64,000 nucleotides of DNA from Peptoanaerobacter stomatis. Lineage in GTDB: Bacteria > Bacillota > Clostridia > Peptostreptococcales > Filifactoraceae. This document shows positions 1 to 64,000 of the stretch, one piece after another; positions within the stretch are counted from its first letter, which is position 1; the number at the start of each line of letters is the position of its first letter. The stretch spans positions 1,660,419 through 1,724,418 of the forward strand of contig NZ_JH815225.1 in the NCBI RefSeq assembly GCF_000238095.2, written 5' to 3'. The notes beneath the pieces are model-generated. The model made no database searches, was not told where the DNA came from, and was given only the letters and a program-made list of their open reading frames with translations. Made by a program: the position numbers and the translations under genes.

Positions 1-1324
1 TTCCTATTCTTCTATCTTCAGGTCTTATGTCTATTACATTTTTATTTTCGTCCATTTCTATAGAGCTTTCCGGAAAATTAAAATCCATTGCTCCTCTTGC
101 AAATCTGTGTTCTCTTAGTAGTTTTGCAAGTTCATCGCTCAAAGTGAGAACTTCTCTTAAAATTTCACCTTTTTTTAATACGGTTTCATCTCCGTTTTCT
201 AAAAAATCGGATACTTCTGTATATACCAATCTTGCGTGTGAGTTTATTATACTTTTTTGTATTTTATGATTTACTACTTTGCCTTTGTCATCTATTTCCA
301 TTATGCAAGACAGTGCCAATCTGTCAACGTTCGGATGAAGTGAGCAGACTCCGTTTGACAATTTTTCGGGGAGCATAGGCACTACAGTGTCAACTAAATA
401 TACAGATGTGCCACGTCTAAACGCCTCTGAATCGAGTGCGGTATTTTCGGTTACATATTCTGATACGTCCGCTATATGTACACCGAGCGAGTAATTGCCG
501 TTTTGTAGTTTTGATATGGATATTGCATCGTCCAAATCTTTTGCATCCCAGCCGTCTATTGTGAATATGAATTCATCTCTCAAATCAAGTCTATCTTGAA
601 TTTTACTCATATTTATATCTTCAGGTATTCTACTTACTTCTTTTAAAACTTTTGCAGGGAAATTTTCGCTCAATTTATTTTCTGCAAATATGGCTTTGAA
701 ATATACATCTTTGTCATTTTTATCAGCTATTATTTTTATTATTTTGCCCTCCGCTTTTTTTTCGCTTTGAGCATACTGATATATTTCACATTCTACTGTA
801 TCGCCTTCTCTTGCTCCGTTTTCGTATTTTTTAGGTATGTATATATCTGATGTTATCTTTCGGCTTAGCGGTATAACGAATCCGTAGTCTTTTTGTCTTT
901 GGTATCTGCCTATTACAGTGTCTATATTTCTTTGTAATATCTGTACCACTTTTCCTTCAGCTTTCTGATCGTCTTTTTGCGGTCTTGTGATTTCGATTAA
1001 TACCTTATCTTTGTCCATTGCGCCCATTAAGTCGGATCTTGATACGAATATATCTCTTTCGTCAAGTGACGGTCTTATGAACGCAAAGCCTTTTTGCGTC
1101 ATAAGCACTATACCTGCTTTCATACCCAATTTTTCCGGTACGGTGTATTTTTGCTTTTTAGGAGTTTTGACTACAAGACCGTCTTCTACCATTTCGTTCA
1201 ATATATTTTGTACTTCATCTGCTTGTATATCTTGAAAAAAAGCACATATTTCATCAAAATCTTGAGGATGTGTATCTTTTTTTGACAGGAAATCTATCAA
1301 ACTTTCCTTTAAATCTTCGCTCAT
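1..1324 (-). CDS. rnr: Ribonuclease R, 5' part (runs off the left edge)
   Basis: 3'-5' exoribonuclease of the RNB (RNase II) family that degrades structured RNA. About 441 residues of an expected 700-780 are present; the C-terminal part lies outside the window. The N-terminus (residues 1-70) looks like the RNase R winged-helix domain, followed by cold-shock-like OB segments. The RNB catalytic motif with clustered aspartates (TIDGWDAKDLDDAI) lies near residues 255-268, as in E. coli RNase R. The ATG is preceded by AGGGGG on the minus strand. It is divergent from hyuA. In many Firmicutes rnr sits next to smpB and secG, which would be to the left of this window. The family call is secure; only completeness is unknown. 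Confidence 0.95.
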   Translation of the reverse strand, partial: MSEDLKESLIDFLSKKDTHPQDFDEICAFFQDIQADEVQNILNEMVEDGLVVKTPKKQKYTVPEKLGMKAGIVLMTQKGFAFIRPSLDERDIFVSRSDLMGAMDKDKVLIEITRPQKDDQKAEGKVVQILQRNIDTVIGRYQRQKDYGFVIPLSRKITSDIYIPKKYENGAREGDTVECEIYQYAQSEKKAEGKIIKIIADKNDKDVYFKAIFAENKLSENFPAKVLKEVSRIPEDINMSKIQDRLDLRDEFIFTIDGWDAKDLDDAISISKLQNGNYSLGVHIADVSEYVTENTALDSEAFRRGTSVYLVDTVVPMLPEKLSNGVCSLHPNVDRLALSCIMEIDDKGKVVNHKIQKSIINSHARLVYTEVSDFLENGDETVLKKGEILREVLTLSDELAKLLREHRFARGAMDFNFPESSIEMDENKNVIDIRPEDRRIG

Positions 1325-1378
1325 AACTACCCCCTATGTAAATAAAATGATATTGCTTAACAAATAAAAATAATCGTC

Positions 1379-1406
1379 TTGAAAATTTTTATAAAATATC
1401 TATAAT
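1379..1406 (+). promoter_or_regulatory. Sigma-A-type promoter for hyuA
   Basis: TTGAAA at 1379-1384 and TATAAT at 1401-1406, with a 16-bp spacer. This would give a leader of about 60 nt before the hyuA ATG at 1472. It is in the rnr-hyuA divergent gap. No sigma-54 consensus is seen here, unlike the main purine cluster. Confidence 0.6.
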
Positions 1407-1471
1407 AATATTATATCATAGATTGAAAATTTTATTTATAATTAAAATTTATAAAGATACAGGAGATAATT

Positions 1472-2851
1472 ATGCTGACTTTAATTAAAAACGGAAATGT
1501 AGTGACTTCAAGTGAAACGTTTGTATCCGATATACTTATAGAAGATGAAATTATAAAAGCTATAGGTAAGTTTGACGAAAAAATTGCAGATGTGGTGATA
1601 GATGCAACCGGCAAATATGTAATGCCGGGAGCAATAGATGCACATACACATATGGAGCTTAGACAATCGGAAAAATTTACAAGTGTAGATGATTTTTACA
1701 CAGGTACTGTTGCAGCGGCTTGCGGAGGTACAACTACAATTATAGATCATATAGCATTCGGACCTGCCGGTTGTAACTTGCATTACAGCATAGACAGATA
1801 CAAGGAGCTTGCCGAAAAATCGGCAATAGATTATGCTTTCCATGGAGTTATTCAACACGTGGATGACGAAATAATAAAAGAACTTGAGAATATTGTAGAA
1901 AACGAAGGTATAATAAGTTTTAAAGCATACAGCACATACGGTTTTCCTACTACAGACGAAGGATTTTACAGAATTTTGCAAAGTATGAAAAAAACAGGCG
2001 GAGTATTGACCGTACACTGTGAAAATCACGAGATAACAAACTATCTTCAAAAAAAATTTGTACAAGAGGGAAAAACAGAGCCTATATATCACGCACTCAG
2101 CAGACCTAATAATGCAGAAAGCGAAACAGTGGGAAGGTTGATACAACTATCCGAGCTTGCAGATGACAGCAATCTTTATATAGTGCATACCTCAGCTAAG
2201 GAGTCAATAGATCAGATAAAATTGGCAAGAGAAAAAGGACTTAAAAATTTAAAAGTCGAAACTTGTCCGCAATATTTACTCTTAACAGACGATTGCTACA
2301 AAAAAGAAAATGATGAAGGGCTCAAATACATGATGGCTCCACCGCTTAGGAAAAAAGAAGACAATGAGGTTCTTTGGACAGCAGTGCAAGACGGTACAGT
2401 CGATGTTATAGCGACAGATCATTGTCCGTTTTATTTTTCAGAAAAATTGGAAGGCAAAGGCAATTTTACAAAAGCACCCGGAGGAGCACCGGGAGTGGAG
2501 GAAAGAGTAAGACTTATATTCACATATGGAGTTTGCAAAAATAAAATCTCAGTCAACAAATTTGTAGAGCTTATGTGCGAAAATCCTGCAAGAATATTCG
2601 GAATGTATCCAAAAAAAGGTACGATAATGCCAAACGCAGATGCAGATATAATGATAATAGACGATAAAGTATCGGAAAAGCTTAAGCAAGTGAATTTACA
2701 CTCAGCTTGCGACTATACACCGTATGAAGATTTTGAAGTGAGCTGTAAGATTGATTGTGTATTATCAAGAGGTAAGATTGTATATCAAGACGGTCATTTC
2801 AAAGGTGAAAAAGGCTATGGCAAATTTGTCCATAGAAAACCTGTAAAATAA
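1472..2851 (+). CDS. hyuA: D-hydantoinase/dihydropyrimidinase family cyclic amidohydrolase, HyuA-like
   Basis: 459-residue zinc amidohydrolase that hydrolyses cyclic diamides (hydantoins, dihydropyrimidines). E. coli HyuA has about the same length and belongs to the yge-ygf urate-degradation set. The binuclear metal site is complete: H58 and H60 in DAHTH, K151 in FKAYSTYG (the lysine carboxylated in this family), H182 in VHCEN, H239 in VHTSA and D316 in ATDHCP. The start is an ATG after a leader with AGGAGA. It stands alone between rnr and a D,D-carboxypeptidase, about 38 kb from the rest of the purine cluster, with its own sigma-A-type promoter. Substrate is inferred; a general hydantoinase role is the alternative. 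Confidence 0.88.
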   Translation: MLTLIKNGNVVTSSETFVSDILIEDEIIKAIGKFDEKIADVVIDATGKYVMPGAIDAHTHMELRQSEKFTSVDDFYTGTVAAACGGTTTIIDHIAFGPAGCNLHYSIDRYKELAEKSAIDYAFHGVIQHVDDEIIKELENIVENEGIISFKAYSTYGFPTTDEGFYRILQSMKKTGGVLTVHCENHEITNYLQKKFVQEGKTEPIYHALSRPNNAESETVGRLIQLSELADDSNLYIVHTSAKESIDQIKLAREKGLKNLKVETCPQYLLLTDDCYKKENDEGLKYMMAPPLRKKEDNEVLWTAVQDGTVDVIATDHCPFYFSEKLEGKGNFTKAPGGAPGVEERVRLIFTYGVCKNKISVNKFVELMCENPARIFGMYPKKGTIMPNADADIMIIDDKVSEKLKQVNLHSACDYTPYEDFEVSCKIDCVLSRGKIVYQDGHFKGEKGYGKFVHRKPVK

Positions 2852-2885
2852 GTCTGTTTCTGAGCATTAAAAATTTATATAAAAA

Positions 2886-2912
2886 TAATTATCCATAATT
2901 TTATTAGAAAAT
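2886..2912 (+). repeat. Partial copy of dispersed repeat R1
   Basis: Contains TTATCCATAATTTTATTAGA, the right end of the R1 repeat family also found near 28.5, 35.3 and 60.0 kb. Only the terminal ~27 bp is recognisable here. Confidence 0.55.
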
Positions 2913-2934
2913 GGCATTAGTTTTAGATTTATAA

Positions 2935-2970
2935 ACAAAGCGATTAGAAAATTTTTTCTAATCGCTTTGT
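2935..2970. terminator. Bidirectional hairpin terminator between hyuA and the D,D-carboxypeptidase
   Basis: Perfect 17-bp arms (2935-2951 and 2954-2970) ending in A- and T-rich stem bases. It lies between two convergent genes, so it probably ends both transcripts. The tract of T after the stem is weak. Confidence 0.75.
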
Positions 2971-3000
2971 TGTAAAATTAAAAAATATTTAGAATTTTAG

Positions 3001-4239
3001 CTATTTAATTGGATTCTCGTATAAATCTACATTATCTGTTACAGTTTCAACCATATCATTTTGAGTTTCATTTATACCATCTTGAAAAATCATAGAATAG
3101 CTGTCATACATTTCGTTGCCGAACCACAGTTGAGCCGTTATTATCATAGGTTCATCATCATTTTTTGACACCTCGATTTGACCGAGGTTGGAATAATTCA
3201 TATCTCTTATGCTGTTTGCAAGGTACGGTTCACCGTTTATAAACCATCTGACCTTTCCTGTAAAGTTGTTTATATTTTTAAGCTTTTTATTCATCAAAGT
3301 AATTTTAAATTTATCTCCGTTTAAAGGATTTTTTTTATCTGACGATATTTGTGTTTCAGTCAATCTGCTGTCATTTTTCCAATATTGATTAAAATCATTT
3401 TTCCATCCGAACTCAAACATAGAAGTTATATCTGAAAATCTGTTGGCAGTAGGGGTATTTATTGTTACGGCAATCAGTCTTTTATCACCTCTTTTTGCAA
3501 CTCCTATAAAATTGGCATTGTAAGAGCTGTACGTACCTGTCTTTAATCCTTCTATTCCATAATATCCGTTATTTAAAAGCATATTGGTGGATTTTTTTAA
3601 AATGCCGTGTACATATACGCTACTGAGCATAGTCATACTTTTTATTTCGTTTTCATAGTTTTCGTAGATGTATTTTCCGAGTTTTAACATAGATTTTGCA
3701 GTAGTTGTATTATTTTCACTCATACCTGCCGGATCTACAAAATATCCGTTCATTCCTATTTTTTCTGCTAAAGCATTCATCTTTGTTGCAAATTCGGCTG
3801 TAGAGCCTGAAATATGTTCGCCGATGGCTACAATAGAAGCATTTCCTGAAAATACAACAGCGTTATTCAATAAATCTCTGACTGTTTGTATTTCTCCTGC
3901 TTTAAAACTTTCGTGTCCGGACCACATAGGATTGTTTGAAATAGCTGCTGCATTTGCACTTATAACGACTTTATCGTCCATATTAAGATTACCTGCTTTT
4001 ATTTCATCAAAAGCTACAGCTATAGCTAAAACTTTGGTCATTGATGCTATTGTCCTTTGAGAATCACCGTCTTTACTCCATAAGACAGCCCCGCTGTCAA
4101 AGTCCATAACAGCTCCTGCTCCACCTGCGATAACAGGGAAATTGGAAATTTTTATATCATCTGCAAAAACATTTACGCTTTGTAAAGTAAAAGCAAATAT
4201 AAAAATGGATAAAAATAGATTTAACTTGAAATTTTTCAC
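3001..4239 (-). CDS. Serine-type D-Ala-D-Ala carboxypeptidase (S11, DacF/DacA-like)
   Basis: 412-residue penicillin-binding protein that trims the terminal D-Ala from peptidoglycan stem peptides outside the membrane. A signal peptide (residues 1-26, ending VFA) is followed by the three active-site motifs: S66-M-T-K69, S131-G-N133 and K233-T-G235. The ~150 residues after the catalytic domain fit the C-terminal beta domain of PBP5-like enzymes. A clear C-terminal amphipathic anchor is not evident. The start is GTG with GAGAGG upstream on the minus strand. Monocistronic: convergent with hyuA and divergent from metN. Confidence 0.92.
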   Translation of the reverse strand: MKNFKLNLFLSIFIFAFTLQSVNVFADDIKISNFPVIAGGAGAVMDFDSGAVLWSKDGDSQRTIASMTKVLAIAVAFDEIKAGNLNMDDKVVISANAAAISNNPMWSGHESFKAGEIQTVRDLLNNAVVFSGNASIVAIGEHISGSTAEFATKMNALAEKIGMNGYFVDPAGMSENNTTTAKSMLKLGKYIYENYENEIKSMTMLSSVYVHGILKKSTNMLLNNGYYGIEGLKTGTYSSYNANFIGVAKRGDKRLIAVTINTPTANRFSDITSMFEFGWKNDFNQYWKNDSRLTETQISSDKKNPLNGDKFKITLMNKKLKNINNFTGKVRWFINGEPYLANSIRDMNYSNLGQIEVSKNDDEPMIITAQLWFGNEMYDSYSMIFQDGINETQNDMVETVTDNVDLYENPIK

Positions 4240-4263
4240 TCTTCAACCTCTCAAAAAAATATT

Positions 4264-4380
4264 TACGCTAAGCACTATTACAAATTATGAAATATCTAAG
4301 CTTTATATAATTTGCCACTTAAAAAAACATAAATCTTTAACTGCATAATTTAATGTACTTTTAATTAGTGTTTAGTATTG
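4264..4380 (+). repeat. Dispersed repeat R4, copy 1; rest of the 4240-4664 gap
   Basis: Matches copies at 38.08-38.20 kb (opposite strand) and 40.38-40.50 kb. Shared blocks are ACTATTACAAATTATGAAAT, then AAGCTTTATAT, then TTTTAATTAGTGTTTAGTAT. The ends form an imperfect inverted repeat (GCTAAGCACTATTACAAA against ACTAAACACTAATTAAAA when complemented). Besides this and the metN promoter I see nothing in the gap. Confidence 0.6.
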
Positions 4381-4551
4381 TACTATAAATATAATGAAAA
4401 ATTAAAAATTTTTTAACATAATATTTTAATTATATCATTTTTTGTTGTTTTTTTGCAATTATAAATTTAAGACGCTAATACAATGAAGTGATATAAGTTT
4501 TATTTATAACTGATAATAAATATGATATATGTTGAAATTACTATATTTGTG

Positions 4552-4579
4552 TTGACTTTTTAAAATAAAAAATTATAAT
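4552..4579 (+). promoter_or_regulatory. Sigma-A promoter of metN-metI
   Basis: TTGACT at 4552-4557 and TATAAT at 4574-4579, spacer 16 bp. The predicted leader is ~80 nt. No SAM (S-box) or T-box riboswitch fold is visible in it. Confidence 0.75.
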
Positions 4580-4664
4580 ATACACATACTTAAATTTTAG
4601 TTATAAATTTTGGTTATACTTTATCTATTTAGGAGAGATTAATTTGTATTAGAGGAGCAAGTCA

Positions 4665-5687
4665 ATGATTAAAATAAAAAATGTCAATAAGACATTTTCA
4701 CTTAAAGATAGAAAGGTTCATGCACTTAGCGATGTATCTCTTACCATAAAGCAGGGAGATATATACGGAGTCATAGGATATAGCGGTGCCGGTAAAAGTA
4801 CACTTATAAGGCTTATAAACGCAATAGAAACTCCGGACAGCGGGAGTGTTCATATAAATGAAACCGACATAAATGCTCTTGATGAGAAAAACTTAAGAGA
4901 GCTGAGAAAAAAAATAGGTATGATATTTCAGAGTTTTAATTTATTAAACAGCGCCAACGTATATGATAATATTGCGGCTCCACTTAGAAATCACACAGGA
5001 CTTAGTAAGAATGAGATAGACGCAAAGGTAAAAAGCCTACTGAAATTGGTGGATTTATCTGATAAAGAATTTGCATATCCGAGCCAGTTAAGTGGAGGTC
5101 AAAAACAAAGAGTGGCAATAGCAAGAGCTTTGTCAAACGATCCGCAGATACTGCTCTGTGATGAAGCTACATCTGCACTTGATCCGAATACTACAAAATC
5201 TATACTGGATTTGATAAAAAAGATAAACAAAGAATTTGGCATAACAGTTGTATTGATAACACATCAAATGGATGTAGTGAAATATGTATGCAACAAAGTA
5301 TCAGTTATGGAAAAAGGGAGTATAGTGGAGCAAGGCGATATAGCGGAAGTGTTCATACATCCTAAAAATGAAGTTACAAAAGAATTTATATCACAAAGCA
5401 GACACCAAGATGAGATTCATAAAAAGCAAAAAGAGCTTAAAAAAGATTTTTACAGATTAAACTTCATAGGAGAAAATGCGGATGATCCTTTTATAGCAGG
5501 ATTATACAGCAAGTTTAACGTAATTACGAGCATACTTTTTGCCAATATAGAAAAGCTTTATGAGACAACATATGGAAGTTTGGTGGTTACGATAGAAGGG
5601 GAACAAAAAAATGTAGAGGACACAATTGAGTATTTGACAAGCAATAATGTATTTGTGGAGGTGATGAGATATGATAGAGAAAATTAG
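4665..5687 (+). CDS. metN: Methionine-type ABC importer ATPase MetN (with NIL domain)
   Basis: 340-residue ATPase energising import of methionine or a related amino acid through MetI. Walker A is GYSGAGKST at residues 38-46, the LSGGQKQR signature is near 142, and Walker B is LLCDEATSALD near 163. The C-terminal ~75 residues fit the NIL regulatory domain of MetN. The ATG follows AGAGGAG. Its last codons overlap metI by 17 bp. The paralogue at 28.7 kb has the same layout. MetN with NIL domain is well supported; methionine as the actual substrate is family inference. Confidence 0.93.
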   Translation: MIKIKNVNKTFSLKDRKVHALSDVSLTIKQGDIYGVIGYSGAGKSTLIRLINAIETPDSGSVHINETDINALDEKNLRELRKKIGMIFQSFNLLNSANVYDNIAAPLRNHTGLSKNEIDAKVKSLLKLVDLSDKEFAYPSQLSGGQKQRVAIARALSNDPQILLCDEATSALDPNTTKSILDLIKKINKEFGITVVLITHQMDVVKYVCNKVSVMEKGSIVEQGDIAEVFIHPKNEVTKEFISQSRHQDEIHKKQKELKKDFYRLNFIGENADDPFIAGLYSKFNVITSILFANIEKLYETTYGSLVVTIEGEQKNVEDTIEYLTSNNVFVEVMRYDREN

Positions 5688-6345
5688 CGAAGATTTAGTA
5701 AGGTATGGACCTTCACTTATAAAAGCGTTTAAAGATACCTGTATAATGGTAGGCATATCAGGAATATTTGCAACAATAATAGGCACACCTATAGGAGTTA
5801 TACTGGCTGTTACAAATGAAGGCGGACTTTTAAAAAATAAATATGTTTATTCAATATTGTCCAAGATAATAAACGTACTTCGTTCCATACCGTTTGTAAT
5901 ATTGGTAGCATCAATACCTTGGCTTGTAAGGGCGATAGTACACACTACCATAGGGGTAAAAGGCGCAGTAATTCCGCTTATAATTGCCTCATCACCGTTT
6001 ATGGCAAAGCAAGTTGAACTTGCATTGTTAAAAGTGGATAAAGGAGTTATAGAAGCATATACTGCGATGGGATTCAGCAAGATTGACATTATAGTAAAAG
6101 TGCTTTTAAGAGAAGGTTTAGGCGGAATAATACAAGGCGTGACATTATCAATGGTAGGTCTTATAGGATATTCAGCAATAGCAGGTACGGTAGGTGGAGG
6201 AGGTCTTGGAGATTTTGCCATAAGATATGGTTACAATATGTTCAATCCTTACCTTATGACACTTACCTTAATCATAATAATAATGTTGGTGTTTATTGTG
6301 CAATTTATAGGGGATTTTGCTTATCAAAAAATAAGCAATCACTAA
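5671..6345 (+). CDS. metI: Methionine-type ABC importer permease MetI
   Basis: 224-residue inner-membrane permease with about five hydrophobic segments and the BPD_transp_1 coupling loop around EAYTAMGFSKIDIIVKV. The start overlaps the end of metN and is preceded by GGAGGTGATGAG inside the metN reading frame, so the two are translationally coupled. Length matches MetI (215-225 residues). It works with MetN and the lipoprotein encoded 300 bp downstream. Confidence 0.93.
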   Translation: MIEKISEDLVRYGPSLIKAFKDTCIMVGISGIFATIIGTPIGVILAVTNEGGLLKNKYVYSILSKIINVLRSIPFVILVASIPWLVRAIVHTTIGVKGAVIPLIIASSPFMAKQVELALLKVDKGVIEAYTAMGFSKIDIIVKVLLREGLGGIIQGVTLSMVGLIGYSAIAGTVGGGGLGDFAIRYGYNMFNPYLMTLTLIIIIMLVFIVQFIGDFAYQKISNH

Positions 6346-6471
6346 ATTTTAATTTATCAGCTTGCCTAATTTAGTTGGACTTCGCATCAAGTCTCAGTTA
6401 TGTACCCTAAGTACGTGCCTTTGACTTTCGCTAGTTCGCCTCGTTATCCAAGTGCTAAATTAAAATTAATA
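6346..6471 (+). ncRNA. GC-richer structured element between metI and metQ (function unknown)
   Basis: A ~108-nt stretch that stands out from its AT-rich surroundings. TAATTTAG (6367-6374) can close with CTAAATTA (6455-6462). Alternatively the segment near 6346-6356 can pair with TAAATTAAAATT (6456-6467), so two structures compete. Inside are GACTT-cgcatc-AAGTC and GTAC-cctaa-GTAC hairpins. I see no open reading frame. It could be a transcribed structured RNA, an attenuator between metNI and metQ, or a GC-rich dispersed repeat that occurs once here. The rest of the gap up to 6652 holds only AT-rich sequence and the metQ ribosome binding site. Confidence 0.4.
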
Positions 6472-6652
6472 CTATATGTTTTATAAAAAAAGTTTTACTC
6501 AAGCAAAAGAAAATACTATAAAAATCAAAATATTTAAAAATATTATAATGACGGATTGAAGACTGAATTAAATTCAATTAAACAACTAATTCTATAAGCT
6601 TTTTGATTTATAAAAGCTCATAAATAATAAATGTAAAATATGGAGGAATAAA

Positions 6653-7501
6653 ATGAAAAAAAATATTAAAAAATTATTGGCGTTGGCATTATCATCTGCT
6701 TTGCTTTTAGCAGGATGCTCAAGTGGAGAAAAAAATGGAAAAGATGAGCAAAAACAAGGAGAGTTAAGAAAATATAAATTAGGAGTCAACGGAACAGATC
6801 ATTCAGCTTGGGAAGATATAAGACAAAGACTTAATAAACAAGGGATTGATTTAGAATTTGTGGAATTTGCAGATTATATTCAACCAAACAAAGCATTGTC
6901 ATCAGGAGATATAGACTTGAATGCTTTCCAAACGGAAATATACTTTAACAGTTTTATAAAGGAAAACAATATAGATAATCTTACATCTATCGGATATACA
7001 GTTGTAGCACCTATGGGAGTATATTCATCAAAAGTAAAAGACTTAAAAGAGTTGAAATCAGATAAACCTCTTAAAGTAGCAATACCTAACGATACGTCAA
7101 ATGGCGGACGTGCATTGAAGTTTTTAGAATCATTGGGATATATAAAAGTTGATGAGAGCAAAGGCAATTTACCTTCAGTATTGGATATAACAGAATATAC
7201 TATACCTGTTGAAATAATAGAAATGGCAGCAAATCAAATACCTGCATCGCTTCCGGATTTAGATTTTGGGATAATAAACAATGGAGTTGCATACGAGGCA
7301 GGACTTACAATAGCAAAAGATGCTATCGCATACGAAGATTATAAAGAAGAAAGAATGAGAGATTATTGGAATATAATTGCAGCAAGAAAAGAAGATGCCG
7401 AAAAAGAAGATTTTAAACTTATAGTAAAAGAATATCAAACAGATGCTACAAAAGAAGCGCTTGATAGACAATACGGCGGTCAAACAATACCTGTATGGTA
7501 A
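6653..7501 (+). CDS. metQ: MetQ/NlpA-family substrate-binding lipoprotein
   Basis: 282-residue periplasmic-type binding protein anchored by lipid on the outer face of the membrane. The lipobox LLAGC gives a mature Cys22. The body has the NlpA/MetQ pattern (PNDTSNGGRAL, DFGIINNGVAYEAGL). RBS TGGAGGA precedes the ATG. It serves MetNI encoded just upstream but is separated by 300 bp, which may allow its level to differ from that of the membrane parts. Confidence 0.93.
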   Translation: MKKNIKKLLALALSSALLLAGCSSGEKNGKDEQKQGELRKYKLGVNGTDHSAWEDIRQRLNKQGIDLEFVEFADYIQPNKALSSGDIDLNAFQTEIYFNSFIKENNIDNLTSIGYTVVAPMGVYSSKVKDLKELKSDKPLKVAIPNDTSNGGRALKFLESLGYIKVDESKGNLPSVLDITEYTIPVEIIEMAANQIPASLPDLDFGIINNGVAYEAGLTIAKDAIAYEDYKEERMRDYWNIIAARKEDAEKEDFKLIVKEYQTDATKEALDRQYGGQTIPVW

Positions 7502-7634
7502 AATGAGGTGTGCTTATCAACTATAGATAATTGACAAATATAATTAATTGTTTAAAATTAAATTCAGTGCAATACATTTTACAAAACGGTGTTATTGATG
7601 TATCATTCTTTGAAAAAAAGGAAAGGCGATAAAT

Positions 7635-8822
7635 ATGAGTTATAAAGAAAAAATAAGCAAATTTATAGATGAACATATAGATGAATATAAGCAAATAGCA
7701 CTTAAAATTCATGATAAGCCGGAAGTCAGCAACTATGAATTTGAAGCTTGCAAATTGCTTTCGGAAAAATTAGGAGAAGAAGGCTTTGATGTAAAAGTAG
7801 ATGTTGCAGGACACAGAACAGGATTTACTGCAACATATAAATCAAGAAAAAAAGGCCCTGTGATAGCTTTTTTAGCTGAATATGATGCACTTGTAGGCAT
7901 AGGACACGCTTGCGGACATAATTTGTTCGGAGCAAACAGCAGTTTGGCAGCGGCAGGACTTAAAAGCGTCATTGATGAAGTAGGCGGAGAAGTAAGAGTA
8001 TATGGAACTCCCGGCGAAGAAGGTGGAGAAAACAGCAGTGCAAAGGGCAGTTTTGTACGAGAAGGATTTTTTAAAGATGTAGATGTGGCTCTTTGTGCAC
8101 ATCCTGCTGACAGAAATGCTGTGAGCAGTAATCTCCTTGCAATAATTCCGCTTACAGTAAGATTTTTCGGCAAACCTGCACACTCAGCGGCATCGCCTGA
8201 GCAAGGCATAAATGCACTTGACGCTGTAATACAAGTGTTTAACGGAGTAAATGCACTTCGTCAACACGTTACACCTGATGTAAGAATACATGGTATAATC
8301 ACCTCAGGCGGAGATGCACCCAATATAGTACCAGAATTTGCAGAGGCTAAGTTTTATCTGAGAGCAAATACAAAAAAACAAGTAGAAGAATTGAGAATAA
8401 AATTTGACAATATAGTAAAAGGCGCCGGACTTCAAACAGGAGCAAGAGGAGAGCTGATACAAGAAGAAAACAGCGTGGACGATATGGTAATGACAAGGAC
8501 ATTAGATGAAATATATGCCAAAAATGTAGAAGACTTGGGTTATGAAATAGACCATTTCGGCAAGAAAAGTATAGGCTCATCAGATGTAGGAAACGTATCA
8601 TATGTCGTGCCTACAATACAACCAAGTTTTAGAATATCTTTAGACAAAATAGTGGGGCATACAGAAGGTTTTAAGCAGGCATCTTGCAGTGAATACGGCT
8701 TGGAATCTATAAGATTTTGCTCAAAAGCGTTGGCTTATACTGCTTTAGAACTTATATTAGACAAAAATCTTTTGGAAGAAGTGAAAAAAGACTATCAAGA
8801 AAGTCTAAAAAAACTGATTTAA
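7635..8822 (+). CDS. M20-family amidohydrolase/dipeptidase (AbgB/PM20D2-like)
   Basis: 395-residue cytosolic metallohydrolase. Metal and catalytic motifs are visible: H91-A-C-G-H95-N, the E128-E129 pair in GTPGEEGG, and H156 in CAHPAD; the C-terminal H in GHTEGF completes the site. The GHACGHN/GTPGEEGG form is typical of the AbgB/PM20D2 branch, which cleaves N-acyl or p-aminobenzoyl amino acids and some dipeptides. It lies 133 bp after metQ and ends at a strong terminator, so it is probably in the same unit. I infer that it processes an amino-acid conjugate brought in by this MetNIQ set; the substrate is unknown. Confidence 0.87.
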   Translation: MSYKEKISKFIDEHIDEYKQIALKIHDKPEVSNYEFEACKLLSEKLGEEGFDVKVDVAGHRTGFTATYKSRKKGPVIAFLAEYDALVGIGHACGHNLFGANSSLAAAGLKSVIDEVGGEVRVYGTPGEEGGENSSAKGSFVREGFFKDVDVALCAHPADRNAVSSNLLAIIPLTVRFFGKPAHSAASPEQGINALDAVIQVFNGVNALRQHVTPDVRIHGIITSGGDAPNIVPEFAEAKFYLRANTKKQVEELRIKFDNIVKGAGLQTGARGELIQEENSVDDMVMTRTLDEIYAKNVEDLGYEIDHFGKKSIGSSDVGNVSYVVPTIQPSFRISLDKIVGHTEGFKQASCSEYGLESIRFCSKALAYTALELILDKNLLEEVKKDYQESLKKLI

Positions 8823-8941
8823 AACAAGGTTAATACAATAAAATTTATCATATTAAATATTTTTATATATGTAATTTTTAAGTATTTATATAATAAGATT
8901 AAATTATAAAAATTGATAAACCCTCTAAAACATTAAATACA

Positions 8942-8983
8942 AGCAAAAAATCTCTTATCTTTTTCGGTGAGAGATTTTTTGCT
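8942..8983 (+). terminator. Intrinsic terminator after the M20 gene; remainder of the 8823-9280 gap
   Basis: Arms AGCAAAAAATCTCT (8942-8955) and AGAGATTTTTTGCT (8970-8983), with the T run inside the descending arm. The rest of the gap to yaaR is AT-rich. A TATAAT at 9191-9196 without a convincing -35 box may be the yaaR promoter. Confidence 0.85.
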
Positions 8984-9280
8984 TTATTATTCTAAGAGCT
9001 AATAGAATAATGGGAAATATCAAATATATAAAACTTAGAAATATATCATTAATTTAGCTGATAAATTAAAATTAAAATTTAAGATAAGTTGTAAACAAGC
9101 CGATATAATAAAATAATACTTAAATCTGTTTACAAATATTGAAAATATATGTTTTTTAAACAAGTGTCAATAAAGTGTAAATAAAAACAATATAATAAAA
9201 AGCATTAAACATAGATAATTATACAATTTTTTTATTATAGACTAATAAAAATTTTCATATATAGATATATGGAGGATATA

Positions 9281-9784
9281 ATGGAAGTTACAAATCAAGT
9301 GAACAATAATGCAGTTTCTCAAGTACAAAAAAATACAAATGCTCTAAAAAACTTGAAAATAGGAGAAGTAGAAGATTTAAAAAGTTTAGATAAACTAAAT
9401 CCTAAGAAAAAATCAAGAACTGAGTTTATGGAAAAATTCGATAAAATAAAATCAGAGTCCGTAAAAGAAGAGCTTGAAAACATATTTGAAAAAATAACTG
9501 TGCAATCCGACAAAATAGGCGATAAAGTCTATTTGAAGGATATATTGGAATACAAAAAATTGGTAAAAGAGTTTTTAAATGTAGCCACACAAAACTCTCA
9601 TCAATTCAGCAATGAAAATTTTCTCGACAGAAAAGGAAGATATAGAAATTACTCCATAGTAAAGACAGTGGACAGAGAGCTTGAAAGTCTTACAAAAGAT
9701 TTTATAAACGGACAGATAGACCATATGGGAATATTGAAAAAAATGGACGATATAAGAGGAATGTTGCTTGATATAATGATGTAA
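9281..9784 (+). CDS. yaaR: YaaR family protein (DUF327)
   Basis: 167-residue helical cytosolic protein of the YaaR/DUF327 family. Typical features are the Asn/Gln-rich N-terminus and the C-terminal block NSHQFSNENFLDRKGRYRNYSIV followed by KTVDRELESLTKDF. Function is unknown; in Bacillus it sits in the yaaQ-holB region, but not here. I place the start at 9281, not at the ATG 12 bp upstream, because GGAGG at 9271-9275 overlaps the upstream ATG and is correctly spaced for 9281. The gene is followed after 46 bp by a DUF1624 membrane protein, probably co-transcribed. Confidence 0.85.
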   Translation: MEVTNQVNNNAVSQVQKNTNALKNLKIGEVEDLKSLDKLNPKKKSRTEFMEKFDKIKSESVKEELENIFEKITVQSDKIGDKVYLKDILEYKKLVKEFLNVATQNSHQFSNENFLDRKGRYRNYSIVKTVDRELESLTKDFINGQIDHMGILKKMDDIRGMLLDIMM

Positions 9785-9830
9785 TACTAAGAGCTATTTA
9801 GATTAGATAATAGTACAAATTGGAGAGTTT

Positions 9831-10733
9831 ATGTCTGATAGAATTTATATTATAGACTTTTTGCGCGGTTTTACTATAATTCATATGATTATCTATCACA
9901 CGCTGTATGATTTAAAATATGTATTTTCTGTTAATATGCCGTTTTTTTCTACTAATTCATGGTATTTTTATCAGCAATACATATGTATGAGCTTTATATT
10001 TTTATCGGGATTTTCAACCAACTTTAGTAAAAAATTGCTAAGAAATGCTGTTAAGCTGAGTATAATATCAATAATTATAACCGTTGTGACAACTCTTGTG
10101 TCTGACGAGTTTGCAATTAAATTCGGTATTATACATTTCTTAGCTTTTTCTATGCTTGCAATATTCTTTGTGAAAAAAATAGAAGATAAAAGTACAAACA
10201 GCCATAAAAATTGCAGTAAAAATAGATTTCAAAATGAAACTGATGACAAGACTTTTAAAAAGCTTGGAAATAAAACAGATATTAAATATGCAATATATTC
10301 GCTGATAACGCTCGGTATATTCATAGTTTTAAAAAGTAAATATTTTTTGAAAAGCGACATTTATGTAGGTATATACAATTTTATGCAAGAACTTCCGCTT
10401 TCGTTTATATATGGTTTTCCAAGAGATGATTTTTATTCTGCTGATTATTTCCCGATACTTCCATGGATATTTTTGTCATTTACAGGCTATTTTACAGGTA
10501 GGTTCTATAAAGCTGTGAATACCGAAAAGATTTTTGAAAATCACAATAATACTTGTAAAATAAAAGATGAATTAAAGAGCCAAGAAAAAAGATATTTTAG
10601 TAGAATTTTCGGCAAAGATAAAATATCTGTGTTTATATGTGCTATGGGTAGGCACAGCCTGCTCATCTATGTACTTCATCAAGTGGTCATATATGGAGTG
10701 CTTTATATAATTTTTGAAATTATAATTAATTGA
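9831..10733 (+). CDS. DUF1624/YeiB-like membrane acyltransferase (heparan-alpha-glucosaminide N-acetyltransferase-like)
   Basis: 300-residue polytopic protein with about eight hydrophobic segments. The N-terminal RIYIIDFLRGFTIIHMIIYH is the hallmark of the HGSNAT_cat/DUF1624 family: DxxRG followed by a histidine. The C-terminal GRHSLLIYVLHQ is also typical. These proteins are thought to move acyl groups across the membrane onto sugars or envelope components; no substrate can be named. Residues ~125-160 form an unusually long, polar, Asn/Lys-rich loop. RBS TGGAGAG precedes the ATG. Probable operon with yaaR. Confidence 0.82.
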   Translation: MSDRIYIIDFLRGFTIIHMIIYHTLYDLKYVFSVNMPFFSTNSWYFYQQYICMSFIFLSGFSTNFSKKLLRNAVKLSIISIIITVVTTLVSDEFAIKFGIIHFLAFSMLAIFFVKKIEDKSTNSHKNCSKNRFQNETDDKTFKKLGNKTDIKYAIYSLITLGIFIVLKSKYFLKSDIYVGIYNFMQELPLSFIYGFPRDDFYSADYFPILPWIFLSFTGYFTGRFYKAVNTEKIFENHNNTCKIKDELKSQEKRYFSRIFGKDKISVFICAMGRHSLLIYVLHQVVIYGVLYIIFEIIIN

Positions 10734-10829
10734 TATAATCCCTTTCAAAAAATATATGCTCGAAAGTATAACTTTGATTTAAACGTAGTATATATTTGGG
10801 GCAATATTAGTATAAAATAGATATATAAT

Positions 10830-10870
10830 AAAAAAACTTTAAACCAATTTTATTGATTTAAAGTTTTTTT
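10830..10870. terminator. Bidirectional terminator between the DUF1624 and tetR genes
   Basis: Arms AAAAAAACTTTAAA (10830-10843) and TTTAAAGTTTTTTT (10857-10870), flanked by T/A runs on both strands, between convergent genes. Confidence 0.85.
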
Positions 10871-10878
10871 ATTTTTGC

Positions 10879-11457
10879 TTACTCGCTCACTGTTTCCGGT
10901 TTTGAGGGACGAAAAAACAGGCTGTAAAGCATTTCGGCTATTTGAGTTGCATTCATAGTTGTGCCTCTGCTGGCTATATATTTGATAAGTCCGACAGAGC
11001 CTGATATTATAAATGCCATTTGAGTTTCTCTATATTCTCTATCCAAGTTGTCAAAATGGAATGAGTGGTTACCTATTATGCTTTTTGATATAGAATTGTC
11101 AAAACGCTCTAAGAAGTATTTATTTTCTGTACATGAGAACATGACTTTTAGAAAGTATCTGTATTTTAATAAAGCCTCGGCTATTTTTTCAAGTATTATT
11201 ATTTCATCTTCTTTTGTATCGTTTGATAGTTTAAAGTCAAGGTGTTCATCTATTAAGTCCATATTTTCATCTATTATAGATTTCAACAGTACGTCTTTAT
11301 CTTTATAATGAAGATAGAAAGTATTTCTGTTTATCATAGCTTCATCTGCTATGTCTTGAATAGTTATTTTTCCGTAGTTCTCAGTTTCCAATAACGATAA
11401 AAATGCTCGTTTTATAGAACTTTGAGTACGTTCTATTCTCATGTCCTTTTTTCTCAT
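10879..11457 (-). CDS. TetR/AcrR-family transcriptional regulator
   Basis: 192-residue repressor-type protein. The helix-turn-helix lies around residues 15-55 (KITIQDIADEAMINRNTFYLHYKDKDVLL), very close to the TetR consensus. The C-terminal ligand-binding part resembles TetR_C_7/DhaS-like members. ATG with AAGGAG five to six bases upstream on the minus strand. It lies 23 bp downstream of pepA on the same strand, so the two form an operon. A 21-bp inverted repeat in the pepA leader (12996-13016) is a candidate operator, which would make it autoregulatory. Ligand unknown. Confidence 0.92.
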   Translation of the reverse strand: MRKKDMRIERTQSSIKRAFLSLLETENYGKITIQDIADEAMINRNTFYLHYKDKDVLLKSIIDENMDLIDEHLDFKLSNDTKEDEIIILEKIAEALLKYRYFLKVMFSCTENKYFLERFDNSISKSIIGNHSFHFDNLDREYRETQMAFIISGSVGLIKYIASRGTTMNATQIAEMLYSLFFRPSKPETVSE

Positions 11458-11480
11458 ATCTACTCCTTAATAATAAAAAT

Positions 11481-12980
11481 TTAAATATTATTATCTTTTA
11501 TTTTATTTTCAAAATATTTGTAAAGCATTAAAACATTTGCACCTGTACCGCCTTTAGGACGTATAGGTGTTTCTTTTTCTCCCCATGCGGAGCCTGCAAT
11601 ATCTAAATGTATTATAGGTGTTTCTTTTGCAAATTTTGTGACGAATAAGCCTGCTGTTATACTTCCGGCATATCTGCCACCTATATTATTTATGTCCGCA
11701 AAATCTGAGTCCAAAAGTTTTCTATAATCTTCATAGTATGGAAGTTGCCATACTTCATCAAGAGTTTCTTTTGACGCTTTTTTCAAATCATCATATAGGT
11801 AATCATATTTTGTTATTGCACCTGTTATTTCTTCTCCAAGTGCTACAAGCACCGCACCTGTAAGAGTAGAGAGTTCTATTATTTGAGAAACTTTTTCTTC
11901 TTGTATACTGTATGTTATTGCATCAGCAAGTGTCAAGCGTCCCTCTGCGTCTGTGTTTCCTATCTCTATATGTGTTTTATCCATAGAACATATTATATCG
12001 CCGGGCTTATATGCGTTGCCGGCAATCATATTTTCACAGCTTGCTATTACCGCTGTTATGTTGACTTTCAATTTTTTCCGTGCGATTAAATTAAGTGCAC
12101 CTATTACTGTTGCAGAACCACCCATATCGCTTTTCATATCAAGCATTGAGCTTGTAGGTTTTATTGAATATCCGCCACTGTCATAGCACAAGCCTTTACC
12201 GACAAGACCGTATATTTTTTCGTCAGACGGATTGCCCTTATATCTTAAAACTATAAGTCTTGGAGGATTTGCAGAGCCTTTTGCTACTGATAAAAACGCA
12301 CCCATTTCCATTTTTTCGATATATTTTTCATCGAAGATTTCTGCTTCATATCCATATTTTTCTGCTGATTCTTTTGCTTTTTGTGAGAGGATTTCAGGTG
12401 TCATATGATTTGCAGGTTCATTTATCAAATCTCTCGTATAATTTACGCATTCTGCTTCGATTTTTGCATCTTCTATCAAAGTGTCGGCATTATTTAAACA
12501 ATTTTCTTTCAGTACAATTTTTATAATCGGCTCATTTTTTGCATCATCTGATTTTTTGTACTTGTCAAATTTATATTTTGATAAAATGATTGAGCGAATT
12601 ACAGATTTTGCAAATAATTCATAAGATGTACGTTCTAAAGGTCTAAGAGCTATACATATAGCACCTTGATATAGCTTGGATGCGTATTTTGTAGCAGACA
12701 CAAGCCCTTTTACAGCATCTTTAAGGTTTGCCTCAGCTTTTTTTCCCATGCCTAAGAGCAGTACATTTATAATTTTGCCCTCTAAAACTGTGTTGTAATA
12801 ATATAATTCACCTTTTGAAGCTTTAAACTTTTCTTCCTTTATAGAGTTATTGGCTATGTCCAATACCTGAGAAGGAATGTCCAATTTGTTAAAGCTTATA
12901 TCTTCCTTTTCAAAGCAAGGTAATATTACAAGGTTTTTTTTAAGCTCAAGCTCACTATTTTTTATTAATTCTATTTTCAA
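11481..12980 (-). CDS. pepA: Leucyl aminopeptidase (M17, PepA)
   Basis: 499-residue cytosolic dimetal aminopeptidase releasing N-terminal residues from peptides. The C-terminal catalytic domain has VGKGLCYDSGGYSIKP (residues ~258-273), the metal-ligand segment SSMLDMKSDMGG, and the family signature NTDAEGRL near residue 343. The N-terminal ~160 residues form the less conserved M17 domain. The start is TTG with AGAGGTG upstream on the minus strand. It is the first gene of a pepA-tetR operon. Coupling of a peptidase with a TetR regulator suggests peptide- or amino-acid-dependent control, which is inference. Confidence 0.94.
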   Translation of the reverse strand: MKIELIKNSELELKKNLVILPCFEKEDISFNKLDIPSQVLDIANNSIKEEKFKASKGELYYYNTVLEGKIINVLLLGMGKKAEANLKDAVKGLVSATKYASKLYQGAICIALRPLERTSYELFAKSVIRSIILSKYKFDKYKKSDDAKNEPIIKIVLKENCLNNADTLIEDAKIEAECVNYTRDLINEPANHMTPEILSQKAKESAEKYGYEAEIFDEKYIEKMEMGAFLSVAKGSANPPRLIVLRYKGNPSDEKIYGLVGKGLCYDSGGYSIKPTSSMLDMKSDMGGSATVIGALNLIARKKLKVNITAVIASCENMIAGNAYKPGDIICSMDKTHIEIGNTDAEGRLTLADAITYSIQEEKVSQIIELSTLTGAVLVALGEEITGAITKYDYLYDDLKKASKETLDEVWQLPYYEDYRKLLDSDFADINNIGGRYAGSITAGLFVTKFAKETPIIHLDIAGSAWGEKETPIRPKGGTGANVLMLYKYFENKIKDNNI

Positions 12981-12995
12981 ATTACACCTCTTTCT

Positions 12996-13016
12996 TACAT
13001 AACCGACAGTTATGTA
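12996..13016 (-). promoter_or_regulatory. Inverted repeat, candidate TetR operator, upstream of pepA; rest of the 12981-13654 gap
   Basis: TACATAAC-cgaca-GTTATGTA, perfect 8-bp arms, between the pepA start and a probable -10 (TATAAT on the minus strand, 13061-13066). Its position and symmetry fit a repressor site for the co-transcribed TetR protein. Elsewhere in the gap, a TTTGTTG/CAACAAA inverted repeat (13142-13166) and general AT-rich sequence are all I see. Confidence 0.45.
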
Positions 13017-13654
13017 GTTATAATAAATTTAAGCATTTAGCATAGTTACTTTATACCGAAATTATACAAAAATAATCTTATTTTTAATTAAGTTTTGGAT
13101 AAACTGTATTATACTAAATAAAAATAAAGAGTGTTGTAATATTTGTTGCATTATTAATACAACAAACATATTAAATAATATAATATGTGCAATGTTTAAA
13201 ATATAATGCATTTTTAGGGAAATAGCAAGATATTAATCTGTAAAATTTATGTGAACTGCATTTATTTATTTTGTTTACAATCTATTTTATACGAGTTAAA
13301 AAAGATTTTTTATATATTTTATTGTTAAATGCTTATAATAGGTTTTAGTATGAGCGTATAAAAGTAAATCAAACGTAATTGGAAAATATAGAGATATATT
13401 GATATAATGAAATAAAAATATAAATTTAGAAAAAATAAAATAATTCTACCTAAACCTGAGTTTTACATAATACACAAGAGAATATAAAAAAAGAAAATAG
13501 GACAATAATAGTTTAGCGCATACAAAGAGTGTATTCTGATAGGTATATTTTGACAGTTTAAAATTTTCAAAAGGATTATGATGAATTTTATTACATTTAT
13601 GATACAATATGGTCTATGAAATAGATTCGAAATTTGAATAAAGAGGATAAAGAA

Positions 13655-14698
13655 ATGGATAAAAAAGATGGAATGATGATTATAAGTCAAGAAGGATTCT
13701 TGACAAAGATCTATACAATAAGGGGACAAAAGGTAATGCTTGACTTTGAATTAGCCGAAATCTATGGGTATGAAACAAAGGCTTTTAATCAGCAAGTAAA
13801 AAGAAATATTGAAAAATTTGATGAAGATTTTATGTTCCAATTAACTGATGAGGAAGTATCTGGACTTTCAAGGTCACAAAATGTGACCTTGAACAAAAGT
13901 GCAGGAAGAGGTAGTAATATTAAATACAATCCTCACGCATTTACTGAACAAGGAATTTATATGCTGATGACAGTTTTAAAAGGAGAGCTTGCTGTCAAGC
14001 AGAGTAAGGCACTGATTCGTACTTTTAAACAAATGAAAGACTACATTGTAGAAAATCAAGGGTTGATTGGTAAAAGAGAGTTTTTACAGCTTTCGATGCA
14101 GATTACAAGTAATGTTGTAGAAATGCAAGATTTAAGACGAGATTTAAGAGATGTGGAAGATCAGGTGGCGGAAGTTATGGACACCTTAAATAATGTGGTA
14201 CATAAATCCGAACTGTCTGAACTGATTCTTGACCTCAGCAATCCACAGCTCAAATACGGATTTTTACTTTTGAACGGACAGCCGATCGAAGCAAATCTTG
14301 CATATAAAGACATTTACAGCATAGCAAAAAAGAGTATTTATATTGTAGATAACTACATCGGAGTGAAAACTTTAGTATTACTGAAAGATGTCCCTTCATC
14401 GGTAGAGATCATTATATTCAGCGATAATATCGGCAAAGGACTTCATACCATTGAATATCAGGATTTTTGCGAAGAATATCCTTTTAGAAAGATAAAATTT
14501 CAAAAATCCGGCGGAGAGTTTCACGACAGATATATTATTATCGACTGGAATACCAAGCATCAGCGAATCTATCATTGCGGAGCGTCTTCTAAAGATGCAG
14601 GTCAAAGAATCACAAGCATAACGGAAGTGGTCGATCAAATGATTTATACCGACCTTATAACCAACCTCTTGAAAAATCCGATTTTAAAGTTAAAATAA
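13655..14698 (+). CDS. ORF6N-domain protein with C-terminal PLD-like domain
   Basis: 347-residue protein of mobile-element character. Residues ~10-105 match the ORF6N (KilA-N-related) DNA-binding domain (VMLDFELAEIYGYETKAFNQQVKRN ... FTEQGIYMLMTVL). A helical linker follows. The C-terminus has a HDRYIIID motif near residue 290 and GASSKDAG further on, the half-HKD pattern of PLD-like proteins fused to ORF6N in many genomes. Start chosen at 13655 (ATG, AGAGG eight bases upstream), not the TTG at 13634. It reads as somewhat GC-richer than its neighbours and stands alone, suggesting horizontal acquisition. Role unknown; phage-derived regulator or defence-related nuclease are both possible. Confidence 0.83.
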   Translation: MDKKDGMMIISQEGFLTKIYTIRGQKVMLDFELAEIYGYETKAFNQQVKRNIEKFDEDFMFQLTDEEVSGLSRSQNVTLNKSAGRGSNIKYNPHAFTEQGIYMLMTVLKGELAVKQSKALIRTFKQMKDYIVENQGLIGKREFLQLSMQITSNVVEMQDLRRDLRDVEDQVAEVMDTLNNVVHKSELSELILDLSNPQLKYGFLLLNGQPIEANLAYKDIYSIAKKSIYIVDNYIGVKTLVLLKDVPSSVEIIIFSDNIGKGLHTIEYQDFCEEYPFRKIKFQKSGGEFHDRYIIIDWNTKHQRIYHCGASSKDAGQRITSITEVVDQMIYTDLITNLLKNPILKLK

Positions 14699-15077
14699 AA
14701 ATAATGAAATTATTTCTATAATTAATAAGCTGTAATATAGATGTAAAGCATATGTAATTTGCAAAAAATAAGAAATTAATATATAATGTACACATACAAT
14801 CAATGGACATCATACATATGATATTCATACTGATATTAAAGTCAATAAAACGATAGAAAATACTACTGTACAAATTTAACAAAGTATAAGGCTGTTTATT
14901 AATCTTATAATTTAACAGTTATATATATGTAGGTTTGTAACTCGTTTTTTTGAATAAGTCGGTATGATATTGGCATAAGTGTTTGATTGTATATAAGCTT
15001 ATCTGTATAAGATATCCACGAATTATGACATAAAACTACATCTTATTTTACAACTACATTACAAAAACAAAAATCAC

Positions 15078-15106
15078 TTGACGAGCAAAATTAGGAATGT
15101 TATAAT
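15078..15106 (+). promoter_or_regulatory. Strong sigma-A promoter with extended -10; rest of the 14699-15211 gap
   Basis: TTGACG at 15078-15083, a 17-bp spacer and TATAAT at 15101-15106, with TG one base before it (TGtTATAAT). It drives the surface protein gene. Upstream, 14699-15077 shows only AT-rich sequence without a gene. Confidence 0.85.
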
Positions 15107-15139
15107 TCACACTGTAATTAAATTAATTAAAAATTAAGA

Positions 15140-15198
15140 AAGCACATAATAATATTATGAGAGAGCGTAAGGCTCTAAAATAACATTATTATTTTAAG
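15140..15198 (+). promoter_or_regulatory. Stem-loop in the 5' leader of the surface protein mRNA
   Basis: AGAGC-gtaag-GCTCT is nested inside complementary AATAATATTATG/CATTATTATT flanks, just before the AAGGGGG ribosome binding site. Structured leaders that stabilise mRNA are well known for abundant S-layer proteins; the same role here is inference. Confidence 0.5.
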
Positions 15199-15211
15199 GG
15201 GGAAATTAAAT

Positions 15212-17680
15212 ATGAAGAGAAAATTATCTCTATTAATGGCATTTATGATGGCTGCTACATTGCTTCCAGCTCAGCCAGCATTTGCTGCAACAAGAAACGT
15301 AATAAACAAAACTATTACTACAACATCTGATGCTATAACAGATGAAACAACTGGAGTTGTACTTACTTTAGGTGTGGATAGTGCTGCGTCAATATATGGT
15401 GCTAAAGCAGGACAAAATTTTGAATTGCATTTAGATGGAGATGCAAAATGGACATATGGTTCAAAGGAACTTACTGATAAATATGCATATACTGATAATG
15501 TGTTATATCCGGCTAATTATCATACAAATGGTAATCCTGATTATCCAGGTCTAACAAAACCTTCTGACTTTGATGGTAAACAAATTAAAAACTTAAAAAA
15601 TGCTAAAGTTCAAAAATTAACTGATTCTATACTTGGAGTACAAGTAATAGCGGATGGAAAAGTAGAAATACCTCTATTGGTTCAATTTAATGGAACTCCT
15701 GAAGGTGTTCAAAAAGTAAAAGTAGTGCCTAAAGATTCAGATGTTAGTACTGGTGAATATGCTTATGCAAATGTAGGTGCAGACTCTATAAAATTCAGAG
15801 TACAAAAGAAAGAAAAAATATCAAGAAGTGGTAACACTAAAGTACAATTGATACTTGATGAAATGACTCCACAAGCTTTTGATAAAAACCACTCTATAAA
15901 TCTTAAATTACCAAGAGGGTTTACTTGGGATTTCTCTACAAGTGGAAAAACAGCATATACTGTAAGCAAAGCAAAAATAGATAAAGTTCCAAATTCTGAT
16001 GACAGAATAGTGAAAATCACACCTGATAAATATACTGAACAATTGGATTCAATATATTTAAATATGTGCATAATACCTGATAGAGATGCAAAATTCGGTG
16101 ATGTAGATGTAATAGTTCAAGAAAATTCAGATGTATCTCCAACTTCACTTGTAGTAGCTGAATATGTAGATTACGGTGTACAAGTAAAAGCTGAAAAAGT
16201 GCTTAATGTTATAGCAGGTAAAGATATAGAAGGTCTATACAAATCAAAACTTACTATAGAAGAACCTGCCACATCATCACTACAAGGCAACAGATATATG
16301 ACATTCCAATTTGTAGATGAGAATGGTAAAGCGGTAGATGCATCATTACAAGATGGTGAAAAACTAAAGATAACAAAGAAATCTGGAGATAAAGAAACTA
16401 AACTTCAAATAGATAAATCATCTATAGAGAGAGTTGGCAATAAAGAATCAGGTAAAGTTGAAGATTATGATATAAAGACTTATGATAAAGACGGTAAAGG
16501 TAAAGATAATAAGATGGCAGATAAGTTCGACTTATATGTTACTCAACAATCTGAAACAACAAGAACTAAATTTGAATTAGAAGTGCCTTTTGTAGTTGAT
16601 TCAGGATTTACTGGTAAACTATTCCTTAAAGTAAAAGGTGCAGGTGCTGAAGAACAATTAGTTCAAATAGCTGATGTTAAAGCTCCTGTTACATTTGAAG
16701 TAAAAGGTGCTCTTCCACAAGTTAAAATAGGTCTTCAAAAACAAGATGGACAAGACATACTTGTAAAAGAAACAGAAGCTGGAGCATTACAAGATTATGT
16801 TCCTGCAGGAATTAATTCAAATTATGCAGAATATAACCTTAAATTTGAAGATACTAATATCCAAACATACTTCAAGAGTGTAGCGTACACACTTGATGAA
16901 GGTAATATCGGAATCAAAAAAGTAGATAAGAAAGATAAATATATCTACGTTCAAGTAGAAAGAAGATCTACTAAACCTTCTGCAATAACATTTAAGAATA
17001 TCAGTGTAACTCTTGACAGATCTGTTCCTTACGGTGAATTAAGACTTAAAGGAAACTTCGGTATAGTTGATGAAAGATATGACTTGAGCAAGACAGTTAA
17101 GAAATTTGATTACTTTACAACTATAACTCCGGTATCTGACGAAAAGAGAATAACTACAGTATTCACTATAGGTGAGAAATCTTATACAGAAGTAGTTCGT
17201 GGAGTTAAAGAAGCTAAGACTGCTGACGTTGCTCCATTCATCAAAGATAACAGAACAATGTTACCTGTAAGATATATAGCTGATGCTATAGGTGCAGTAG
17301 TTAACTATGACCCTACTACAAGAATAGCAACATTCCAAAAATATCAATCAGTAGTAACTATGAATATAGACAAGAATGTAATGTATGTAAATGGTTCTCC
17401 AGTACAACTTGATGCTAAACCAACTAACGTTGAAGGAAGAATATTCTTACCGGTAGCTAACATAGCTCAAGCGTTTGGTCTAAAACATGGCGAAACAATA
17501 ATCTGGAATCAAGAAGCTAAGACTGTAACTATACTTCCTCAAGATGCAACACCTGAAGAAGTAAAAGCTGCTCAAGACGGAACAATCCTAAAAGATGCAA
17601 AAGAAGCTAAACCGGCTGAGGCTCCAAAAACTGAAGCTCCAAAAGCAGAAGAAAAGCCTGCTGAAACTCCAGCAAAATAG
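15212..17680 (+). CDS. Abundant surface protein with copper-amine-oxidase-N (stalk) domains
   Basis: 822-residue secreted protein. Signal peptide residues 1-25 (ending AFA). Residues ~30-640 are beta-rich, low in Cys, and not recognised. Residues ~660-790 hold tandem Cu_amine_oxidN1 (PF07833) repeats (NRTMLPVRYIADAIGAVVNYD ... GRIFLPVANIAQAFGL), which in clostridia attach or present surface proteins and do not bind copper. The tail is a Pro/Ala/Glu/Lys linker (EAKPAEAPKTEAPK). Strong promoter, leader hairpin, AAGGGGG site, monocistronic terminator and distinct codon choice all point to very high expression, as for an S-layer or major coat protein. Exact role is inference. Confidence 0.72.
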   Translation: MKRKLSLLMAFMMAATLLPAQPAFAATRNVINKTITTTSDAITDETTGVVLTLGVDSAASIYGAKAGQNFELHLDGDAKWTYGSKELTDKYAYTDNVLYPANYHTNGNPDYPGLTKPSDFDGKQIKNLKNAKVQKLTDSILGVQVIADGKVEIPLLVQFNGTPEGVQKVKVVPKDSDVSTGEYAYANVGADSIKFRVQKKEKISRSGNTKVQLILDEMTPQAFDKNHSINLKLPRGFTWDFSTSGKTAYTVSKAKIDKVPNSDDRIVKITPDKYTEQLDSIYLNMCIIPDRDAKFGDVDVIVQENSDVSPTSLVVAEYVDYGVQVKAEKVLNVIAGKDIEGLYKSKLTIEEPATSSLQGNRYMTFQFVDENGKAVDASLQDGEKLKITKKSGDKETKLQIDKSSIERVGNKESGKVEDYDIKTYDKDGKGKDNKMADKFDLYVTQQSETTRTKFELEVPFVVDSGFTGKLFLKVKGAGAEEQLVQIADVKAPVTFEVKGALPQVKIGLQKQDGQDILVKETEAGALQDYVPAGINSNYAEYNLKFEDTNIQTYFKSVAYTLDEGNIGIKKVDKKDKYIYVQVERRSTKPSAITFKNISVTLDRSVPYGELRLKGNFGIVDERYDLSKTVKKFDYFTTITPVSDEKRITTVFTIGEKSYTEVVRGVKEAKTADVAPFIKDNRTMLPVRYIADAIGAVVNYDPTTRIATFQKYQSVVTMNIDKNVMYVNGSPVQLDAKPTNVEGRIFLPVANIAQAFGLKHGETIIWNQEAKTVTILPQDATPEEVKAAQDGTILKDAKEAKPAEAPKTEAPKAEEKPAETPAK

Positions 17681-17724
17681 TAATTGAAACTATTAAAAGA
17701 GTGGTTAAACCTACTTGATAAAAT

Positions 17725-17761
17725 AAAAAAATAGAGTATCGTATAGATACTCTATTTTTTT
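17725..17761 (+). terminator. Intrinsic terminator of the surface protein gene
   Basis: Arms of about 15 bp (17726-17740 and 17746-17760) around a GTATA loop, with A and T tracts on either side. Confidence 0.9.
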
Positions 17762-17821
17762 GTGTAAAGAAATATATGTTGTTATATCAAGCATTATTAT
17801 AAATGTTTCTGTAATATAATT

Positions 17822-17880
17822 TTATACTATTTTTTAATAAAATTATGGATAACTTATATAATTATATAGCATTAAAACAA
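17822..17880 (-). repeat. Dispersed repeat R1, partial copy
   Basis: On the minus strand it reads ATTATATAAGTTATCCATAA followed by TTTTATTAAAAAATAGTATA, matching the right half of R1. The left half is not present. Confidence 0.6.
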
Positions 17881-17975
17881 ATAGCTTGGAGGAGATAATC
17901 CATATCATATAGGTAACGCTGTTTACAATATCTTTAGTTAATAAATTTGTGTTGTCACATAATCTATCTAATACA

Positions 17976-18566
17976 TCATTCAATATTTCTATTGTTTTTT
18001 AGTATAAGTAATTTTGTGTTTACATCTTTTCTGAAATTGTTCATAGTAAGCCCCACATAATTCCATATATGCTCTACGTCGGAGTGGTCGCTGGCATAGC
18101 CTAATTTGTGTGCTTCACTGTGTGAGAGTATGGTATATGGTTTGAGAGGGTTTAATGAAAATATCTTACATAAATAGGCAAAATATTCTACTGCAAGGCA
18201 GTAAGTTTGTTTTACATATCTTTTTGTATAAATGGGGTCTGTATCTTCAAACAATCCTCCTTTTATATATCTTATGCTTTTGGGCTCTGTGAGTTCTATC
18301 CCTATATATCCGCTGTTGTAGCTACCTTTTTGTCCTTTCCCGCAATGCCAACCTCTATAATTATATGGTAAAGTTTCGTATATTGCATAAGTTGACACAA
18401 AAGCGTGTACGCATTTATATACACCTGCTTTGTTCCAACTTTTTATAAAATTCATCGGATTTTCTACGTTGCAACCTACGCTGTGTATCATCAATCCTCT
18501 TATATTCATCTTTGTAGCTGATTTGTAGCAGTCGTTATTTGTGAGATGTTGCTTTATTATATTCAT
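17976..18566 (-). CDS. N-acetylmuramoyl-L-alanine amidase (Amidase_2/PGRP fold)
   Basis: 196-residue zinc amidase that cleaves the MurNAc-L-Ala bond of peptidoglycan. Likely zinc ligands are H28 (MIHSVG) and H149 (SHSEAHKLGYASDH), with a third in the H161-SDVEH region; the GWHCGKG and IGIELTEP segments are typical of endolysin-like amidases. No signal peptide and no cell-wall-binding domain, so it needs another route out of the cell. RBS GGAGGTAG. It is divergent from the sigma factor-YvrJ-DUF1659-DUF2922 genes, the usual partners of this amidase type, and shares a 16-bp palindrome in its leader with the sigma factor gene. Co-regulation is inferred. Confidence 0.85.
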   Translation of the reverse strand: MNIIKQHLTNNDCYKSATKMNIRGLMIHSVGCNVENPMNFIKSWNKAGVYKCVHAFVSTYAIYETLPYNYRGWHCGKGQKGSYNSGYIGIELTEPKSIRYIKGGLFEDTDPIYTKRYVKQTYCLAVEYFAYLCKIFSLNPLKPYTILSHSEAHKLGYASDHSDVEHIWNYVGLTMNNFRKDVNTKLLILKNNRNIE

Positions 18567-18585
18567 ATTACTACCTCCTATATAA

Positions 18586-18601
18586 TAGAAAATATATTCT
18601 A
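18586..18601. promoter_or_regulatory. Palindrome in the amidase leader (pair member 1)
   Basis: TAGAAAATATATTCTA, lying 20-35 bp upstream of the amidase ATG. It differs by one base from the palindrome at 19018-19033 in the sigma factor leader. Candidate shared operator. Confidence 0.45.
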
Positions 18602-19017
18602 TAAAATATTTTGTGTTATCACTTGATATGTCTATTAAAATTTTATGATTGTAATTGCAATGTATATATCAATACAATTGCAATAAACGTTGAAAATACA
18701 ACTAATTAATAAAGCTGAATACATTGAAAATAAAAATGTATCTATTAAAAAATATCTGCAAATTTAAAAAAAGGTATACAAAATTTTAAAAATTTTATGC
18801 TTGAATTATAGAATATAATTTTTTATAATATATATCGTAATATAAATATCAATAAAAAAATAAGCAGGGCATCACATATTTTCGTATGTATAGATTTTGC
18901 TTTAAAATACTTATTTTTAATGTTTATATATTTATAGAACAGTTTCATTTTTATAAGTATATCTTATTTGAAATAATATTTTTTAGTAATGAAACGGATA
19001 TTGTATTAATTGTAAAT

Positions 19018-19033
19018 TAGAAAATATTTTCTA
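19018..19033. promoter_or_regulatory. Palindrome in the sigma factor leader (pair member 2); rest of the 18567-19051 gap
   Basis: TAGAAAATATTTTCTA, a perfect 16-bp palindrome just before the ribosome binding site. Between the two palindromes the divergent gap also has repeated ATTGCAATT blocks (around 18655-18685), probably part of the amidase promoter region, and otherwise AT-rich sequence. Confidence 0.45.
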
Positions 19034-19051
19034 TTGATTGGAGGCGGAACG

Positions 19052-19582
19052 ATGAGGAAGAATGAGTATAGTTATGTTGAAAATCTTGTTAAAATTTTTT
19101 TTGAAGGTGATGAATATGCCAAAGATGAGGCATTATCTGAGATAATAGAGTGTTTTAAACCGCTTATTGTAAAGCTTATGTTCAGATATTTTTCCGTATA
19201 TGATGAAGATATCATGCAAAGTGCGATAGTGGAGCTTATTGAAAGGACTGTGAGCTATGATTATCTGCATTACAACAGATTTGCAGGATATATAAAGAGG
19301 TTTATGGAATTATATTTCAAACGAATGTATTTTAATAATATTAATAGCTGTGAAATAATTTGTGATGATATGTATATGAGCGAGATGTCTTGCAATGATG
19401 TTTACAGTGTGGAAGTGGACAGCATGATGAGTATGCTGAGCGATTCGCAAAGGTATATAATAAAGAATAATGTGCTTGAAAATAAGAAATTGCAAGAGGT
19501 GGCAATAGATATGAAGATATCGTATGTATATGCCAAAAAGATAAAGAAATCGGCGCTTGATGTTATGAGAAAAAACATATAG
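19052..19582 (+). CDS. Small sigma-70-family sigma factor of the YvrJ module
   Basis: 176-residue protein with a region-2-like helical part (residues ~10-110) and a C-terminal region-4-like helix-turn-helix (SDSQRYIIKNNVLENKKLQEVAIDMKISYVYAKKIKKSA). It resembles the small clostridial sigma factors of the UviA/TcdR/SigO-like groups that govern bacteriocin, toxin or holin genes. Start placed at ATG 19052 because GGAGGCGG lies directly upstream; an in-frame TTG at 19034 would lie before that site. It is nine bases from yvrJ and probably controls this module and the divergent amidase. Confidence 0.72.
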   Translation: MRKNEYSYVENLVKIFFEGDEYAKDEALSEIIECFKPLIVKLMFRYFSVYDEDIMQSAIVELIERTVSYDYLHYNRFAGYIKRFMELYFKRMYFNNINSCEIICDDMYMSEMSCNDVYSVEVDSMMSMLSDSQRYIIKNNVLENKKLQEVAIDMKISYVYAKKIKKSALDVMRKNI

Positions 19583-19591
19583 GAGGATATT

Positions 19592-19744
19592 ATGCAATAT
19601 AATGAGATAGTGAATTTGGTGGGCAATATGGGTTTTCCGATAGGGATAACAATATATGTGCTTATAAGGTTGGAGTCAAAAATGGACAAATTGAACGAGA
19701 GTATAAACAAACTGACAAATGTGATTGATTATAACAAAGAATGA
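19592..19744 (+). CDS. yvrJ: YvrJ family small membrane protein (holin-like)
   Basis: 50-residue protein: short polar start, one hydrophobic segment (IVNLVGNMGFPIGITIYVLI), then a charged amphipathic helix (RLESKMDKLNESINKL). This is the YvrJ pattern and also resembles BhlA/UviB holin-like peptides. RBS AGGAGG six bases upstream of the ATG. It directly follows the sigma factor gene. I infer a membrane or pore role linked to the amidase; this has not been shown for the family. Confidence 0.82.
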   Translation: MQYNEIVNLVGNMGFPIGITIYVLIRLESKMDKLNESINKLTNVIDYNKE

Positions 19745-20027
19745 TTAAAAATGAAAACTTTTTGATAGATTTCAGAATATCTTGATTTGAATATGATTTA
19801 TTATAAAAAATTTTTTGTATACTTTTTTATAAAAAATCGGATATTAATTATTGAAAGGCGAAGATAAGCCTTCAAAAAAATGTTTATAATTATAATAAAC
19901 TAAGTTTAAACTTTCTTTTTAGTTAAAATGAATTTATTGAGTTACAGACTTTATACTTTTTTAAAAGAAAGTAAATAAAGCGGTTTATTATAAATGTTTA
20001 ATTTTACTTAGTAAAAGGAGAAATATT
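19745..20027 (+). other. Gap with two inverted repeats before the DUF1659 gene
   Basis: TTGAAAGGC-gaagata-AGCCTTCAA (19851-19874) is a hairpin that may end the sigma-yvrJ transcript. ACTTTCTTTT (near 19910) and AAAAGAAAGT (near 19965) can pair over about 45 nt upstream of the DUF1659 ribosome binding site. No gene seen. Confidence 0.4.
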
Positions 20028-20240
20028 ATGAATAAAAATATAAAGGCAAGAAGTATAAAATTCAAATATCAAACAGGGGTGTCTGCTACAGGCAAACCGA
20101 AATATTCTTACAATACGATAGGCAATATAGACTCTGCTGTAAGTGACGAGATAATATTCGGTATGGTGGAAGTGATTGCAAAAGTTCAGCAAACACCGTC
20201 TGCTGATGTGGAAATAGCTGAAACAACAGTATTAAACTAA
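20028..20240 (+). CDS. DUF1659 protein
   Basis: 70-residue protein with the DUF1659 pattern (ARSIKFKYQTGVSATGKPKYSYNTIGNID ... VSDEIIFGMVEVIAKVQ). No signal peptide or membrane segment. RBS AAGGAGA. The family almost always sits beside DUF2922 and YvrJ. Function unknown. Confidence 0.85.
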   Translation: MNKNIKARSIKFKYQTGVSATGKPKYSYNTIGNIDSAVSDEIIFGMVEVIAKVQQTPSADVEIAETTVLN

Positions 20241-20259
20241 TTGAAAATGGAGGATGATT

Positions 20260-20475
20260 ATGAATACATTAAAATTGAAATTTAAAATGGCAGATGCGAA
20301 GGAAAAGACAGTGAGTATAAAAAATGCTAAGGAAACAGCTTCGCAAGCTGATATAAAAGCTCTCGGCAACTATATAGCGACAAACTCTATGCTTAATTAT
20401 GCAGGTAATAAAGTGTTGAGCTTTGTGGGAGCGGTGATGATTGACAGCAGAGAAACTAAGATATCTGCAGAATAG
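20260..20475 (+). CDS. DUF2922 protein
   Basis: 71-residue protein with the DUF2922 pattern (TLKLKFKMADAKEKTVSIKNAKE ... FVGAVMIDSRETKIS). I place the start at the ATG at 20260, since GGAGG at 20249-20253 abuts the ATG at 20254. It lies 19 bp after the DUF1659 gene and ends at a terminator, so the pair is one small transcript. Both proteins are short, soluble-looking and of similar size. Function unknown. Confidence 0.85.
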   Translation: MNTLKLKFKMADAKEKTVSIKNAKETASQADIKALGNYIATNSMLNYAGNKVLSFVGAVMIDSRETKISAE

Positions 20476-20485
20476 ATATTAAAAG

Positions 20486-20521
20486 AAAAACACATCTATA
20501 GTTTTATAGGTGTGTTTTTTT
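20486..20521 (+). terminator. Intrinsic terminator of the DUF1659-DUF2922 unit
   Basis: AAAAACACATCTATA (20486-20500) and TATAGGTGTGTTTTT (20505-20519), ending in a T run. Confidence 0.88.
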
Positions 20522-20523
20522 GC

Positions 20524-20697
20524 GTTTATATTAAAATCCGATTAATACTAAAATCTTATAAAATATTGGAAATTTATAAGTGATTTTATAAAAGTGTTGC
20601 ACTTAACTTGACAATCTATCATTAATTTTTGCAATAAAGCATTTATATTGATGCTATACAATTATATAATTTATCTGTAACTTTATTGGGAAATGGT
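20524..20697 (+). repeat. Diverged copy of repeat R1 with an internal insertion
   Basis: The left block ATACTAAAATCTTATAAAAT and the right block ATACAATTATATAATTTATC plus GTAACTTTATTGGGAAAT follow R1 in order. About 50-60 bp between them are not in the other copies. Alignment by eye only. Confidence 0.4.
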
Positions 20698-20742
20698 ATC
20701 ATAATAAATATAGAACGGTAATGATGTATAAAATGCCACATA

Positions 20743-20771
20743 TTGACGCTATATAAAACGTACGTTATAAT
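20743..20771 (+). promoter_or_regulatory. Sigma-A promoter of the M18 aminopeptidase gene
   Basis: TTGACG (20743-20748), 17-bp spacer, TATAAT (20766-20771); start of transcription predicted near 20778. Confidence 0.8.
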
Positions 20772-20827
20772 ATATTTATTAAATTTCAAAAAATAATTAT
20801 TATTAAAAAATATATAAGGAGAGTGTT

Positions 20828-22213
20828 ATGAAGAGAGAATTTGAACCTAAAAATGTATGGAAAGAAGTAGAACATAAAGAGATTATGGATTATGCAAAAA
20901 GATATATGAACTTTTTGGATATAGCTAAAACTGAGCGTCTTGCTACAAAACAGATAGTAAAACTTGCAAAAGAAAACGGATTTAAAGATTATGAAGAATT
21001 TGTAAAAATCGGCAAGATAAATGTTGGGGACAAGATAGTATATAATCACAAGGGTAAATCAGCAGTGTTGTTTGTAGTGGGTAAGAAACCTATAAAAGAC
21101 GGCATGAACATAGTGGGTGCACATATAGATTCACCACGTCTTGATATAAAGGCTTGCCCTTTATATGAAGATTCGAATATGGCTCTTTTTAAAACTCATT
21201 ATTACGGTGGGGTTAAAAAATATCAATGGACTACAATACCTCTTGCTTTACATGGGGTAGTTTTTACAAGAGAAGGTAAGGAAGTGGAGATTTCTTTTGG
21301 AGATTCAGATGATGAGCCTGTATTATATATAAATGACTTGTTAATTCACCTGTCAGCAGACCAAATGGAGAAAAAAGCAAGTAAAGTTATAGAAGCTGAG
21401 CAACTCAATGTTGTTGTAGGACAGATACCTCTAAAAACAGATGATAAAGAAGTAAAAAACTATGTGAAAGAAAATATATTGAAGATATTGGAAGAAAAAT
21501 ACGGTATAAGAGAAGAAGATTTTATGACTGCTGAGCTTGAGATAGTGCCTGCCGGAAAATCAAGACATGTGGGATTGGACAGCTCATTTATCGCAGGACA
21601 TGGACATGATGACAGGGTTTGCTCATATGCCGGAATGGAAGCGATATTCAAAGTACAAGATGTAGATACATCAGCAGTTTGTTTGCTCACAGATAAAGAA
21701 GAAGTGGGCTCTATGGGTAATACCGGAATGGAATCAAGATTTTTTGAAAATCTTGTGGCAAATTTGATTGCTATGCAAGAGGATTACAATGATTTGAAGA
21801 TAAGGTCGGCTTTTGCAAATTCGCAAGTTTTGTCAGCTGACGTTAATGCGGCATTCGACCCTACATTCCCTGAGGTTATGGAAAAGAGAAATGCAGCACT
21901 TGTGGGACATGGTATAACTATATCAAAATATACAGGTGTAAGAGGAAAAGGCGGTTGCAATGACGCAAATGCCGAATTTTTGGCTATAGTTAGAAAAGTG
22001 TTTGATGACAATGATGTTATATGGCAAACAGGCGAGCTTGGCAAGGCAGACCAAGGTGGCGGAGGTACAATTGCCTATATTCTTGCAAATCTCGGCGCAG
22101 AGGTGCTTGATTGCGGAACGCCTATGCTAAGTATGCATGCACCTATCGAACTTGTAGGAAAAGCAGATGCATATATGAGTTCAAAAGCATATTTTGCATT
22201 TTTAAATCGTTAG
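20828..22213 (+). CDS. M18-family aminopeptidase (aminopeptidase I)
   Basis: 461-residue cytosolic zinc aminopeptidase of the LAP4/ApeA group, usually favouring acidic or neutral N-termini. Visible family features: VGAHIDSPRLDIK (first metal His and Asp), GHGHDDRVCSYAG (bridging Asp region), LTDKEEVGSMG (catalytic and metal Glu), and SMHAPIELVGKAD (last metal His). Full length for the family. RBS AAGGAGAG. Monocistronic with its own promoter. With the M17 and M20 enzymes it makes this window rich in peptide-degrading functions, fitting an amino-acid fermenter. Confidence 0.95.
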   Translation: MKREFEPKNVWKEVEHKEIMDYAKRYMNFLDIAKTERLATKQIVKLAKENGFKDYEEFVKIGKINVGDKIVYNHKGKSAVLFVVGKKPIKDGMNIVGAHIDSPRLDIKACPLYEDSNMALFKTHYYGGVKKYQWTTIPLALHGVVFTREGKEVEISFGDSDDEPVLYINDLLIHLSADQMEKKASKVIEAEQLNVVVGQIPLKTDDKEVKNYVKENILKILEEKYGIREEDFMTAELEIVPAGKSRHVGLDSSFIAGHGHDDRVCSYAGMEAIFKVQDVDTSAVCLLTDKEEVGSMGNTGMESRFFENLVANLIAMQEDYNDLKIRSAFANSQVLSADVNAAFDPTFPEVMEKRNAALVGHGITISKYTGVRGKGGCNDANAEFLAIVRKVFDDNDVIWQTGELGKADQGGGGTIAYILANLGAEVLDCGTPMLSMHAPIELVGKADAYMSSKAYFAFLNR

Positions 22214-22239
22214 GAACAATTTTTAATCAAGCAGATAAT

Positions 22240-22327
22240 AGAGCGTATCTGAAAAAATATTGTAAAAATCGAAATTTTTTCTAAAATACTTTTATATGAT
22301 AAACTGAATATTTTTCGGATATGCTCT
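22240..22327. repeat. 88-bp inverted-repeat element downstream of the M18 gene
   Basis: Arms AGAGCGTATCTGAAAAAATA(TT) at 22240-22261 and its imperfect complement at 22307-22327 (AATATTTTTCGGATATGCTC(T)). It could act as a terminator for the M18 gene or be a small mobile hairpin. Only one copy seen here. Confidence 0.5.
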
Positions 22328-22366
22328 AAGTTTGAAATAGGATAGATAATTTTAAAATATCTTTCA

Positions 22367-22487
22367 TTATTATACTAAAATTTAATATAATAATGGATAT
22401 ACTTGTTTTTTAGAATTTATTTCCTGATTAAAATTAAGTATAATCAAAGTGGAATATCTGTTAATTAAACGAACAGCGATATTAATT
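22367..22487 (+). repeat. Dispersed repeat R2, copy 1
   Basis: Shares ATGGATAT, TTGTTTTTTAGAATTTATT, AAATTAAGTATA and a terminal TTAATTAAACGAACA-like block with copies near 35.02-35.14 and 62.25-62.38 kb. It ends directly at the ribosome binding site of the next gene. Confidence 0.6.
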
Positions 22488-22504
22488 AAAAGCAGGAGGG
22501 AATT

Positions 22505-22825
22505 ATGTTCAAAACAGTGATAACATTAAAAGATAACTTGGACGATACAACTCTGTCAAATATGAAAAAAATTGCGGACAAACATTTTGATACACGCATA
22601 GATAAATTGGAAAATGTAAGTAGCGACAAATATGTACTTATCTACCAAAGCGATAAGGAAAGCGGTTATGGAGCTACACTTGATGGCAACTGCACATTGT
22701 ATTTAGAAGAAGAATTCAGAAATAATGTAAAAAGCTGGACTTGGCAGGATACAGATGAAGATGATGTTGAAGATGTGCTTGTAGAGCTTGCAATTCCTGT
22801 CATAAGACCGAGAAAGATAGTGTAA
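22505..22825 (+). CDS. Unrecognised 106-residue acidic protein upstream of vapD
   Basis: I do not recognise this family. The protein is soluble-looking with no signal or membrane segment. It has a basic-acidic N-terminal helix region, a central ATLDGNCTLYLEEEF segment, and a very acidic stretch (WQDTDEDDVEDVLVEL). RBS AGGAGGG. Its stop lies four bases before the ATG of the VapD-like gene, which has no good ribosome binding site of its own, so the second gene is probably coupled to this one. That order and size suggest an antitoxin or partner for VapD; this is inference. Confidence 0.65.
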   Translation: MFKTVITLKDNLDDTTLSNMKKIADKHFDTRIDKLENVSSDKYVLIYQSDKESGYGATLDGNCTLYLEEEFRNNVKSWTWQDTDEDDVEDVLVELAIPVIRPRKIV

Positions 22826-22829
22826 TATT

Positions 22830-23186
22830 ATGTCAAAAATTTTAAAACAAATAGCATTTGATTTAGATACGAAGTCATTAAAAATATATTATCCGAAAAA
22901 TAATTGGCGAAAAGCATATGAAGATATAAAAGAATATATGTATAGTAATAATTTTATCTGGATACAAGGTTCGGTATATACATCGAAAATAGGTATGTCT
23001 AACTCAAATGTAAGAAATATAGTAAAAATTCTTCAAGATGATTATAAATATCTAAATAAATGCGTGAGAGATATAGTTGTTACCAATATAGGAAAAACAT
23101 ACAAATTAAACAATTTGTTTGATAAAGATATGGATATACCTACAAAGAAAGAGTATCAAGAACAAATTCAGATTAAAAACACATAG
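22830..23186 (+). CDS. vapD: VapD-like (Cas2-fold) endoribonuclease
   Basis: 118-residue protein resembling VapD, a small Cas2-like ferredoxin-fold RNase and toxin component. The diagnostic pieces are KQIAFDLDTKSL (beta-1, with the acidic residues of the active site), AYEDIKEYMYSNNFIWIQGSVYTSK (helix then QGSVY), and a C-terminal beta strand (CVRDIVVTNIG). VapD proteins are usually ~95 residues, so this one has a ~20-residue C-terminal extension rich in Lys and Gln. No adjacent cas genes or CRISPR array, so a Cas2 role is rejected. Translation is probably coupled to the upstream gene. Confidence 0.7.
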   Translation: MSKILKQIAFDLDTKSLKIYYPKNNWRKAYEDIKEYMYSNNFIWIQGSVYTSKIGMSNSNVRNIVKILQDDYKYLNKCVRDIVVTNIGKTYKLNNLFDKDMDIPTKKEYQEQIQIKNT

Positions 23187-23207
23187 ATAAGATTTTACAA
23201 AATAGAT

Positions 23208-23305
23208 TCATACTAAAGCTTAAATAGAATAATGGATAATTTATACGAGAAATCTATAAATAGTGTTATATTTTTATTAAATGTACACAATATTATTTAT
23301 TTCTA
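23208..23305 (+). repeat. Dispersed repeat R3, copy 1
   Basis: Blocks AATGGATAATTTATA, ATCTATAAATAGTGTTATAT and TTTTTATTAAATGTACACAA align with 37.97-38.06 kb. The start (ATACTAAAGCTT) resembles the ends of R1 and R2. Confidence 0.55.
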
Positions 23306-23479
23306 TAGCTTTGTTTAGTTTTTTATTATACAACTGTTAGACGTGTGCAAAATGTAGTCTATATAGTTATTCACAACTATATACAGTATAATAATGCAGT
23401 TATATTTATATATTGCTGATAGAATATATTTTTTTATTTTGCACATCTTTATCCAACTGTACAAAAGGAGGAAGATAGA

Positions 23480-25201
23480 ATGCGAAAACTGAGATTAAGA
23501 AAAAAACGAAGAGAGAAAATGAACGTTCAACCGATAGCTATAACTTCTCTTCTTTTTTTTGTACAACTTATAATACTTTTTGAAGTCTATACGAGATTGG
23601 ACAAGTATCAGGGAGTATTCAACATATCTTGGCATTTAATATCAATAATTTTGGCACTTTTCATAATAAATAAAGAAGAAAATTCGGCATATAAAATAGC
23701 GTGGATTTTACCTATGTGTGTGTTTCCTTTAATAGGTATAATATTGTATGTACTCATAAAAGTATTGCCGGGAACAAAACAATTATCAGATGTATTGAAA
23801 ACTAAGATATGTATGTCAAGTCAGTACATACATCAAAATGAAGATGTACTTAAATCTTTTAAAGAGGTAGACAGTAATTATGCGTCTATGGCAAAATTTT
23901 TGTATGAATATGAGAGTTTTCCTTTATATGCAGATACAAAATTAGAGTATTATTCGCTTGGAGAATATGCTTTTGAGAGCATAAAAAAAGAGCTTTTAAA
24001 AGCAAGAGATTATATATTTATAGAATTTTTCATAGTTTCAAGAGGATATATGCTCACAGAAGTGTTGGATATTCTTGAAAAGAAAGCCAACGAAGGTGTA
24101 GAGATAAGATTTATGTATGACGGGGCGAATATGTTTTCGCTACCTGACAATTACAGTGAGTTTATAAGTTCAAAAGGAATCGACTGCAAAATATTTTCGC
24201 CGGTAAAACCTATAATATCTTCATATCAAAACAACAGAGACCACAGAAAAATTATAGTTATAGACGGAAAAATAGGGTTTACAGGAGGTATAAATATAGC
24301 TGATGAGTACATTAATAAAAAAGAAAGATTCGGACATTGGAAAGACTGTGCAATCAGGATAGAAGGACATGCTGTAAAAAGTCTTACAGCTATGTTTTTG
24401 CAAATGTGGAACGTAAACGAAAAAGATAAATATGAAATGGAAGATTACAATACTTATTTGCTCACAGAAAAACAGAAAAGACTTAAAATCACTCATAAAA
24501 AACTTGTAGATGTGAATGGGCTTTTGCATGAGAAAAAAAGATATCAGTTGAAAGAAAAATTAAAAAATAATCCGAAACAAAAGGTTAAAATAAGAGAAAA
24601 TTTACTTACATTTAAGTGTAAAAATTGTGTCATACAACCTATGAGAGTATATGCCAACTATGCTATACCTTATGGTGATTATCCGAGTAATATGAATAAT
24701 ACGGCAGAAGCTATATATATACATATACTTTTTTATGCGAAAAAATATGTTGATATTATGACGCCATATCTTATAATAGATGACGAGCTTATAAATGCGA
24801 TGAGTATGGCGTGTAAGCGAGGTGTAAGAGTAAGGTTGCTACTTCCCGGCATACCTGACAAAAAAATACCCTATATGGTTGCACAGAGCTATTTTACGGC
24901 GCTTATGGATGCAGGTGTACAAATATATATTTATACAAAAGGTTTTGTGCATTCAAAAGTTTTTGTAAGTGATGATATTGTAAGCACTGTCGGTACGGTA
25001 AATTTGGATTATCGTAGTTTATATTTGCATTTTGAAAATGGTATATTTTGTTATGACAGAGAATTGGCGCTTGATATAGAAGAAGATTTTGAGAATACTC
25101 TCAAGACGGCAAAACTTATGACACATCAGGAGTATAGGAATATATCTGTTTTTAACAGGCTTTTGGGAAGGCTTTTTAGAGTATTTGCCCCTCTTATGTG
25201 A
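23480..25201 (+). CDS. cls: Cardiolipin synthase
   Basis: 573-residue membrane phospholipase-D-family enzyme that joins two phosphatidylglycerols into cardiolipin. Two N-terminal membrane segments (residues ~17-100) are followed by two HKD motifs: HRKIIVIDGKIGFTGG near residue 255 and HSKVFVSDDIVSTVGTVN near 491. Most bacterial Cls are 480-510 residues; the extra length is a basic insertion (residues ~320-375) between the catalytic halves plus a charged N-terminal extension. RBS AGGAGGAAG. It begins a run of same-strand housekeeping-type genes to 28.2 kb. Confidence 0.94.
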   Translation: MRKLRLRKKRREKMNVQPIAITSLLFFVQLIILFEVYTRLDKYQGVFNISWHLISIILALFIINKEENSAYKIAWILPMCVFPLIGIILYVLIKVLPGTKQLSDVLKTKICMSSQYIHQNEDVLKSFKEVDSNYASMAKFLYEYESFPLYADTKLEYYSLGEYAFESIKKELLKARDYIFIEFFIVSRGYMLTEVLDILEKKANEGVEIRFMYDGANMFSLPDNYSEFISSKGIDCKIFSPVKPIISSYQNNRDHRKIIVIDGKIGFTGGINIADEYINKKERFGHWKDCAIRIEGHAVKSLTAMFLQMWNVNEKDKYEMEDYNTYLLTEKQKRLKITHKKLVDVNGLLHEKKRYQLKEKLKNNPKQKVKIRENLLTFKCKNCVIQPMRVYANYAIPYGDYPSNMNNTAEAIYIHILFYAKKYVDIMTPYLIIDDELINAMSMACKRGVRVRLLLPGIPDKKIPYMVAQSYFTALMDAGVQIYIYTKGFVHSKVFVSDDIVSTVGTVNLDYRSLYLHFENGIFCYDRELALDIEEDFENTLKTAKLMTHQEYRNISVFNRLLGRLFRVFAPLM

Positions 25202-25275
25202 TGATAGTTATGTATATTTTTCTTGATATATTCAGCGATTTTATATAAATATTTTAAAGAGAATTGATTAAAATT

Positions 25276-26142
25276 ATGAAAAAAATAAGTTTAAAACAAA
25301 AAATTATAATAATTTTGCTGTTGACATCTGTAATTTATACGCTGTATCAGAGGTTGCAGGGCATATACAATACAAGTCCTACTTTACAGGTACATTTTAT
25401 AGATGTCGGTCAAGGCGACAGCACGCTTATAATAACTCCTGACAAAAAAACTGTATTGATAGATGCCGGAGATGAGCAACATTCGAGTAGAACAACTGGT
25501 TATATAAAATCTCAAGGTATCGACAAGCTTGACCTCGTAATAGCAACTCATCCTGATGCCGATCACATAGGCGGTATGGATAAGATTATAAAAAACTTTG
25601 ATATAGGTATGTTTTCTATGCCACTCGTTTCAAAGGATACTAAACAATACAAGGAGATAAAACAGGAGCTGAAAAATAAAAAATTAAAAAATAAACCGCT
25701 TTATACAGGTGATGGTCTTAGTATAGGAAAAGATGTCAAATTACAAATACTTTCACCACAAAAAAATAGAACCTATAGCGACACCAATGAGTATTCAATA
25801 GTCGCAAGACTTTTATATAAAGAGGTGTCTTTTTTATTTATGGCGGATGCAACTATGGAAAATGAGATTGCAATTATAAACGATTTTGATGATATAAGAG
25901 CGGACGTGCTTAAACTTGGACATCATGGAAGCAGTACATCCACATCTGATTATTTTTTAGGTAAAGTAAATCCGAGCATAGGGGTAATATCTTGCGGAAA
26001 AAACAACAAATACGGACATCCGCATAAAGAAGTTATGAATTTGCTTGAAAAATACAATATAATGATATTCAGGACAGATGAACAAGGCAGTATTGTGCTT
26101 TATAGTGACGGATATAAAATTTATAGCAGGAGAGGTAAATAA
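25276..26142 (+). CDS. ComEC-like metallo-beta-lactamase-fold hydrolase, membrane-anchored
   Basis: About 288 residues: one N-terminal membrane segment (residues ~8-25), then an MBL fold with FIDVGQGDSTLI, VLIDAGD, the metal motif THPDADHIGG, LGHHGSS and YGHPHKE. This is the extracellular hydrolase domain of ComEC/Rec2 as a separate protein. It lacks the polytopic DNA channel, so it is not a complete ComEC. Possible roles are nucleotide or nucleic acid hydrolysis at the surface. Start is uncertain: ATG 25276 or an in-frame TTG at 25264. Neither has an ideal ribosome binding site. Ends exactly before the methyltransferase ATG. Confidence 0.8.
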   Translation: MKKISLKQKIIIILLLTSVIYTLYQRLQGIYNTSPTLQVHFIDVGQGDSTLIITPDKKTVLIDAGDEQHSSRTTGYIKSQGIDKLDLVIATHPDADHIGGMDKIIKNFDIGMFSMPLVSKDTKQYKEIKQELKNKKLKNKPLYTGDGLSIGKDVKLQILSPQKNRTYSDTNEYSIVARLLYKEVSFLFMADATMENEIAIINDFDDIRADVLKLGHHGSSTSTSDYFLGKVNPSIGVISCGKNNKYGHPHKEVMNLLEKYNIMIFRTDEQGSIVLYSDGYKIYSRRGK

Positions 26143-26850
26143 ATGGAGCTTAAACAGGAAATAATAGAGTATTGGACATCAAGAGCGAAGGATTTTTCAA
26201 ATCTTCATCAAAGAGAGCTGGAAGATATTAAATCCGGCAGATGGTTGGCAGAAATATCTCCTTATTTACAAAACAAAAATCAAAAAATATTGGATATAGG
26301 AACAGGGAGCGGATTTTTTGCCATACTCTTGTCAACTCAAGGATATGAAGTTACAGGTATTGATTTGTGCGAGGAGATGATTGAGTGTGCAATAAATAAT
26401 ACTAAAACAGTTGGGACGGATGTAAATTTTATGGTAGATGATGCTGAAAATCCTGATTTTGAAGATGAGAGCTTTGATATAATAGTGACACGAAATCTCA
26501 CATGGACACTTCCTAATATGGAAAAAGCATATGAAAAATGGCATAAGATATTAAAAAAATATGGAGTATTGATAAATCTTGACGGAAATTACAACGCCAA
26601 CAAATTGTTGGAAACGCCAATACCGAAAAAATGTTCACATTCAATATTGAGCGATGAGCAAAAGAAAAAATGCAACAAAATATATTCAGAGCTTGAAAAA
26701 AGGGTAAGACCGGCATATGATGTAGAAGTTTTGAAAAACATAGGCTATAAAGTATGCGAAGTGGATGAAAGTTTAAGCGACAGAATATATAAAGAAAGAG
26801 ATGAATTTTACAATCCTGTCAGAATGTTTAAAATAGTGGCAAAAAAATAA
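26143..26850 (+). CDS. Class I SAM-dependent methyltransferase
   Basis: 235-residue Rossmann-fold methyltransferase. Motif I is ILDIGTGSGFFAI (residues ~48-60), followed by VTGIDLCEEMI (acidic loop binding the SAM ribose) and FDIIVTRNLTWTL (motif IV region). Similar to UbiE/BioC-type small-molecule methyltransferases, so substrate cannot be assigned. The ATG immediately follows the upstream stop, with GGAGAGG inside the end of that gene, indicating an operon with translational coupling. Confidence 0.85.
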   Translation: MELKQEIIEYWTSRAKDFSNLHQRELEDIKSGRWLAEISPYLQNKNQKILDIGTGSGFFAILLSTQGYEVTGIDLCEEMIECAINNTKTVGTDVNFMVDDAENPDFEDESFDIIVTRNLTWTLPNMEKAYEKWHKILKKYGVLINLDGNYNANKLLETPIPKKCSHSILSDEQKKKCNKIYSELEKRVRPAYDVEVLKNIGYKVCEVDESLSDRIYKERDEFYNPVRMFKIVAKK

Positions 26851-26939
26851 TTAATAACTATATTGAGTTAAAAGTGAGTTATATTATTTTTATTTTGAAA
26901 AAGGCGAAGTAATTATAACACATAAAGAAGGAAATAGTT

Positions 26940-27386
26940 ATGGAAGACGTAAAAATATTGAAAATGAGGGAAGAACATATAGAAGATTTGCTTGAGATTG
27001 AAAAGCGTTGTTTTACAGATCCGTGGACAAAAAAAATGTTTGAAGACGAGCTTTTAAATCCGTTGGCTTATTATATTGTGCTTGTTCAAGATGAAAAAAT
27101 AGTCGGCTATGCAGGGTTTTGGGATATAATAGATGATGCTCAGATAATGAATGTTGCAGTGGATATAGAATATAGGGGTAAAGGCTATGGCAATTTAATT
27201 ATGGAGGATTTTATAAAAGAAGCAAAAGATAGAAATCTTGATACTATGAGTTTGGAGGTCAGAGTATCAAACGAGCCGGCAATAAAACTATATGAAAAAT
27301 ACGGATTTGAAGTGCAAGGCAGACGAAAAAAATATTATCAGGACAACGGTGAAGACGCTTATATAATGTATTTGTTTGACTTGTAA
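26940..27386 (+). CDS. rimI: [Ribosomal protein S18]-alanine N-acetyltransferase
   Basis: 148-residue GNAT acetyltransferase. The RimI pattern is clear: CFTDPWTKKMFEDEL at residues ~24-38, the acetyl-CoA loop EYRGKGYGNLIM, EVRVSNEPAIKLYEKYGF and the ending RRKKYYQDNGEDAYIMYL. It acetylates the N-terminus of ribosomal protein S18. In many Firmicutes rimI neighbours tsaB/tsaE/tsaD, which are not seen here. RBS AGGAAA. Confidence 0.9.
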   Translation: MEDVKILKMREEHIEDLLEIEKRCFTDPWTKKMFEDELLNPLAYYIVLVQDEKIVGYAGFWDIIDDAQIMNVAVDIEYRGKGYGNLIMEDFIKEAKDRNLDTMSLEVRVSNEPAIKLYEKYGFEVQGRRKKYYQDNGEDAYIMYLFDL

Positions 27387-27482
27387 CCATATAAAAAATA
27401 TCTATGTTTATTAGAATAATATAGAAATAAAAGCTATATGGTATTTCAAATGGAGAATTGTATTAGCATAAAAAGGGATTGT

Positions 27483-28235
27483 ATGGATAAAATATTGGAA
27501 ATAAAAAATTTGAGTGCAGGATATGACAATAAAAAAATCATATCTGATATAAATTTAAGCGTGAAAAACGGACAGAGCATTGCGATAGTGGGAGAAAGCG
27601 GTGGTGGAAAAACTACGCTTGTAAAAGCTGTAACCAATATGTGCGATATATATTCAGGAGATATATTATTTGAGGGTAAAAGCATAGTAAATATCAGCAA
27701 AAAAGAGATAAGAGAAAACAGAAAGCACATACAAATGATAATACAGGATTCACACTCAGCCTTTAACCCGAGTATGAGCATAAGAGATTATATAAAAGAG
27801 CCTATGAAAAATTTTTATAAATATGACGATAAAAAATGCCTTGAAAAAACAAAAGAATTGTTGAATTTGGTGAGTTTGGATGAAAGTGTGTTGGATAGGA
27901 GTCCTAATTCTCTCAGCGGAGGACAAAGACAAAGAATAGCTATAATAGGAGCACTTTCAGTAAATCCTAAACTTTTGATTTGCGATGAGATAACATCTGC
28001 ATTAGATGTTTCCGTAGGCAAGCAGATAATGGAATTGTTGGACTATATAAAGTCTAAAACCAATATGACCATAATATACATATCTCATGATTTGGCATTG
28101 ATGGCAAGTGCTTCAGATGAAATATTTATAATGAATGACGGAAAAATAGTAGAGCAGATTTCAAGCAAAGATTTAAAAAAATCACAAAACATATATACCA
28201 GAAAACTTTTAGATGCAACATATGTAATAGATTAA
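27483..28235 (+). CDS. Oligopeptide/nickel-type ABC ATPase, orphan
   Basis: 250-residue ATPase: Walker A GESGGGKTT, Q-loop IQDSHSAFNPSMSI (typical of Opp/Dpp/Nik ATPases), LSGGQRQR signature, Walker B LLICDEITSALD, and H-loop YISHDLALM. The C-terminus is short and lacks the usual Opp C-terminal Fe-S or zinc-type extension. No permease, partner ATPase or binding protein lies nearby, so it must work with components encoded elsewhere or be a remnant. Start chosen at ATG 27483 with AAGGGA upstream and family-like N-terminus (ILEIKNLSAGY). Confidence 0.8.
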   Translation: MDKILEIKNLSAGYDNKKIISDINLSVKNGQSIAIVGESGGGKTTLVKAVTNMCDIYSGDILFEGKSIVNISKKEIRENRKHIQMIIQDSHSAFNPSMSIRDYIKEPMKNFYKYDDKKCLEKTKELLNLVSLDESVLDRSPNSLSGGQRQRIAIIGALSVNPKLLICDEITSALDVSVGKQIMELLDYIKSKTNMTIIYISHDLALMASASDEIFIMNDGKIVEQISSKDLKKSQNIYTRKLLDATYVID

Positions 28236-28240
28236 AAAAT

Positions 28241-28277
28241 ACTGCTGTTTTTATATAATTAAACAGCGGTGTTTTTT
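28241..28277 (+). terminator. Intrinsic terminator after the orphan ABC ATPase
   Basis: ACTGCTGTTT (28241-28250) pairs with AAACAGCGGT (28261-28270), followed by GTTTTTT. Confidence 0.85.
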
Positions 28278-28377
28278 ATGTATATTTTTATAATTTATAG
28301 GCTTTAATATAAATAAAACTTATAGCCGATAATAACTAATATATATCGTAAAATACTGTAAAAATGAATGATTTAGC

Positions 28378-28404
28378 TTGACAAAAGATATGAAAAAATA
28401 TAAT
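28378..28404 (+). promoter_or_regulatory. Possible promoter for the second met operon; rest of the 28236-28715 gap
   Basis: TTGACA (28378-28383) and TATAAT (28399-28404) with a short 15-bp spacer. It lies ~310 bp before metN and is separated from it by a full R1 repeat, so the repeat would be transcribed in the leader. A second, weaker promoter may lie near 28640-28670. Confidence 0.4.
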
Positions 28405-28493
28405 ATATTGGAATGTAAATTAAAAATTAGCTTAATCTACTGTAATATATTTTAACATACTATAAAATAACCATTATTAAATTAAAATTAATA

Positions 28494-28612
28494 TTATTTT
28501 CTAATAAAATTATGGATAACTTGTATAATTATATAAAATTAATACATAGTCTACCAGAAAAATTAATTGTTATAATTTTTCGTTATTCTATAAGATTTTA
28601 GTATAATACTAT
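28494..28612 (-). repeat. Dispersed repeat R1, full copy
   Basis: On the minus strand the order is TATACTAAAATCTTATAGAA, AATTAATTTTTCTGGTAGAC, ATAATTATACAAGTTATCCA, TAATTTTATTAGAAAATA. The same blocks occur in order at 35.28-35.41 and 59.91-60.04 kb. The ends form an imperfect inverted repeat of ~25 bp. Confidence 0.75.
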
Positions 28613-28715
28613 CTTTAGTAAGTATATAGATTATAATGATTTTTGAAAATATTTTTATTTTTTATAGTATGGACTTGTGTTTAAGTAAATACTTATAAAA
28701 TTTTAGGAGCAATAG

Positions 28716-29690
28716 ATGATAAAAATAGAGCATTTAAACAAAACGTATAACAATTCGGTTAAAGCTCTTGATGATATAAATCTTGATATTGAAAAAGGAG
28801 ATATATTCGGGATAGTGGGTCTATCCGGTGCAGGAAAGTCATCTTTGGTGAGATGTATAAACAGGCTTGAAGAACCTGACAGCGGTAAGGTTATAATAGG
28901 AAACTCGGATATATTGAAACTTGGAAAAAACGAACTCATTGAGCAGAGGAAAAAAATAGGAATGATATTTCAAAATTTTAACCTTTTCTCATCTATGACA
29001 GTATTTGAAAACATAGCCTATCCGCTAAGATTGGCTAAACAAGATAAAAATTATATAAAAAAGAGAGTTAAAGAGTTATTGGAAATAGTTGATTTACAAG
29101 ATAAGGCGGAAAGCTATCCGTCACAGTTGTCAGGTGGACAAAAGCAAAGGGTAGGTATAGCAAGAGCTATTGCCAATAATCCTGATGTACTTCTTTGTGA
29201 TGAGGCTACATCGGCGTTAGACCCTAAGACAACAGGGCAGATACTATCGCTTTTAAAAGATATAAATAAACAAACTTCGCTCACTCTCGTCATTATAACT
29301 CACGAAATGGAAGTTATAAAACAAATATGTAACAAGGTTGCAATAATAGAAAAAGGTAAGATAATAGACAGCGGTAAAGTTATAGATTTATTCTCAAAAC
29401 CTGCAAATGAAAGAACAAAACATTTTGTAGAATATGATTATAAATTGCCTGAAGGTATATATAAAGGTCATCTGATGTCGCTGACATTTACAAGTGAAGT
29501 TGCCTGTACAGCAATTATTTCTAAAATTTCAAGAAGGTACAACATAGATATAAATGTAATTTCCGGAAATATAGATTATATACAAGGCGAACCGCTTGGG
29601 AAATTGTGCGTTGAAATACCGAAAGATTACGATATAGATGAAATAAAATCAGAATTTGAGCAATATAATGTAAGAGTGGAGGTAATATAA
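28716..29690 (+). CDS. metN: Methionine-type ABC importer ATPase MetN, second copy
   Basis: 324 residues with Walker A GLSGAGKSS (residues ~35-43), LSGGQKQR near 138, Walker B LLCDEATSALD, H-loop ITHEME and a C-terminal NIL-type domain (residues ~250-324). The gene order and spacing copy the set at 4.7 kb, but the protein sequences are clearly diverged, so this is an old paralogue, not a recent duplication. Ribosome binding site AGGAG, seven bases upstream. Stop overlaps metI start (TAATG). Confidence 0.92.
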   Translation: MIKIEHLNKTYNNSVKALDDINLDIEKGDIFGIVGLSGAGKSSLVRCINRLEEPDSGKVIIGNSDILKLGKNELIEQRKKIGMIFQNFNLFSSMTVFENIAYPLRLAKQDKNYIKKRVKELLEIVDLQDKAESYPSQLSGGQKQRVGIARAIANNPDVLLCDEATSALDPKTTGQILSLLKDINKQTSLTLVIITHEMEVIKQICNKVAIIEKGKIIDSGKVIDLFSKPANERTKHFVEYDYKLPEGIYKGHLMSLTFTSEVACTAIISKISRRYNIDINVISGNIDYIQGEPLGKLCVEIPKDYDIDEIKSEFEQYNVRVEVI

Positions 29691-30340
29691 TGCAAGATAT
29701 GATAAGAGTTTTATATGAACCACTTTTAGAAACCTTATATATGGTAGGGGTATCTACATTATTTACCGTGTTGATAGGATTACCGCTTGGAACAGTTATA
29801 GTTATAACATCTGATAATCATATAATGCCTAAAAAAGTGTTAAACACAGTTTTATCATATATAGTGAACATAACTCGTTCATTCCCTTTTATAATACTTA
29901 TGATAAGCATATTTCCGCTGACAAAATTTATAGTAGGGAAAAAAATAGGAACGACAGCGGCTATAGTTCCGCTTGTTTTTGCAGCAACACCTTTTTTTGC
30001 AAGGTTGGTAGAAACTTCACTTAGAGAAATACCGTGGGGAGTTATAGAGGCGGCGCTTTCCATGGGCTCTACTACAATGCAGATAATAAGGAGAGTTATG
30101 ATACCGGAGGCATTATCATCAATAGTTCTCGGCATAACTACAACTGTGATCAGCATACTCGGATATTCAGCTATGGCAGGTTCTATCGGTGGCGGAGGAC
30201 TTGGCGACTTGGCGATAATGTATGGCTATCAAAGATGGCAGACCGATATAATGATAATTACGGTAATAGTCCTTGTAATATTGGTACAAATAATTCAAAG
30301 CATAGGCAACAGGATTGCCAAAAGATTGGATAAAAAATAA
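29690..30340 (+). CDS. metI: Methionine-type ABC importer permease MetI, second copy
   Basis: 216-residue permease with about five membrane segments and the coupling loop EAALSMGSTTMQIIRRVMIPEA. SAMAGSIGGGGLGDLAIMYGY near the C-terminal half is shared by MetI proteins. Start codon shares bases with the metN stop; GGAGGT lies just upstream, giving coupled translation. Confidence 0.92.
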   Translation: MQDMIRVLYEPLLETLYMVGVSTLFTVLIGLPLGTVIVITSDNHIMPKKVLNTVLSYIVNITRSFPFIILMISIFPLTKFIVGKKIGTTAAIVPLVFAATPFFARLVETSLREIPWGVIEAALSMGSTTMQIIRRVMIPEALSSIVLGITTTVISILGYSAMAGSIGGGGLGDLAIMYGYQRWQTDIMIITVIVLVILVQIIQSIGNRIAKRLDKK

Positions 30341-30602
30341 AGCGTCAGTTTCTGAAACTTTTAAAAGTGTATACGACAAAATCGCAATCATTATTTAATT
30401 GTTAACTATGTACTATACTGATATTTGCTTAATTGACAGATGAGCTTCATATTATGTTTTTGTTTAATTTAACAAAAATAATTGAAAAATAAAATATATA
30501 TTATTTTATTAAATATTAGTATAAAAAAAGATTGGTATAAACTAAAAAATGTTTCAGTAAAATAAATTGTTTAATAAATTTTAAAACTTGGAGGTAAGTT
30601 AA

Positions 30603-31448
30603 ATGAAGAAAAATATTAAAAAACTATTGGCATTTGCATTATCAGCATCTATTTTATTGGTAGGTTGCTCAAGTGGAGGAAATGAAAAGCAAGGAACTGC
30701 TAAGGAAGAAAACAAAACTGCTCCTGAAGAACAAGTATTAAAAATAGGTGCAACACCTGAACCGCATGCAGCGATATTGGAATCTGTAAAACCTGCACTT
30801 GAAAAAGAAGGCATAAAATTGGATATACAAGTATTCAATGATTATGTAATACCGAATACAGCATTGGAAGAAAAAGATTTGGACGCAAACTATTTTCAAC
30901 ACCAACCATATTTGGACGAGTTCAACGCTCAAAAAGGTACACATATAGTATCAGCAGGAACAGTTCACGTTGAGCCTATGGCTGTATATTCTAAAAAATA
31001 CACCGCATTGAGTGATTTGCCTGAAGGTGCTACAATATCATTGCCGAATGACCCTACAAACGGAGGTAGAGCACTTATACTTCTTCAAAAAGAAGGATTA
31101 ATCAAATTAAAAGACGGAGCAGGACTTACTGCAACAGATAAAGATATTGTAGAAAATGCTAAAAATTTCAAATTTGAATTATTAGATGCCGCTCAATTAC
31201 CAAGAACACTTGATGACGTAGATGCATCAGTAATAAATACAAACTATGCATTAGATGCAAAGCTTGACCCTACAAAAGATGCGCTTGTTGTAGAAGATAA
31301 AGAATCTCCATATGCTAATATAGTAGCAGTAAGAGAAGGAGAAACAGAAGATCCGAGAATACAAGCACTTATGAAAGCTCTTAACAGTGAAGAAACAAAA
31401 AAATTTATTGAAGAAACTTACAAAGGTGCAATAGTACCGGCATTTTAA
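30603..31448 (+). CDS. metQ: MetQ/NlpA-family substrate-binding lipoprotein, second copy
   Basis: 281 residues; lipobox LLVGC with Cys22, then a Glu/Lys-rich spacer and the MetQ fold (IGATPEPHAAILESVKPAL, DANYFQHQPYLDEFN, LPNDPTNGGRAL). The FQHQPYLD segment is typical of genuine MetQ proteins; the first copy has FQTEIYFN instead, so the two probably bind different ligands. RBS TTGGAGG. Gap of 262 bp after metI. Ends four bases inside the convergent histidine kinase gene; no hairpin terminator separates them. Confidence 0.93.
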   Translation: MKKNIKKLLAFALSASILLVGCSSGGNEKQGTAKEENKTAPEEQVLKIGATPEPHAAILESVKPALEKEGIKLDIQVFNDYVIPNTALEEKDLDANYFQHQPYLDEFNAQKGTHIVSAGTVHVEPMAVYSKKYTALSDLPEGATISLPNDPTNGGRALILLQKEGLIKLKDGAGLTATDKDIVENAKNFKFELLDAAQLPRTLDDVDASVINTNYALDAKLDPTKDALVVEDKESPYANIVAVREGETEDPRIQALMKALNSEETKKFIEETYKGAIVPAF

Positions 31449-32362
31449 TTAGCTGTACATTTTGGAAAAGATAGACTGAAAATTATAGTGTTATCTTTTA
31501 TTACGGCATTTATTTGCCCACCTGATTTTTCAGTTAGAGTTTTTGCTATTGATAAGCCAAGACCTGTTGATTTACTGCCACTTGACCAATCAACGGAGTA
31601 GTTTCGCTTGAATATATCTTGTGTAGAATTTACCTTAAAATTTGCAGGCAGAGTATTTGATATGCTAACATCGTAGGTGTTTTTCTCGGCATTATCTTTT
31701 AAGGAAATATCTATTTTTTCTCTTCCGTATATAAATGAGTTTTTTATAAGATTTGAAAATATTCGTTCAAGTGAAGTTTTATCAGAATATATCATACTTT
31801 TATTTGAAGGTATATCTATATTTATCTTATCATATACCTGCTCAAGCTCACTGTAATAATTGGCGATAATCTCTCTAAGTGTTTGACTTAGAGAGATTTT
31901 TGATATTACGAAAGGATAGTCGAAACTGTCGATGGATGTTATGGAATAAAAATCTTCTACCAAAGCTGACAGCGACATACTCCTGTTTTTTACAATATTT
32001 AAGTATTTTATCTTATCTTCTTGTGAAATGTTGTTATCTTCCAATAGGAGTTGCATATATCCACTTATAGAAGTAAGCGGTGTTCTGAAATCGTGTGATA
32101 TGGAAGTTGCCATACTTTTTAGGCTTTCCTTTGCAGTTTCAAATTCTTTTTTTTGCTCAAGCAATTCCTGTATTATCAGATTGATTGAATTTAAAAGGCT
32201 TGGAATAAATACGAAATAGCTTGTTTTTATAGGACTTGCAGAGCTTTTTTGTATTATTAAATTGAGTTGAAACTCGATTTTTCTCTGCTCATTTCTGTTC
32301 CATATTACATATATTATAAATAATATGATTGCACATAAGAATCCTGATAAAAAGTAAAGCAT
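31445..32362 (-). CDS. Sensor histidine kinase of an ABC-transporter locus
   Basis: 305-residue kinase: one strong N-terminal membrane segment (residues 3-21), no HAMP or sensor domain, phosphoacceptor H90 in SISHDFRTPLTS, N box (FSNLIKNSF), and G box (STGLGLSIAKTL). Small kinases of this kind next to ABC-2 exporters usually sense cell-envelope peptides through the transporter. ATG with AAAGGAG. It is the last gene of the operon and 10 bp after the permease. Its partner is the response regulator at the head of the locus. Confidence 0.9.
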   Translation of the reverse strand: MLYFLSGFLCAIILFIIYVIWNRNEQRKIEFQLNLIIQKSSASPIKTSYFVFIPSLLNSINLIIQELLEQKKEFETAKESLKSMATSISHDFRTPLTSISGYMQLLLEDNNISQEDKIKYLNIVKNRSMSLSALVEDFYSITSIDSFDYPFVISKISLSQTLREIIANYYSELEQVYDKINIDIPSNKSMIYSDKTSLERIFSNLIKNSFIYGREKIDISLKDNAEKNTYDVSISNTLPANFKVNSTQDIFKRNYSVDWSSGSKSTGLGLSIAKTLTEKSGGQINAVIKDNTIIFSLSFPKCTAN

Positions 32363-32372
32363 TTGAACTCCT

Positions 32373-33137
32373 TTAATCTATTTTTAATTCCCTTGTATTG
32401 ATGAAAAATATCTGTATAACTATAAATGAAAGTACATAAAGCGAAACACCTATGAGAAATTTTAAGCTGATAATGCCGTTTTCCAAGGCATTGCCTGCTA
32501 TTGAATCTACAGTTATGTTTAAAAAAGGTTTTAAGAATTTTACTATTTGGGATATCCAATAAAGTACATTTGTCAATATTCGTGTTGTCGAAAGGCAGAG
32601 CCATCCTAAAGCTATATCGGTTTTTGATGTAAAATACAGTATAACCGCCCCTTCAAGCGTATATACAGCTGTTATTATATAGGATACAAGTCCTGTCTTT
32701 ATACTTAGTTTCAAGACATCAATATATGCTGCAATATTTGAATAAAATCCTTTAGAAAATATATAAAACTCTGCAAAAAATACTGCTCCTAAAAATAAAT
32801 ATGCAAAAAATAAATATATGAGCAGAGATATTAATTTTGATACTATATAATAAGTTCTGTCGGAAGATTTTGAAAATATCTGTTTTATATATCCGCTGTT
32901 TATGTCATCGCAATATACTACTATAAATGCGTTTATAGAGAGCAGTATAACACCTAAATTTGTGCACACCGACAAGGCTGTTATTATCATATCGGGTGAA
33001 AAGCGCTGTTCTTCACCGTAAGATAAACTTCCTGATAACATTACAGTTGTAAAAAGTAGTGTAAGTATTAAGAAAAAAAGATAATTTTTCTTTTTATGAG
33101 CTATTCTGTATAAATCGGCACATAAGGTATTAATCAT
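32373..33137 (-). CDS. ABC-2-type transporter permease
   Basis: 254-residue membrane protein with about six hydrophobic segments, fitting the permease of BcrB/LanE-G-like peptide export or immunity systems. Start set at ATG 33137: GGAGG lies seven to nine bases upstream and would otherwise sit inside a longer reading frame starting with TTG at 33152. It overlaps the ATPase gene by 8 bp. No sequence feature fixes the substrate. Confidence 0.82.
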   Translation of the reverse strand: MINTLCADLYRIAHKKKNYLFFLILTLLFTTVMLSGSLSYGEEQRFSPDMIITALSVCTNLGVILLSINAFIVVYCDDINSGYIKQIFSKSSDRTYYIVSKLISLLIYLFFAYLFLGAVFFAEFYIFSKGFYSNIAAYIDVLKLSIKTGLVSYIITAVYTLEGAVILYFTSKTDIALGWLCLSTTRILTNVLYWISQIVKFLKPFLNITVDSIAGNALENGIISLKFLIGVSLYVLSFIVIQIFFINTRELKID

Positions 33138-34047
33138 TTGTTTTACCTCCAATCATCTTTAAGAAAAATTCTTCAAGAGTTATTGAATTTAAGTGTAATT
33201 TTTGAAGATGTAATCCGTTTTCGTACAGTGCATCAGCTACTTTTTGAGGTTCGTCTACATAGTCGAGTAATAATATTTCGTTATTTGAGTTGACGCTGTA
33301 GTTATGGGTGTTAAGAATTTGTTCCAATATGATTGTGGCTTTTTTTGTATCATCGGCTTTTACTATGAGTTGTTGTTTACATTCATCTTCAAGCTCTTCA
33401 TGGCTTAATTGTTTTATAAGCATTCCTGAATCCAAAAAACCGAATTTTGTTGACATTACTTCCAATTCAGATAATATGTGTGAACTTATTATAAATGTTG
33501 TGCCATAGTTTTTGTTTATGTCTATTATAAGATTTTTTAAATCGTGGATACCTTCAGGGTCTAAACCGTTTAGAGGTTCGTCAAGTAAAATTATATCTGG
33601 ATAACCCATAAGGCAGGACGCTATTTCAAGCCTTTGTTTCATACCCATGGAGTAGGTTTTGACAGGTTTTTTTATATTTTTCAATTTGAGTGCGTCCAAT
33701 ACACGAAGTATCTCCTGTTTTTCATTTTGTATGCCGTCTATTTTGCAACGATAACTTAGATTTTCGTATGCACTCAGATATGGAAACAGACTTTTGTCTA
33801 TAAAAAATCTCATATTTTTGCGTGACAGTCTTAATTGTTGCTCGTTTTGACTGTTTTGTATGCTTATACTGCCATATGTTGCAGGAATTATGCCGGATAT
33901 TGCTTTTAGCAAAGTGGATTTGCCCGCACCGTTTTTGCCTATAAGACCGTATATATCGCCTTGCATAACGTCCAATGACAAATCTTTTAAGGCGTAGAAA
34001 GTTTTGTACACTTTGCTCAAATTTTCCACTTTTATTATAGAGTTCAT
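33130..34047 (-). CDS. ABC transporter ATPase (BcrA/LanF-like)
   Basis: 305-residue ATPase: Walker A GKNGAGKST, signature YSMGMKQR in place of LSGGQ (usual in BcrA/LanF types), Walker B ILLDEPLNGLD, H-loop SSHILSELE, and a ~90-residue C-terminal extension as in peptide-resistance exporters. RBS AGGAGG. It shares a locus with a response regulator and kinase, an arrangement seen for antimicrobial-peptide detoxification. Specificity is inferred only. Confidence 0.9.
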   Translation of the reverse strand: MNSIIKVENLSKVYKTFYALKDLSLDVMQGDIYGLIGKNGAGKSTLLKAISGIIPATYGSISIQNSQNEQQLRLSRKNMRFFIDKSLFPYLSAYENLSYRCKIDGIQNEKQEILRVLDALKLKNIKKPVKTYSMGMKQRLEIASCLMGYPDIILLDEPLNGLDPEGIHDLKNLIIDINKNYGTTFIISSHILSELEVMSTKFGFLDSGMLIKQLSHEELEDECKQQLIVKADDTKKATIILEQILNTHNYSVNSNNEILLLDYVDEPQKVADALYENGLHLQKLHLNSITLEEFFLKMIGGKTND

Positions 34048-34092
34048 ATTACCTCCTCAATTCAGTTATTTGATTTTAGAAGTTTTAATTTA

Positions 34093-34108
34093 TCAAAACT
34101 TGTTTTGA
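34093..34108. promoter_or_regulatory. Palindrome upstream of the ABC exporter operon
   Basis: TCAAAAC-TT-GTTTTGA between the response regulator gene and the ATPase start, about 45 bp before the ATPase ATG. A candidate regulatory site for this operon. The 176-bp gap suggests that the transporter-kinase genes have their own promoter. Confidence 0.4.
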
Positions 34109-34223
34109 AAGGGTATATTCAGAACAAATTTTACGCAAGTATAAGTCCATACTTAAATGAATTGCATTTAAAACTATAATAAAAGTATAAAAATAAATTT
34201 TTAAAAAATAATTAATTAAAATG

Positions 34224-34928
34224 TTAAATATTACTTAAATTATTTTTTGTGTTTAATCTGAAGCCTACACCCCATACTGTTTCGATTATATCTTTTTGTG
34301 TATAGTCTTTGAGTTTTGAGCGAAGCCTTGAGATGTGAACGTTTATTGTGTTGTCATCTCCATAGTATGCGTCCCCCCACACCATAGTATAAAGTATTTC
34401 TTTTGTAAATACTCTTTTAGGCTCGTTTATAAACAGTACGAGCAAATCAAATTCTTTTTGAGTCAGCGTGATAGGTTTATTATCGGCAAGGACATCTCTT
34501 GACATCAAATCTATTTTGATATTTTCGAATTGAAGTATATCGTTTGTATCGGTATTTGCGCTTGTTTGCAATTTTCTTAAATGTGATTTTACTCTTGCTT
34601 TTACTTCTCTTGTGTCAAAAGGTTTGGATATATAATCGTCCGCCCCGATTTCCAATACGCTTACAAGTGTCTGTGTATCTCCTTTTGCAGTTAGCACTAT
34701 TATAGGCACTGATGATGTTTTTCTAATTTCTTCTATAACTTCCTCTCCGTTTTTGCCAGGTAACATAAGGTCAAGCAGGATAAGGTCAAATTTTTCGCCT
34801 GAATTTGCGAATATAAGCATTGCCTCAGTGCCGGAGAATGCGTTTGTAATATTGTATTCTCCTTTTAACAAGTCTGTCAGCAGCATATTTATATCATTGT
34901 CATCTTCGACTATAAGTATATTGTTCAT
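34224..34928 (-). CDS. OmpR-family response regulator
   Basis: 234 residues: receiver domain with the acidic pocket E8-D9-D10, phosphoacceptor D53 (LILLDLMLPG), conserved T in VLTAKG and K in SKPFD, then a winged-helix DNA-binding domain (TLTQKEFDLLVLFI ... DNTINVHISRLRSKL). Start set at 34928, because GGGAGG overlaps an in-frame ATG at 34940. It controls the downstream exporter and kinase genes by the usual logic of such loci. Confidence 0.93.
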   Translation of the reverse strand: MNNILIVEDDNDINMLLTDLLKGEYNITNAFSGTEAMLIFANSGEKFDLILLDLMLPGKNGEEVIEEIRKTSSVPIIVLTAKGDTQTLVSVLEIGADDYISKPFDTREVKARVKSHLRKLQTSANTDTNDILQFENIKIDLMSRDVLADNKPITLTQKEFDLLVLFINEPKRVFTKEILYTMVWGDAYYGDDNTINVHISRLRSKLKDYTQKDIIETVWGVGFRLNTKNNLSNI

Positions 34929-35020
34929 AAAGCCTCCCATCAGAAATGTATGTCAAACAGTTGACAATTATTTTATTAAGTAATATTATAAACGTTATAT
35001 ATGCTATAATTTTATATATT

Positions 35021-35139
35021 TTACTGTAATATTGAAGTTTAATTAAGCAATGGATATTTTTGTTTTTTAGAATTTATTAGATAAGCATATTTAAAACAAA
35101 GAGCTATCCATTAATCAGACCAATATCAGTATAAATATA
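35021..35139 (+). repeat. Dispersed repeat R2, copy 2
   Basis: AATTAAGCAATGGATATTTT then TGTTTTTTAGAATTTATTAG match R2 at 22.4 kb. The ends (TACTGTAATATTGAAGTTTA and the complement of CAATATCAGTATAAA) are imperfect inverted repeats. Confidence 0.6.
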
Positions 35140-35281
35140 GTGTACTTCGTAAAGTCAAAAAAATTTGCCATACGGTAAATATAGCACAATGTCATATTTT
35201 TATTTTAAAGTAATTTTCTAAAAAATACAATAGAAATAAAGTGTTTAATATAAAGTATAATATTTTAATAAGTTGATTTTT

Positions 35282-35405
35282 ACTATTTTATACTAAAACC
35301 TTATAGAATAATATAAAATAATAATAATTAATTTTTCCAATAAACTATTTATATTAAGGTCATATAATTATACAAGTTATCCATAATTTTATTAGAAAAT
35401 ATTAT
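35282..35405 (+). repeat. Dispersed repeat R1, full copy; rest of the 34929-35451 gap
   Basis: TATACTAAAACCTTATAGAA at the left and TACAAGTTATCCATAATTTT plus ATTAGAAAATATT at the right, in the same order as the copies at 28.5 and 59.9 kb. Apart from R1 and R2, the gap between the divergent response regulator and transporter genes has no gene that I can see. Confidence 0.75.
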
Positions 35406-35451
35406 TTAATTAAATTATATATGATTGTTTATTATAGATACGGAGGGTTTG

Positions 35452-36396
35452 ATGAAAAACAGGTTCGCATTTATATATGTGATTATGGCTACACTATTTT
35501 TTTCGTCTATGGAGGTGGCTATAAAATCATCTAAGGGTGCATTTAATCCCATACAACTTAATTTTATAAGGTTTTTGGTGGGCGGTCTTATACTTATGCC
35601 TATTGCCTTAAACAATTTGGAAAAGGCTGATTATAAATTGCAAAAATCCGATTATTTCAAATTTGCAATATCAGGTTTTATGAATGTAGTTGTAAGTATG
35701 AGTTTTTATACTTCATCTGTAGCTTATATACCTGCATATACTGCTGCTATAATATTTGCAGGCAATACATTTTTTTCTATAATGCTTGCGTCTATAATAT
35801 TAAAGGAGAAAATAGATACGAGAACTTTTGTGGCACTTGCAATATCGCTTTTTGGGATAATGTATATAATCAATCCGTTCAATTTTGAGGGCAGTTTGAT
35901 AGGTGTTGTTCTTTGTTTGACGTCTGCTGTATTTTTTGCATTTTATGGTGTACTCGGCAAGTTTTTTGCAAGAACTTCCAATATGAGCAGTATAGTTATA
36001 ACTTCGTTCGGATTTTTGTTCGGAGTTGCGGAGTTATTGATATTGATATGTCTATCTCATATTCCGGCTATATCGGATATGTTTTTGTCAATAGGGCTTG
36101 AAAAATTTTCGATGATACCTATATTTGCAGGTATAAACAGCAGTAATATACACATACTTATGTATATTGCCGTAGGTGTTACGGGTATGGGCTTTGCGTC
36201 ATATTTTCTGGCTATGGAAAATTTGCCTGTTGTATTTGTATCACTTGTATTTTTTATAAAACCTGTGCTCGCACCTATAATCGCTTATATTTTTATAAGA
36301 GAGGTCATTTCTATGCACAATCTCATAGGTCTTATGTTTATAGTAATAGGTTCTTGCATATTATTTTTTACAAATCTTAAAAAAACGAAAATTTAA
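35452..36396 (+). CDS. EamA/DMT-superfamily transporter
   Basis: 314-residue inner-membrane protein with about ten hydrophobic segments in two EamA repeats (first ending near residue 140, second to the C-terminus). Family segments are visible: SSMEVAIKSSKGAFNPIQLNFIRFLVGG and VSLVFFIKPVLAPIIAYIFIREVISMHNLIGLMFIVIGS. Such proteins export amino acids or other metabolites; substrate unknown. Start at ATG 35452 with CGGAGGG upstream, not the ATG at 35425. Confidence 0.88.
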   Translation: MKNRFAFIYVIMATLFFSSMEVAIKSSKGAFNPIQLNFIRFLVGGLILMPIALNNLEKADYKLQKSDYFKFAISGFMNVVVSMSFYTSSVAYIPAYTAAIIFAGNTFFSIMLASIILKEKIDTRTFVALAISLFGIMYIINPFNFEGSLIGVVLCLTSAVFFAFYGVLGKFFARTSNMSSIVITSFGFLFGVAELLILICLSHIPAISDMFLSIGLEKFSMIPIFAGINSSNIHILMYIAVGVTGMGFASYFLAMENLPVVFVSLVFFIKPVLAPIIAYIFIREVISMHNLIGLMFIVIGSCILFFTNLKKTKI

Positions 36397-36492
36397 TAAA
36401 CATTTATAATAATTGTAATTAAAATGTAAGTGCATATTTTAGTTTTTCGTGTATAATGTAATAATAACAATAAAATATCAGGAGGGATTACA

Positions 36493-37953
36493 ATGAATTT
36501 TAAGAAGATAGCTTCGTCTGTACTTTCAGGTATGATGATATTCACATCACTTGCTTTTTATTCGTCTGCAAATGCCGACAGTGCAAGCGATGAATATTTT
36601 GAGAATTTAAAAAGAGTGTCAAACTGGGAAAAAATGGAAACTCAAACAAATATCAAAACAGGTTTTGACGCTAACATTGACAAAGATGAAAAGGTGTCAT
36701 TCGGATATGATATTGAGCTTAATTCAAAATTTGACAGATCTAAAATGAGTGGTGAATTAAATGCAAAGTTTACGCCTAAAAACGATAAGACACCGGTAAT
36801 ACCTGAGTTTAAACTGTATTTTGATGATAAAGATATTTATGTTAATAAAGAGTTAATCAATGCAGTTGGAGGCTATATAGGAATTGACAAGAAGTTTGAC
36901 AGAGATTTTGTAAAGATAGATATTAATGAAAAAGACTCCAAAAAACTCGGCTTAAATTCCAAATACATGAAGAATTATTATGAAAATGCACCTCAGCTTA
37001 CTGAAAAAATGATAAACTTCATAAAAAGTATAGATCTCGGTATAGATTTGGGACTTACTAAGAAAAGTGACGATAATTATATATTGACTTGGGATTCTGA
37101 TAAAATGGTCGATATAACTAATGCGTATTTCAAATATATATTCTCAAATTTTGACAGCTTTGCTAAGTTTTATAATGATGTCTTGGGAATAGATGTGTAT
37201 GAAGTATATAAAGAGTCCGGTGTAAAGGTAAGTAAGGAAGAGATTGAAAAGAATATGCAAGAGGCTCTTGATATGTGGAAAACAAAAGTAGAGCCTATGA
37301 TGCCTGTGATTAAAGAGGTTATAAAAGGTTCGAACTTGTCTATGGAAGAAGCTTTTGGAGATGACAACTACAGTGCAAAAATAAGTTTGAATATAAATAT
37401 TGATGTGAATAAAGCTGATAAATTATTTAATTCTACATTAAATTCGACAGAAAAAAACAATATGAGTGTAGGTGTTGTCGGCAAAAAAGATGAGAAAAAC
37501 TCAGAGCAAAATATAAACATTTCATTAAACTCAGAGCAAATGTCCAAAAATAACACTTATCTTGAGTTAAAAGCTCCAAATTCTTATGACACATTTAATT
37601 ATTCTGAATTTATGGCTGAAAAACAAAAGCAAATTGAAGAAGAACTAAAAAAATACGAGGAAGAACAAAAAAATGCAAAACAAACAGGTGATGACAAATA
37701 TGAGATAAGCATATCACCGAGCAAAAAAATACTTGTAAAAAACGAATATGGTGAAAAATCTGAAACTAAGATAGACTGCAAAGTTAAAAACGGTGTCTTG
37801 TATGTGAAAAAATCAGATTTGGAAGAACATATATTACATGACGTTTTAGATGAAAAAGATGAATATCTTCCATTTAAAAAAATTATGGAGGAAAGAGAAT
37901 TTGAGGTAGTTTGGAATGCCAAAGATCATATGGTAAAAGCTACAATGAAATAA
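36493..37953 (+). CDS. Secreted protein with a C-terminal stalk-like domain
   Basis: 486 residues. Signal peptide residues 1-28 (ending ANA). The middle (residues ~35-400) is a long beta-rich, Asp/Lys-rich region that I do not recognise; a Lys/Glu-rich helix (KQKQIEEELKKYEEEQKN) follows. The last ~50 residues (KNGVLYVKKSDLEEHI ... FEVVWNAKDHMVKATM) resemble one copper-amine-oxidase-N repeat, as in the major surface protein at 15.2 kb. This suggests a surface-associated role. RBS AGGAGGG. Monocistronic. Confidence 0.65.
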   Translation: MNFKKIASSVLSGMMIFTSLAFYSSANADSASDEYFENLKRVSNWEKMETQTNIKTGFDANIDKDEKVSFGYDIELNSKFDRSKMSGELNAKFTPKNDKTPVIPEFKLYFDDKDIYVNKELINAVGGYIGIDKKFDRDFVKIDINEKDSKKLGLNSKYMKNYYENAPQLTEKMINFIKSIDLGIDLGLTKKSDDNYILTWDSDKMVDITNAYFKYIFSNFDSFAKFYNDVLGIDVYEVYKESGVKVSKEEIEKNMQEALDMWKTKVEPMMPVIKEVIKGSNLSMEEAFGDDNYSAKISLNINIDVNKADKLFNSTLNSTEKNNMSVGVVGKKDEKNSEQNINISLNSEQMSKNNTYLELKAPNSYDTFNYSEFMAEKQKQIEEELKKYEEEQKNAKQTGDDKYEISISPSKKILVKNEYGEKSETKIDCKVKNGVLYVKKSDLEEHILHDVLDEKDEYLPFKKIMEEREFEVVWNAKDHMVKATMK

Positions 37954-37970
37954 TGCTATAAATTAAATCC

Positions 37971-38062
37971 TTATATATGATACAATAATAGATAATTTAT
38001 ATTAAGAAGTCCATAAATAGCATTATGTTTTATTAAATTTACAACACACTATTTTTCTATTG
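37971..38062 (+). repeat. Dispersed repeat R3, copy 2
   Basis: AATAGATAATTTATATTAAG, TCCATAAATAGCATTATGTT and TTATTAAATTTACAACACAC align with 23.2-23.3 kb. Confidence 0.55.
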
Positions 38063-38082
38063 AATTTTAATATTTGTATAAT

Positions 38083-38200
38083 GTAAGACGCTAATTAAAA
38101 GCATAATATAATCATTTACTTCAAAGCATATGTTTTTTTAAACAACAAATCATATAAAGTTTATAGATTTTGAGGTTTGTAATAGTTTTTAGTATTAGCA
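38083..38200 (-). repeat. Dispersed repeat R4, copy 2
   Basis: On the minus strand: ACTATTACAAACCTCAAAAT, CTATAAACTTTATATGAT, AACATATGCTTTGAAGTAAA and CTTTTAATTAGCGTCTTAC. It lies directly after R3 copy 2, so the 37954-38314 gap is mostly repeat. Confidence 0.65.
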
Positions 38201-38250
38201 TACATTGGATGATTAGATTAAAAATATGTATTTATTTAGATAACAGTATA

Positions 38251-38285
38251 AAAAATATCCACATAATTTTTAGGTGGATATTTTT
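38251..38285. terminator. Terminator downstream of ggt
   Basis: AAAAATATCCAC (38251-38262) and GTGGATATTTTT (38274-38285), suited to ending ggt on the minus strand and the transcript of the secreted protein on the plus strand. Confidence 0.8.
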
Positions 38286-38314
38286 TATATCAGATAACCT
38301 CTTTAAAACTTTTC

Positions 38315-40033
38315 TTAGAATTCTGTTCTTGGATCTTTAGTTCCGTACATAACTTTATTCTTTTGGTCTATAACTATTGCATTTACATCACCCATAGGCG
38401 CTTTTACTTGAATGTTATATCCCATGTCTTTAAGTTTGTTTTCAACATCTTTTACTAAAGTGTCTTTTTCAACTCTTAGCTCGTCAGGTAACCATTGCAT
38501 ATGGAATCTTGGAGCTTCAACTGCTTCTGATATATTCATATCATGGTCTATTACGTTAGAGATAACTTGTGCAACAGTAGTTATTATTCTTGCTCCTCCT
38601 GGGCTTCCTACAACCATAAATACTTTGCCATCTTTAAGTATTATAGTAGGTGACATTGAGCTTAGAGGTCTTTTTCTTGCTTCTATTGCATTGGCATCTC
38701 CACCTATCAAACCGTAAGCGTTAGGTACGCCAGGTTTTATTGAGAAGTCATCCATTTCGTCATTCAATATGAAACCTGCTCCGTCTACAGTAGCGCCGCT
38801 ACCGAAAGTGTAGTTGATTGTATAAGTTACAGATACAGCGTTTCCTTTAAAGTCTGCTACTGAGTAGTGAGTAGTGTGAATACTTTCAGGAAGAAGTTTA
38901 CCCGGTTTTATAGTTTCGCTTGGTACAGCTTTTTTACCTGCTGCAACTATATTATCATATATTTTTTTAGCATATTCTTTTGATGATAGTTCTTTTACAG
39001 GAACATTTACAAATCCTGGATCGCCCATGTATTCTGATCTGTCTGCATAAGCATATCTTTCAGCTTCTGCCATAAGATGTATTTTTTCAGATGATCCGAA
39101 TCCCATAGATTTTATATCTGCGTTTTCAAGTACGTTTAATATTTGAAGTATATGTGTTCCACCTGAGCTTGGAGGAGCCATAGATACGATATCATATCCT
39201 CTGTAAGTTCCTCTTATAGGTTCTCTCCATACAGGCTTATATTCTTTCAAATCTTGTTTAGTGATAAGACCGCCATTTTTTTTCATATCTTTTTCTATAA
39301 GCTCTGCAGTTTCACCTTCATAGAATCCTTTTGTACCGTCTTTTGCTATTCTTTCAAGCGTTTTTGCTAAATCTTTTTGTACTAAGATTTCGCCTTCTTT
39401 GTAAGTAGTTTTTCCATCAGCTTTGAAGAAGTATTTTCTTGTTGATTCATAAGGAACCATTCTGTCATATTCTTCAATGAATGTTTCTGCTTGTCTATCT
39501 GATATTGCAAAACCTTTGTTTGCAGTATCTATAGCAGGTTGTATCAAATCTTTTAGAGGCATTGTTCCGTATTTTGCCAACATTTCATTCATTCCGGCAA
39601 CTGTTCCGGGTACGCCTGCAGATTTGTAACCTGTCATGCTTAGACCGTCGATAGGGTTTTTCTTTTCATCAAGATACATATCTCTTGTAGCAGCAAGTGG
39701 TGCTACTTCTCTAAAATCAAGAGTAGTATCTTTACCGTCAGCGGTATGTATAACTGCGAATCCTCCGCCGCCTATATTTCCGGCAGAAGGGTGCACAACA
39801 GCAAGCATATATCCTACTGCAACGGCAGCGTCAATAGCGTTTCCACCATTGTCAAGTACTTTTTTTCCTACTTCGTTTGCAAGTACGTTTGTAGACACTA
39901 CAAGACCTGTTTTGCTATCTTTTAGAGGTCTGTATGCCGCAGCGTGAACATTTGAAAAGCTTACTGCACACATAGAAAAAGATAGTGCAACGCTACTTAC
40001 AACGCTCAAAATTTTTTTTGTTAATCTTTTCAA
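38315..40033 (-). CDS. ggt: Gamma-glutamyltranspeptidase
   Basis: 572-residue secreted N-terminal-nucleophile hydrolase that removes the gamma-glutamyl group from glutathione and gamma-glutamyl peptides. Signal peptide residues 1-31 (ending VHA). The precursor cleaves itself before T387 in HTTHYSVAD, giving a large and a small subunit. The catalytic and oxyanion motifs GNIGGGGFAV and GSPGGARI are intact, as are the DFREVAP segment and the lid-loop region. RBS AGGAGGA. Monocistronic. It would release Glu and Cys-Gly for fermentation by the nearby peptidases and importers. Confidence 0.95.
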   Translation of the reverse strand: MKRLTKKILSVVSSVALSFSMCAVSFSNVHAAAYRPLKDSKTGLVVSTNVLANEVGKKVLDNGGNAIDAAVAVGYMLAVVHPSAGNIGGGGFAVIHTADGKDTTLDFREVAPLAATRDMYLDEKKNPIDGLSMTGYKSAGVPGTVAGMNEMLAKYGTMPLKDLIQPAIDTANKGFAISDRQAETFIEEYDRMVPYESTRKYFFKADGKTTYKEGEILVQKDLAKTLERIAKDGTKGFYEGETAELIEKDMKKNGGLITKQDLKEYKPVWREPIRGTYRGYDIVSMAPPSSGGTHILQILNVLENADIKSMGFGSSEKIHLMAEAERYAYADRSEYMGDPGFVNVPVKELSSKEYAKKIYDNIVAAGKKAVPSETIKPGKLLPESIHTTHYSVADFKGNAVSVTYTINYTFGSGATVDGAGFILNDEMDDFSIKPGVPNAYGLIGGDANAIEARKRPLSSMSPTIILKDGKVFMVVGSPGGARIITTVAQVISNVIDHDMNISEAVEAPRFHMQWLPDELRVEKDTLVKDVENKLKDMGYNIQVKAPMGDVNAIVIDQKNKVMYGTKDPRTEF

Positions 40034-40380
40034 TGATATTCCTCCTTAAATGATTAAGTATATGATCTTTCAAAAAATTATATAAAAACAGATAAAAAAT
40101 GTTTTCAAATAATAAGAAAAATCGTTTAACACCACTTATTTTCTATAAAACAAATTTAAAGAAAAGGTTATCCGAGATAGATTATATAACTAATCAAAAA
40201 AAATTTCAATACGTTTTCAATTATTAAATATAAATTTAATTTATTAAAGGTAAGTTGTAAAATTATATTAAGTTATGATATAATAAAATATTAAGTATTA
40301 TCAATGATGTCTTTATTTGTAATTTTATAAAAAATTATATATAATCGACTTTTAAATCTGAAAAATTGAATTTCATATGA

Positions 40381-40500
40381 AATGTTATTACAAATTATAA
40401 AATCTCTAAACTTTATATGATAAAAAGCATATGCTTTGAATTAAATGATTATTTTTGCGAAGTATATGTTTATAGTGTGTTTTTAATTAGGTTTGGTATT
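40381..40500 (+). repeat. Dispersed repeat R4, copy 3; rest of the 40034-40711 gap
   Basis: ATTACAAATTATAAAATCTC, TAAACTTTATATGAT, AAGCATATGCTTTGAATTAA and TGTTTTTAATTAGGTTTGGT. In the remaining gap I see only AT-rich sequence and one GC-richer patch at 40595-40630 without a usable reading frame. Confidence 0.65.
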
Positions 40501-40711
40501 GAATATTTGTGATTTTTTGATATTTGAAATTATAATTATTTTTTAAAGATAGGGCGCAGTATTAAATATTATATTTAATAAATGGATTTAAAAACGATGT
40601 GGCAGTTGCAACAGGCGCAAAAATATTGTAGTTCTTTAATTTTATTTGAATTTTGATATAAGTATATAGATGGTATTTACTTTATAAATAGTAAAGAGGC
40701 GGTAATAACTA

Positions 40712-41524
40712 ATGGACGCAAATATATTGAAATTTATAGATGAAAAAGTAGAAGATGGTAAAAAAGCGGCACTTATACTACTTACGCAGACATCTGGTTC
40801 TACTCCGAGAAAAGCCGGAAGTATAATGGCTCTATGTGAGGACGGCAGCAGATGCGGTACAGTAGGTGGAGGAAATCTGGAAAATCAGATACTCATATCA
40901 GCAGAAGAGGCGATAGAGAAGATAGAAGATAGAGAATTTGAGCATATTCTTACAGAAAAAGGAGATTTGGGTATGATATGCGGAGGGGAGACAAGCGGAT
41001 ATATCAAGGTGTTTTATCCGAGAAATAAATTGCTTATAATAGGAGCAGGTCATGTGGGGAAGGCGCTTTATGATTTAGCTGTTACGCTTGACTTCGATAT
41101 AACCGTAATGGATGACAGGCAAGAATATGCAAACAAAGAGGCTTATCCTGATGCAGATATAGTTGTAGGTGAATATGAAGATGTATTGTCTAAGCTGGAA
41201 GTGGATAAATTTACGTCAGTTGTTATAGTGACAAGAGGGCATAAATATGATAAAGAGGCGTTGAAGGCTTTTATCAATAAGGATACTGCATATATAGGAA
41301 TGATAGGTTCGAGAAGAAAGATAAAAGGAACTTTGGACGTTTTAAAAGAAGATGCCTTATATAAGGATAATTTGTCTAAACTGTATGCACCGATAGGGCT
41401 TGATATAGGCTCTAATTTGCCAGGCGAAATTGCGCTTGGGATAATGTGTGAGATAGTGCTTTGTAAAAATGGTAAAAAACCTGAACATATGAGAGATTTA
41501 TACAGGCAAAGTGTAGAACTTTAA
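40712..41524 (+). CDS. XdhC/CoxI-family molybdenum hydroxylase maturation protein
   Basis: 270-residue cytosolic factor that helps insert sulfurated (or, in YqeB-linked systems, selenium-containing) molybdenum cofactor into xanthine-dehydrogenase-type enzymes. N-terminal XdhC domain with GSTPRKAGSIMAL, CGTVGGGNLE and MICGGETSGYIKVF; C-terminal Rossmann domain with LLIIGAGHVGKALYDLA and YIGMIGSRRKI. Length fits stand-alone XdhC, about half of E. coli YqeB. It is the first gene of the purine cluster, 58 bp before the ygeV-like regulator; its client is probably XdhD at 57 kb. Ribosome binding site is weak (GAGGCGG). Confidence 0.88.
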   Translation: MDANILKFIDEKVEDGKKAALILLTQTSGSTPRKAGSIMALCEDGSRCGTVGGGNLENQILISAEEAIEKIEDREFEHILTEKGDLGMICGGETSGYIKVFYPRNKLLIIGAGHVGKALYDLAVTLDFDITVMDDRQEYANKEAYPDADIVVGEYEDVLSKLEVDKFTSVVIVTRGHKYDKEALKAFINKDTAYIGMIGSRRKIKGTLDVLKEDALYKDNLSKLYAPIGLDIGSNLPGEIALGIMCEIVLCKNGKKPEHMRDLYRQSVEL

Positions 41525-41582
41525 GGTTTTAGAATAAAAAAATTAATTATATTATACAACTTATTAAAGTAGAGGAATAAAT

Positions 41583-43340
41583 ATGGATTCTCCACTAAAA
41601 AGAATACAAAACTCGGTAATTGAATATGCAAATGCTATAGCTAATGTTATAGGTGTTGACGTGGAAATAGTAGACAGTCAACTCAACACTATTGCAGGAA
41701 CCGGAGCATATAGAGAAAACATCAATAAAAATGTAGCAAAAGAAGGATATATATATATAGATGTTATAAAAACCGGACAGCTTCATGTCATTAAAGATCC
41801 AGGTAAAAATATATTATGTTCCAAATGTAGTGAAAAAGACGAGTGCAGAGAACTTATGCAAATATCTATGCCTATAAAATATGAAAAAGAGATAGTGGGC
41901 GTTATACAGTTGGTCTGTACCAAATTGGAGCAGAAGCAAAAGCTTATTGCAAAAGAAAAAGATTATTTGAAGTTTATAAAAGAGATTGCCGGCAATATAA
42001 CGGATAAGTTGCACGAGTTGGACGAGCAGGAAAAAACTAAAAAAAGAATAGAGCTGTTTCATCAAATAGTGGATGATATAGATAAGATGGTTATAGTCTT
42101 AAACGGTGAAAATACTGTAATTCATATAAATAAAATGGCAAAAAACACTCTAAATATAGAAGTTGGAGAGAAAATAAACGTCAAGAAAACACACGAGATG
42201 TTGGTGGGAGAATATCTTTTTACCATACAGACGGATCAAAAGGACGTAGATGTAATAGGTAGAATAAAATCAGCCAACAGTGTATATTATGAGCATACCG
42301 ATATAATAATTTGTACCAAGACAAAGAATATTAAAGATAGAGCATATAACGTCGTTACAGGACATAACTATATAAGTACGGACGACATAATAGGCTCTAA
42401 CAAACAGATAAAACTGTTAAAAGAAAGAATAAAAAAGATTGCAAAATCTACATCGACAGTTTTTATAACGGGAGAAAGCGGTACGGGTAAAGAACTCATT
42501 GCAAGATCTATACACTCCGAATCTGATAGAGCTGATAAACCGTTTATAGCTGTAAACTGTGCGGCAATACCGGACAGTTTATTGGAAACTGAGCTTTTCG
42601 GATATGTCAAAGGTGCATTTACAGGTGCGAGCGATCAAGGTAGGATAGGTAAATTTGAGCTTGCCAACAGAGGAGTTATATTTTTGGATGAAATAGGCGA
42701 TATGCCGTTGCATTTACAAGCGAAAATATTAAGACTGCTCCAAGACAAAGAACTCATAAGGATAGGTTCCAACAAGACGATAAAATTGGATGTGAGAGTT
42801 GTAACGGCAACTAATAAGGACTTGAAGAAGCTCATAGAAGAAAAAAAGTTCAGAGAGGATTTGTATTACAGAATAAATGTAATTCCTATAAGCGTTCCAC
42901 CACTTAGGAAAAGACTTGATGATATAGAAAAATTAGCTTATCATATGCTCGACAGATATAACAAGAGTTTCGGTAAAAATGTTACACATATAGATAGTGA
43001 AGTCATACAGATATTTATGGAATATGATTGGGAAGGTAATATCAGAGAGCTTGAAAATGTAATAGAATATATGATGAATATATCTGAAACTGATACACTT
43101 ACGGAAGAGTTAATCCCTATAAATATACTTGAAAAAAGAGTCGGTTATGAACCGAAAGACGATGAAAAAGCTAATAAAAGTCAAAGAGTAGTTCCTATAA
43201 AAGAATTGGAAATGAATGAAATAAGAAAAGCTCTCAACATATACGGCTATGATACGAAAGGCAAGAAGATTGCAGCAAAAAAATTGGGTATAGGAATAGC
43301 CACTCTGTACAGAAAGATTGAAGAAGAGATTAATGTTTAA
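41583..43340 (+). CDS. ygeV: Sigma-54-dependent activator, YgeV-like
   Basis: 585-residue enhancer-binding protein. The N-terminal ~150 residues form a GAF-like sensory part with a cysteine cluster C79-x2-C82-x5-C88. A PAS-like part follows (residues ~155-250). The AAA+ domain has Walker A GESGTGKE (~296) and the sigma-54 contact loop GAFTGA (~343). A Fis-type helix-turn-helix ends the protein (KKIAAKKLGIGIATLYRKI). E. coli YgeV has the same size and cluster position and is needed for urate catabolism there. The consensus sigma-54 promoter and three palindromes directly downstream are its likely targets. Ligand and cofactor unknown. Confidence 0.88.
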   Translation: MDSPLKRIQNSVIEYANAIANVIGVDVEIVDSQLNTIAGTGAYRENINKNVAKEGYIYIDVIKTGQLHVIKDPGKNILCSKCSEKDECRELMQISMPIKYEKEIVGVIQLVCTKLEQKQKLIAKEKDYLKFIKEIAGNITDKLHELDEQEKTKKRIELFHQIVDDIDKMVIVLNGENTVIHINKMAKNTLNIEVGEKINVKKTHEMLVGEYLFTIQTDQKDVDVIGRIKSANSVYYEHTDIIICTKTKNIKDRAYNVVTGHNYISTDDIIGSNKQIKLLKERIKKIAKSTSTVFITGESGTGKELIARSIHSESDRADKPFIAVNCAAIPDSLLETELFGYVKGAFTGASDQGRIGKFELANRGVIFLDEIGDMPLHLQAKILRLLQDKELIRIGSNKTIKLDVRVVTATNKDLKKLIEEKKFREDLYYRINVIPISVPPLRKRLDDIEKLAYHMLDRYNKSFGKNVTHIDSEVIQIFMEYDWEGNIRELENVIEYMMNISETDTLTEELIPINILEKRVGYEPKDDEKANKSQRVVPIKELEMNEIRKALNIYGYDTKGKKIAAKKLGIGIATLYRKIEEEINV

Positions 43341-43343
43341 TTA

Positions 43344-43358
43344 AATTATCAAAATGAT
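43344..43358. promoter_or_regulatory. Candidate activator site 1 (UAS)
   Basis: TTATCAAAATGATAA, a perfect 6-3-6 palindrome three bases after the ygeV-like stop codon. Two more identical copies lie at 43569-43600. Confidence 0.6.
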
Positions 43359-43568
43359 AAAAAACTATTCTAAAGGTGTGCATTTGGTTGTTGGATGTAT
43401 ATGTATTTTATTTGTGTGCCTTAAATACATGTATTTAAGACTTATTTTGTCTGCATAGTTTTACACACATACAACGAATGTTATTTATATTAAACACCAT
43501 TGTATATATTATTCTGAAAAAAGTATAGCTTTATAATGTCTAAATATAAATAATTTATCAAAAAATTA

Positions 43569-43600
43569 TTATCAAAATGATAAAATTATCAAAATGATAA
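43569..43600. promoter_or_regulatory. Candidate activator sites 2 and 3 (tandem UAS)
   Basis: Two identical 15-bp palindromes TTATCAAAATGATAA at 43569-43583 and 43586-43600, centres 17 bp apart, with a degenerate half site TTATCA at 43555-43560. They end ~178 bp before the sigma-54 promoter, the classic distance for an enhancer-binding protein. Confidence 0.75.
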
Positions 43601-43777
43601 TAAATTTTTGGTTTTTATATTAAGTGCTTATTAAATTTTTAATCATATTTGCGGATAAATTATACTAATGTAGTATTTTTAAATTTAATATATTTTCTAA
43701 ATAAACTATAATTTTTAAACGAATATTCGTAGAGGATGATTAAGAAATAAAAAATATTTTTTAATAATTTAAAAACT

Positions 43778-43793
43778 TGGCACGAAATTTGCA
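43778..43793 (+). promoter_or_regulatory. Sigma-54 promoter upstream of dpaL
   Basis: TGGCAC-GAAAT-TTGCA, an exact match to the TGGCAC-N5-TTGCW consensus. The predicted transcript starts about 12 bp after the TTGCA, leaving a ~215-nt leader before the dpaL ATG at 44021. The leader has no recognised riboswitch. I found no second match of this quality between later genes in the cluster. Confidence 0.9.
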
Positions 43794-44020
43794 TATATTA
43801 TTTAATGGAAAAGTTTAATAGTAAAATATGACTTGGATAAATTTTAAAATCATTATTGTGCACAAAAAAATAAAACTTGGTGAGGAGTATGATATTAAAA
43901 ACTGTCTTTATTGCTGTTAGACTTTGGTAAAAATATAGAAGCATAGCTGAATCCTTACATAAAATTGAAGTTATATAAATGTATTTCAGCATATGTATTA
44001 TTAAAGATTGGGAGAGAAGT

Positions 44021-45226
44021 ATGGAGAATGTAAGATGGATTATCAACGATAATTCAAGAGTTTCAGGTGAAAAAGCGAATGTAGATGCTTTCAGTCAAAA
44101 TGAAATTTCAAAGGCAAGAAACTTCCATAAAAAATTTGACATTTATGAGCCTACTCCACTTGCAAGACTTACTGAATTGTCAGCAAAGTTAGGGGTTAAG
44201 GAGTTTCTTGTAAAAGATGAGTCCAAAAGATTTGGACTTAATGCTTTTAAAGTGCTTGGAGGTTCATATGCAATAGGCAATTTCTTAGCTGAAAAGCTGG
44301 AAAAAAACATTGATGAAGTAGATTTTGATATGCTCAAATCAAACGAAACAAAGGAAAAATTGGGAGATATTACTTTTTACACAGCTACGGACGGAAATCA
44401 TGGTAGAGGTGTGGCTTGGGCAGCTAATCAACTTGGTCAAAAATCTGTTGTATATATGCCAAAAGGTTCTTCACAGTACAGACTTGATAAGATAAAGGCA
44501 GAAGGAGCAGATGCCAGCATAACTGATATGAACTATGATGAAGCGGTTAGATTGGCTGATAAAAACGCAAAAGCAACAGGCGGAGAAGTAATCCAAGATA
44601 CAGCTTGGGAAGGTTATGTAAAAGTGCCTATGTGGATAATGCAAGGCTACGGTACGCTTATGCTTGAGGCGGTTGAACAAATGAAAGAATATGGAATAGA
44701 TGCACCTACGCATGTATTCTTACAAGCAGGTGTTGGAGCTATGGCAGGTGCGGTTCAAGGGATGATAGCTTCTATATATCCTGAAAACAGACCTATAACT
44801 ACAATAGTTGAACCGGAAGTTGCAAACTGTATATTCCGTTCAGCAGAAAATAAAAAAATGACTAACGTTACAGGAGATATGTTTACTATAATGGCAGGTC
44901 TTGCTTGTGGTGAGCCTAATCCTATAGGTTGGGATATAATGAAAGATTATTCGGATGCATTTATATCTTGCCCTGAATATGTTGCAGCTGATGGTATGAG
45001 AGTTTTAGGTAATCCGCTTGGAAATGACCCTAAAGTTATATCAGGAGAATCAGGAGCTGTTACTTCAGGTATAGTATATGAAATCCTTACAGATGAAAAT
45101 TTAAAAGAACTTAAAGAAAAACTTAAAATAGATGAAAATTCAAAGATTCTTGTAATTTCAACAGAAGGGGATACAGATCCTGATAACTACAGAAAAATAG
45201 TTTGGGACGGAGAGTTTTCAAGATAG
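44021..45226 (+). CDS. dpaL: 2,3-diaminopropionate ammonia-lyase (YgeX/DpaL)
   Basis: 401-residue PLP enzyme converting 2,3-diaminopropionate to pyruvate and two ammonia. The PLP lysine is K77 in NAFKVLGGSYA; DGNHGRGVAWAA holds the cofactor phosphate and substrate region. Length equals E. coli YgeX (398). The start is ATG 44021 with GGGAGAG upstream, not the in-frame ATG at 43979. First gene behind the sigma-54 promoter. In the urate pathway it is the step that delivers pyruvate for fermentation. Confidence 0.94.
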   Translation: MENVRWIINDNSRVSGEKANVDAFSQNEISKARNFHKKFDIYEPTPLARLTELSAKLGVKEFLVKDESKRFGLNAFKVLGGSYAIGNFLAEKLEKNIDEVDFDMLKSNETKEKLGDITFYTATDGNHGRGVAWAANQLGQKSVVYMPKGSSQYRLDKIKAEGADASITDMNYDEAVRLADKNAKATGGEVIQDTAWEGYVKVPMWIMQGYGTLMLEAVEQMKEYGIDAPTHVFLQAGVGAMAGAVQGMIASIYPENRPITTIVEPEVANCIFRSAENKKMTNVTGDMFTIMAGLACGEPNPIGWDIMKDYSDAFISCPEYVAADGMRVLGNPLGNDPKVISGESGAVTSGIVYEILTDENLKELKEKLKIDENSKILVISTEGDTDPDNYRKIVWDGEFSR

Positions 45227-45343
45227 TTTTAGACTAAGTTTTGGATGGTAATTCTATTTTATTTAAATAGATTTTAGTATAAAATATTAATTTAAAAATT
45301 TGCTGTTAAAAGTCAGCAAAAAATATATAGGAGGAAGAAAAAA

Positions 45344-46669
45344 ATGAGTATTGATTACAAGTTAATTCAAGAAAAAGCAGAAGGCTATAAAGCTGCTATG
45401 ACAAAATTCTTAAGAGATGTAGTAAAGTTTCCTGGTGAAAGCTGCGGAGAAAAAGAACATGCTGAAAGAATTCTTGAAGAAATGAAAATGTTAGAGTTTG
45501 ATGAAGCGTATATAGACAAACAAGGAAACGTAATGGGATTCATGGGCAAAGGCGACAAGATAATAGCTTTTGACGGACATATAGATACAGTTGGTATAGG
45601 AAACAGAGCTAACTGGACATTCGATCCATATGAAGGATTCGAAGATGATTTGCATATAGGCGGTAGAGGAGTTTCTGACCAATTAGGTGGAGTTATATCT
45701 GCTGTTTACGGTGCAAGAATAATGAAAGAACTTAACCTTATCCCTGACGGATACAAAGTAATGGTTGTAGGAACAGTTCAAGAAGAAGACTGCGACGGAC
45801 TTTGCTGGGAATATATAATCAAAAAAGAAAACATAAGACCTGAATTTGTTGTATCTACAGAACCTACTGATGGTGGTATCTACAGAGGACAAAGAGGACG
45901 TATGGAAATAAGAGTTGACGTACAAGGTATATCTTGCCACGGTTCAGCTCCTGAGCGTGGAGATAATGCTATATACAAAATGTCTGAAATAATCCAAAAC
46001 ATAAGAGATCTTAATGCAAATTCTGCAGACGAGTCTACTGCAATAAGAGGACTTGTAAAAATGCTTGATAAAAAATACAATCCTGAGCATTATGAAGAAG
46101 CTAACTTCCTTGGAAGAGGAACAGTTACAGTATCTCAAATATTCTACACATCTCCAAGCCGTTGTGCAGTAGCTGACTCTTGCAGCATATCACTTGACAG
46201 AAGAATGACTGCAGGTGAAACATGGCAAAGTTGTATAAAAGAGATTGAAGACCTTCCGGCAGTACAAAAATACGGTGCTAAGGTATCAATGTACGAATAT
46301 GATGTACCATCTTGGACAGGAGAAAAATATCCTATAGAATGCTACTTCCCAACTTGGGTAATTCCAAAAGATCACAATGTTACAAAATCTCTTGAAAAAG
46401 TATATCAAGGACTATACAATACTGAACTTAGAAAAGGTGACGTAGATAATATAGAAATGAGACAAGCAAGACCTCTTACAGATAAATGGACATTCTCTAC
46501 AAACGGTGTGTCTATAATGGGAAGAAACGGAATACCTTGCATAGGATTTGGACCTGGAGCGGAAGCTCAAGCCCATGCACCAAATGAAATAACTTGGAAA
46601 AACGACTTGGTAACTTGCGCTGCTTTATATGCAGGAGTTCCTTACGAATATTCACAAATAGTAAAATAA
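45344..46669 (+). CDS. ygeY: YgeY-family M20 peptidase/deacetylase
   Basis: 441-residue M20 metallohydrolase. Metal ligands: H79 and D81 in DGHIDTVG, the catalytic/metal pair in QEEDCDG, and the later [10 protein letters not shown] and GHGSAPERG-like [13 protein letters not shown]. It is longer than E. coli YgeY (~403) by about 40 residues. In E. coli and gut anaerobes ygeY always sits between ygeX and ygeW and is required for urate breakdown; it is thought to hydrolyse a ureido or amide intermediate. RBS AGGAGGAAG. A 117-bp gap separates it from dpaL with no terminator. Confidence 0.92.
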
Positions 46670-46722
46670 ATTTTAATATTATTGGACTAAAAAATAAACA
46701 AGTTTTAAGTTTAAAGCTAAAA

Positions 46723-46775
46723 GAAGAGTGCGTGTTTGAAATGCAACTTCATATGTGCGTTAAACACGCATCTTC
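46723..46775 (+). terminator. Stem-loop between ygeY and ygeW
   Basis: GAAGAGTGCGTGTTT (46723-46737) pairs with AAACACGCATCTTC (46762-46775) with one bulge. There is no T run after it, so it may protect or process the mRNA instead of ending it. Confidence 0.55.
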
Positions 46776-46832
46776 GGCTTAATATGGAGTAATTACAAAT
46801 TAAATAATAAATTAATTTCGGAGGATTAAATA

Positions 46833-48026
46833 ATGTCATTAATGCAAAGATATGTAAACAAATTAGATTCACTAAATTTTGAAAAAATGTACAACAACGA
46901 TTTTTTTGAAACTTGGACAAAAACATTTGATGAATTACAAGCTACTTGGACAGTTGCAGATGCACTTAGAAAATTGAGAGAAGAAAACATATCTACAAAG
47001 ATATTCGATTCAGGTCTTGGAATATCACTATTTAGAGATAACTCAACAAGAACAAGATTCTCTTTTGCATCAGCTTGTAACCTATTAGGTTTAGAAGTAC
47101 AAGACTTAGATGAAGGAAAATCACAAATAGCACACGGTGAAACAGTTAGAGAAACAGCTAATATGATATCATTTATGGCTGATGTTATAGGTATCAGAGA
47201 TGATATGTATATCGGAAAAGGTAACAAATATATGAGAGATTATGCATCATATGTTGACGAAGGACATAAAGACGGTATATTAGAGCAAAGACCTACACTT
47301 GTTGACCTTCAATGCGATATAGATCACCCTACACAAACAATGGCTGACGCACTTCATGTAATACACGAATTTGGTGGAATAGAAAATCTTAAAGGCAAAA
47401 AAATAGCTATGACTTGGGCTTACTCACCATCTTACGGAAAACCACTTTCAGTACCTCAAGGTGTTGTAGGACTATTTACAAGATTAGGAATGGAAGTATC
47501 TCTTGCTCATCCGGAAGGTTATGAAATAATGCCTGAAGTAGAAGAAATAGGTAGAAAAAATGCAGCAGCTTATGGTGGAAAATTCACTAAGACAAACTCA
47601 ATGGCAGAAGCATTCAAAGATGCAGATATAGTATATCCTAAATCTTGGGCTCCTTTTGCAGCTATGGAAAAAAGAACAGACCTTTATGGAAAAGGCGATA
47701 TGAACGGAATAAATGAACTTGAAAAAGAACTTCTTGCTCAAAACGCTAAACATAAAGATTGGGAATGTACAGAAGAGTTAATGAAAACTACTAAAGACGG
47801 AAAAGCTCTTTACCTACACTGCTTGCCTGCTGATATAACAGGACTTAGCTGTAAAGAAGGAGAAGTTGAAAACTCAGTATTCGACAGATATAGAGTGCCT
47901 CTATACAAAGAAGCAAGCTTCAAACCATATATAATAGCAGCTATGATATTCTTATCAAAAGTAAGAAATCCACAAGATATGTTGCAAAGATTAGAAAATG
48001 CAAAAAAAGAAAGATGGATGAAATAG
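46833..48026 (+). CDS. ygeW: YgeW knotted carbamoyltransferase
   Basis: 397-residue member of the aspartate/ornithine carbamoyltransferase family, same length as E. coli YgeW (396). The carbamoyl phosphate loop is FRDNSTRTRFSFASA; HCLPAD is the second family signature. Biochemical substrate is unsettled. In purine fermentation it most likely runs as a phosphorolytic carbamoyl transfer, producing carbamoyl phosphate for the carbamate kinase gene 2 kb downstream. RBS CGGAGGA. Confidence 0.93.
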   Translation: MSLMQRYVNKLDSLNFEKMYNNDFFETWTKTFDELQATWTVADALRKLREENISTKIFDSGLGISLFRDNSTRTRFSFASACNLLGLEVQDLDEGKSQIAHGETVRETANMISFMADVIGIRDDMYIGKGNKYMRDYASYVDEGHKDGILEQRPTLVDLQCDIDHPTQTMADALHVIHEFGGIENLKGKKIAMTWAYSPSYGKPLSVPQGVVGLFTRLGMEVSLAHPEGYEIMPEVEEIGRKNAAAYGGKFTKTNSMAEAFKDADIVYPKSWAPFAAMEKRTDLYGKGDMNGINELEKELLAQNAKHKDWECTEELMKTTKDGKALYLHCLPADITGLSCKEGEVENSVFDRYRVPLYKEASFKPYIIAAMIFLSKVRNPQDMLQRLENAKKERWMK

Positions 48027-48060
48027 TATAAGTTATAAAATCATTACAACTTAATATTTT

Positions 48061-48097
48061 CCTTTGGCAAAGGTGCTTTGCCAAAGGAATCATTTTT
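48061..48097 (+). terminator. Hairpin terminator after ygeW; rest of the 48027-48521 gap
   Basis: CCTTTGGCAAAG-gtg-CTTTGCCAAAGG (48061-48087), then AATCATTTTT. It would separate the dpaL-ygeY-ygeW unit from the permease. The rest of the gap holds a second inverted repeat (TTTGATTTAA at 48368-48377 with TTAAATCAAA at 48390-48399) ahead of the permease gene, possibly regulatory. No sigma-54 consensus. Confidence 0.75.
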
Positions 48098-48521
48098 AAT
48101 ATTGCGTGGAAATTTTTATATTTTATGTATATTAAATTTTGCTGAATATTAGGCAAAGTAAGGGACCCATCTAAAATTTAAATAAATGACAGTACTAAGA
48201 TAAGTGTGGATTTATTTGCAACATTTATCACCAACTCAGCTTTTCTGAATAAATAAAGTAGTATAACTACTGAAATATTAACATTTGGAAAAATAATAAT
48301 ATACAACTCGACAAAAAAATAATTGCACTTTTAAATTTATACTATTTATATCATAATACTGTAAAGATTTGATTTAAAAAGCCTTGTGCTTAAATCAAAG
48401 ATTTTAGAATAAGTCGAGGTAAGTATTTTATTTCACTTCTTCCTTGTAATTTTAGGGATTTTGTGTCTATTTCCATGTGTAATTGAGTCATTAATATTGA
48501 TTTAAATAGGGGAGATAATTA

Positions 48522-49889
48522 ATGGAAAACACTAAAGAAAATAATAAAAATTTATACATATACGAAGCGCCGCTTTCAATGTCTGATACTGCTCCACTTG
48601 GTTTTCAGCACGTTGTTGCAATGGTAGTAGGATGTATAACGCCGGCACTTATAATATCCGGAGGAGCTGGATTATCACCGGAAGATAAGGTGCTACTTGT
48701 TCAATCTTCATTAATTTTTGCAGGGCTTGCTACATTATTGCAAAACTTCGGTCTTTTTGGAAAATTAGGCTCTAAGTTGCCTGTTATAATGGGGGTAGGT
48801 TTTGCCTATGTGTCAACGCTTTCAGCTATAGTGAAAAACGCTATAGAAGCAGGCTTTGACGGTCCTAAAGCTATGGCAGTGGTGTTTGGAGCTCAGCTTG
48901 TAGGTGGAATAATTTCAATGATTTTTGGGCTATTTGTAAAGAAATTGACAAAACTTTTCCCACCACTTGTTACAGGAACAGTTATACTTTCAATAGGTTT
49001 AGGTCTATATCCGGTTGCTGTAAGATATATGGCAGGAGGAGGAAATATAGATATAAATCCAAATTTCGGTTCACTTAAAAACTGGGCTGTAGCTCTTATA
49101 ACTTTGGCAGTAGTTTTAGTATGTAATAACTGGGGAAAAGGAACAATAAAACTTGCTTCTATATTGATAGGAGTTATAGTAGGATATTTAGTATCTATAC
49201 CTCTTGGTATGGTTAATTTTTCAAGCATAGCAAATGCAGGTCTTGTTCAAGCACCAAAACCTATGCATTTCGGTTTTGAGTTTGTACCATCAGCAATCAT
49301 ATCTCTTGGAATACTTCATATAGTAAACTCAATACAAGCCATAGGTGATTTAACTGCAACAACACAAGGTGGAATGGATAGACTACCTACAGATGATGAG
49401 CTTCAAGGCGGAATAATAGGTTACGGATTTTCAAGTTTAATGGGTTCTGTATTTGGTTGTATGCCTCTTTCAACATTCAGTCAAAATGTTGGTATAGTTA
49501 CACTTAATAAATGTATAAATAGAAAAATATTTGTGTTCTCATCAATAATTGTAATAATAGCAGGACTTTTACCAAAAATTTCAGCTGTACTTACAACAAT
49601 TCCTCAGGCGGTTCTTGGAGGTGCTACAATATCAGTTTTTGCAACAATATCTATGACAGGAGTAAAAATGATATCAAGTGCAGGTTTAAATCCAAGAAAT
49701 ATAGGAGTGGTAGGAATAGCACTTGCTATAGGAGAAGGTATAGTTAGAGTACCCGGATCACTTACAGGATTTCCTAAAATGATTATAGACGTATTTGGAA
49801 CTTCAGCTACAAGTACGACTACATTGATAGCTGTGGTATTGAATCTTGTATTACCACAAATTATTGAAAATAATTCGAAAAAAGAATAA
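48522..49889 (+). CDS. NCS2-family purine/urate permease
   Basis: 455-residue membrane transporter with about 14 hydrophobic segments (uracil/xanthine/urate nucleobase:cation symporter-2). The NAT signature region is FSQNVGIVTLNKCINRK; the conserved substrate-site segment around SIQAIGDLTATTQGG is present. E. coli homologues in the same genomic setting are UacT (YgfU, urate) and XanQ (xanthine). Placement in a urate-degradation cluster makes urate or xanthine the likely cargo. RBS GGGGAG. Confidence 0.92.
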   Translation: MENTKENNKNLYIYEAPLSMSDTAPLGFQHVVAMVVGCITPALIISGGAGLSPEDKVLLVQSSLIFAGLATLLQNFGLFGKLGSKLPVIMGVGFAYVSTLSAIVKNAIEAGFDGPKAMAVVFGAQLVGGIISMIFGLFVKKLTKLFPPLVTGTVILSIGLGLYPVAVRYMAGGGNIDINPNFGSLKNWAVALITLAVVLVCNNWGKGTIKLASILIGVIVGYLVSIPLGMVNFSSIANAGLVQAPKPMHFGFEFVPSAIISLGILHIVNSIQAIGDLTATTQGGMDRLPTDDELQGGIIGYGFSSLMGSVFGCMPLSTFSQNVGIVTLNKCINRKIFVFSSIIVIIAGLLPKISAVLTTIPQAVLGGATISVFATISMTGVKMISSAGLNPRNIGVVGIALAIGEGIVRVPGSLTGFPKMIIDVFGTSATSTTTLIAVVLNLVLPQIIENNSKKE

Positions 49890-50015
49890 TTTTGTATTGA
49901 AAATATATAAATCTTAAAAATTCAATTTAAATTAAAAAATCTAATAATTTATTATAAAAATTTAAATATTGATTTTATATAAAAATATAATATTGATAGT
50001 AGTGGAGGCGAATAA

Positions 50016-50948
50016 ATGAAAATAGTGTTAGCGCTTGGTGGAAATGCCCTTGGCAACACACCTGAAGAGCAAAAAGAAGCTGTTAAGACGACTGCGAAGT
50101 CCATAGTAGATTTGATTCAATCAGGCAATAAAGTAATAATAGGTCATGGAAACGGACCACAAGTAGGTATGATAAACAATGCCATGGACATAGCGGCAAA
50201 AGCTGAAGCTAAAATACCTCAGATGCCTTTCCCTGAATGCGGAGCCATGAGTCAGGGATATATAGGATATCACCTTCAAAATGCCATAAAAAATGAAGCT
50301 GCTAAGAGAGGTAGAGGCGATTTACCTGTAATTACGGTTGTAACTCAAACGTTGGTTGATGAAAGCGATCCTGCTTTTAAAAATCCTACAAAACCTGTTG
50401 GAGCATTTATGACTAAAGAAGAAGCTGATGTACTTGCAAGCAAAGGCATAGCTGTAAAGGAAGACGCAGGTAGAGGATATAGAACTGTAGTTCCATCACC
50501 AAAACCTATTGATATAGTTGAAAAAGACTCACTGCTAAATATTTTTAATGACAGAATAGTCATGATATGCGGCGGTGGCGGTGGTATACCTGTAGTAAAA
50601 AGAGGAGACGAACTTGTAGGTGTGCCTGCCGTAATAGACAAAGACTTTACTTGTGAAAAAATTGCTGAGATATTGGATGCAGATGTATTTTTGGTACTTA
50701 CAGCAGTAGATAAAGTGGCAATAAGATTTGGAAAACCTGATGTAAAATGGCTTGACACAATATCACTTGAAGAAGTACAAAAATATATAGACGACAAAGA
50801 GTTTGCAGAAGGTTCAATGTTGCCGAAGGTATTGGCTGCGGTTGAATTTGCAAAATCTAAAAAAGGAAGAAAAGCTATAATAACATCACTTGAAAAAGCC
50901 GATGAAGCTATAGCAGGAAAAACAGGAACAGTTATAGTAAATGAATAG
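50016..50948 (+). CDS. arcC: Carbamate kinase (ArcC/YqeA)
   Basis: 310-residue amino-acid-kinase-fold enzyme making ATP from carbamoyl phosphate and ADP. Signature parts: LALGGNALG (N-terminal phosphate loop), GHGNGPQVG, CGGGGGIPV, and DKDFTCEKIAEILDADVFLVLTAVD. RBS TGGAGGCG. No arginine deiminase genes are near, so the carbamoyl phosphate must come from YgeW in this cluster. This is the only obvious substrate-level ATP step in the set, matching the role proposed for E. coli YqeA. Confidence 0.94.
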   Translation: MKIVLALGGNALGNTPEEQKEAVKTTAKSIVDLIQSGNKVIIGHGNGPQVGMINNAMDIAAKAEAKIPQMPFPECGAMSQGYIGYHLQNAIKNEAAKRGRGDLPVITVVTQTLVDESDPAFKNPTKPVGAFMTKEEADVLASKGIAVKEDAGRGYRTVVPSPKPIDIVEKDSLLNIFNDRIVMICGGGGGIPVVKRGDELVGVPAVIDKDFTCEKIAEILDADVFLVLTAVDKVAIRFGKPDVKWLDTISLEEVQKYIDDKEFAEGSMLPKVLAAVEFAKSKKGRKAIITSLEKADEAIAGKTGTVIVNE

Positions 50949-51054
50949 TTTTTAAAATTCATATTAAGTATAAATTAATATTTATGAATTAGTGGAAGAA
51001 ATGGCAAGAAAAGACGAATAATAAAGTTTTAAAGGAAGAGATATGTTTTAATTG

Positions 51055-51100
51055 AACCGCTATATAAATTTAGATACTGATATTTAACTATATAGCGGTT
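51055..51100 (+). terminator. Hairpin after arcC; rest of the 50949-51367 gap
   Basis: AACCGCTATATA (51055-51066) and TATATAGCGGTT (51089-51100), a 12-bp stem. T content after it is moderate. The remaining gap before ygfK has a TATCATTTTAAAATGATA palindrome (51235-51252) that shares half-sites with the activator palindromes but not their spacing, and otherwise nothing clear. Confidence 0.55.
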
Positions 51101-51367
51101 TAATACTAAGTTATAAATTATTTTAAAAAGTAATTTTGCAGGTAAAAATATATTGTTCTACTCTCAAATAAAAATAGAGTGCTCTGAAAGAAATCGCTAA
51201 CAATATTTGAGAAATGGCAGTTTTAAGGTTTATGTATCATTTTAAAATGATATTAGATTTTATTAAAAAAGAATTATTTTGAGCTTGAAAAAAATTGAAA
51301 CTTATATAAATAAAAAAATTATTTGAATTAATGTTTACAAAAAACTTTTAATTTAGGAGGGGAAATT

Positions 51368-54300
51368 ATGAGTGAATTAATGAGAGGAATTCCTTTTGAA
51401 AATATCATAACTTGGTCTTTGGACGAATACAAGAAGATGGGAAGCGTATTTGGGATAAGAAAAGACAAGTTTTATTTCAACAAATCAGGAAAGAAACAAA
51501 AAATTGTGCTTGGAGATGAAATATCAACTATAGTAGGACCTGCTGCAGGACCAAACTCTCAACTTGCACAAAATATAGTAGCGTCTTATCTTTCAGGAGC
51601 AAGATTCATGGAACTTAAGACTGTACAAAAGATGGACGGTAAAGAATTGCAAGACTGCATAGCAAGACCATGTATATATGCAGAAGACGAATGCTACAAC
51701 TGTGAATGGTCTACAGAGCTTACAGTGCTTATGGCTTATGAAGAATATGTAAAAGCTTACTTTGCCTGTATTGTGCTTGCAAAGGAATTTGGCATATCAG
51801 ACAGCCAAGACTTTGCATACAATATGAGTGTAGGATATGATTTGGAAGGTATAAAGCTTCCTAAGATAGACAGCTATATAGAAAATATGAAAGATGCTTC
51901 TAAGACAGAGATATTCAACGAATGTAAGAACTTCTTAAAAGAAAATATATCAATGTTTTCAAAGTTTACACTTGAAGACTTGGAAAAAATATCTCCAAAT
52001 ATCTGTAATTCAGTAACATTGTCAACATTGCACGGATGTCCTGCTGAAGACATTGAAAAGATAAGTTATTATCTTCTTACTGAAAAGAAAGTAAACGCAT
52101 TTATAAAATGTAACCCTACTTTACTTGGATATGAATTTGCAAGAAGTATGCTTGATAAAATGGGATATGACTATATCGCATTTGACGATCACCATTTCAA
52201 TAACGACCTACAATATGCAGATGCTATTGCAATGTTTAGGAGATTATTGAAGGTTGCTGAAAACGAAGGTAAGGCATTTGGACTTAAGATTACAAATACC
52301 TTCCCTGTACAAGTTAAAAAAGGCGAATTGCCTTCTGAAGAAATGTACATGGCAGGACGTTCTCTATATCTATTGTCATTGTCATTGGCAAGCAAGCTTT
52401 CAACTGAATTTAAGGGACAATTACCTATGGCTTATTCAGGTGGAGCTGATGCATTTAATATAAGAGAAATATTTGAAACTGGAGTAATGCCAATAACAGT
52501 TGCAACTACAATATTAAAACCTGGCGGATACGAAAGATTCAGACAACTTGCTGAAGAAACTGAAGACTTGATGAAAGATAAATACGAAGGTATAGACCAT
52601 GAAAAACTTGCAAAAGTTGTGGCAAATATACCTAATGAAAGAAGAAATCACAAGCTTTATAGAGAAAAAGCAGGAAACAGAAAGACAGATTCTGAATTGC
52701 CACTGTTTGATTGCTACAAGGCACCATGTAAGGACGGCGGTTGTCCGATAGAACAACAAATACCTGAATATCTTAAACTTGTTGCTGACAAGAATTACGA
52801 CAAGGCTATAGAAGTTATAGCAAATGACAATACTGCACCTACTATCTTGGGCGTACTATGTGCTCATCACTGTCAAGATCGTTGTACGAGAGTTGACTAC
52901 GATAAGACACTTCAAATCAGAGATATGAAACTTATAGCTGCTGACAACGCACAAGATAAGTTTATAAGCAATATCAAAAAAGTTGACTTGAAGACTCAAA
53001 ACAAGGTAGCAGTAATAGGAGCAGGACCTGTAGGTATAGCTGTAGCATCATACCTTAGAAGAAACGGAGTTGCAGTTACAGTATTTGAAAAACTATCAAA
53101 ACCTTACGGTATAGTAAGCCACATCATACCTGAGTTTAGAATATCAAATGAACAAATTGAAAGAGACTACCAAATAGCTGTAAATCAAGGAGTAGAATTC
53201 AGATTCAACACTGAAGTTAAAGACAGTTATGAAAATCTTCAAAAAGAATATAAATATGTAGTTGTATGTACAGGTGCTTGGGAAAAAGGTCTATCACCTG
53301 TTAAAGATGGAGCAGACAAGATAATAGACGCTCTTGAATTCTTGGGTGAATACAAAAATAGCGGAAAAGTAGCAAAAGCTGGAAAGAAGATAGCGGTTGT
53401 AGGAGCCGGAGACGTTGCAATGGACTGCGTAAGAGTAGCAAGCAAACTTGAAGGCGTAGAAAAGGCTGTACTTGTATACAGAAGAACAGAAGCCTATATG
53501 CCGGCTGCACAAGAAGAAGTGGATCACATCAAAAAAGAAGGTATAGAAATAATGGAACTTACAGCTCCTGTAAGTTTTGACGGCAAGACTTTCAAATGTG
53601 AAAAGATGACTCTTGGCGATTTTGATGAAAGTGGAAGAAAATCTGTAGTAGGAACAGGAGAAATCTTGGATCTTGACTTTGATACAGTAGTAGGAGCTAC
53701 AGGTGCAAGAGTTGATGTAAGTGCATTTGCTGAAAATAAACTTTCTGTTGATAAAAAAGGCTATGCTGTACTAAGCGCTACAAACGAAACAAGCAAAAAA
53801 GACGTATATGTAGCAGGGGATTGCAAGAGAGGACCTTCTACTATAGTAAAGGGTATGGGAGATGCTAAGAAGATAGCCCTTGATATAATGTCAAAAGAAA
53901 ATATCAAAGCTGACTTTGTAAAATTCGACATAGTTGAAGACGAAAACGAACTTTACAAGAGAAGAGCAATACTTGTATTACCACAAGTTGGAGAAAAAGA
54001 AGGGGACAGATGTCTAAAATGCGACCAAATATGCGAAGTCTGCGTACAAGTTTGTCCTAATAGAGCCAATGTAATGGTAGAAGTAGATGGATATGAACTT
54101 GGTCATCAAATAGTGCATATAGACGGAATGTGTAACGAATGTGGTAACTGCGGAGTGTTCTGTCCACATGCAGGAAGACCTTACAAAGACAAATTTACAG
54201 TATTTTGGACACTTTACGATTTTGAAGAATCAACTAACGAAGGATTCTACAAAAAACCTGACGGCACTTACCTTTTCAGAGTTGGAAAAGATGTAGTTGA

Positions 54301-54415
54301 ATACAAAAAGGGTGGAGATAACATTCCTAAGCAATATATCAACATGCTTGAACAACTTGAAGAAAAATATTCATATTATGTGATAGAAAATATAGTTGAA
54401 AGACCTTTCGTATAG
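51368..54415 (+). CDS. ygfK: YgfK, iron-sulfur flavin oxidoreductase subunit
   Basis: 1015-residue protein (E. coli YgfK ~1032), often annotated as putative selenate reductase. N-terminal ~430 residues form a dihydropyrimidine-dehydrogenase/DHOD-like barrel. Next comes a cysteine-rich GltD-type linker (APCKDGGCPIEQ near 452 and CAHHCQDRC near 497). The two dinucleotide folds follow (VIGAGPVGIAVASYL near 548, VVGAGDVAMDCVRVA near 676). A C-terminal 2[4Fe-4S] ferredoxin ends it (CLKCDQICEVCVQVCP near 881, CNECGNCGVFCPH near 921). It is essential for urate catabolism in bacteria with this cluster and likely carries electrons to or from a purine ring step. RBS AGGAGGGG. Confidence 0.93.
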   Translation: MSELMRGIPFENIITWSLDEYKKMGSVFGIRKDKFYFNKSGKKQKIVLGDEISTIVGPAAGPNSQLAQNIVASYLSGARFMELKTVQKMDGKELQDCIARPCIYAEDECYNCEWSTELTVLMAYEEYVKAYFACIVLAKEFGISDSQDFAYNMSVGYDLEGIKLPKIDSYIENMKDASKTEIFNECKNFLKENISMFSKFTLEDLEKISPNICNSVTLSTLHGCPAEDIEKISYYLLTEKKVNAFIKCNPTLLGYEFARSMLDKMGYDYIAFDDHHFNNDLQYADAIAMFRRLLKVAENEGKAFGLKITNTFPVQVKKGELPSEEMYMAGRSLYLLSLSLASKLSTEFKGQLPMAYSGGADAFNIREIFETGVMPITVATTILKPGGYERFRQLAEETEDLMKDKYEGIDHEKLAKVVANIPNERRNHKLYREKAGNRKTDSELPLFDCYKAPCKDGGCPIEQQIPEYLKLVADKNYDKAIEVIANDNTAPTILGVLCAHHCQDRCTRVDYDKTLQIRDMKLIAADNAQDKFISNIKKVDLKTQNKVAVIGAGPVGIAVASYLRRNGVAVTVFEKLSKPYGIVSHIIPEFRISNEQIERDYQIAVNQGVEFRFNTEVKDSYENLQKEYKYVVVCTGAWEKGLSPVKDGADKIIDALEFLGEYKNSGKVAKAGKKIAVVGAGDVAMDCVRVASKLEGVEKAVLVYRRTEAYMPAAQEEVDHIKKEGIEIMELTAPVSFDGKTFKCEKMTLGDFDESGRKSVVGTGEILDLDFDTVVGATGARVDVSAFAENKLSVDKKGYAVLSATNETSKKDVYVAGDCKRGPSTIVKGMGDAKKIALDIMSKENIKADFVKFDIVEDENELYKRRAILVLPQVGEKEGDRCLKCDQICEVCVQVCPNRANVMVEVDGYELGHQIVHIDGMCNECGNCGVFCPHAGRPYKDKFTVFWTLYDFEESTNEGFYKKPDGTYLFRVGKDVVEYKKGGDNIPKQYINMLEQLEEKYSYYVIENIVERPFV

Positions 54416-54438
54416 AAAAGTTTGAAAAATAATCTTGT

Positions 54439-54470
54439 GGGGCGGATTGCAATAATATGCTTTCGCCCTG
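54439..54470 (+). other. GC-rich hairpin after ygfK
   Basis: GGGCG...GC and GC...CGCCC arms in an otherwise AT-rich 213-bp gap, without a following T run. Possibly an mRNA 3' end or processing site before the CCG-protein gene. Confidence 0.35.
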
Positions 54471-54628
54471 TAAGATAAGTATATAAAAATTTATGCAAAA
54501 GCACATTCAATAAACCGTACACAATATTTCTTTATACATTGATTCAAGGCTGAAAAAACTGCTTAATATAGTTGATATTTTAGATGAATATATTGTAGAA
54601 GTACTGTAGGGAAAAAGGAAGTGATTTC

Positions 54629-55276
54629 ATGATTTATTATTTTCCGTCATGTAATTTTAAAAAGGCACATGCTGATGTAAGCGAGAAAATCTGCGCATAT
54701 CTGAGAGCTAAAAATGTCAAAATATTAGGATGTTGCAGGATATCCCAGGACTTACTCAAAGAAGGAGATACTATACTTACAAACTGTACTAATTGTGCCA
54801 TTATTACAAATGAACTCAGTCCTAATACGCAGGAAAAAAGCGTTTACGAATTTATCTTGGAAGATGATGACTTCCCTTGGAAGGATTTTCACGGAGAAGA
54901 GATAAGCGTGCAGGACTGTTGGAAGGCTCATAAAAAAGCCAGTGCTCAAAATGCAGTGAGAAAATGCCTTGAAAAGATGAACATTAAGGCAGTTGAGATT
55001 GAAGAAAACTTTGAAAAGACAAAGTTTTGCGGTATATGGAATCTGTCGGAGGTAACTCCACTTAATATGAAAACAGCTCCAAGACTTTTCAAAGAGATAG
55101 GAGAAAAATATACCACAGTTCTTTTAGAGGAAGACAAGTTGAAAAAAATGAATGAGCAGGTAGCAAGGCATAAGACTGATAGAATCTTGGTATACTGTAA
55201 TACCTGTGAAAGCGGACTGAAATTGGGAGAAGGAAAACCTGTTCACTTGGCTGAACTTATTTCAGCAAGATTATAA
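54629..55276 (+). CDS. CCG-domain (HdrB-like) cysteine protein of the purine cluster
   Basis: 215-residue soluble protein with two degenerate CCG (cysteine-rich) domains, as in heterodisulfide reductase HdrB, GlpC and LutA. First set: C8, C35-C36, C53-x2-C56. Second set: C97, C134-G, C190-x2-C193, where the usual second Cys of the pair is Gly. PVHLAEL at the end is typical of CCG proteins. Such domains bind a non-cubane [4Fe-4S] cluster or zinc in electron bifurcation and disulfide reduction. I do not know an E. coli yge-ygf counterpart. It sits between ygfK and ssnA, so a redox role next to YgfK is inferred. RBS is AAGGAAG. Confidence 0.75.
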   Translation: MIYYFPSCNFKKAHADVSEKICAYLRAKNVKILGCCRISQDLLKEGDTILTNCTNCAIITNELSPNTQEKSVYEFILEDDDFPWKDFHGEEISVQDCWKAHKKASAQNAVRKCLEKMNIKAVEIEENFEKTKFCGIWNLSEVTPLNMKTAPRLFKEIGEKYTTVLLEEDKLKKMNEQVARHKTDRILVYCNTCESGLKLGEGKPVHLAELISARL

Positions 55277-55601
55277 ATTAATATTGAAATTCTTTTAATC
55301 TATGGATGACATATATTTATTTTTAAATGCTTATTTGAATTTCAGTCATAGAATAAAAAATATTTAATTTTTTAAGAATACATTTTAAAATAGAAAAAAA
55401 TACTTATATTTTTAAATAGATGTCTGCACTTAAAATTTTGATAGTATAAGTCTGATTTTAACTAAAAATAAATAAGATGATATACAATAATTTAAACAAA
55501 TTTTTGTAAAGATATGAAATAATTTACATTTCTGCCATAGGGAAAGCTATAGACCTTATTGCAGATTAATTATAAAAATTTTAATAACAGAGGTGAAGAA
55601 T

Positions 55602-56924
55602 ATGATAATAGGTAACGGAAGACTTATAACAAATTCGGATAAAGTCGGATTTATGGACAATGGAGCAGTGCTTATAAAAGGCAATGTAGTAGAGGAAATA
55701 GGAGATTTTGAAACACTTAAAAAAGCTAATCCCAATGAAGAGGTGCTTGATGCAAACGGTCAACTTATAATGCCGGGTATGATATGCGCTCACTCACATA
55801 TATACAGTGCATATGCAAGAGGAATGGCACCGAGCGGAGCGACTGATAACTTCTTCAACATATTGGAAAATCTTTGGTGGAAACTGGATAGAAGTCTCGG
55901 CTTGGAAGATATAAAACTGAACGCATACACTACATATGCAGAGTCTATAAAATCAGGGGTTACTACACTTATTGACCATCACGCAAGTGGACATTGCATA
56001 CCAGGAAGCCTTTTTGCACTTGAAGAAGTTGCAAAAAAAATAGGTGTAAGAACATCTCTTTGCTTTGAAACAACAGATAGAGACGGTAAAGAAGCAACAA
56101 AAGCGGGAATAAAAGAAAATGTGGATTTTATAAAACATACACTTAAAGATAACGATGATATGGTAAAAGGATTGTTCGGAATGCACGCATCATTTACTAT
56201 ATCAGATGAAACTATGTCTCTTATAAAAGAAGCTATGGAAGGCGTAGATGCAGGATATCACGTACACGTTACAGAAGGTATAGAAGACCAATATGACAGC
56301 CTTAAAAAATATGGCAGAAAAGTTGGAGAAAGACTGTACGATTGGGGGATATTAGGAGATAAAACCCTTGCAATACACTGCATACATTTAAGCCAAGGTG
56401 AAATGGATATAATAAAAGCTACAGACACAAGTGTAGTTACAAATCCGGAGTCAAATATGAACAATGCTGTAGGAGCGCCACCTGTTGTACAAATGCTTAA
56501 AAAAGGCATAAGAGTAGGATTGGGTTCAGACGCATACACACAAGATATGTTTGAGTCAATGAAAGTATCAAATATACTTCAAAGCCATCATTTAGCAGAT
56601 CCTACAGTAGGTTTTATGGAAACAAAAGCACTTCAATTTGAAAACAATCCAAAAATATGTGCAAAATATTGGGATAAACCGCTTGGAAAGATTGAAAAAG
56701 GAGCATATGCTGATATAATAGTTGTAGATTACAAACCTCATACACCTATGTCAGATGCAAACTGGTTCGGACATTTATTATTCGGAGTAAACGGTGGAAT
56801 GGTGAAACATACTGTAATAAACGGTAAACTTGTCATGAAAGACAGAATAATACTTACTGCCGATATGGATAAGATAAATGCCGATTCTACTCAAAGAGCA
56901 AGCGAAATTTGGAAAAATATGTAA
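55602..56924 (+). CDS. ssnA: SsnA-family amidohydrolase
   Basis: 440-residue metal-dependent hydrolase of the chlorohydrolase/guanine-deaminase type; E. coli SsnA has 442. Metal residues: H64 and H66 in CAHSHIYSAYARG, HHASG, HVHVTEG and the GSDAY aspartate. ENLWWKLDRSL and CFETTDR are shared with SsnA. It is one of the genes needed for anaerobic urate degradation; deamination or ring opening is the likely chemistry. Start at ATG 55602 with AGAGGTG upstream, not the GTG at 55593. The 325-bp gap before it shows no promoter match or hairpin that I trust. Confidence 0.93.
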   Translation: MIIGNGRLITNSDKVGFMDNGAVLIKGNVVEEIGDFETLKKANPNEEVLDANGQLIMPGMICAHSHIYSAYARGMAPSGATDNFFNILENLWWKLDRSLGLEDIKLNAYTTYAESIKSGVTTLIDHHASGHCIPGSLFALEEVAKKIGVRTSLCFETTDRDGKEATKAGIKENVDFIKHTLKDNDDMVKGLFGMHASFTISDETMSLIKEAMEGVDAGYHVHVTEGIEDQYDSLKKYGRKVGERLYDWGILGDKTLAIHCIHLSQGEMDIIKATDTSVVTNPESNMNNAVGAPPVVQMLKKGIRVGLGSDAYTQDMFESMKVSNILQSHHLADPTVGFMETKALQFENNPKICAKYWDKPLGKIEKGAYADIIVVDYKPHTPMSDANWFGHLLFGVNGGMVKHTVINGKLVMKDRIILTADMDKINADSTQRASEIWKNM

Positions 56925-56964
56925 TATAATAAATAAAAATATTTAAAAATGGATATATTTAATA

Positions 56965-56990
56965 AAAGGATAGAAAAAAATCTATCCTTT
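56965..56990 (+). terminator. Hairpin between ssnA and xdhD
   Basis: AAAGGATAGA (56965-56974) and TCTATCCTTT (56981-56990) with an A-rich loop, followed by an A/T-rich tail. It suggests that xdhD may have its own transcription start. Confidence 0.55.
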
Positions 56991-57172
56991 AAAAATATTT
57001 ATTGTTGATTTTGCAAATTATTGACGATAAGCTATATACTAAAATTCATTAGTAATGATAGAAAAATGGTATTGTGTAAATTTAATAAATATACTTTTAT
57101 TTATGGATTTTTCACATAAATATATGTTATTCTATTGGAGATTGGTATTACTTACAAAAAAAGGTGAATACA

Positions 57173-59749
57173 ATGCTTGAATTTATACTAAATGGCGAAA
57201 TAGTAAACTCATATATAGATATGTATCTAATAGACTACCTAAGGGATATTATGCATATAACATCGGTAAAACGTGGTTGTGAAGATGGCAGTTGCGGTGC
57301 GTGCATGCTTATAATAGACGGTGTAGCTACATACTCCTGCCATAAAAAAATATCTGATATATTGGGAAAAAGCGTAATAACGGTGGAAGGCTTGGACGAA
57401 GAAGAAAAAGAAGTTTATGTATATGCCTTTAAAACTGTAGGAGCAGTACAGTGCGGATACTGTACTCCTGCGATGATTATGTCGGCAAAGGCACTTATAG
57501 ATGAATATAACTTGCCATCAAAATATCAGATAAAAAAAGCTATAAGCAAAAACATATGCAGATGTACGGGATATGCAAAGATAGAAAAAGCAATAGAATT
57601 AGCCTCAAGGATATTTGCAGGAATAGATAAGATACAAAAATCTAAATCAAAGGGTAAAATAGGCGAAATTTTATCTTCAGAAGAAGTGGATGATAAGATA
57701 CTCGGCATAGCAAAATATACAGACGATTTATATATGAAAGATATGTTATATGGCGGTGCATTGAGATTAGACGTACCGAGAGCCTTTATAAAAAGTATTG
57801 ATTACACAAAAGCATTAAATCACAAAGATACGGTAGCAATAATAGACAAAAACTCTCTGAAAAAATCAAATAAAGTAGGGCTTGTAAGGCAAGATACGCC
57901 TGTATTTGTAGGAGTAGGCGAAGAAACGAGATGTATATCCGACGCTATATGTGCAATAGCCTCAAAGACTAAAAAAGGATTAAAAGAGGCGTTGTCATTA
58001 GTAGAAGTGGAGTATGAAGAATTAAAGCCTATAACACATATGAAAGATGCTCTTAAAAAAGACGCATATGATATACATAAAGACGGAAATATATTACAAA
58101 AAGTCCTTATAAATAGAGGAGACGTAGATTCAGCCATAAAAAATTCAAAATATGTAATAACAAATAATTACAGCGTTCCAATGACTGACCACGCCTTTTT
58201 AGAAACAGAATCGGCACTTGCATATGTTAAAGATGAAGATTTGATACTTTATACATCTGCACAAAATGTGTCAAATATACGAAAACAGCTTGTGAACATA
58301 TTGGATTTACCTGAAAATAATATAAAAGTATTTATAAAAAACGTGGGTGGAGATTTTGGAGGCAAGAATGATATAACAGTTCAGCATCATACGGTGCTTC
58401 TTGCACTTGAAACAAAGAAACCTGTCAAGATGACATTTACAAGGCAAGAAAGTATCAAATATCACTCTAAAAGACACGCTATGGAAATGGAATTTACAAC
58501 AGCTTGTGATGAAAGCGGAAAACTTACAGCTTTAAAAGCTATAATTATAGCAGATACAGGAGCATATGCCTCAGTAGGAGAAAATGTCATAGAAAAATGC
58601 TGTATGCACTCCGCAGGACCATATAATTACCAAAATATAAATATAAAAGGTATGTCCGTTTTTACAAACAATATAAGTTCAGGAGCATTCAGAGGATTTG
58701 GAGTTACACAGTCCAATTTTGCCATTGAGAGCAATCTCAACAGGCTTGCAGAACTTGCAGGTATATCGGCATGGGAGATAAGATATAAAAATGCAGTAGA
58801 TGTAGGAGATATATTGCCTAACGGACAGATAGCCGACAGTGATACTGCATTAAAAGAAACCTTGATTTCAGTAAAAGATTTCTTTTATTCAAAATCATAT
58901 GTAGGAATAGCTTGTGCTATGAAAAATATGGGAGATGGTGTAGGAAGTAAAGATGTTGGAAAATGCGTATTGCTTGTAAAAAATGACAAAGTTATAATAA
59001 AATCCGACATAGCATTTTCAGGTCAAGGAATAGAAACTGCACTTATTCAGATAGTTTGCCAAACGACCGGTCTTTTGCCGGGGCAAATAAAATGCGAATG
59101 TATGCAACTTGGCAGTGCAAACACATCAAAACACACATTTTTCATAGGAGAAGCGGTGAGAAGAGCATCTCTTAAATTACAAGAGGCACTCATAAATTCT
59201 ACACTTAGAAAACTTAACGGAAGCTATTATATAGGAGAATATGTGAGCGTAACAGATCCTATTAATTCCAAAAAAGATAATCCTATATCTCATATCTCAT
59301 ATGCTTATGCTACGCATTGTGTCGCTTTGGATGAAGACGGAAAAGTAAAAAAGGTGATAGCGTCTCATGATGTAGGAAAAGCTATCAACCCTATTAATAT
59401 ACAGGGGCAGATACAAGGCGGAGTTACTATGGCGCTTGGATATGCACTGAGTGAAAAAGTAATTGTAAAAAATGGAGTTGTGCAGGGAGATTTCGGCTCA
59501 CTTGGAGTGCTTAGAGCCAATCAGGTGCCGGAGATAGATGTAATAATAGTAGAAAAAAATCTCAGCAAACTTGCATATGGAGCAAAAGGAGTGGCTGAAA
59601 TATCAGCAATACCGACAGTTGCAGCACTTCAAGGAGCATATATGAAATTTGACGGGATATTTAGAACAAAACTTCCATTAGAAGATACTGCATACAATAA
59701 AAAGAAACTCAAAAAAAATAACTTCGTATTCAAAAATATGAAGTTTTAA
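57173..59749 (+). CDS. xdhD: XdhD-like molybdenum hydroxylase (2Fe-2S plus molybdopterin domains)
   Basis: 858-residue fused iron-sulfur/molybdenum hydroxylase of the xanthine dehydrogenase family (E. coli XdhD ~956). N-terminal [2Fe-2S] domain: C36, C41, C44, C56. Second [2Fe-2S] domain: C94, C97, C129, C131. The molybdopterin part has GGDFGGKNDI, SGAFRGFGVTQSNFAIE and GAKGVAEISAIPT with the catalytic-type Glu. There is no FAD domain in the protein and no ygfM-like gene beside it. Start at ATG 57173 (AAGGTG upstream), not GTG 57164. It probably hydroxylates or reduces a purine; XdhC at 40.7 kb would mature it. Confidence 0.92.
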   Translation: MLEFILNGEIVNSYIDMYLIDYLRDIMHITSVKRGCEDGSCGACMLIIDGVATYSCHKKISDILGKSVITVEGLDEEEKEVYVYAFKTVGAVQCGYCTPAMIMSAKALIDEYNLPSKYQIKKAISKNICRCTGYAKIEKAIELASRIFAGIDKIQKSKSKGKIGEILSSEEVDDKILGIAKYTDDLYMKDMLYGGALRLDVPRAFIKSIDYTKALNHKDTVAIIDKNSLKKSNKVGLVRQDTPVFVGVGEETRCISDAICAIASKTKKGLKEALSLVEVEYEELKPITHMKDALKKDAYDIHKDGNILQKVLINRGDVDSAIKNSKYVITNNYSVPMTDHAFLETESALAYVKDEDLILYTSAQNVSNIRKQLVNILDLPENNIKVFIKNVGGDFGGKNDITVQHHTVLLALETKKPVKMTFTRQESIKYHSKRHAMEMEFTTACDESGKLTALKAIIIADTGAYASVGENVIEKCCMHSAGPYNYQNINIKGMSVFTNNISSGAFRGFGVTQSNFAIESNLNRLAELAGISAWEIRYKNAVDVGDILPNGQIADSDTALKETLISVKDFFYSKSYVGIACAMKNMGDGVGSKDVGKCVLLVKNDKVIIKSDIAFSGQGIETALIQIVCQTTGLLPGQIKCECMQLGSANTSKHTFFIGEAVRRASLKLQEALINSTLRKLNGSYYIGEYVSVTDPINSKKDNPISHISYAYATHCVALDEDGKVKKVIASHDVGKAINPINIQGQIQGGVTMALGYALSEKVIVKNGVVQGDFGSLGVLRANQVPEIDVIIVEKNLSKLAYGAKGVAEISAIPTVAALQGAYMKFDGIFRTKLPLEDTAYNKKKLKKNNFVFKNMKF

Positions 59750-59755
59750 ACAGTT

Positions 59756-59815
59756 AAGTTTCATAGTGAATCAGCTTTATTTATAATAAGGTTAATTCAC
59801 CATGAAACTTATTTT
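59756..59815 (+). terminator. Terminator after xdhD
   Basis: AAGTTTCATAGTGAAT (59756-59771) with ATTCACCATGAAACTT (59795-59810), 15 of 16 pairs, then ATTTTATTAT. It marks the end of the purine cluster. Confidence 0.85.
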
Positions 59816-59913
59816 ATTATCTAATGCTAAAAACCAATTAAATATCCACATAATTGTATTATAACAAAATTGCTTATAATCTCATCAAATATGAAATACT
59901 TGGTATTATAGAT

Positions 59914-60036
59914 AGTGATTAGTATAAAGTCTTATAGAATAATTGGAAAACATAATAATTAATTTTTCAGGTAGACTATATATATTAATGTTAATTATAC
60001 AAGCTATCCATAATTTTATTAGAAAATAGGTATAAT
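59914..60036 (+). repeat. Dispersed repeat R1, full copy; rest of the 59750-60056 gap
   Basis: AGTATAAAGTCTTATAGAAT, AATTAATTTTTCAGGTAGAC, TTAATTATACAAGCTATCCA and TAATTTTATTAGAAAATAGG. It fills most of the space between the xdhD terminator and the convergent DUF4097 gene. Confidence 0.75.
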
Positions 60037-60056
60037 ACTATTGCTTGAACTTCAAA

Positions 60057-60977
60057 CTATTTTATTTTTATAAAACCTGAATCCATTTCTATGTTTATTT
60101 TGTCTTTTCCGTTTTTAATTTTTTCGCTTATAGTTTTATCTTCCAACATATATTTTTTACCTAATATATTTACTATACCGCTGTCGCTTTTTACATTTAT
60201 TTGCGCGTCATAATTTTTTAAATCTATCCGTGCTATCGAATCGGACGCGTCTATATTTATGTTGTAGGATTTTTCACCGCTTAGGCTGATAACTGCGTTA
60301 TCCGTTTTTAAGTCGGCGGATTTCAAACTCTCTTTTGCCACAAATACTGCACTGTCCGTATTAAACTTCACTTTAAGATTTTGAGCATCAGGTGTTGAAA
60401 TAACTAAGTAAGGTGTATTTTTGTCAAACTTTTCAGGTGAAGTTATTTCATATTTTGAGCCATTTTGATTTATCTTCATAAGTTTTACATTGTCATTGCT
60501 CTTTCTTTTTGAGTAAAAATCTATCTTGTATTTATCGGATTTTTCTATTTGTACACATAAAGATGAAGACGGCAAGTTTATATACAATTCGTCAAATTTA
60601 TTCAAATTTTCAGTCTTTAGTAAGTATTTGTATTCCTTGGACATTTCATTTTCAAAATAATCACCAAGTGCCATTTCATCAATTACAGTATCGGATACAA
60701 TGTCGGATACGCCATCCAAGATATTTTGCTCCAAACTTTTAGCAAATAAATTTGCGCCTTTATTGATTATGCCGTAGTCTTCATAATTATCATCAAGAGC
60801 ATCATCAGTTTCATCTTCGATATAGTCTTTAACAGGATTATATCTATGGCTGTGAAATATTGAATTATGACTGTAGATATCTCTTACATTTGCAAAATCG
60901 AATGCGAAAAATGAAATAGCTGAAAGCAGACTACTTATCAAGATTAATATTATTAGAACTTTTAGCAGTTTTTTCAT
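60057..60977 (-). CDS. DUF4097-family envelope protein
   Basis: 306 residues: N-terminal membrane segment (residues 5-26), a polar spacer, then a C-terminal (residues ~150-306) series of short beta repeats typical of DUF4097 (LYINLPSSSLCVQIEKSDKYKIDFY ... IDASDSIARIDLKNYDAQINVKSDSGIVNILG). Probably extracellular and membrane-tethered. RBS AGGAGGAATAACA. It overlaps the DUF1700 gene by 47 bp and forms with it and PadR a known three-gene module. Molecular function unknown. Confidence 0.82.
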   Translation of the reverse strand: MKKLLKVLIILILISSLLSAISFFAFDFANVRDIYSHNSIFHSHRYNPVKDYIEDETDDALDDNYEDYGIINKGANLFAKSLEQNILDGVSDIVSDTVIDEMALGDYFENEMSKEYKYLLKTENLNKFDELYINLPSSSLCVQIEKSDKYKIDFYSKRKSNDNVKLMKINQNGSKYEITSPEKFDKNTPYLVISTPDAQNLKVKFNTDSAVFVAKESLKSADLKTDNAVISLSGEKSYNINIDASDSIARIDLKNYDAQINVKSDSGIVNILGKKYMLEDKTISEKIKNGKDKINIEMDSGFIKIK

Positions 60978-61659
60978 TGTTATTCCTCCTTTTTTTCCAT
61001 TTAATTGTTATAAATATGTTTTTTATACCTTTTATAATAAGCTTTATTATAAAAAGTCCAAGCAGTATTATAAGAAGTCCGAAAGATATTACGGCAATGG
61101 CTGAAAACAGCCTTGTAAGCGGGTGAATAGAAGTAATTATATGATTAGGGAAAATATTTCTTGCGAAAATGGGGTTTATAACGGATATTATAAGTGTTAT
61201 TCCATATACAAATATAGTAAATACAATCCCTACTATTGAGCTGACAATTCCAAAGAAAATGCCTAATATACCTAATATTATGGCAATTATTACGCCTACA
61301 ACTCCCATTCCGAAACCGAATATTGCGGGCAAAATGCTTATTACACCTATTATTGCCAATATTGTTAAAATAAATTTATAATTTTTGCTTTTTTTGTTCT
61401 CATCTTCTGCGTCTTTTTCGAAGTCTGATTGTTCAAATTCTGCATTTTTAGCTACGAGATGTATTTTTTCACCGCTTATATATTCTTTTGCTATCAACTC
61501 AGGTGAGCCAAGCTCGCTACATATATCTTCTTCACTCTTGCCGTTTTCCATTGCTATGTTGAAATGTTCTTCGTAATCCGAGAGGATATCATCTATAACG
61601 ATTTGAGGCATATCTTTGAGATAAAATTTGAGCAAGTCCAAAAATTCTCTTTTTTTCAT
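60931..61659 (-). CDS. DUF1700-family membrane protein
   Basis: 242 residues. The N-terminal ~75 form the DUF1700 helical part (KREFLDLLKFYLKDMPQIVIDDILSDYEEHFNIAMENGKSEEDICSELGSPELIAKEYI shape), followed by four to five hydrophobic segments (residues ~90-220) and a basic tail. Lies 17 bp after padR. This protein class is regulated by PadR repressors and linked to cell-envelope stress in other Firmicutes. Confidence 0.85.
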   Translation of the reverse strand: MKKREFLDLLKFYLKDMPQIVIDDILSDYEEHFNIAMENGKSEEDICSELGSPELIAKEYISGEKIHLVAKNAEFEQSDFEKDAEDENKKSKNYKFILTILAIIGVISILPAIFGFGMGVVGVIIAIILGILGIFFGIVSSIVGIVFTIFVYGITLIISVINPIFARNIFPNHIITSIHPLTRLFSAIAVISFGLLIILLGLFIIKLIIKGIKNIFITIKWKKRRNNNEKTAKSSNNINLDK

Positions 61660-61676
61660 ATGGTATCATTCCTTTT

Positions 61677-61985
61677 TTATATTTTCAAAATAGTATTTAC
61701 CGAGCTTGTAAAATCAGTCCATTCTTTGATTTGCAAGTTTTGTGAAGCTCTGCCGGTGTCTGTGAGCTTGTAATATTTTCGTGGTGGACCTGTTTGAGAC
61801 TCTTGCAAGTATGTATCCACATATCCGTCATTTTTGAGTCGCCTTAACAGCGGATATATAGTACCCTCCGATATATCTATATGAGCAGATATTTTTTCAA
61901 CCAGTTCATATCCGTACATATCCTTTTCGATGAGCAGAGATAATACGAGCAATTCCAACACACCTTTTTTGAATTGTATGTTCAT
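61677..61985 (-). CDS. PadR-family transcriptional regulator
   Basis: 102-residue winged-helix repressor: [28 protein letters not shown] is the PadR recognition pattern, with [17 protein letters not shown] as the winged-helix recognition part. Short form without a long C-terminal dimer helix. First gene of the PadR-DUF1700-DUF4097 operon and probably its autorepressor. RBS AAGGAGG. Confidence 0.93.
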
Positions 61986-62253
61986 AAAACCTCCTTAATA
62001 CTAATAAGCTTTATCTATTATTTGCTATAAGAATAAAATAAAAAATATTTATCATTTTATAGTTTTTTTATTCTACTTATGATATGAAATATACTATGCT
62101 TTAATGCTTGTAAATGCTGAAATAAGCAATAAACTATGATACTAATACCATTGCCCGTTTGAAATGCCATACAATTTTGATTCCTATATAATATATTTTT
62201 ATATGAATATTTATTGTATTATTTCATAGTATATATGGCTTTTTAAAATATTT

Positions 62254-62375
62254 TCAGTATAAAAGACAGTAGAATAATAGATATTTTAAGAATTTATTAG
62301 CTAAGTAAAATTAAGTATACTTAATAACGTATATAAATTTTATACCTTAATTAAACAGATATTAGTATAAAATTA
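62254..62375 (+). repeat. Dispersed repeat R2, copy 3
   Basis: AATAATAGATATTTTAAGAA, TTTATTAGCTAAGTAAAATT, AAGTATA and TTAATTAAACAGATATTAGT follow the R2 order. Confidence 0.6.
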
Positions 62376-62551
62376 TTTTTATTAAATAGAGTATAACACA
62401 AGGTACTATATAATGCAAGGTACTAAATTAAATTTAATAAAAAAGATACATTCGCTATTGCAATTTAGAGAAATTTTATTTGGATTGAAAATAAATCACT
62501 CTAAAACGATAGTAAGCATAATAGAAAATAAAATGTGCTCAATATTTCTGG

Positions 62552-62660
62552 TATAATGATTAAAAAACATCTTTTTTTGAAATATTATTTTTTTTATAAG
62601 AAGGCTAAAATAAAGAAAAAAGAGAAGTCATCTATGAAAATATGGATACTTCTCTTTTTT
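62552..62660 (+). ncRNA. Possible small transcript with promoter and terminator
   Basis: TGgTATAAT (extended -10, TATAAT at 62552-62557) is followed ~60-100 nt later by an intrinsic terminator, AAAAAAGAGAAGT (62616-62628) with ACTTCTCTTTTTT (62648-62660). An ATG in the loop (62634) opens an 18-residue hydrophobic frame (MKIWILLFFEIIVILILF) reading through the stem. The hairpin could also serve the minus-strand ABC gene. Confidence 0.3.
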
Positions 62661-62804
62661 GAAATTATAGTAATACTAATATTATTTTAATTAATGGATA
62701 AAGTATATATGAGTTATACTTGATTTTAATTAGTTAATAAATTATTAAAAACATCTATTATTCTATTAACTTTTAATATGTTATATCAAAATTCAACTAA
62801 ATGA

Positions 62805-62838
62805 TAGTGTTTTATAAATTTAATAAGATAAAACACTA
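62805..62838 (-). terminator. Hairpin downstream of the ABC exporter gene
   Basis: TAGTGTTTTAT and ATAAAACACTA arms, 11 bp, about 115 bp after the stop of the minus-strand ABC gene; the most likely end of that transcript. Confidence 0.45.
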
Positions 62839-62954
62839 TTTACAGTTTTCTTATAAATCATACTGTTATTATATTTGAATTAATGAGAGTAGTAATAGCA
62901 TCACTATTATTATATTGGGGAAAAGTATGAATTTAGAATAAATATTTTAATATA

Positions 62955-64000
62955 CTAATTATTCTTTTGGAGCTTCCATAATTTGTAAAATTCGCCTTTT
63001 TTGTCTATAAGCTGTTTTGATGTTCCTTCTTCTATGAGTTTGCCATCTCTAAGCACTATTATTTTGTCGGCGTTTTCAACAGTTCTTAATCTGTGTGCGA
63101 TTACTATTACGGTTTTATTTTTTACGAGGTTTGACAGTGCCTCTTGGAGTTTTGTTTCGTTGTCAGCATCTACGCTTGATGTGGATTCGTCTAAAAATAT
63201 TATAGGTGCGTCTTTTAATATGGCTCTTGCTATTGATATTCTCTGACGCTCTCCACCTGATAAAAGTACTCCGTTTTCTCCGATTTTTGTGTCATATTTT
63301 TGGGGTAGCTCTTGTACAAATTCGTCTACCATTGCTATTTTTGCTACCTGTATTACTTCTTCGTCTGTTGCGTTTTTGCGTCCTATTCTGATATTTTCCA
63401 TAATTGTATTGTTGAAAAGCACTACATCTTGAAATACCATTGAATAGTGTTTGAGCAGATTTTCCGGCTCTATTTGACGTATGTCGCTACCGCCTAATTT
63501 TATTGTGCCTGAGTTTATATCCCAAAATCTGAGCATCAATTTTGCAAGTGTTGATTTGCCTGAACCTGATGCGCCTACAAGTGCAGTAGTTTGACCTTGT
63601 TTTGCGGTAAAGCTGACATTTTTTATAACTTCAGTATCATTGTAGCCGAATGATACATTTTCGAGTGTTATGTCGAAATTATCTATTTGTTTGTCATCTC
63701 CACTCATAAGTTTCATATTGAATATTTCGTCCATTCTTTTTGCTGGTGTGTCTATATACATAAACTCTATTATGAATGAAAGGCAACCGTCCATAGGTGC
63801 ATATATTACTACGCAGGCGATTATAAGGCATATATAAGATGCAAGCTCAAGATTTCCGTTTGTATATTCGCCAAATCCTACTAATATTGCGAGCGGTACA
63901 CCTATTCTCATAAGTGTTTTAAGGGGTGCCAACAATAACGGATTGTATATCTCTGCTCTAAGATGTTCTTTTTCTTCGCTGTCGAGCAGTTTTTTAAACT
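62955..64000 (-). CDS. ABC exporter half-transporter, 3' part (runs off the right edge)
   Basis: The reading frame is open to the window edge, about 347 residues. The visible N-terminal part is the last portion of a transmembrane domain (membrane segments around LAILVGFGEYTNGNLELASYICLIIACVVIYA). The ATPase part is complete: Walker A GASGSGKST, Q-loop VFQDVVLFNNTI, signature LSGGERQR, Walker B PIIFLDESTSSVD, H-loop IAHRL. It is of the fused MsbA/LmrA-like type; the partner half-transporter and substrate are outside the window. Codon 1 is not in the window, so the TTG near 63935 is not taken as a start. Confidence 0.93.
   Translation of the reverse strand, partial: FKKLLDSEEKEHLRAEIYNPLLLAPLKTLMRIGVPLAILVGFGEYTNGNLELASYICLIIACVVIYAPMDGCLSFIIEFMYIDTPAKRMDEIFNMKLMSGDDKQIDNFDITLENVSFGYNDTEVIKNVSFTAKQGQTTALVGASGSGKSTLAKLMLRFWDINSGTIKLGGSDIRQIEPENLLKHYSMVFQDVVLFNNTIMENIRIGRKNATDEEVIQVAKIAMVDEFVQELPQKYDTKIGENGVLLSGGERQRISIARAILKDAPIIFLDESTSSVDADNETKLQEALSNLVKNKTVIVIAHRLRTVENADKIIVLRDGKLIEEGTSKQLIDKKGEFYKLWKLQKNN

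Follow-up and report, generated by a model that had tools for sequence, protein, structure and literature searches.

A sigma factor, YvrJ, amidase and DUF1659-DUF2922 module in Peptoanaerobacter stomatis and its possible role in protein release

The window, by which we mean the whole 64,000-nucleotide stretch of Peptoanaerobacter stomatis DNA analyzed here, carries a real five-gene module in which a divergent amidase gene is followed by genes for an alternative sigma factor, YvrJ and a DUF1659-DUF2922 pair (Table 1). Evidence at the sequence level establishes the gene identities, co-occurrence and synteny, a common promoter-like site whose exact form is confined to the module, and the kinship of the amidase with endolysins. 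We propose that the module acts as an autonomous release cassette, switched on by its own sigma factor, with the DUF pair as its cargo and a mode of action like that of the clostridial UviA-UviB-endolysin unit, a proposal that we place just short of an even chance. Release by a holin and a lysin is the best reading here, and a moderately likely one. If it holds, the sigma-holin-lysin units known for bacteriocins and toxins would gain a member whose cargo is new.

Table 1. Features of the module, in window coordinates
Feature	Position	Strand	Profile score
N-acetylmuramoyl-L-alanine amidase, Amidase_2, endolysin type, 196 aa	17976..18566	-	47.6 bits (cut-off 26)
Promoter-like site GTATACC...GATATT, exact, 184 nt 5′ of amidase start codon	18751..18779	-	
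Degenerate promoter-like site, 3 mismatches, CGGATATT kept, 49 nt 5′ of sigma gene	18974..19002	+	
Alternative sigma factor of two domains (regions 2 and 4 on the same chain), 176 aa	19052..19582	+	
YvrJ, 50 aa, holin-like, 9 nt 3′ of sigma gene	19592..19744	+	55.2 bits (cut-off 29.5)
Promoter-like site GTATACT...GATATT, exact, 182 nt 5′ of DUF1659 start codon	19817..19845	+	
DUF1659 protein, 70 aa	20028..20240	+	52.1 bits (curated cut-off 24.1)
DUF2922 protein, 73 aa (71 from second Met)	20254..20475	+	51.5 bits (curated cut-off 25.5)
Terminator-like hairpin and T-run, 3′ of DUF2922	20484..20521	+	

The five genes and their products

The first-pass annotation had described a five-gene set with a divergent amidase, and all five genes were identified where it had placed them. 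The layout is common to all three genus members compared (the window's own genome and congeners L099 and L102), the genes flanking the module differ among the three, and all five genes are under purifying selection among these congeners (pN 0.23-0.42, pS 0.65-0.93). The kept layout at different sites and the purifying selection argue against the module being the remnant of a prophage lysis cassette, as does the finding that window neighbors scanned are mostly cellular genes. An endolysin-like amidase beside a holin-like YvrJ is what such a remnant would contain, an ORF6N protein is encoded about 3.3 kb upstream, and at locus L103 the DUF pair lies among mobile-element genes; however, the viral scans returned only eight contigs with YvrJ, and the pattern used gave no confirmed DUF2922 relative among viral contigs. 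We consider a prophage remnant very improbable, and a viral origin of the whole module was rejected on the same scans, which covered YvrJ and DUF2922.

The sigma factor most likely begins at the ATG at 19052, since a GGAGG stretch lies 5′ of that codon, making the alternative, longer TTG start at 19034 less likely. Taken singly, the window protein matches sigma models only below their cut-offs (Sigma70_r4, E 0.0098, residues 128-175; HTH_16, E 0.002, residues 27-70; TIGR02937, E 1.4e-7). In a set of 20 proteins collected from module loci with our own profile, Sigma70_r4 was found in 19 and Sigma70_r2 in 18 at E 0.01, and the family profile matches solved sigma factors, with SigW aligned over its full length (3.3e-20). 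The predicted assignment is thus weak for the window protein alone and firm for the family. The matches listed are to general sigma models, none of them specific to group V (TcdR/BotR/UviA).

YvrJ has a single hydrophobic stretch (best 19-residue window 7-25) followed by a polar tail. The annotation had called this 50-residue protein holin-like, which agrees with 18 of 19 family members matching PHROG 4898 'holin', and a YvrJ relative in phage KonjoTrouble is annotated as a holin in one of two records. In five of the eight viral contigs, YvrJ lies beside genes for wall-acting or wall-binding proteins: it adjoins Amidase_2 in L185 and L186, is one small gene away from Amidase_3 in L187, and adjoins a CW_7 protein in L189, whose gene string recurs in L190 as judged by gene lengths. 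Together this suggests that YvrJ is a holin. Two features weigh against release: peak hydropathy is modest (1.64), and at E 10 no Pfam model for BhlA holins is matched by any of the 19 members, all of which match YvrJ.

The amidase is kin to phage endolysins and of endolysin type, with up to 47% identity over 95% of its length to annotated phage endolysins. Its description as a leaderless peptidoglycan amidase agrees with the Amidase_2 match above cut-off and with the lack of an obvious signal peptide. Counting against the release proposal, it is shorter than the orthologues in the two congeners (262 and 278 aa) and lacks their C-terminal tail, of which no remnant was recognizable by eye 3′ of the stop codon.

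A promoter-like site common to the module

The amidase and DUF1659 genes are each preceded by a bipartite site, GTATACYTTTT-N12-GATATT. Three whole genomes of the genus contain five exact copies, all five inside the module, a count to be read knowing that the motif was originally derived from the same module loci; 10 Mb of Markov sequence contained none. Synonymous divergence between the congeners is 1.5 per site or saturated, therefore a recent split does not account for the site being shared. The copies are uneven, which speaks against the release proposal: in L102 an exact site stands 60 nt 5′ of the sigma gene and the site upstream of the amidase has three mismatches, and in L099 the DUF1659 site has one mismatch and an 18-nt spacer, with no site scoring above 10/14 upstream of the sigma gene. 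With at most one mismatch, the site was absent from two family members in which the DUF pair has no adjacent sigma gene.

At one mismatch or fewer, five genomes gave six sites against four for a reversed-pattern control, so we give weight only to exact copies and to where they lie. A wider regulon was rejected, as sites with at most two mismatches in the window's own genome numbered 13 and 13 against 12 and 13 for the control. Twenty-four sites lie outside the module, and of 12 inspected, 10 fall within open frames longer than 120 codons, hence we claim no further targets. In other lineages, no such site turned up upstream of amidase, sigma, DUF1659, yvrJ or comK genes, also a point against release. 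Upstream regions scoring at least 12 numbered 2/6, 1/71, 4/148, 0/121 and 0/56 for these genes, respectively, compared with 0, 0.35, 0.6, 0.3 and 0.1 in shuffled controls, where the counts include congeners and some genes or genomes more than once. The bipartite site looks like the dedicated sigma factor's own promoter, and another regulator could read it.

In the mechanism we propose, the sigma factor would guide RNA polymerase to these sites and turn on the divergent amidase and the DUF1659-DUF2922 operon and, in the window strain, its own sigma-yvrJ operon through the weak site copy. YvrJ, acting as the predicted holin, would permeabilize the membrane, and the amidase, if exported by this route, would then reach the wall. 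Cytoplasmic protein would be released, with or without lysis, and the DUF1659-DUF2922 proteins would be the presumptive co-regulated cargo.

Known systems and the DUF1659-DUF2922 pair

The UviA-UviB-endolysin-Bcn5 genes of C. perfringens and C. algidicarnis are described as a bacteriocin release unit with a sigma factor (UviA), a BhlA-family holin (UviB) and an amidase encoded upstream in reverse orientation (PMC9527704). The present module has a matching layout, a point for the release proposal: a dedicated sigma factor gene, here of the region 2 and 4 family, a small single-helix holin-like protein and, as in the C. perfringens form, an amidase gene divergent from and upstream of the sigma gene. 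It differs in that YvrJ matches no BhlA model, the DUF pair takes the place of the bacteriocin gene, and homologues of the module mostly have no detected amidase. TcdR/TcdE-type units, described in the same source, likewise combine a sigma factor with a holin-like protein, and there release a protein that has no signal peptide; however, TcdE belongs to a holin family other than the small BhlA type, and the present module has no large cargo gene. The first-pass annotation had compared the set to sigma-plus-holin-plus-lysin release units, a logic supported in the genus because of the common site, the endolysin-like amidase and a YvrJ of a phage holin family. As a general description it is not supported, given how rarely an amidase lies nearby in relatives (below).

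A second comparison is with B. subtilis SigO-RsoA, which starts yvrJ transcription (PMC8103513), placing YvrJ in a sigma regulon. Here too an atypical sigma factor goes with a gene of the YvrJ family, although regions 2 and 4 are on two proteins in SigO-RsoA and on one in the window. Neither oxdC nor yvrL is among the window neighbors scanned, and the B. subtilis control genome has YvrJ but neither DUF. In the window, yvrJ follows the sigma gene by 9 nt, the site before this operon is degenerate, and regulation of the operon by the sigma factor is presumptive. In another explanation, the two DUF proteins act inside the cell as regulators or bind nucleic acid or polymerase, and YvrJ is a small signaling membrane protein instead of a holin, within a stress-response regulon like that of SigO-RsoA. 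The passage on yvrJ transcription in that source names no lysin, and both DUFs weakly resemble the small phage proteins p6 and p56 in fold, with DUF2922 also resembling T7 Gp2 (Z 3.9-4.7), matches that are tied with unrelated rows and below the level the tool treats as meaningful. DUF pairs lacking any profiled partner fit as well. The lysis-type gene strings around YvrJ in five of eight viral contigs and the promoter-like site that the amidase shares within the genus argue the other way, and we regard this explanation as unlikely.

AlphaFold2 models of DUF1659 (mean pLDDT 82) and DUF2922 (mean pLDDT 75) both have the strand order beta-beta-alpha-beta, and this order, with a weak cross-hit (E 0.0096), is the only basis on which common descent is suggested; comparison of the two profiles gave a probability of 5.8% and E 0.0066. 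Searches of PDB sequence profiles found nothing of note for either family and fold searches found no significant match, where absence of a family is not evidence. Neither protein was found to have a cargo-like feature, which counts against release.

Relatives and a ComK-like partner

Among 245 genomes of the same class, DUF1659 was found in 57 and DUF2922 in 56, with both in 56, so that the two are an almost obligate pair and not a chance association. It is this spread, with no described function for the pair found in the literature searched, that makes the module matter. The annotation had held that the whole set recurs in clostridia and bacilli and proposed a survey of co-occurrence and gene order; in the class sample the claim holds for the DUF pair, since 56 of the 57 DUF1659 genomes also have DUF2922, but the amidase does not belong to the generally recurring set, and a ComK-like partner has to be added. 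For neighborhoods, 64 of 67 DUF1659 matches were taken with flanks and one was dropped (L059, which has no DUF1659 by our own profile), leaving 63 loci. An amidase on the same strand within 3 kb was found at 2 of these 63 loci and at 1 of 79 named YvrJ loci, using a profile built from three amidases that may miss others. In favor of release, in another family (L048, L052) an amidase is in one gene string with the sigma factor and DUF pair. A scan of 82 of 125 nearest neighbors gave Amidase_2 and Peptidase_M15_3 twice each; the 43 left out were mainly neighbors at metK/recD2-neighborhood loci and ComK-like proteins, and proteins labeled by our own profiles, including the amidases of L048, L052 and L063, had been removed beforehand. 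The amidase looks like a lineage-specific addition, and its rarity weighs against release.

The widespread core of the module is the DUF pair, not the lysin. At 17 of 63 loci the pair has no other profiled gene on the same strand within 3 kb, a further point against release, and it must therefore work there without an adjacent holin or lysin. Outside the genus it otherwise occurs with YvrJ, sigma and/or a ComK-like regulator; Thermoanaerobacterium saccharolyticum (L179), a harmless and transformable relative, has DUF1659-DUF2922-YvrJ. We considered a role for the pair in sporulation, since a 2010 study had DUF1659 clustering with sporulation domains (PMC2955703). However, SpoIIR occurs in 39 of 57 genomes with DUF1659 and 131 of 188 without (p 0.87), and no SpoIIR match was found in the genome that the window comes from or in Thermotoga maritima, the only control genome with both DUFs. 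This role is disfavored and scarcely credible.

The ComK-like regulator is a commoner partner than the amidase, at 16 of 63 class-sample loci and 32 of 79 named YvrJ loci, and 21 of the 79 have the order sigma-DUF1659-DUF2922-YvrJ-ComK-like. To our knowledge, ComK is not a textbook regulator in clostridia. Six of 12 ComK-like members matched the ComK family (PF06338) at E 10 (best 4.3e-4), and member 1, with E 0.0038, aligned to positions 12-148 of the 152-position profile without reaching the curated cut-off. The protein was found in 35 of the 245 genomes, 34 of which carry DUF1659 (Fisher p 3e-25, relatedness not corrected). Family f24 has two genomes with both and eight with neither, and family f25 four with both and two with neither.

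In relatives this divergent protein is thus a frequent further partner, which raises a competence-linked, K-state-like program in which the sigma factor and ComK-like protein form a cascade, the DUF pair and YvrJ serve to take up DNA or to release it from a subpopulation, and the window's lineage, which has no ComK-like gene, has gained a lysin. The recurring gene order and co-occurrence favor such a program. Set against it, no ComK-like match was found in the window's own genome (97.4% complete), and 23 of 57 DUF1659 genomes lack the protein, including all sampled members of families f44 and f45. ComEC is present in 236 of 245 genomes, so its presence is uninformative as a test of competence. 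We hold this program to be unlikely. A joint version, which we think quite unlikely, is a widespread and so far undescribed clostridial state run by the small sigma factor and the divergent ComK relative. Its ancient output would be the DUF pair and the holin-like YvrJ, with regulated permeabilization of the membrane in a subpopulation; some lineages, including the present genus, would have added a phage endolysin driven by the promoter that this sigma factor uses, leading to programmed release of DNA and protein. The sequence offers testable handles in the specific promoter and the holin predicted here and in the unexpected ComK-like link in clostridia. If the ComK link holds, a regulatory state in anaerobes becomes directly testable.

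Downstream genes also bear on the competence-linked program. RecD2 recurs at 16 class-sample loci and a ComF-like protein, called from a zinc-ribbon match that passes its cut-off and a phosphoribosyltransferase match that falls slightly short, at 11, which favors it; however, metK recurs at 18 loci and DAHP synthase at 6, so the proximity may be ancestral gene order. A comEA/comEC neighborhood, suggested by gene lengths, was rejected; the genes are metK, recD2 and that for the ComF-like protein.

Gene layout and a shared site in the genus

The first-pass annotation had placed a divergent amidase, a sigma gene, yvrJ, DUF1659 and DUF2922 together, and all five were located. Four pass curated Pfam cut-offs; the sigma gene, the only one with a Pfam assignment under its cut-off, was recognized by its family profile. 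Among the proteins that this profile gathered at module loci, Sigma70_r4 was matched by 19/20 and Sigma70_r2 by 18/20, and in a profile comparison the family matched SigW across its full length. The family is clearly one of sigma factors, and the window protein is a divergent member. A 485-base intergenic region separates it from the amidase, and a terminator-like hairpin closes the set 3′ of DUF2922.

Coordinates of the module genes and of other features mentioned (window positions except for comEC)
Feature	Position	Strand	Remarks
Amidase_2 gene	17976-18566	-	Pfam, above curated cut-off
Sigma gene	19052-19582	+	Pfam match below curated cut-off
yvrJ	19592-19744	+	Pfam, above curated cut-off; 9 bases past sigma gene
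DUF1659	20028-20240	+	Pfam, above curated cut-off; 283-base gap after yvrJ
DUF2922	20254-20475	+	Pfam, above curated cut-off; 13 bases past DUF1659
ORF6N-domain protein	13634-14698		Phage-type regulator; upstream of 822-aa protein
822-aa protein	15212-17680		Copper amine oxidase N-terminal domain
118-aa protein	22830-23186		Cas2-like match under threshold (E 0.0013; 19.3 bits, cut-off 23.8)
ComEC	G000:C1:1392533-1393321		Own genome, outside window

DUF1659 occurs in 9/11 family genomes examined. The full set with a sigma-divergent amidase is found in the window and in the loci of its two congeners (L099 and L102), amid differing neighbouring genes; the remaining family loci fetched, some on short contigs, hold the DUF pair without sigma. 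Window and congener proteins are 39-65% identical, pN is well under pS in every module gene, and both congener amidases have a C-terminal tail absent from that of the window.

Comparison of the intergenic DNA of all three genus species revealed a repeated bipartite, promoter-like site: GTATACC or GTATACT, a run of T's and, 17 bases past GTATAC, GATATT. In the window it is exact upstream of both the amidase and DUF1659, in L099 upstream of the amidase, and in L102 upstream of sigma and DUF1659. Looser forms precede DUF1659 in L099 (one mismatch, 18-base spacer) and, with three mismatches each, the amidase in L102 and sigma in the window; upstream of the L099 sigma gene no site scores >10 of 14. 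The motif was derived from these loci, which in part guarantees exact matches there; the independent evidence is that, genome-wide, the exact form is confined to the module, with all five exact copies in the three genus members lying inside it. Whole-genome searches found one single-mismatch copy outside the module, in genome G251, and none in two other genomes of the family that carry DUF1659 but lack a neighbouring sigma gene. Simulated sequence (10 Mb) held no exact match and predicts 0.9 sites per genome at ≤1 mismatch; since a reversed-pattern control, run on those five genomes, also gave 4 matches at this tolerance, exactness and place count, not the number of sites. Synonymous divergence among the species is 1.5 per site or saturated, so a site kept amid diverged intergenic DNA implies selection. 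The site is of the kind a dedicated sigma factor would read, and we infer that the module's own sigma reads it.

Co-occurrence across the class

The co-occurrence survey proposed at first pass, run over 245 same-class genomes, found DUF1659 in 57 and DUF2922 in 56, paired in 56/57 (the sole exception is G231), and YvrJ in 42, with DUF1659 also present in 39 of them. Of 63 anchored loci (same strand, within 3 kb), 61 had DUF2922 near the anchor, 59 of them directly adjacent; YvrJ was near at 31, sigma at 25, a ComK-like gene at 16 and an amidase at 2, and at 17 the DUF pair stood without any other profiled gene. Named genomes were scanned with YvrJ, and of the best 80 of 508 relatives, 79 were anchored by the profile used here. 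The DUF pair lay beside YvrJ in 75 of these 79 loci, with sigma in 37, the ComK-like gene in 32 and an amidase in 1; this sample is non-random, because it was picked by similarity to typical YvrJ, and overlaps in part with the class-sample genomes. The module is a real unit. What recurs of the set first described is the DUF pair, often with YvrJ or sigma, but not the amidase.

In some relatives a large protein flanks the DUF pair: in L051 one with a wall-binding domain, in L048 one with a sub-threshold S-layer homology match.

Amidase and YvrJ as putative lysin and holin

Across 95% of its length, the window amidase shares up to 47% identity with Blautia and Faecalimonas phage endolysins, and inspection of its sequence revealed no obvious signal peptide, in keeping with its initial description as leaderless. 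A PHROG annotated holin was matched by 18/19 YvrJ members, and for a YvrJ relative in Bacillus phage KonjoTrouble one of two records gives the annotation holin, the other hypothetical protein. Among eight viral contigs with YvrJ, it adjoins Amidase_2 in L185 and L186, lies one small gene from Amidase_3 in L187 and adjoins a CW_7 wall-binding protein in L189; L190 is arranged similarly, judged from gene lengths alone, and no wall-acting or wall-binding neighbour was identified in L188, L191 or L192. Outside the genus an amidase turned up only sporadically: in one gene string with the DUF pair in L048 and L052 (another family), near module genes in L142, and as Amidase_2 in 2/82 scanned flank proteins.

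Passages of a review (PMC9527704) describe a C. perfringens unit of the sigma factor UviA, the BhlA-family holin UviB, an upstream amidase in the opposite direction and a bacteriocin. The window layout is the same, with DUF1659-DUF2922 at the cargo position; YvrJ falls outside BhlA by Pfam, so "works like" the UviA-UviB unit is fair wording. B. subtilis SigO-RsoA transcribes yvrJ (passages of PMC8103513), and therefore sigma and YvrJ are tied also where no lysin is named; passages of PMC13269093 give yvrJ-yoqJ as annotation only. The module is not described in passages of PMC8103513, PMC2955703, PMC13269093, PMC9605947, PMC9527704 or PMC10028694, nor in the literature covered on YvrJ, DUF1659, DUF2922, SigO, clostridial ComK and UviA/UviB, a scope outside which most subscription papers fall.

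The sigma, holin and lysin logic originally suggested gains support in the genus (layout, shared site, endolysin kinship, holin PHROG) but not generally, an amidase being rarely detected elsewhere. As predicted from sequence, the genus module would be a new variant of a sigma-holin-lysin release unit on a widespread DUF1659-DUF2922 core.

The DUF pair and its ComK-like link

AlphaFold2 models of the window DUF1659 and DUF2922 (65 relatives each) both show beta-beta-alpha-beta, at mean pLDDT 82 and 75, respectively. Fold searches with them gave no significant match; p6 and p56 of phages are among the weakly similar folds. That the two are paralogues is suggested by their common topology, their adjacency and a weak cross-hit, but profile comparison did not establish it. 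At L103 (5375-6394) the pair lies directly 3′ of an Amidase_3 gene, among ssb-like, replication-like and DNA-methyltransferase-like proteins (judged by eye); this locus is a mobile form of the pair.

A role in sporulation, suggested for DUF1659 in a 2010 study (passages of PMC2955703), was rejected: SpoIIR is as frequent with DUF1659 (39/57 genomes) as without (131/188) and has no match in the window's genome, which argues against that suggestion.

The most promising lead is the ComK-like link of the core. A recurrent order in the class is metK, sigma, DUF1659, DUF2922, YvrJ, a ~190-aa protein, recD2 and a ComF-like gene, with metK near the module at 18 loci, recD2 at 16 and the ComF-like gene at 11. 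The ~190-aa protein is ComK-like: PF06338 was matched by 6/12 members at E 10 (best 4.3e-4), the match of member 1 lying under the curated cut-off. Its gene occurs in 35/245 genomes, 34 of them with DUF1659, and is absent from 23 DUF1659 genomes, the window's own included. Across loci L032-L095 and L105-L184 this clostridial regulator (alignment A1) is often encoded in a single string together with sigma and the DUF pair, and L183 has two tandem copies. The ComEC open frame measures ~680-870 aa in many listed genomes and 440-570 in some others; it is 440 aa both in the window's own genome and in G146, and 438 in G122 (G122 and G146 belong to the same order), and the own-genome comEC is possibly split.
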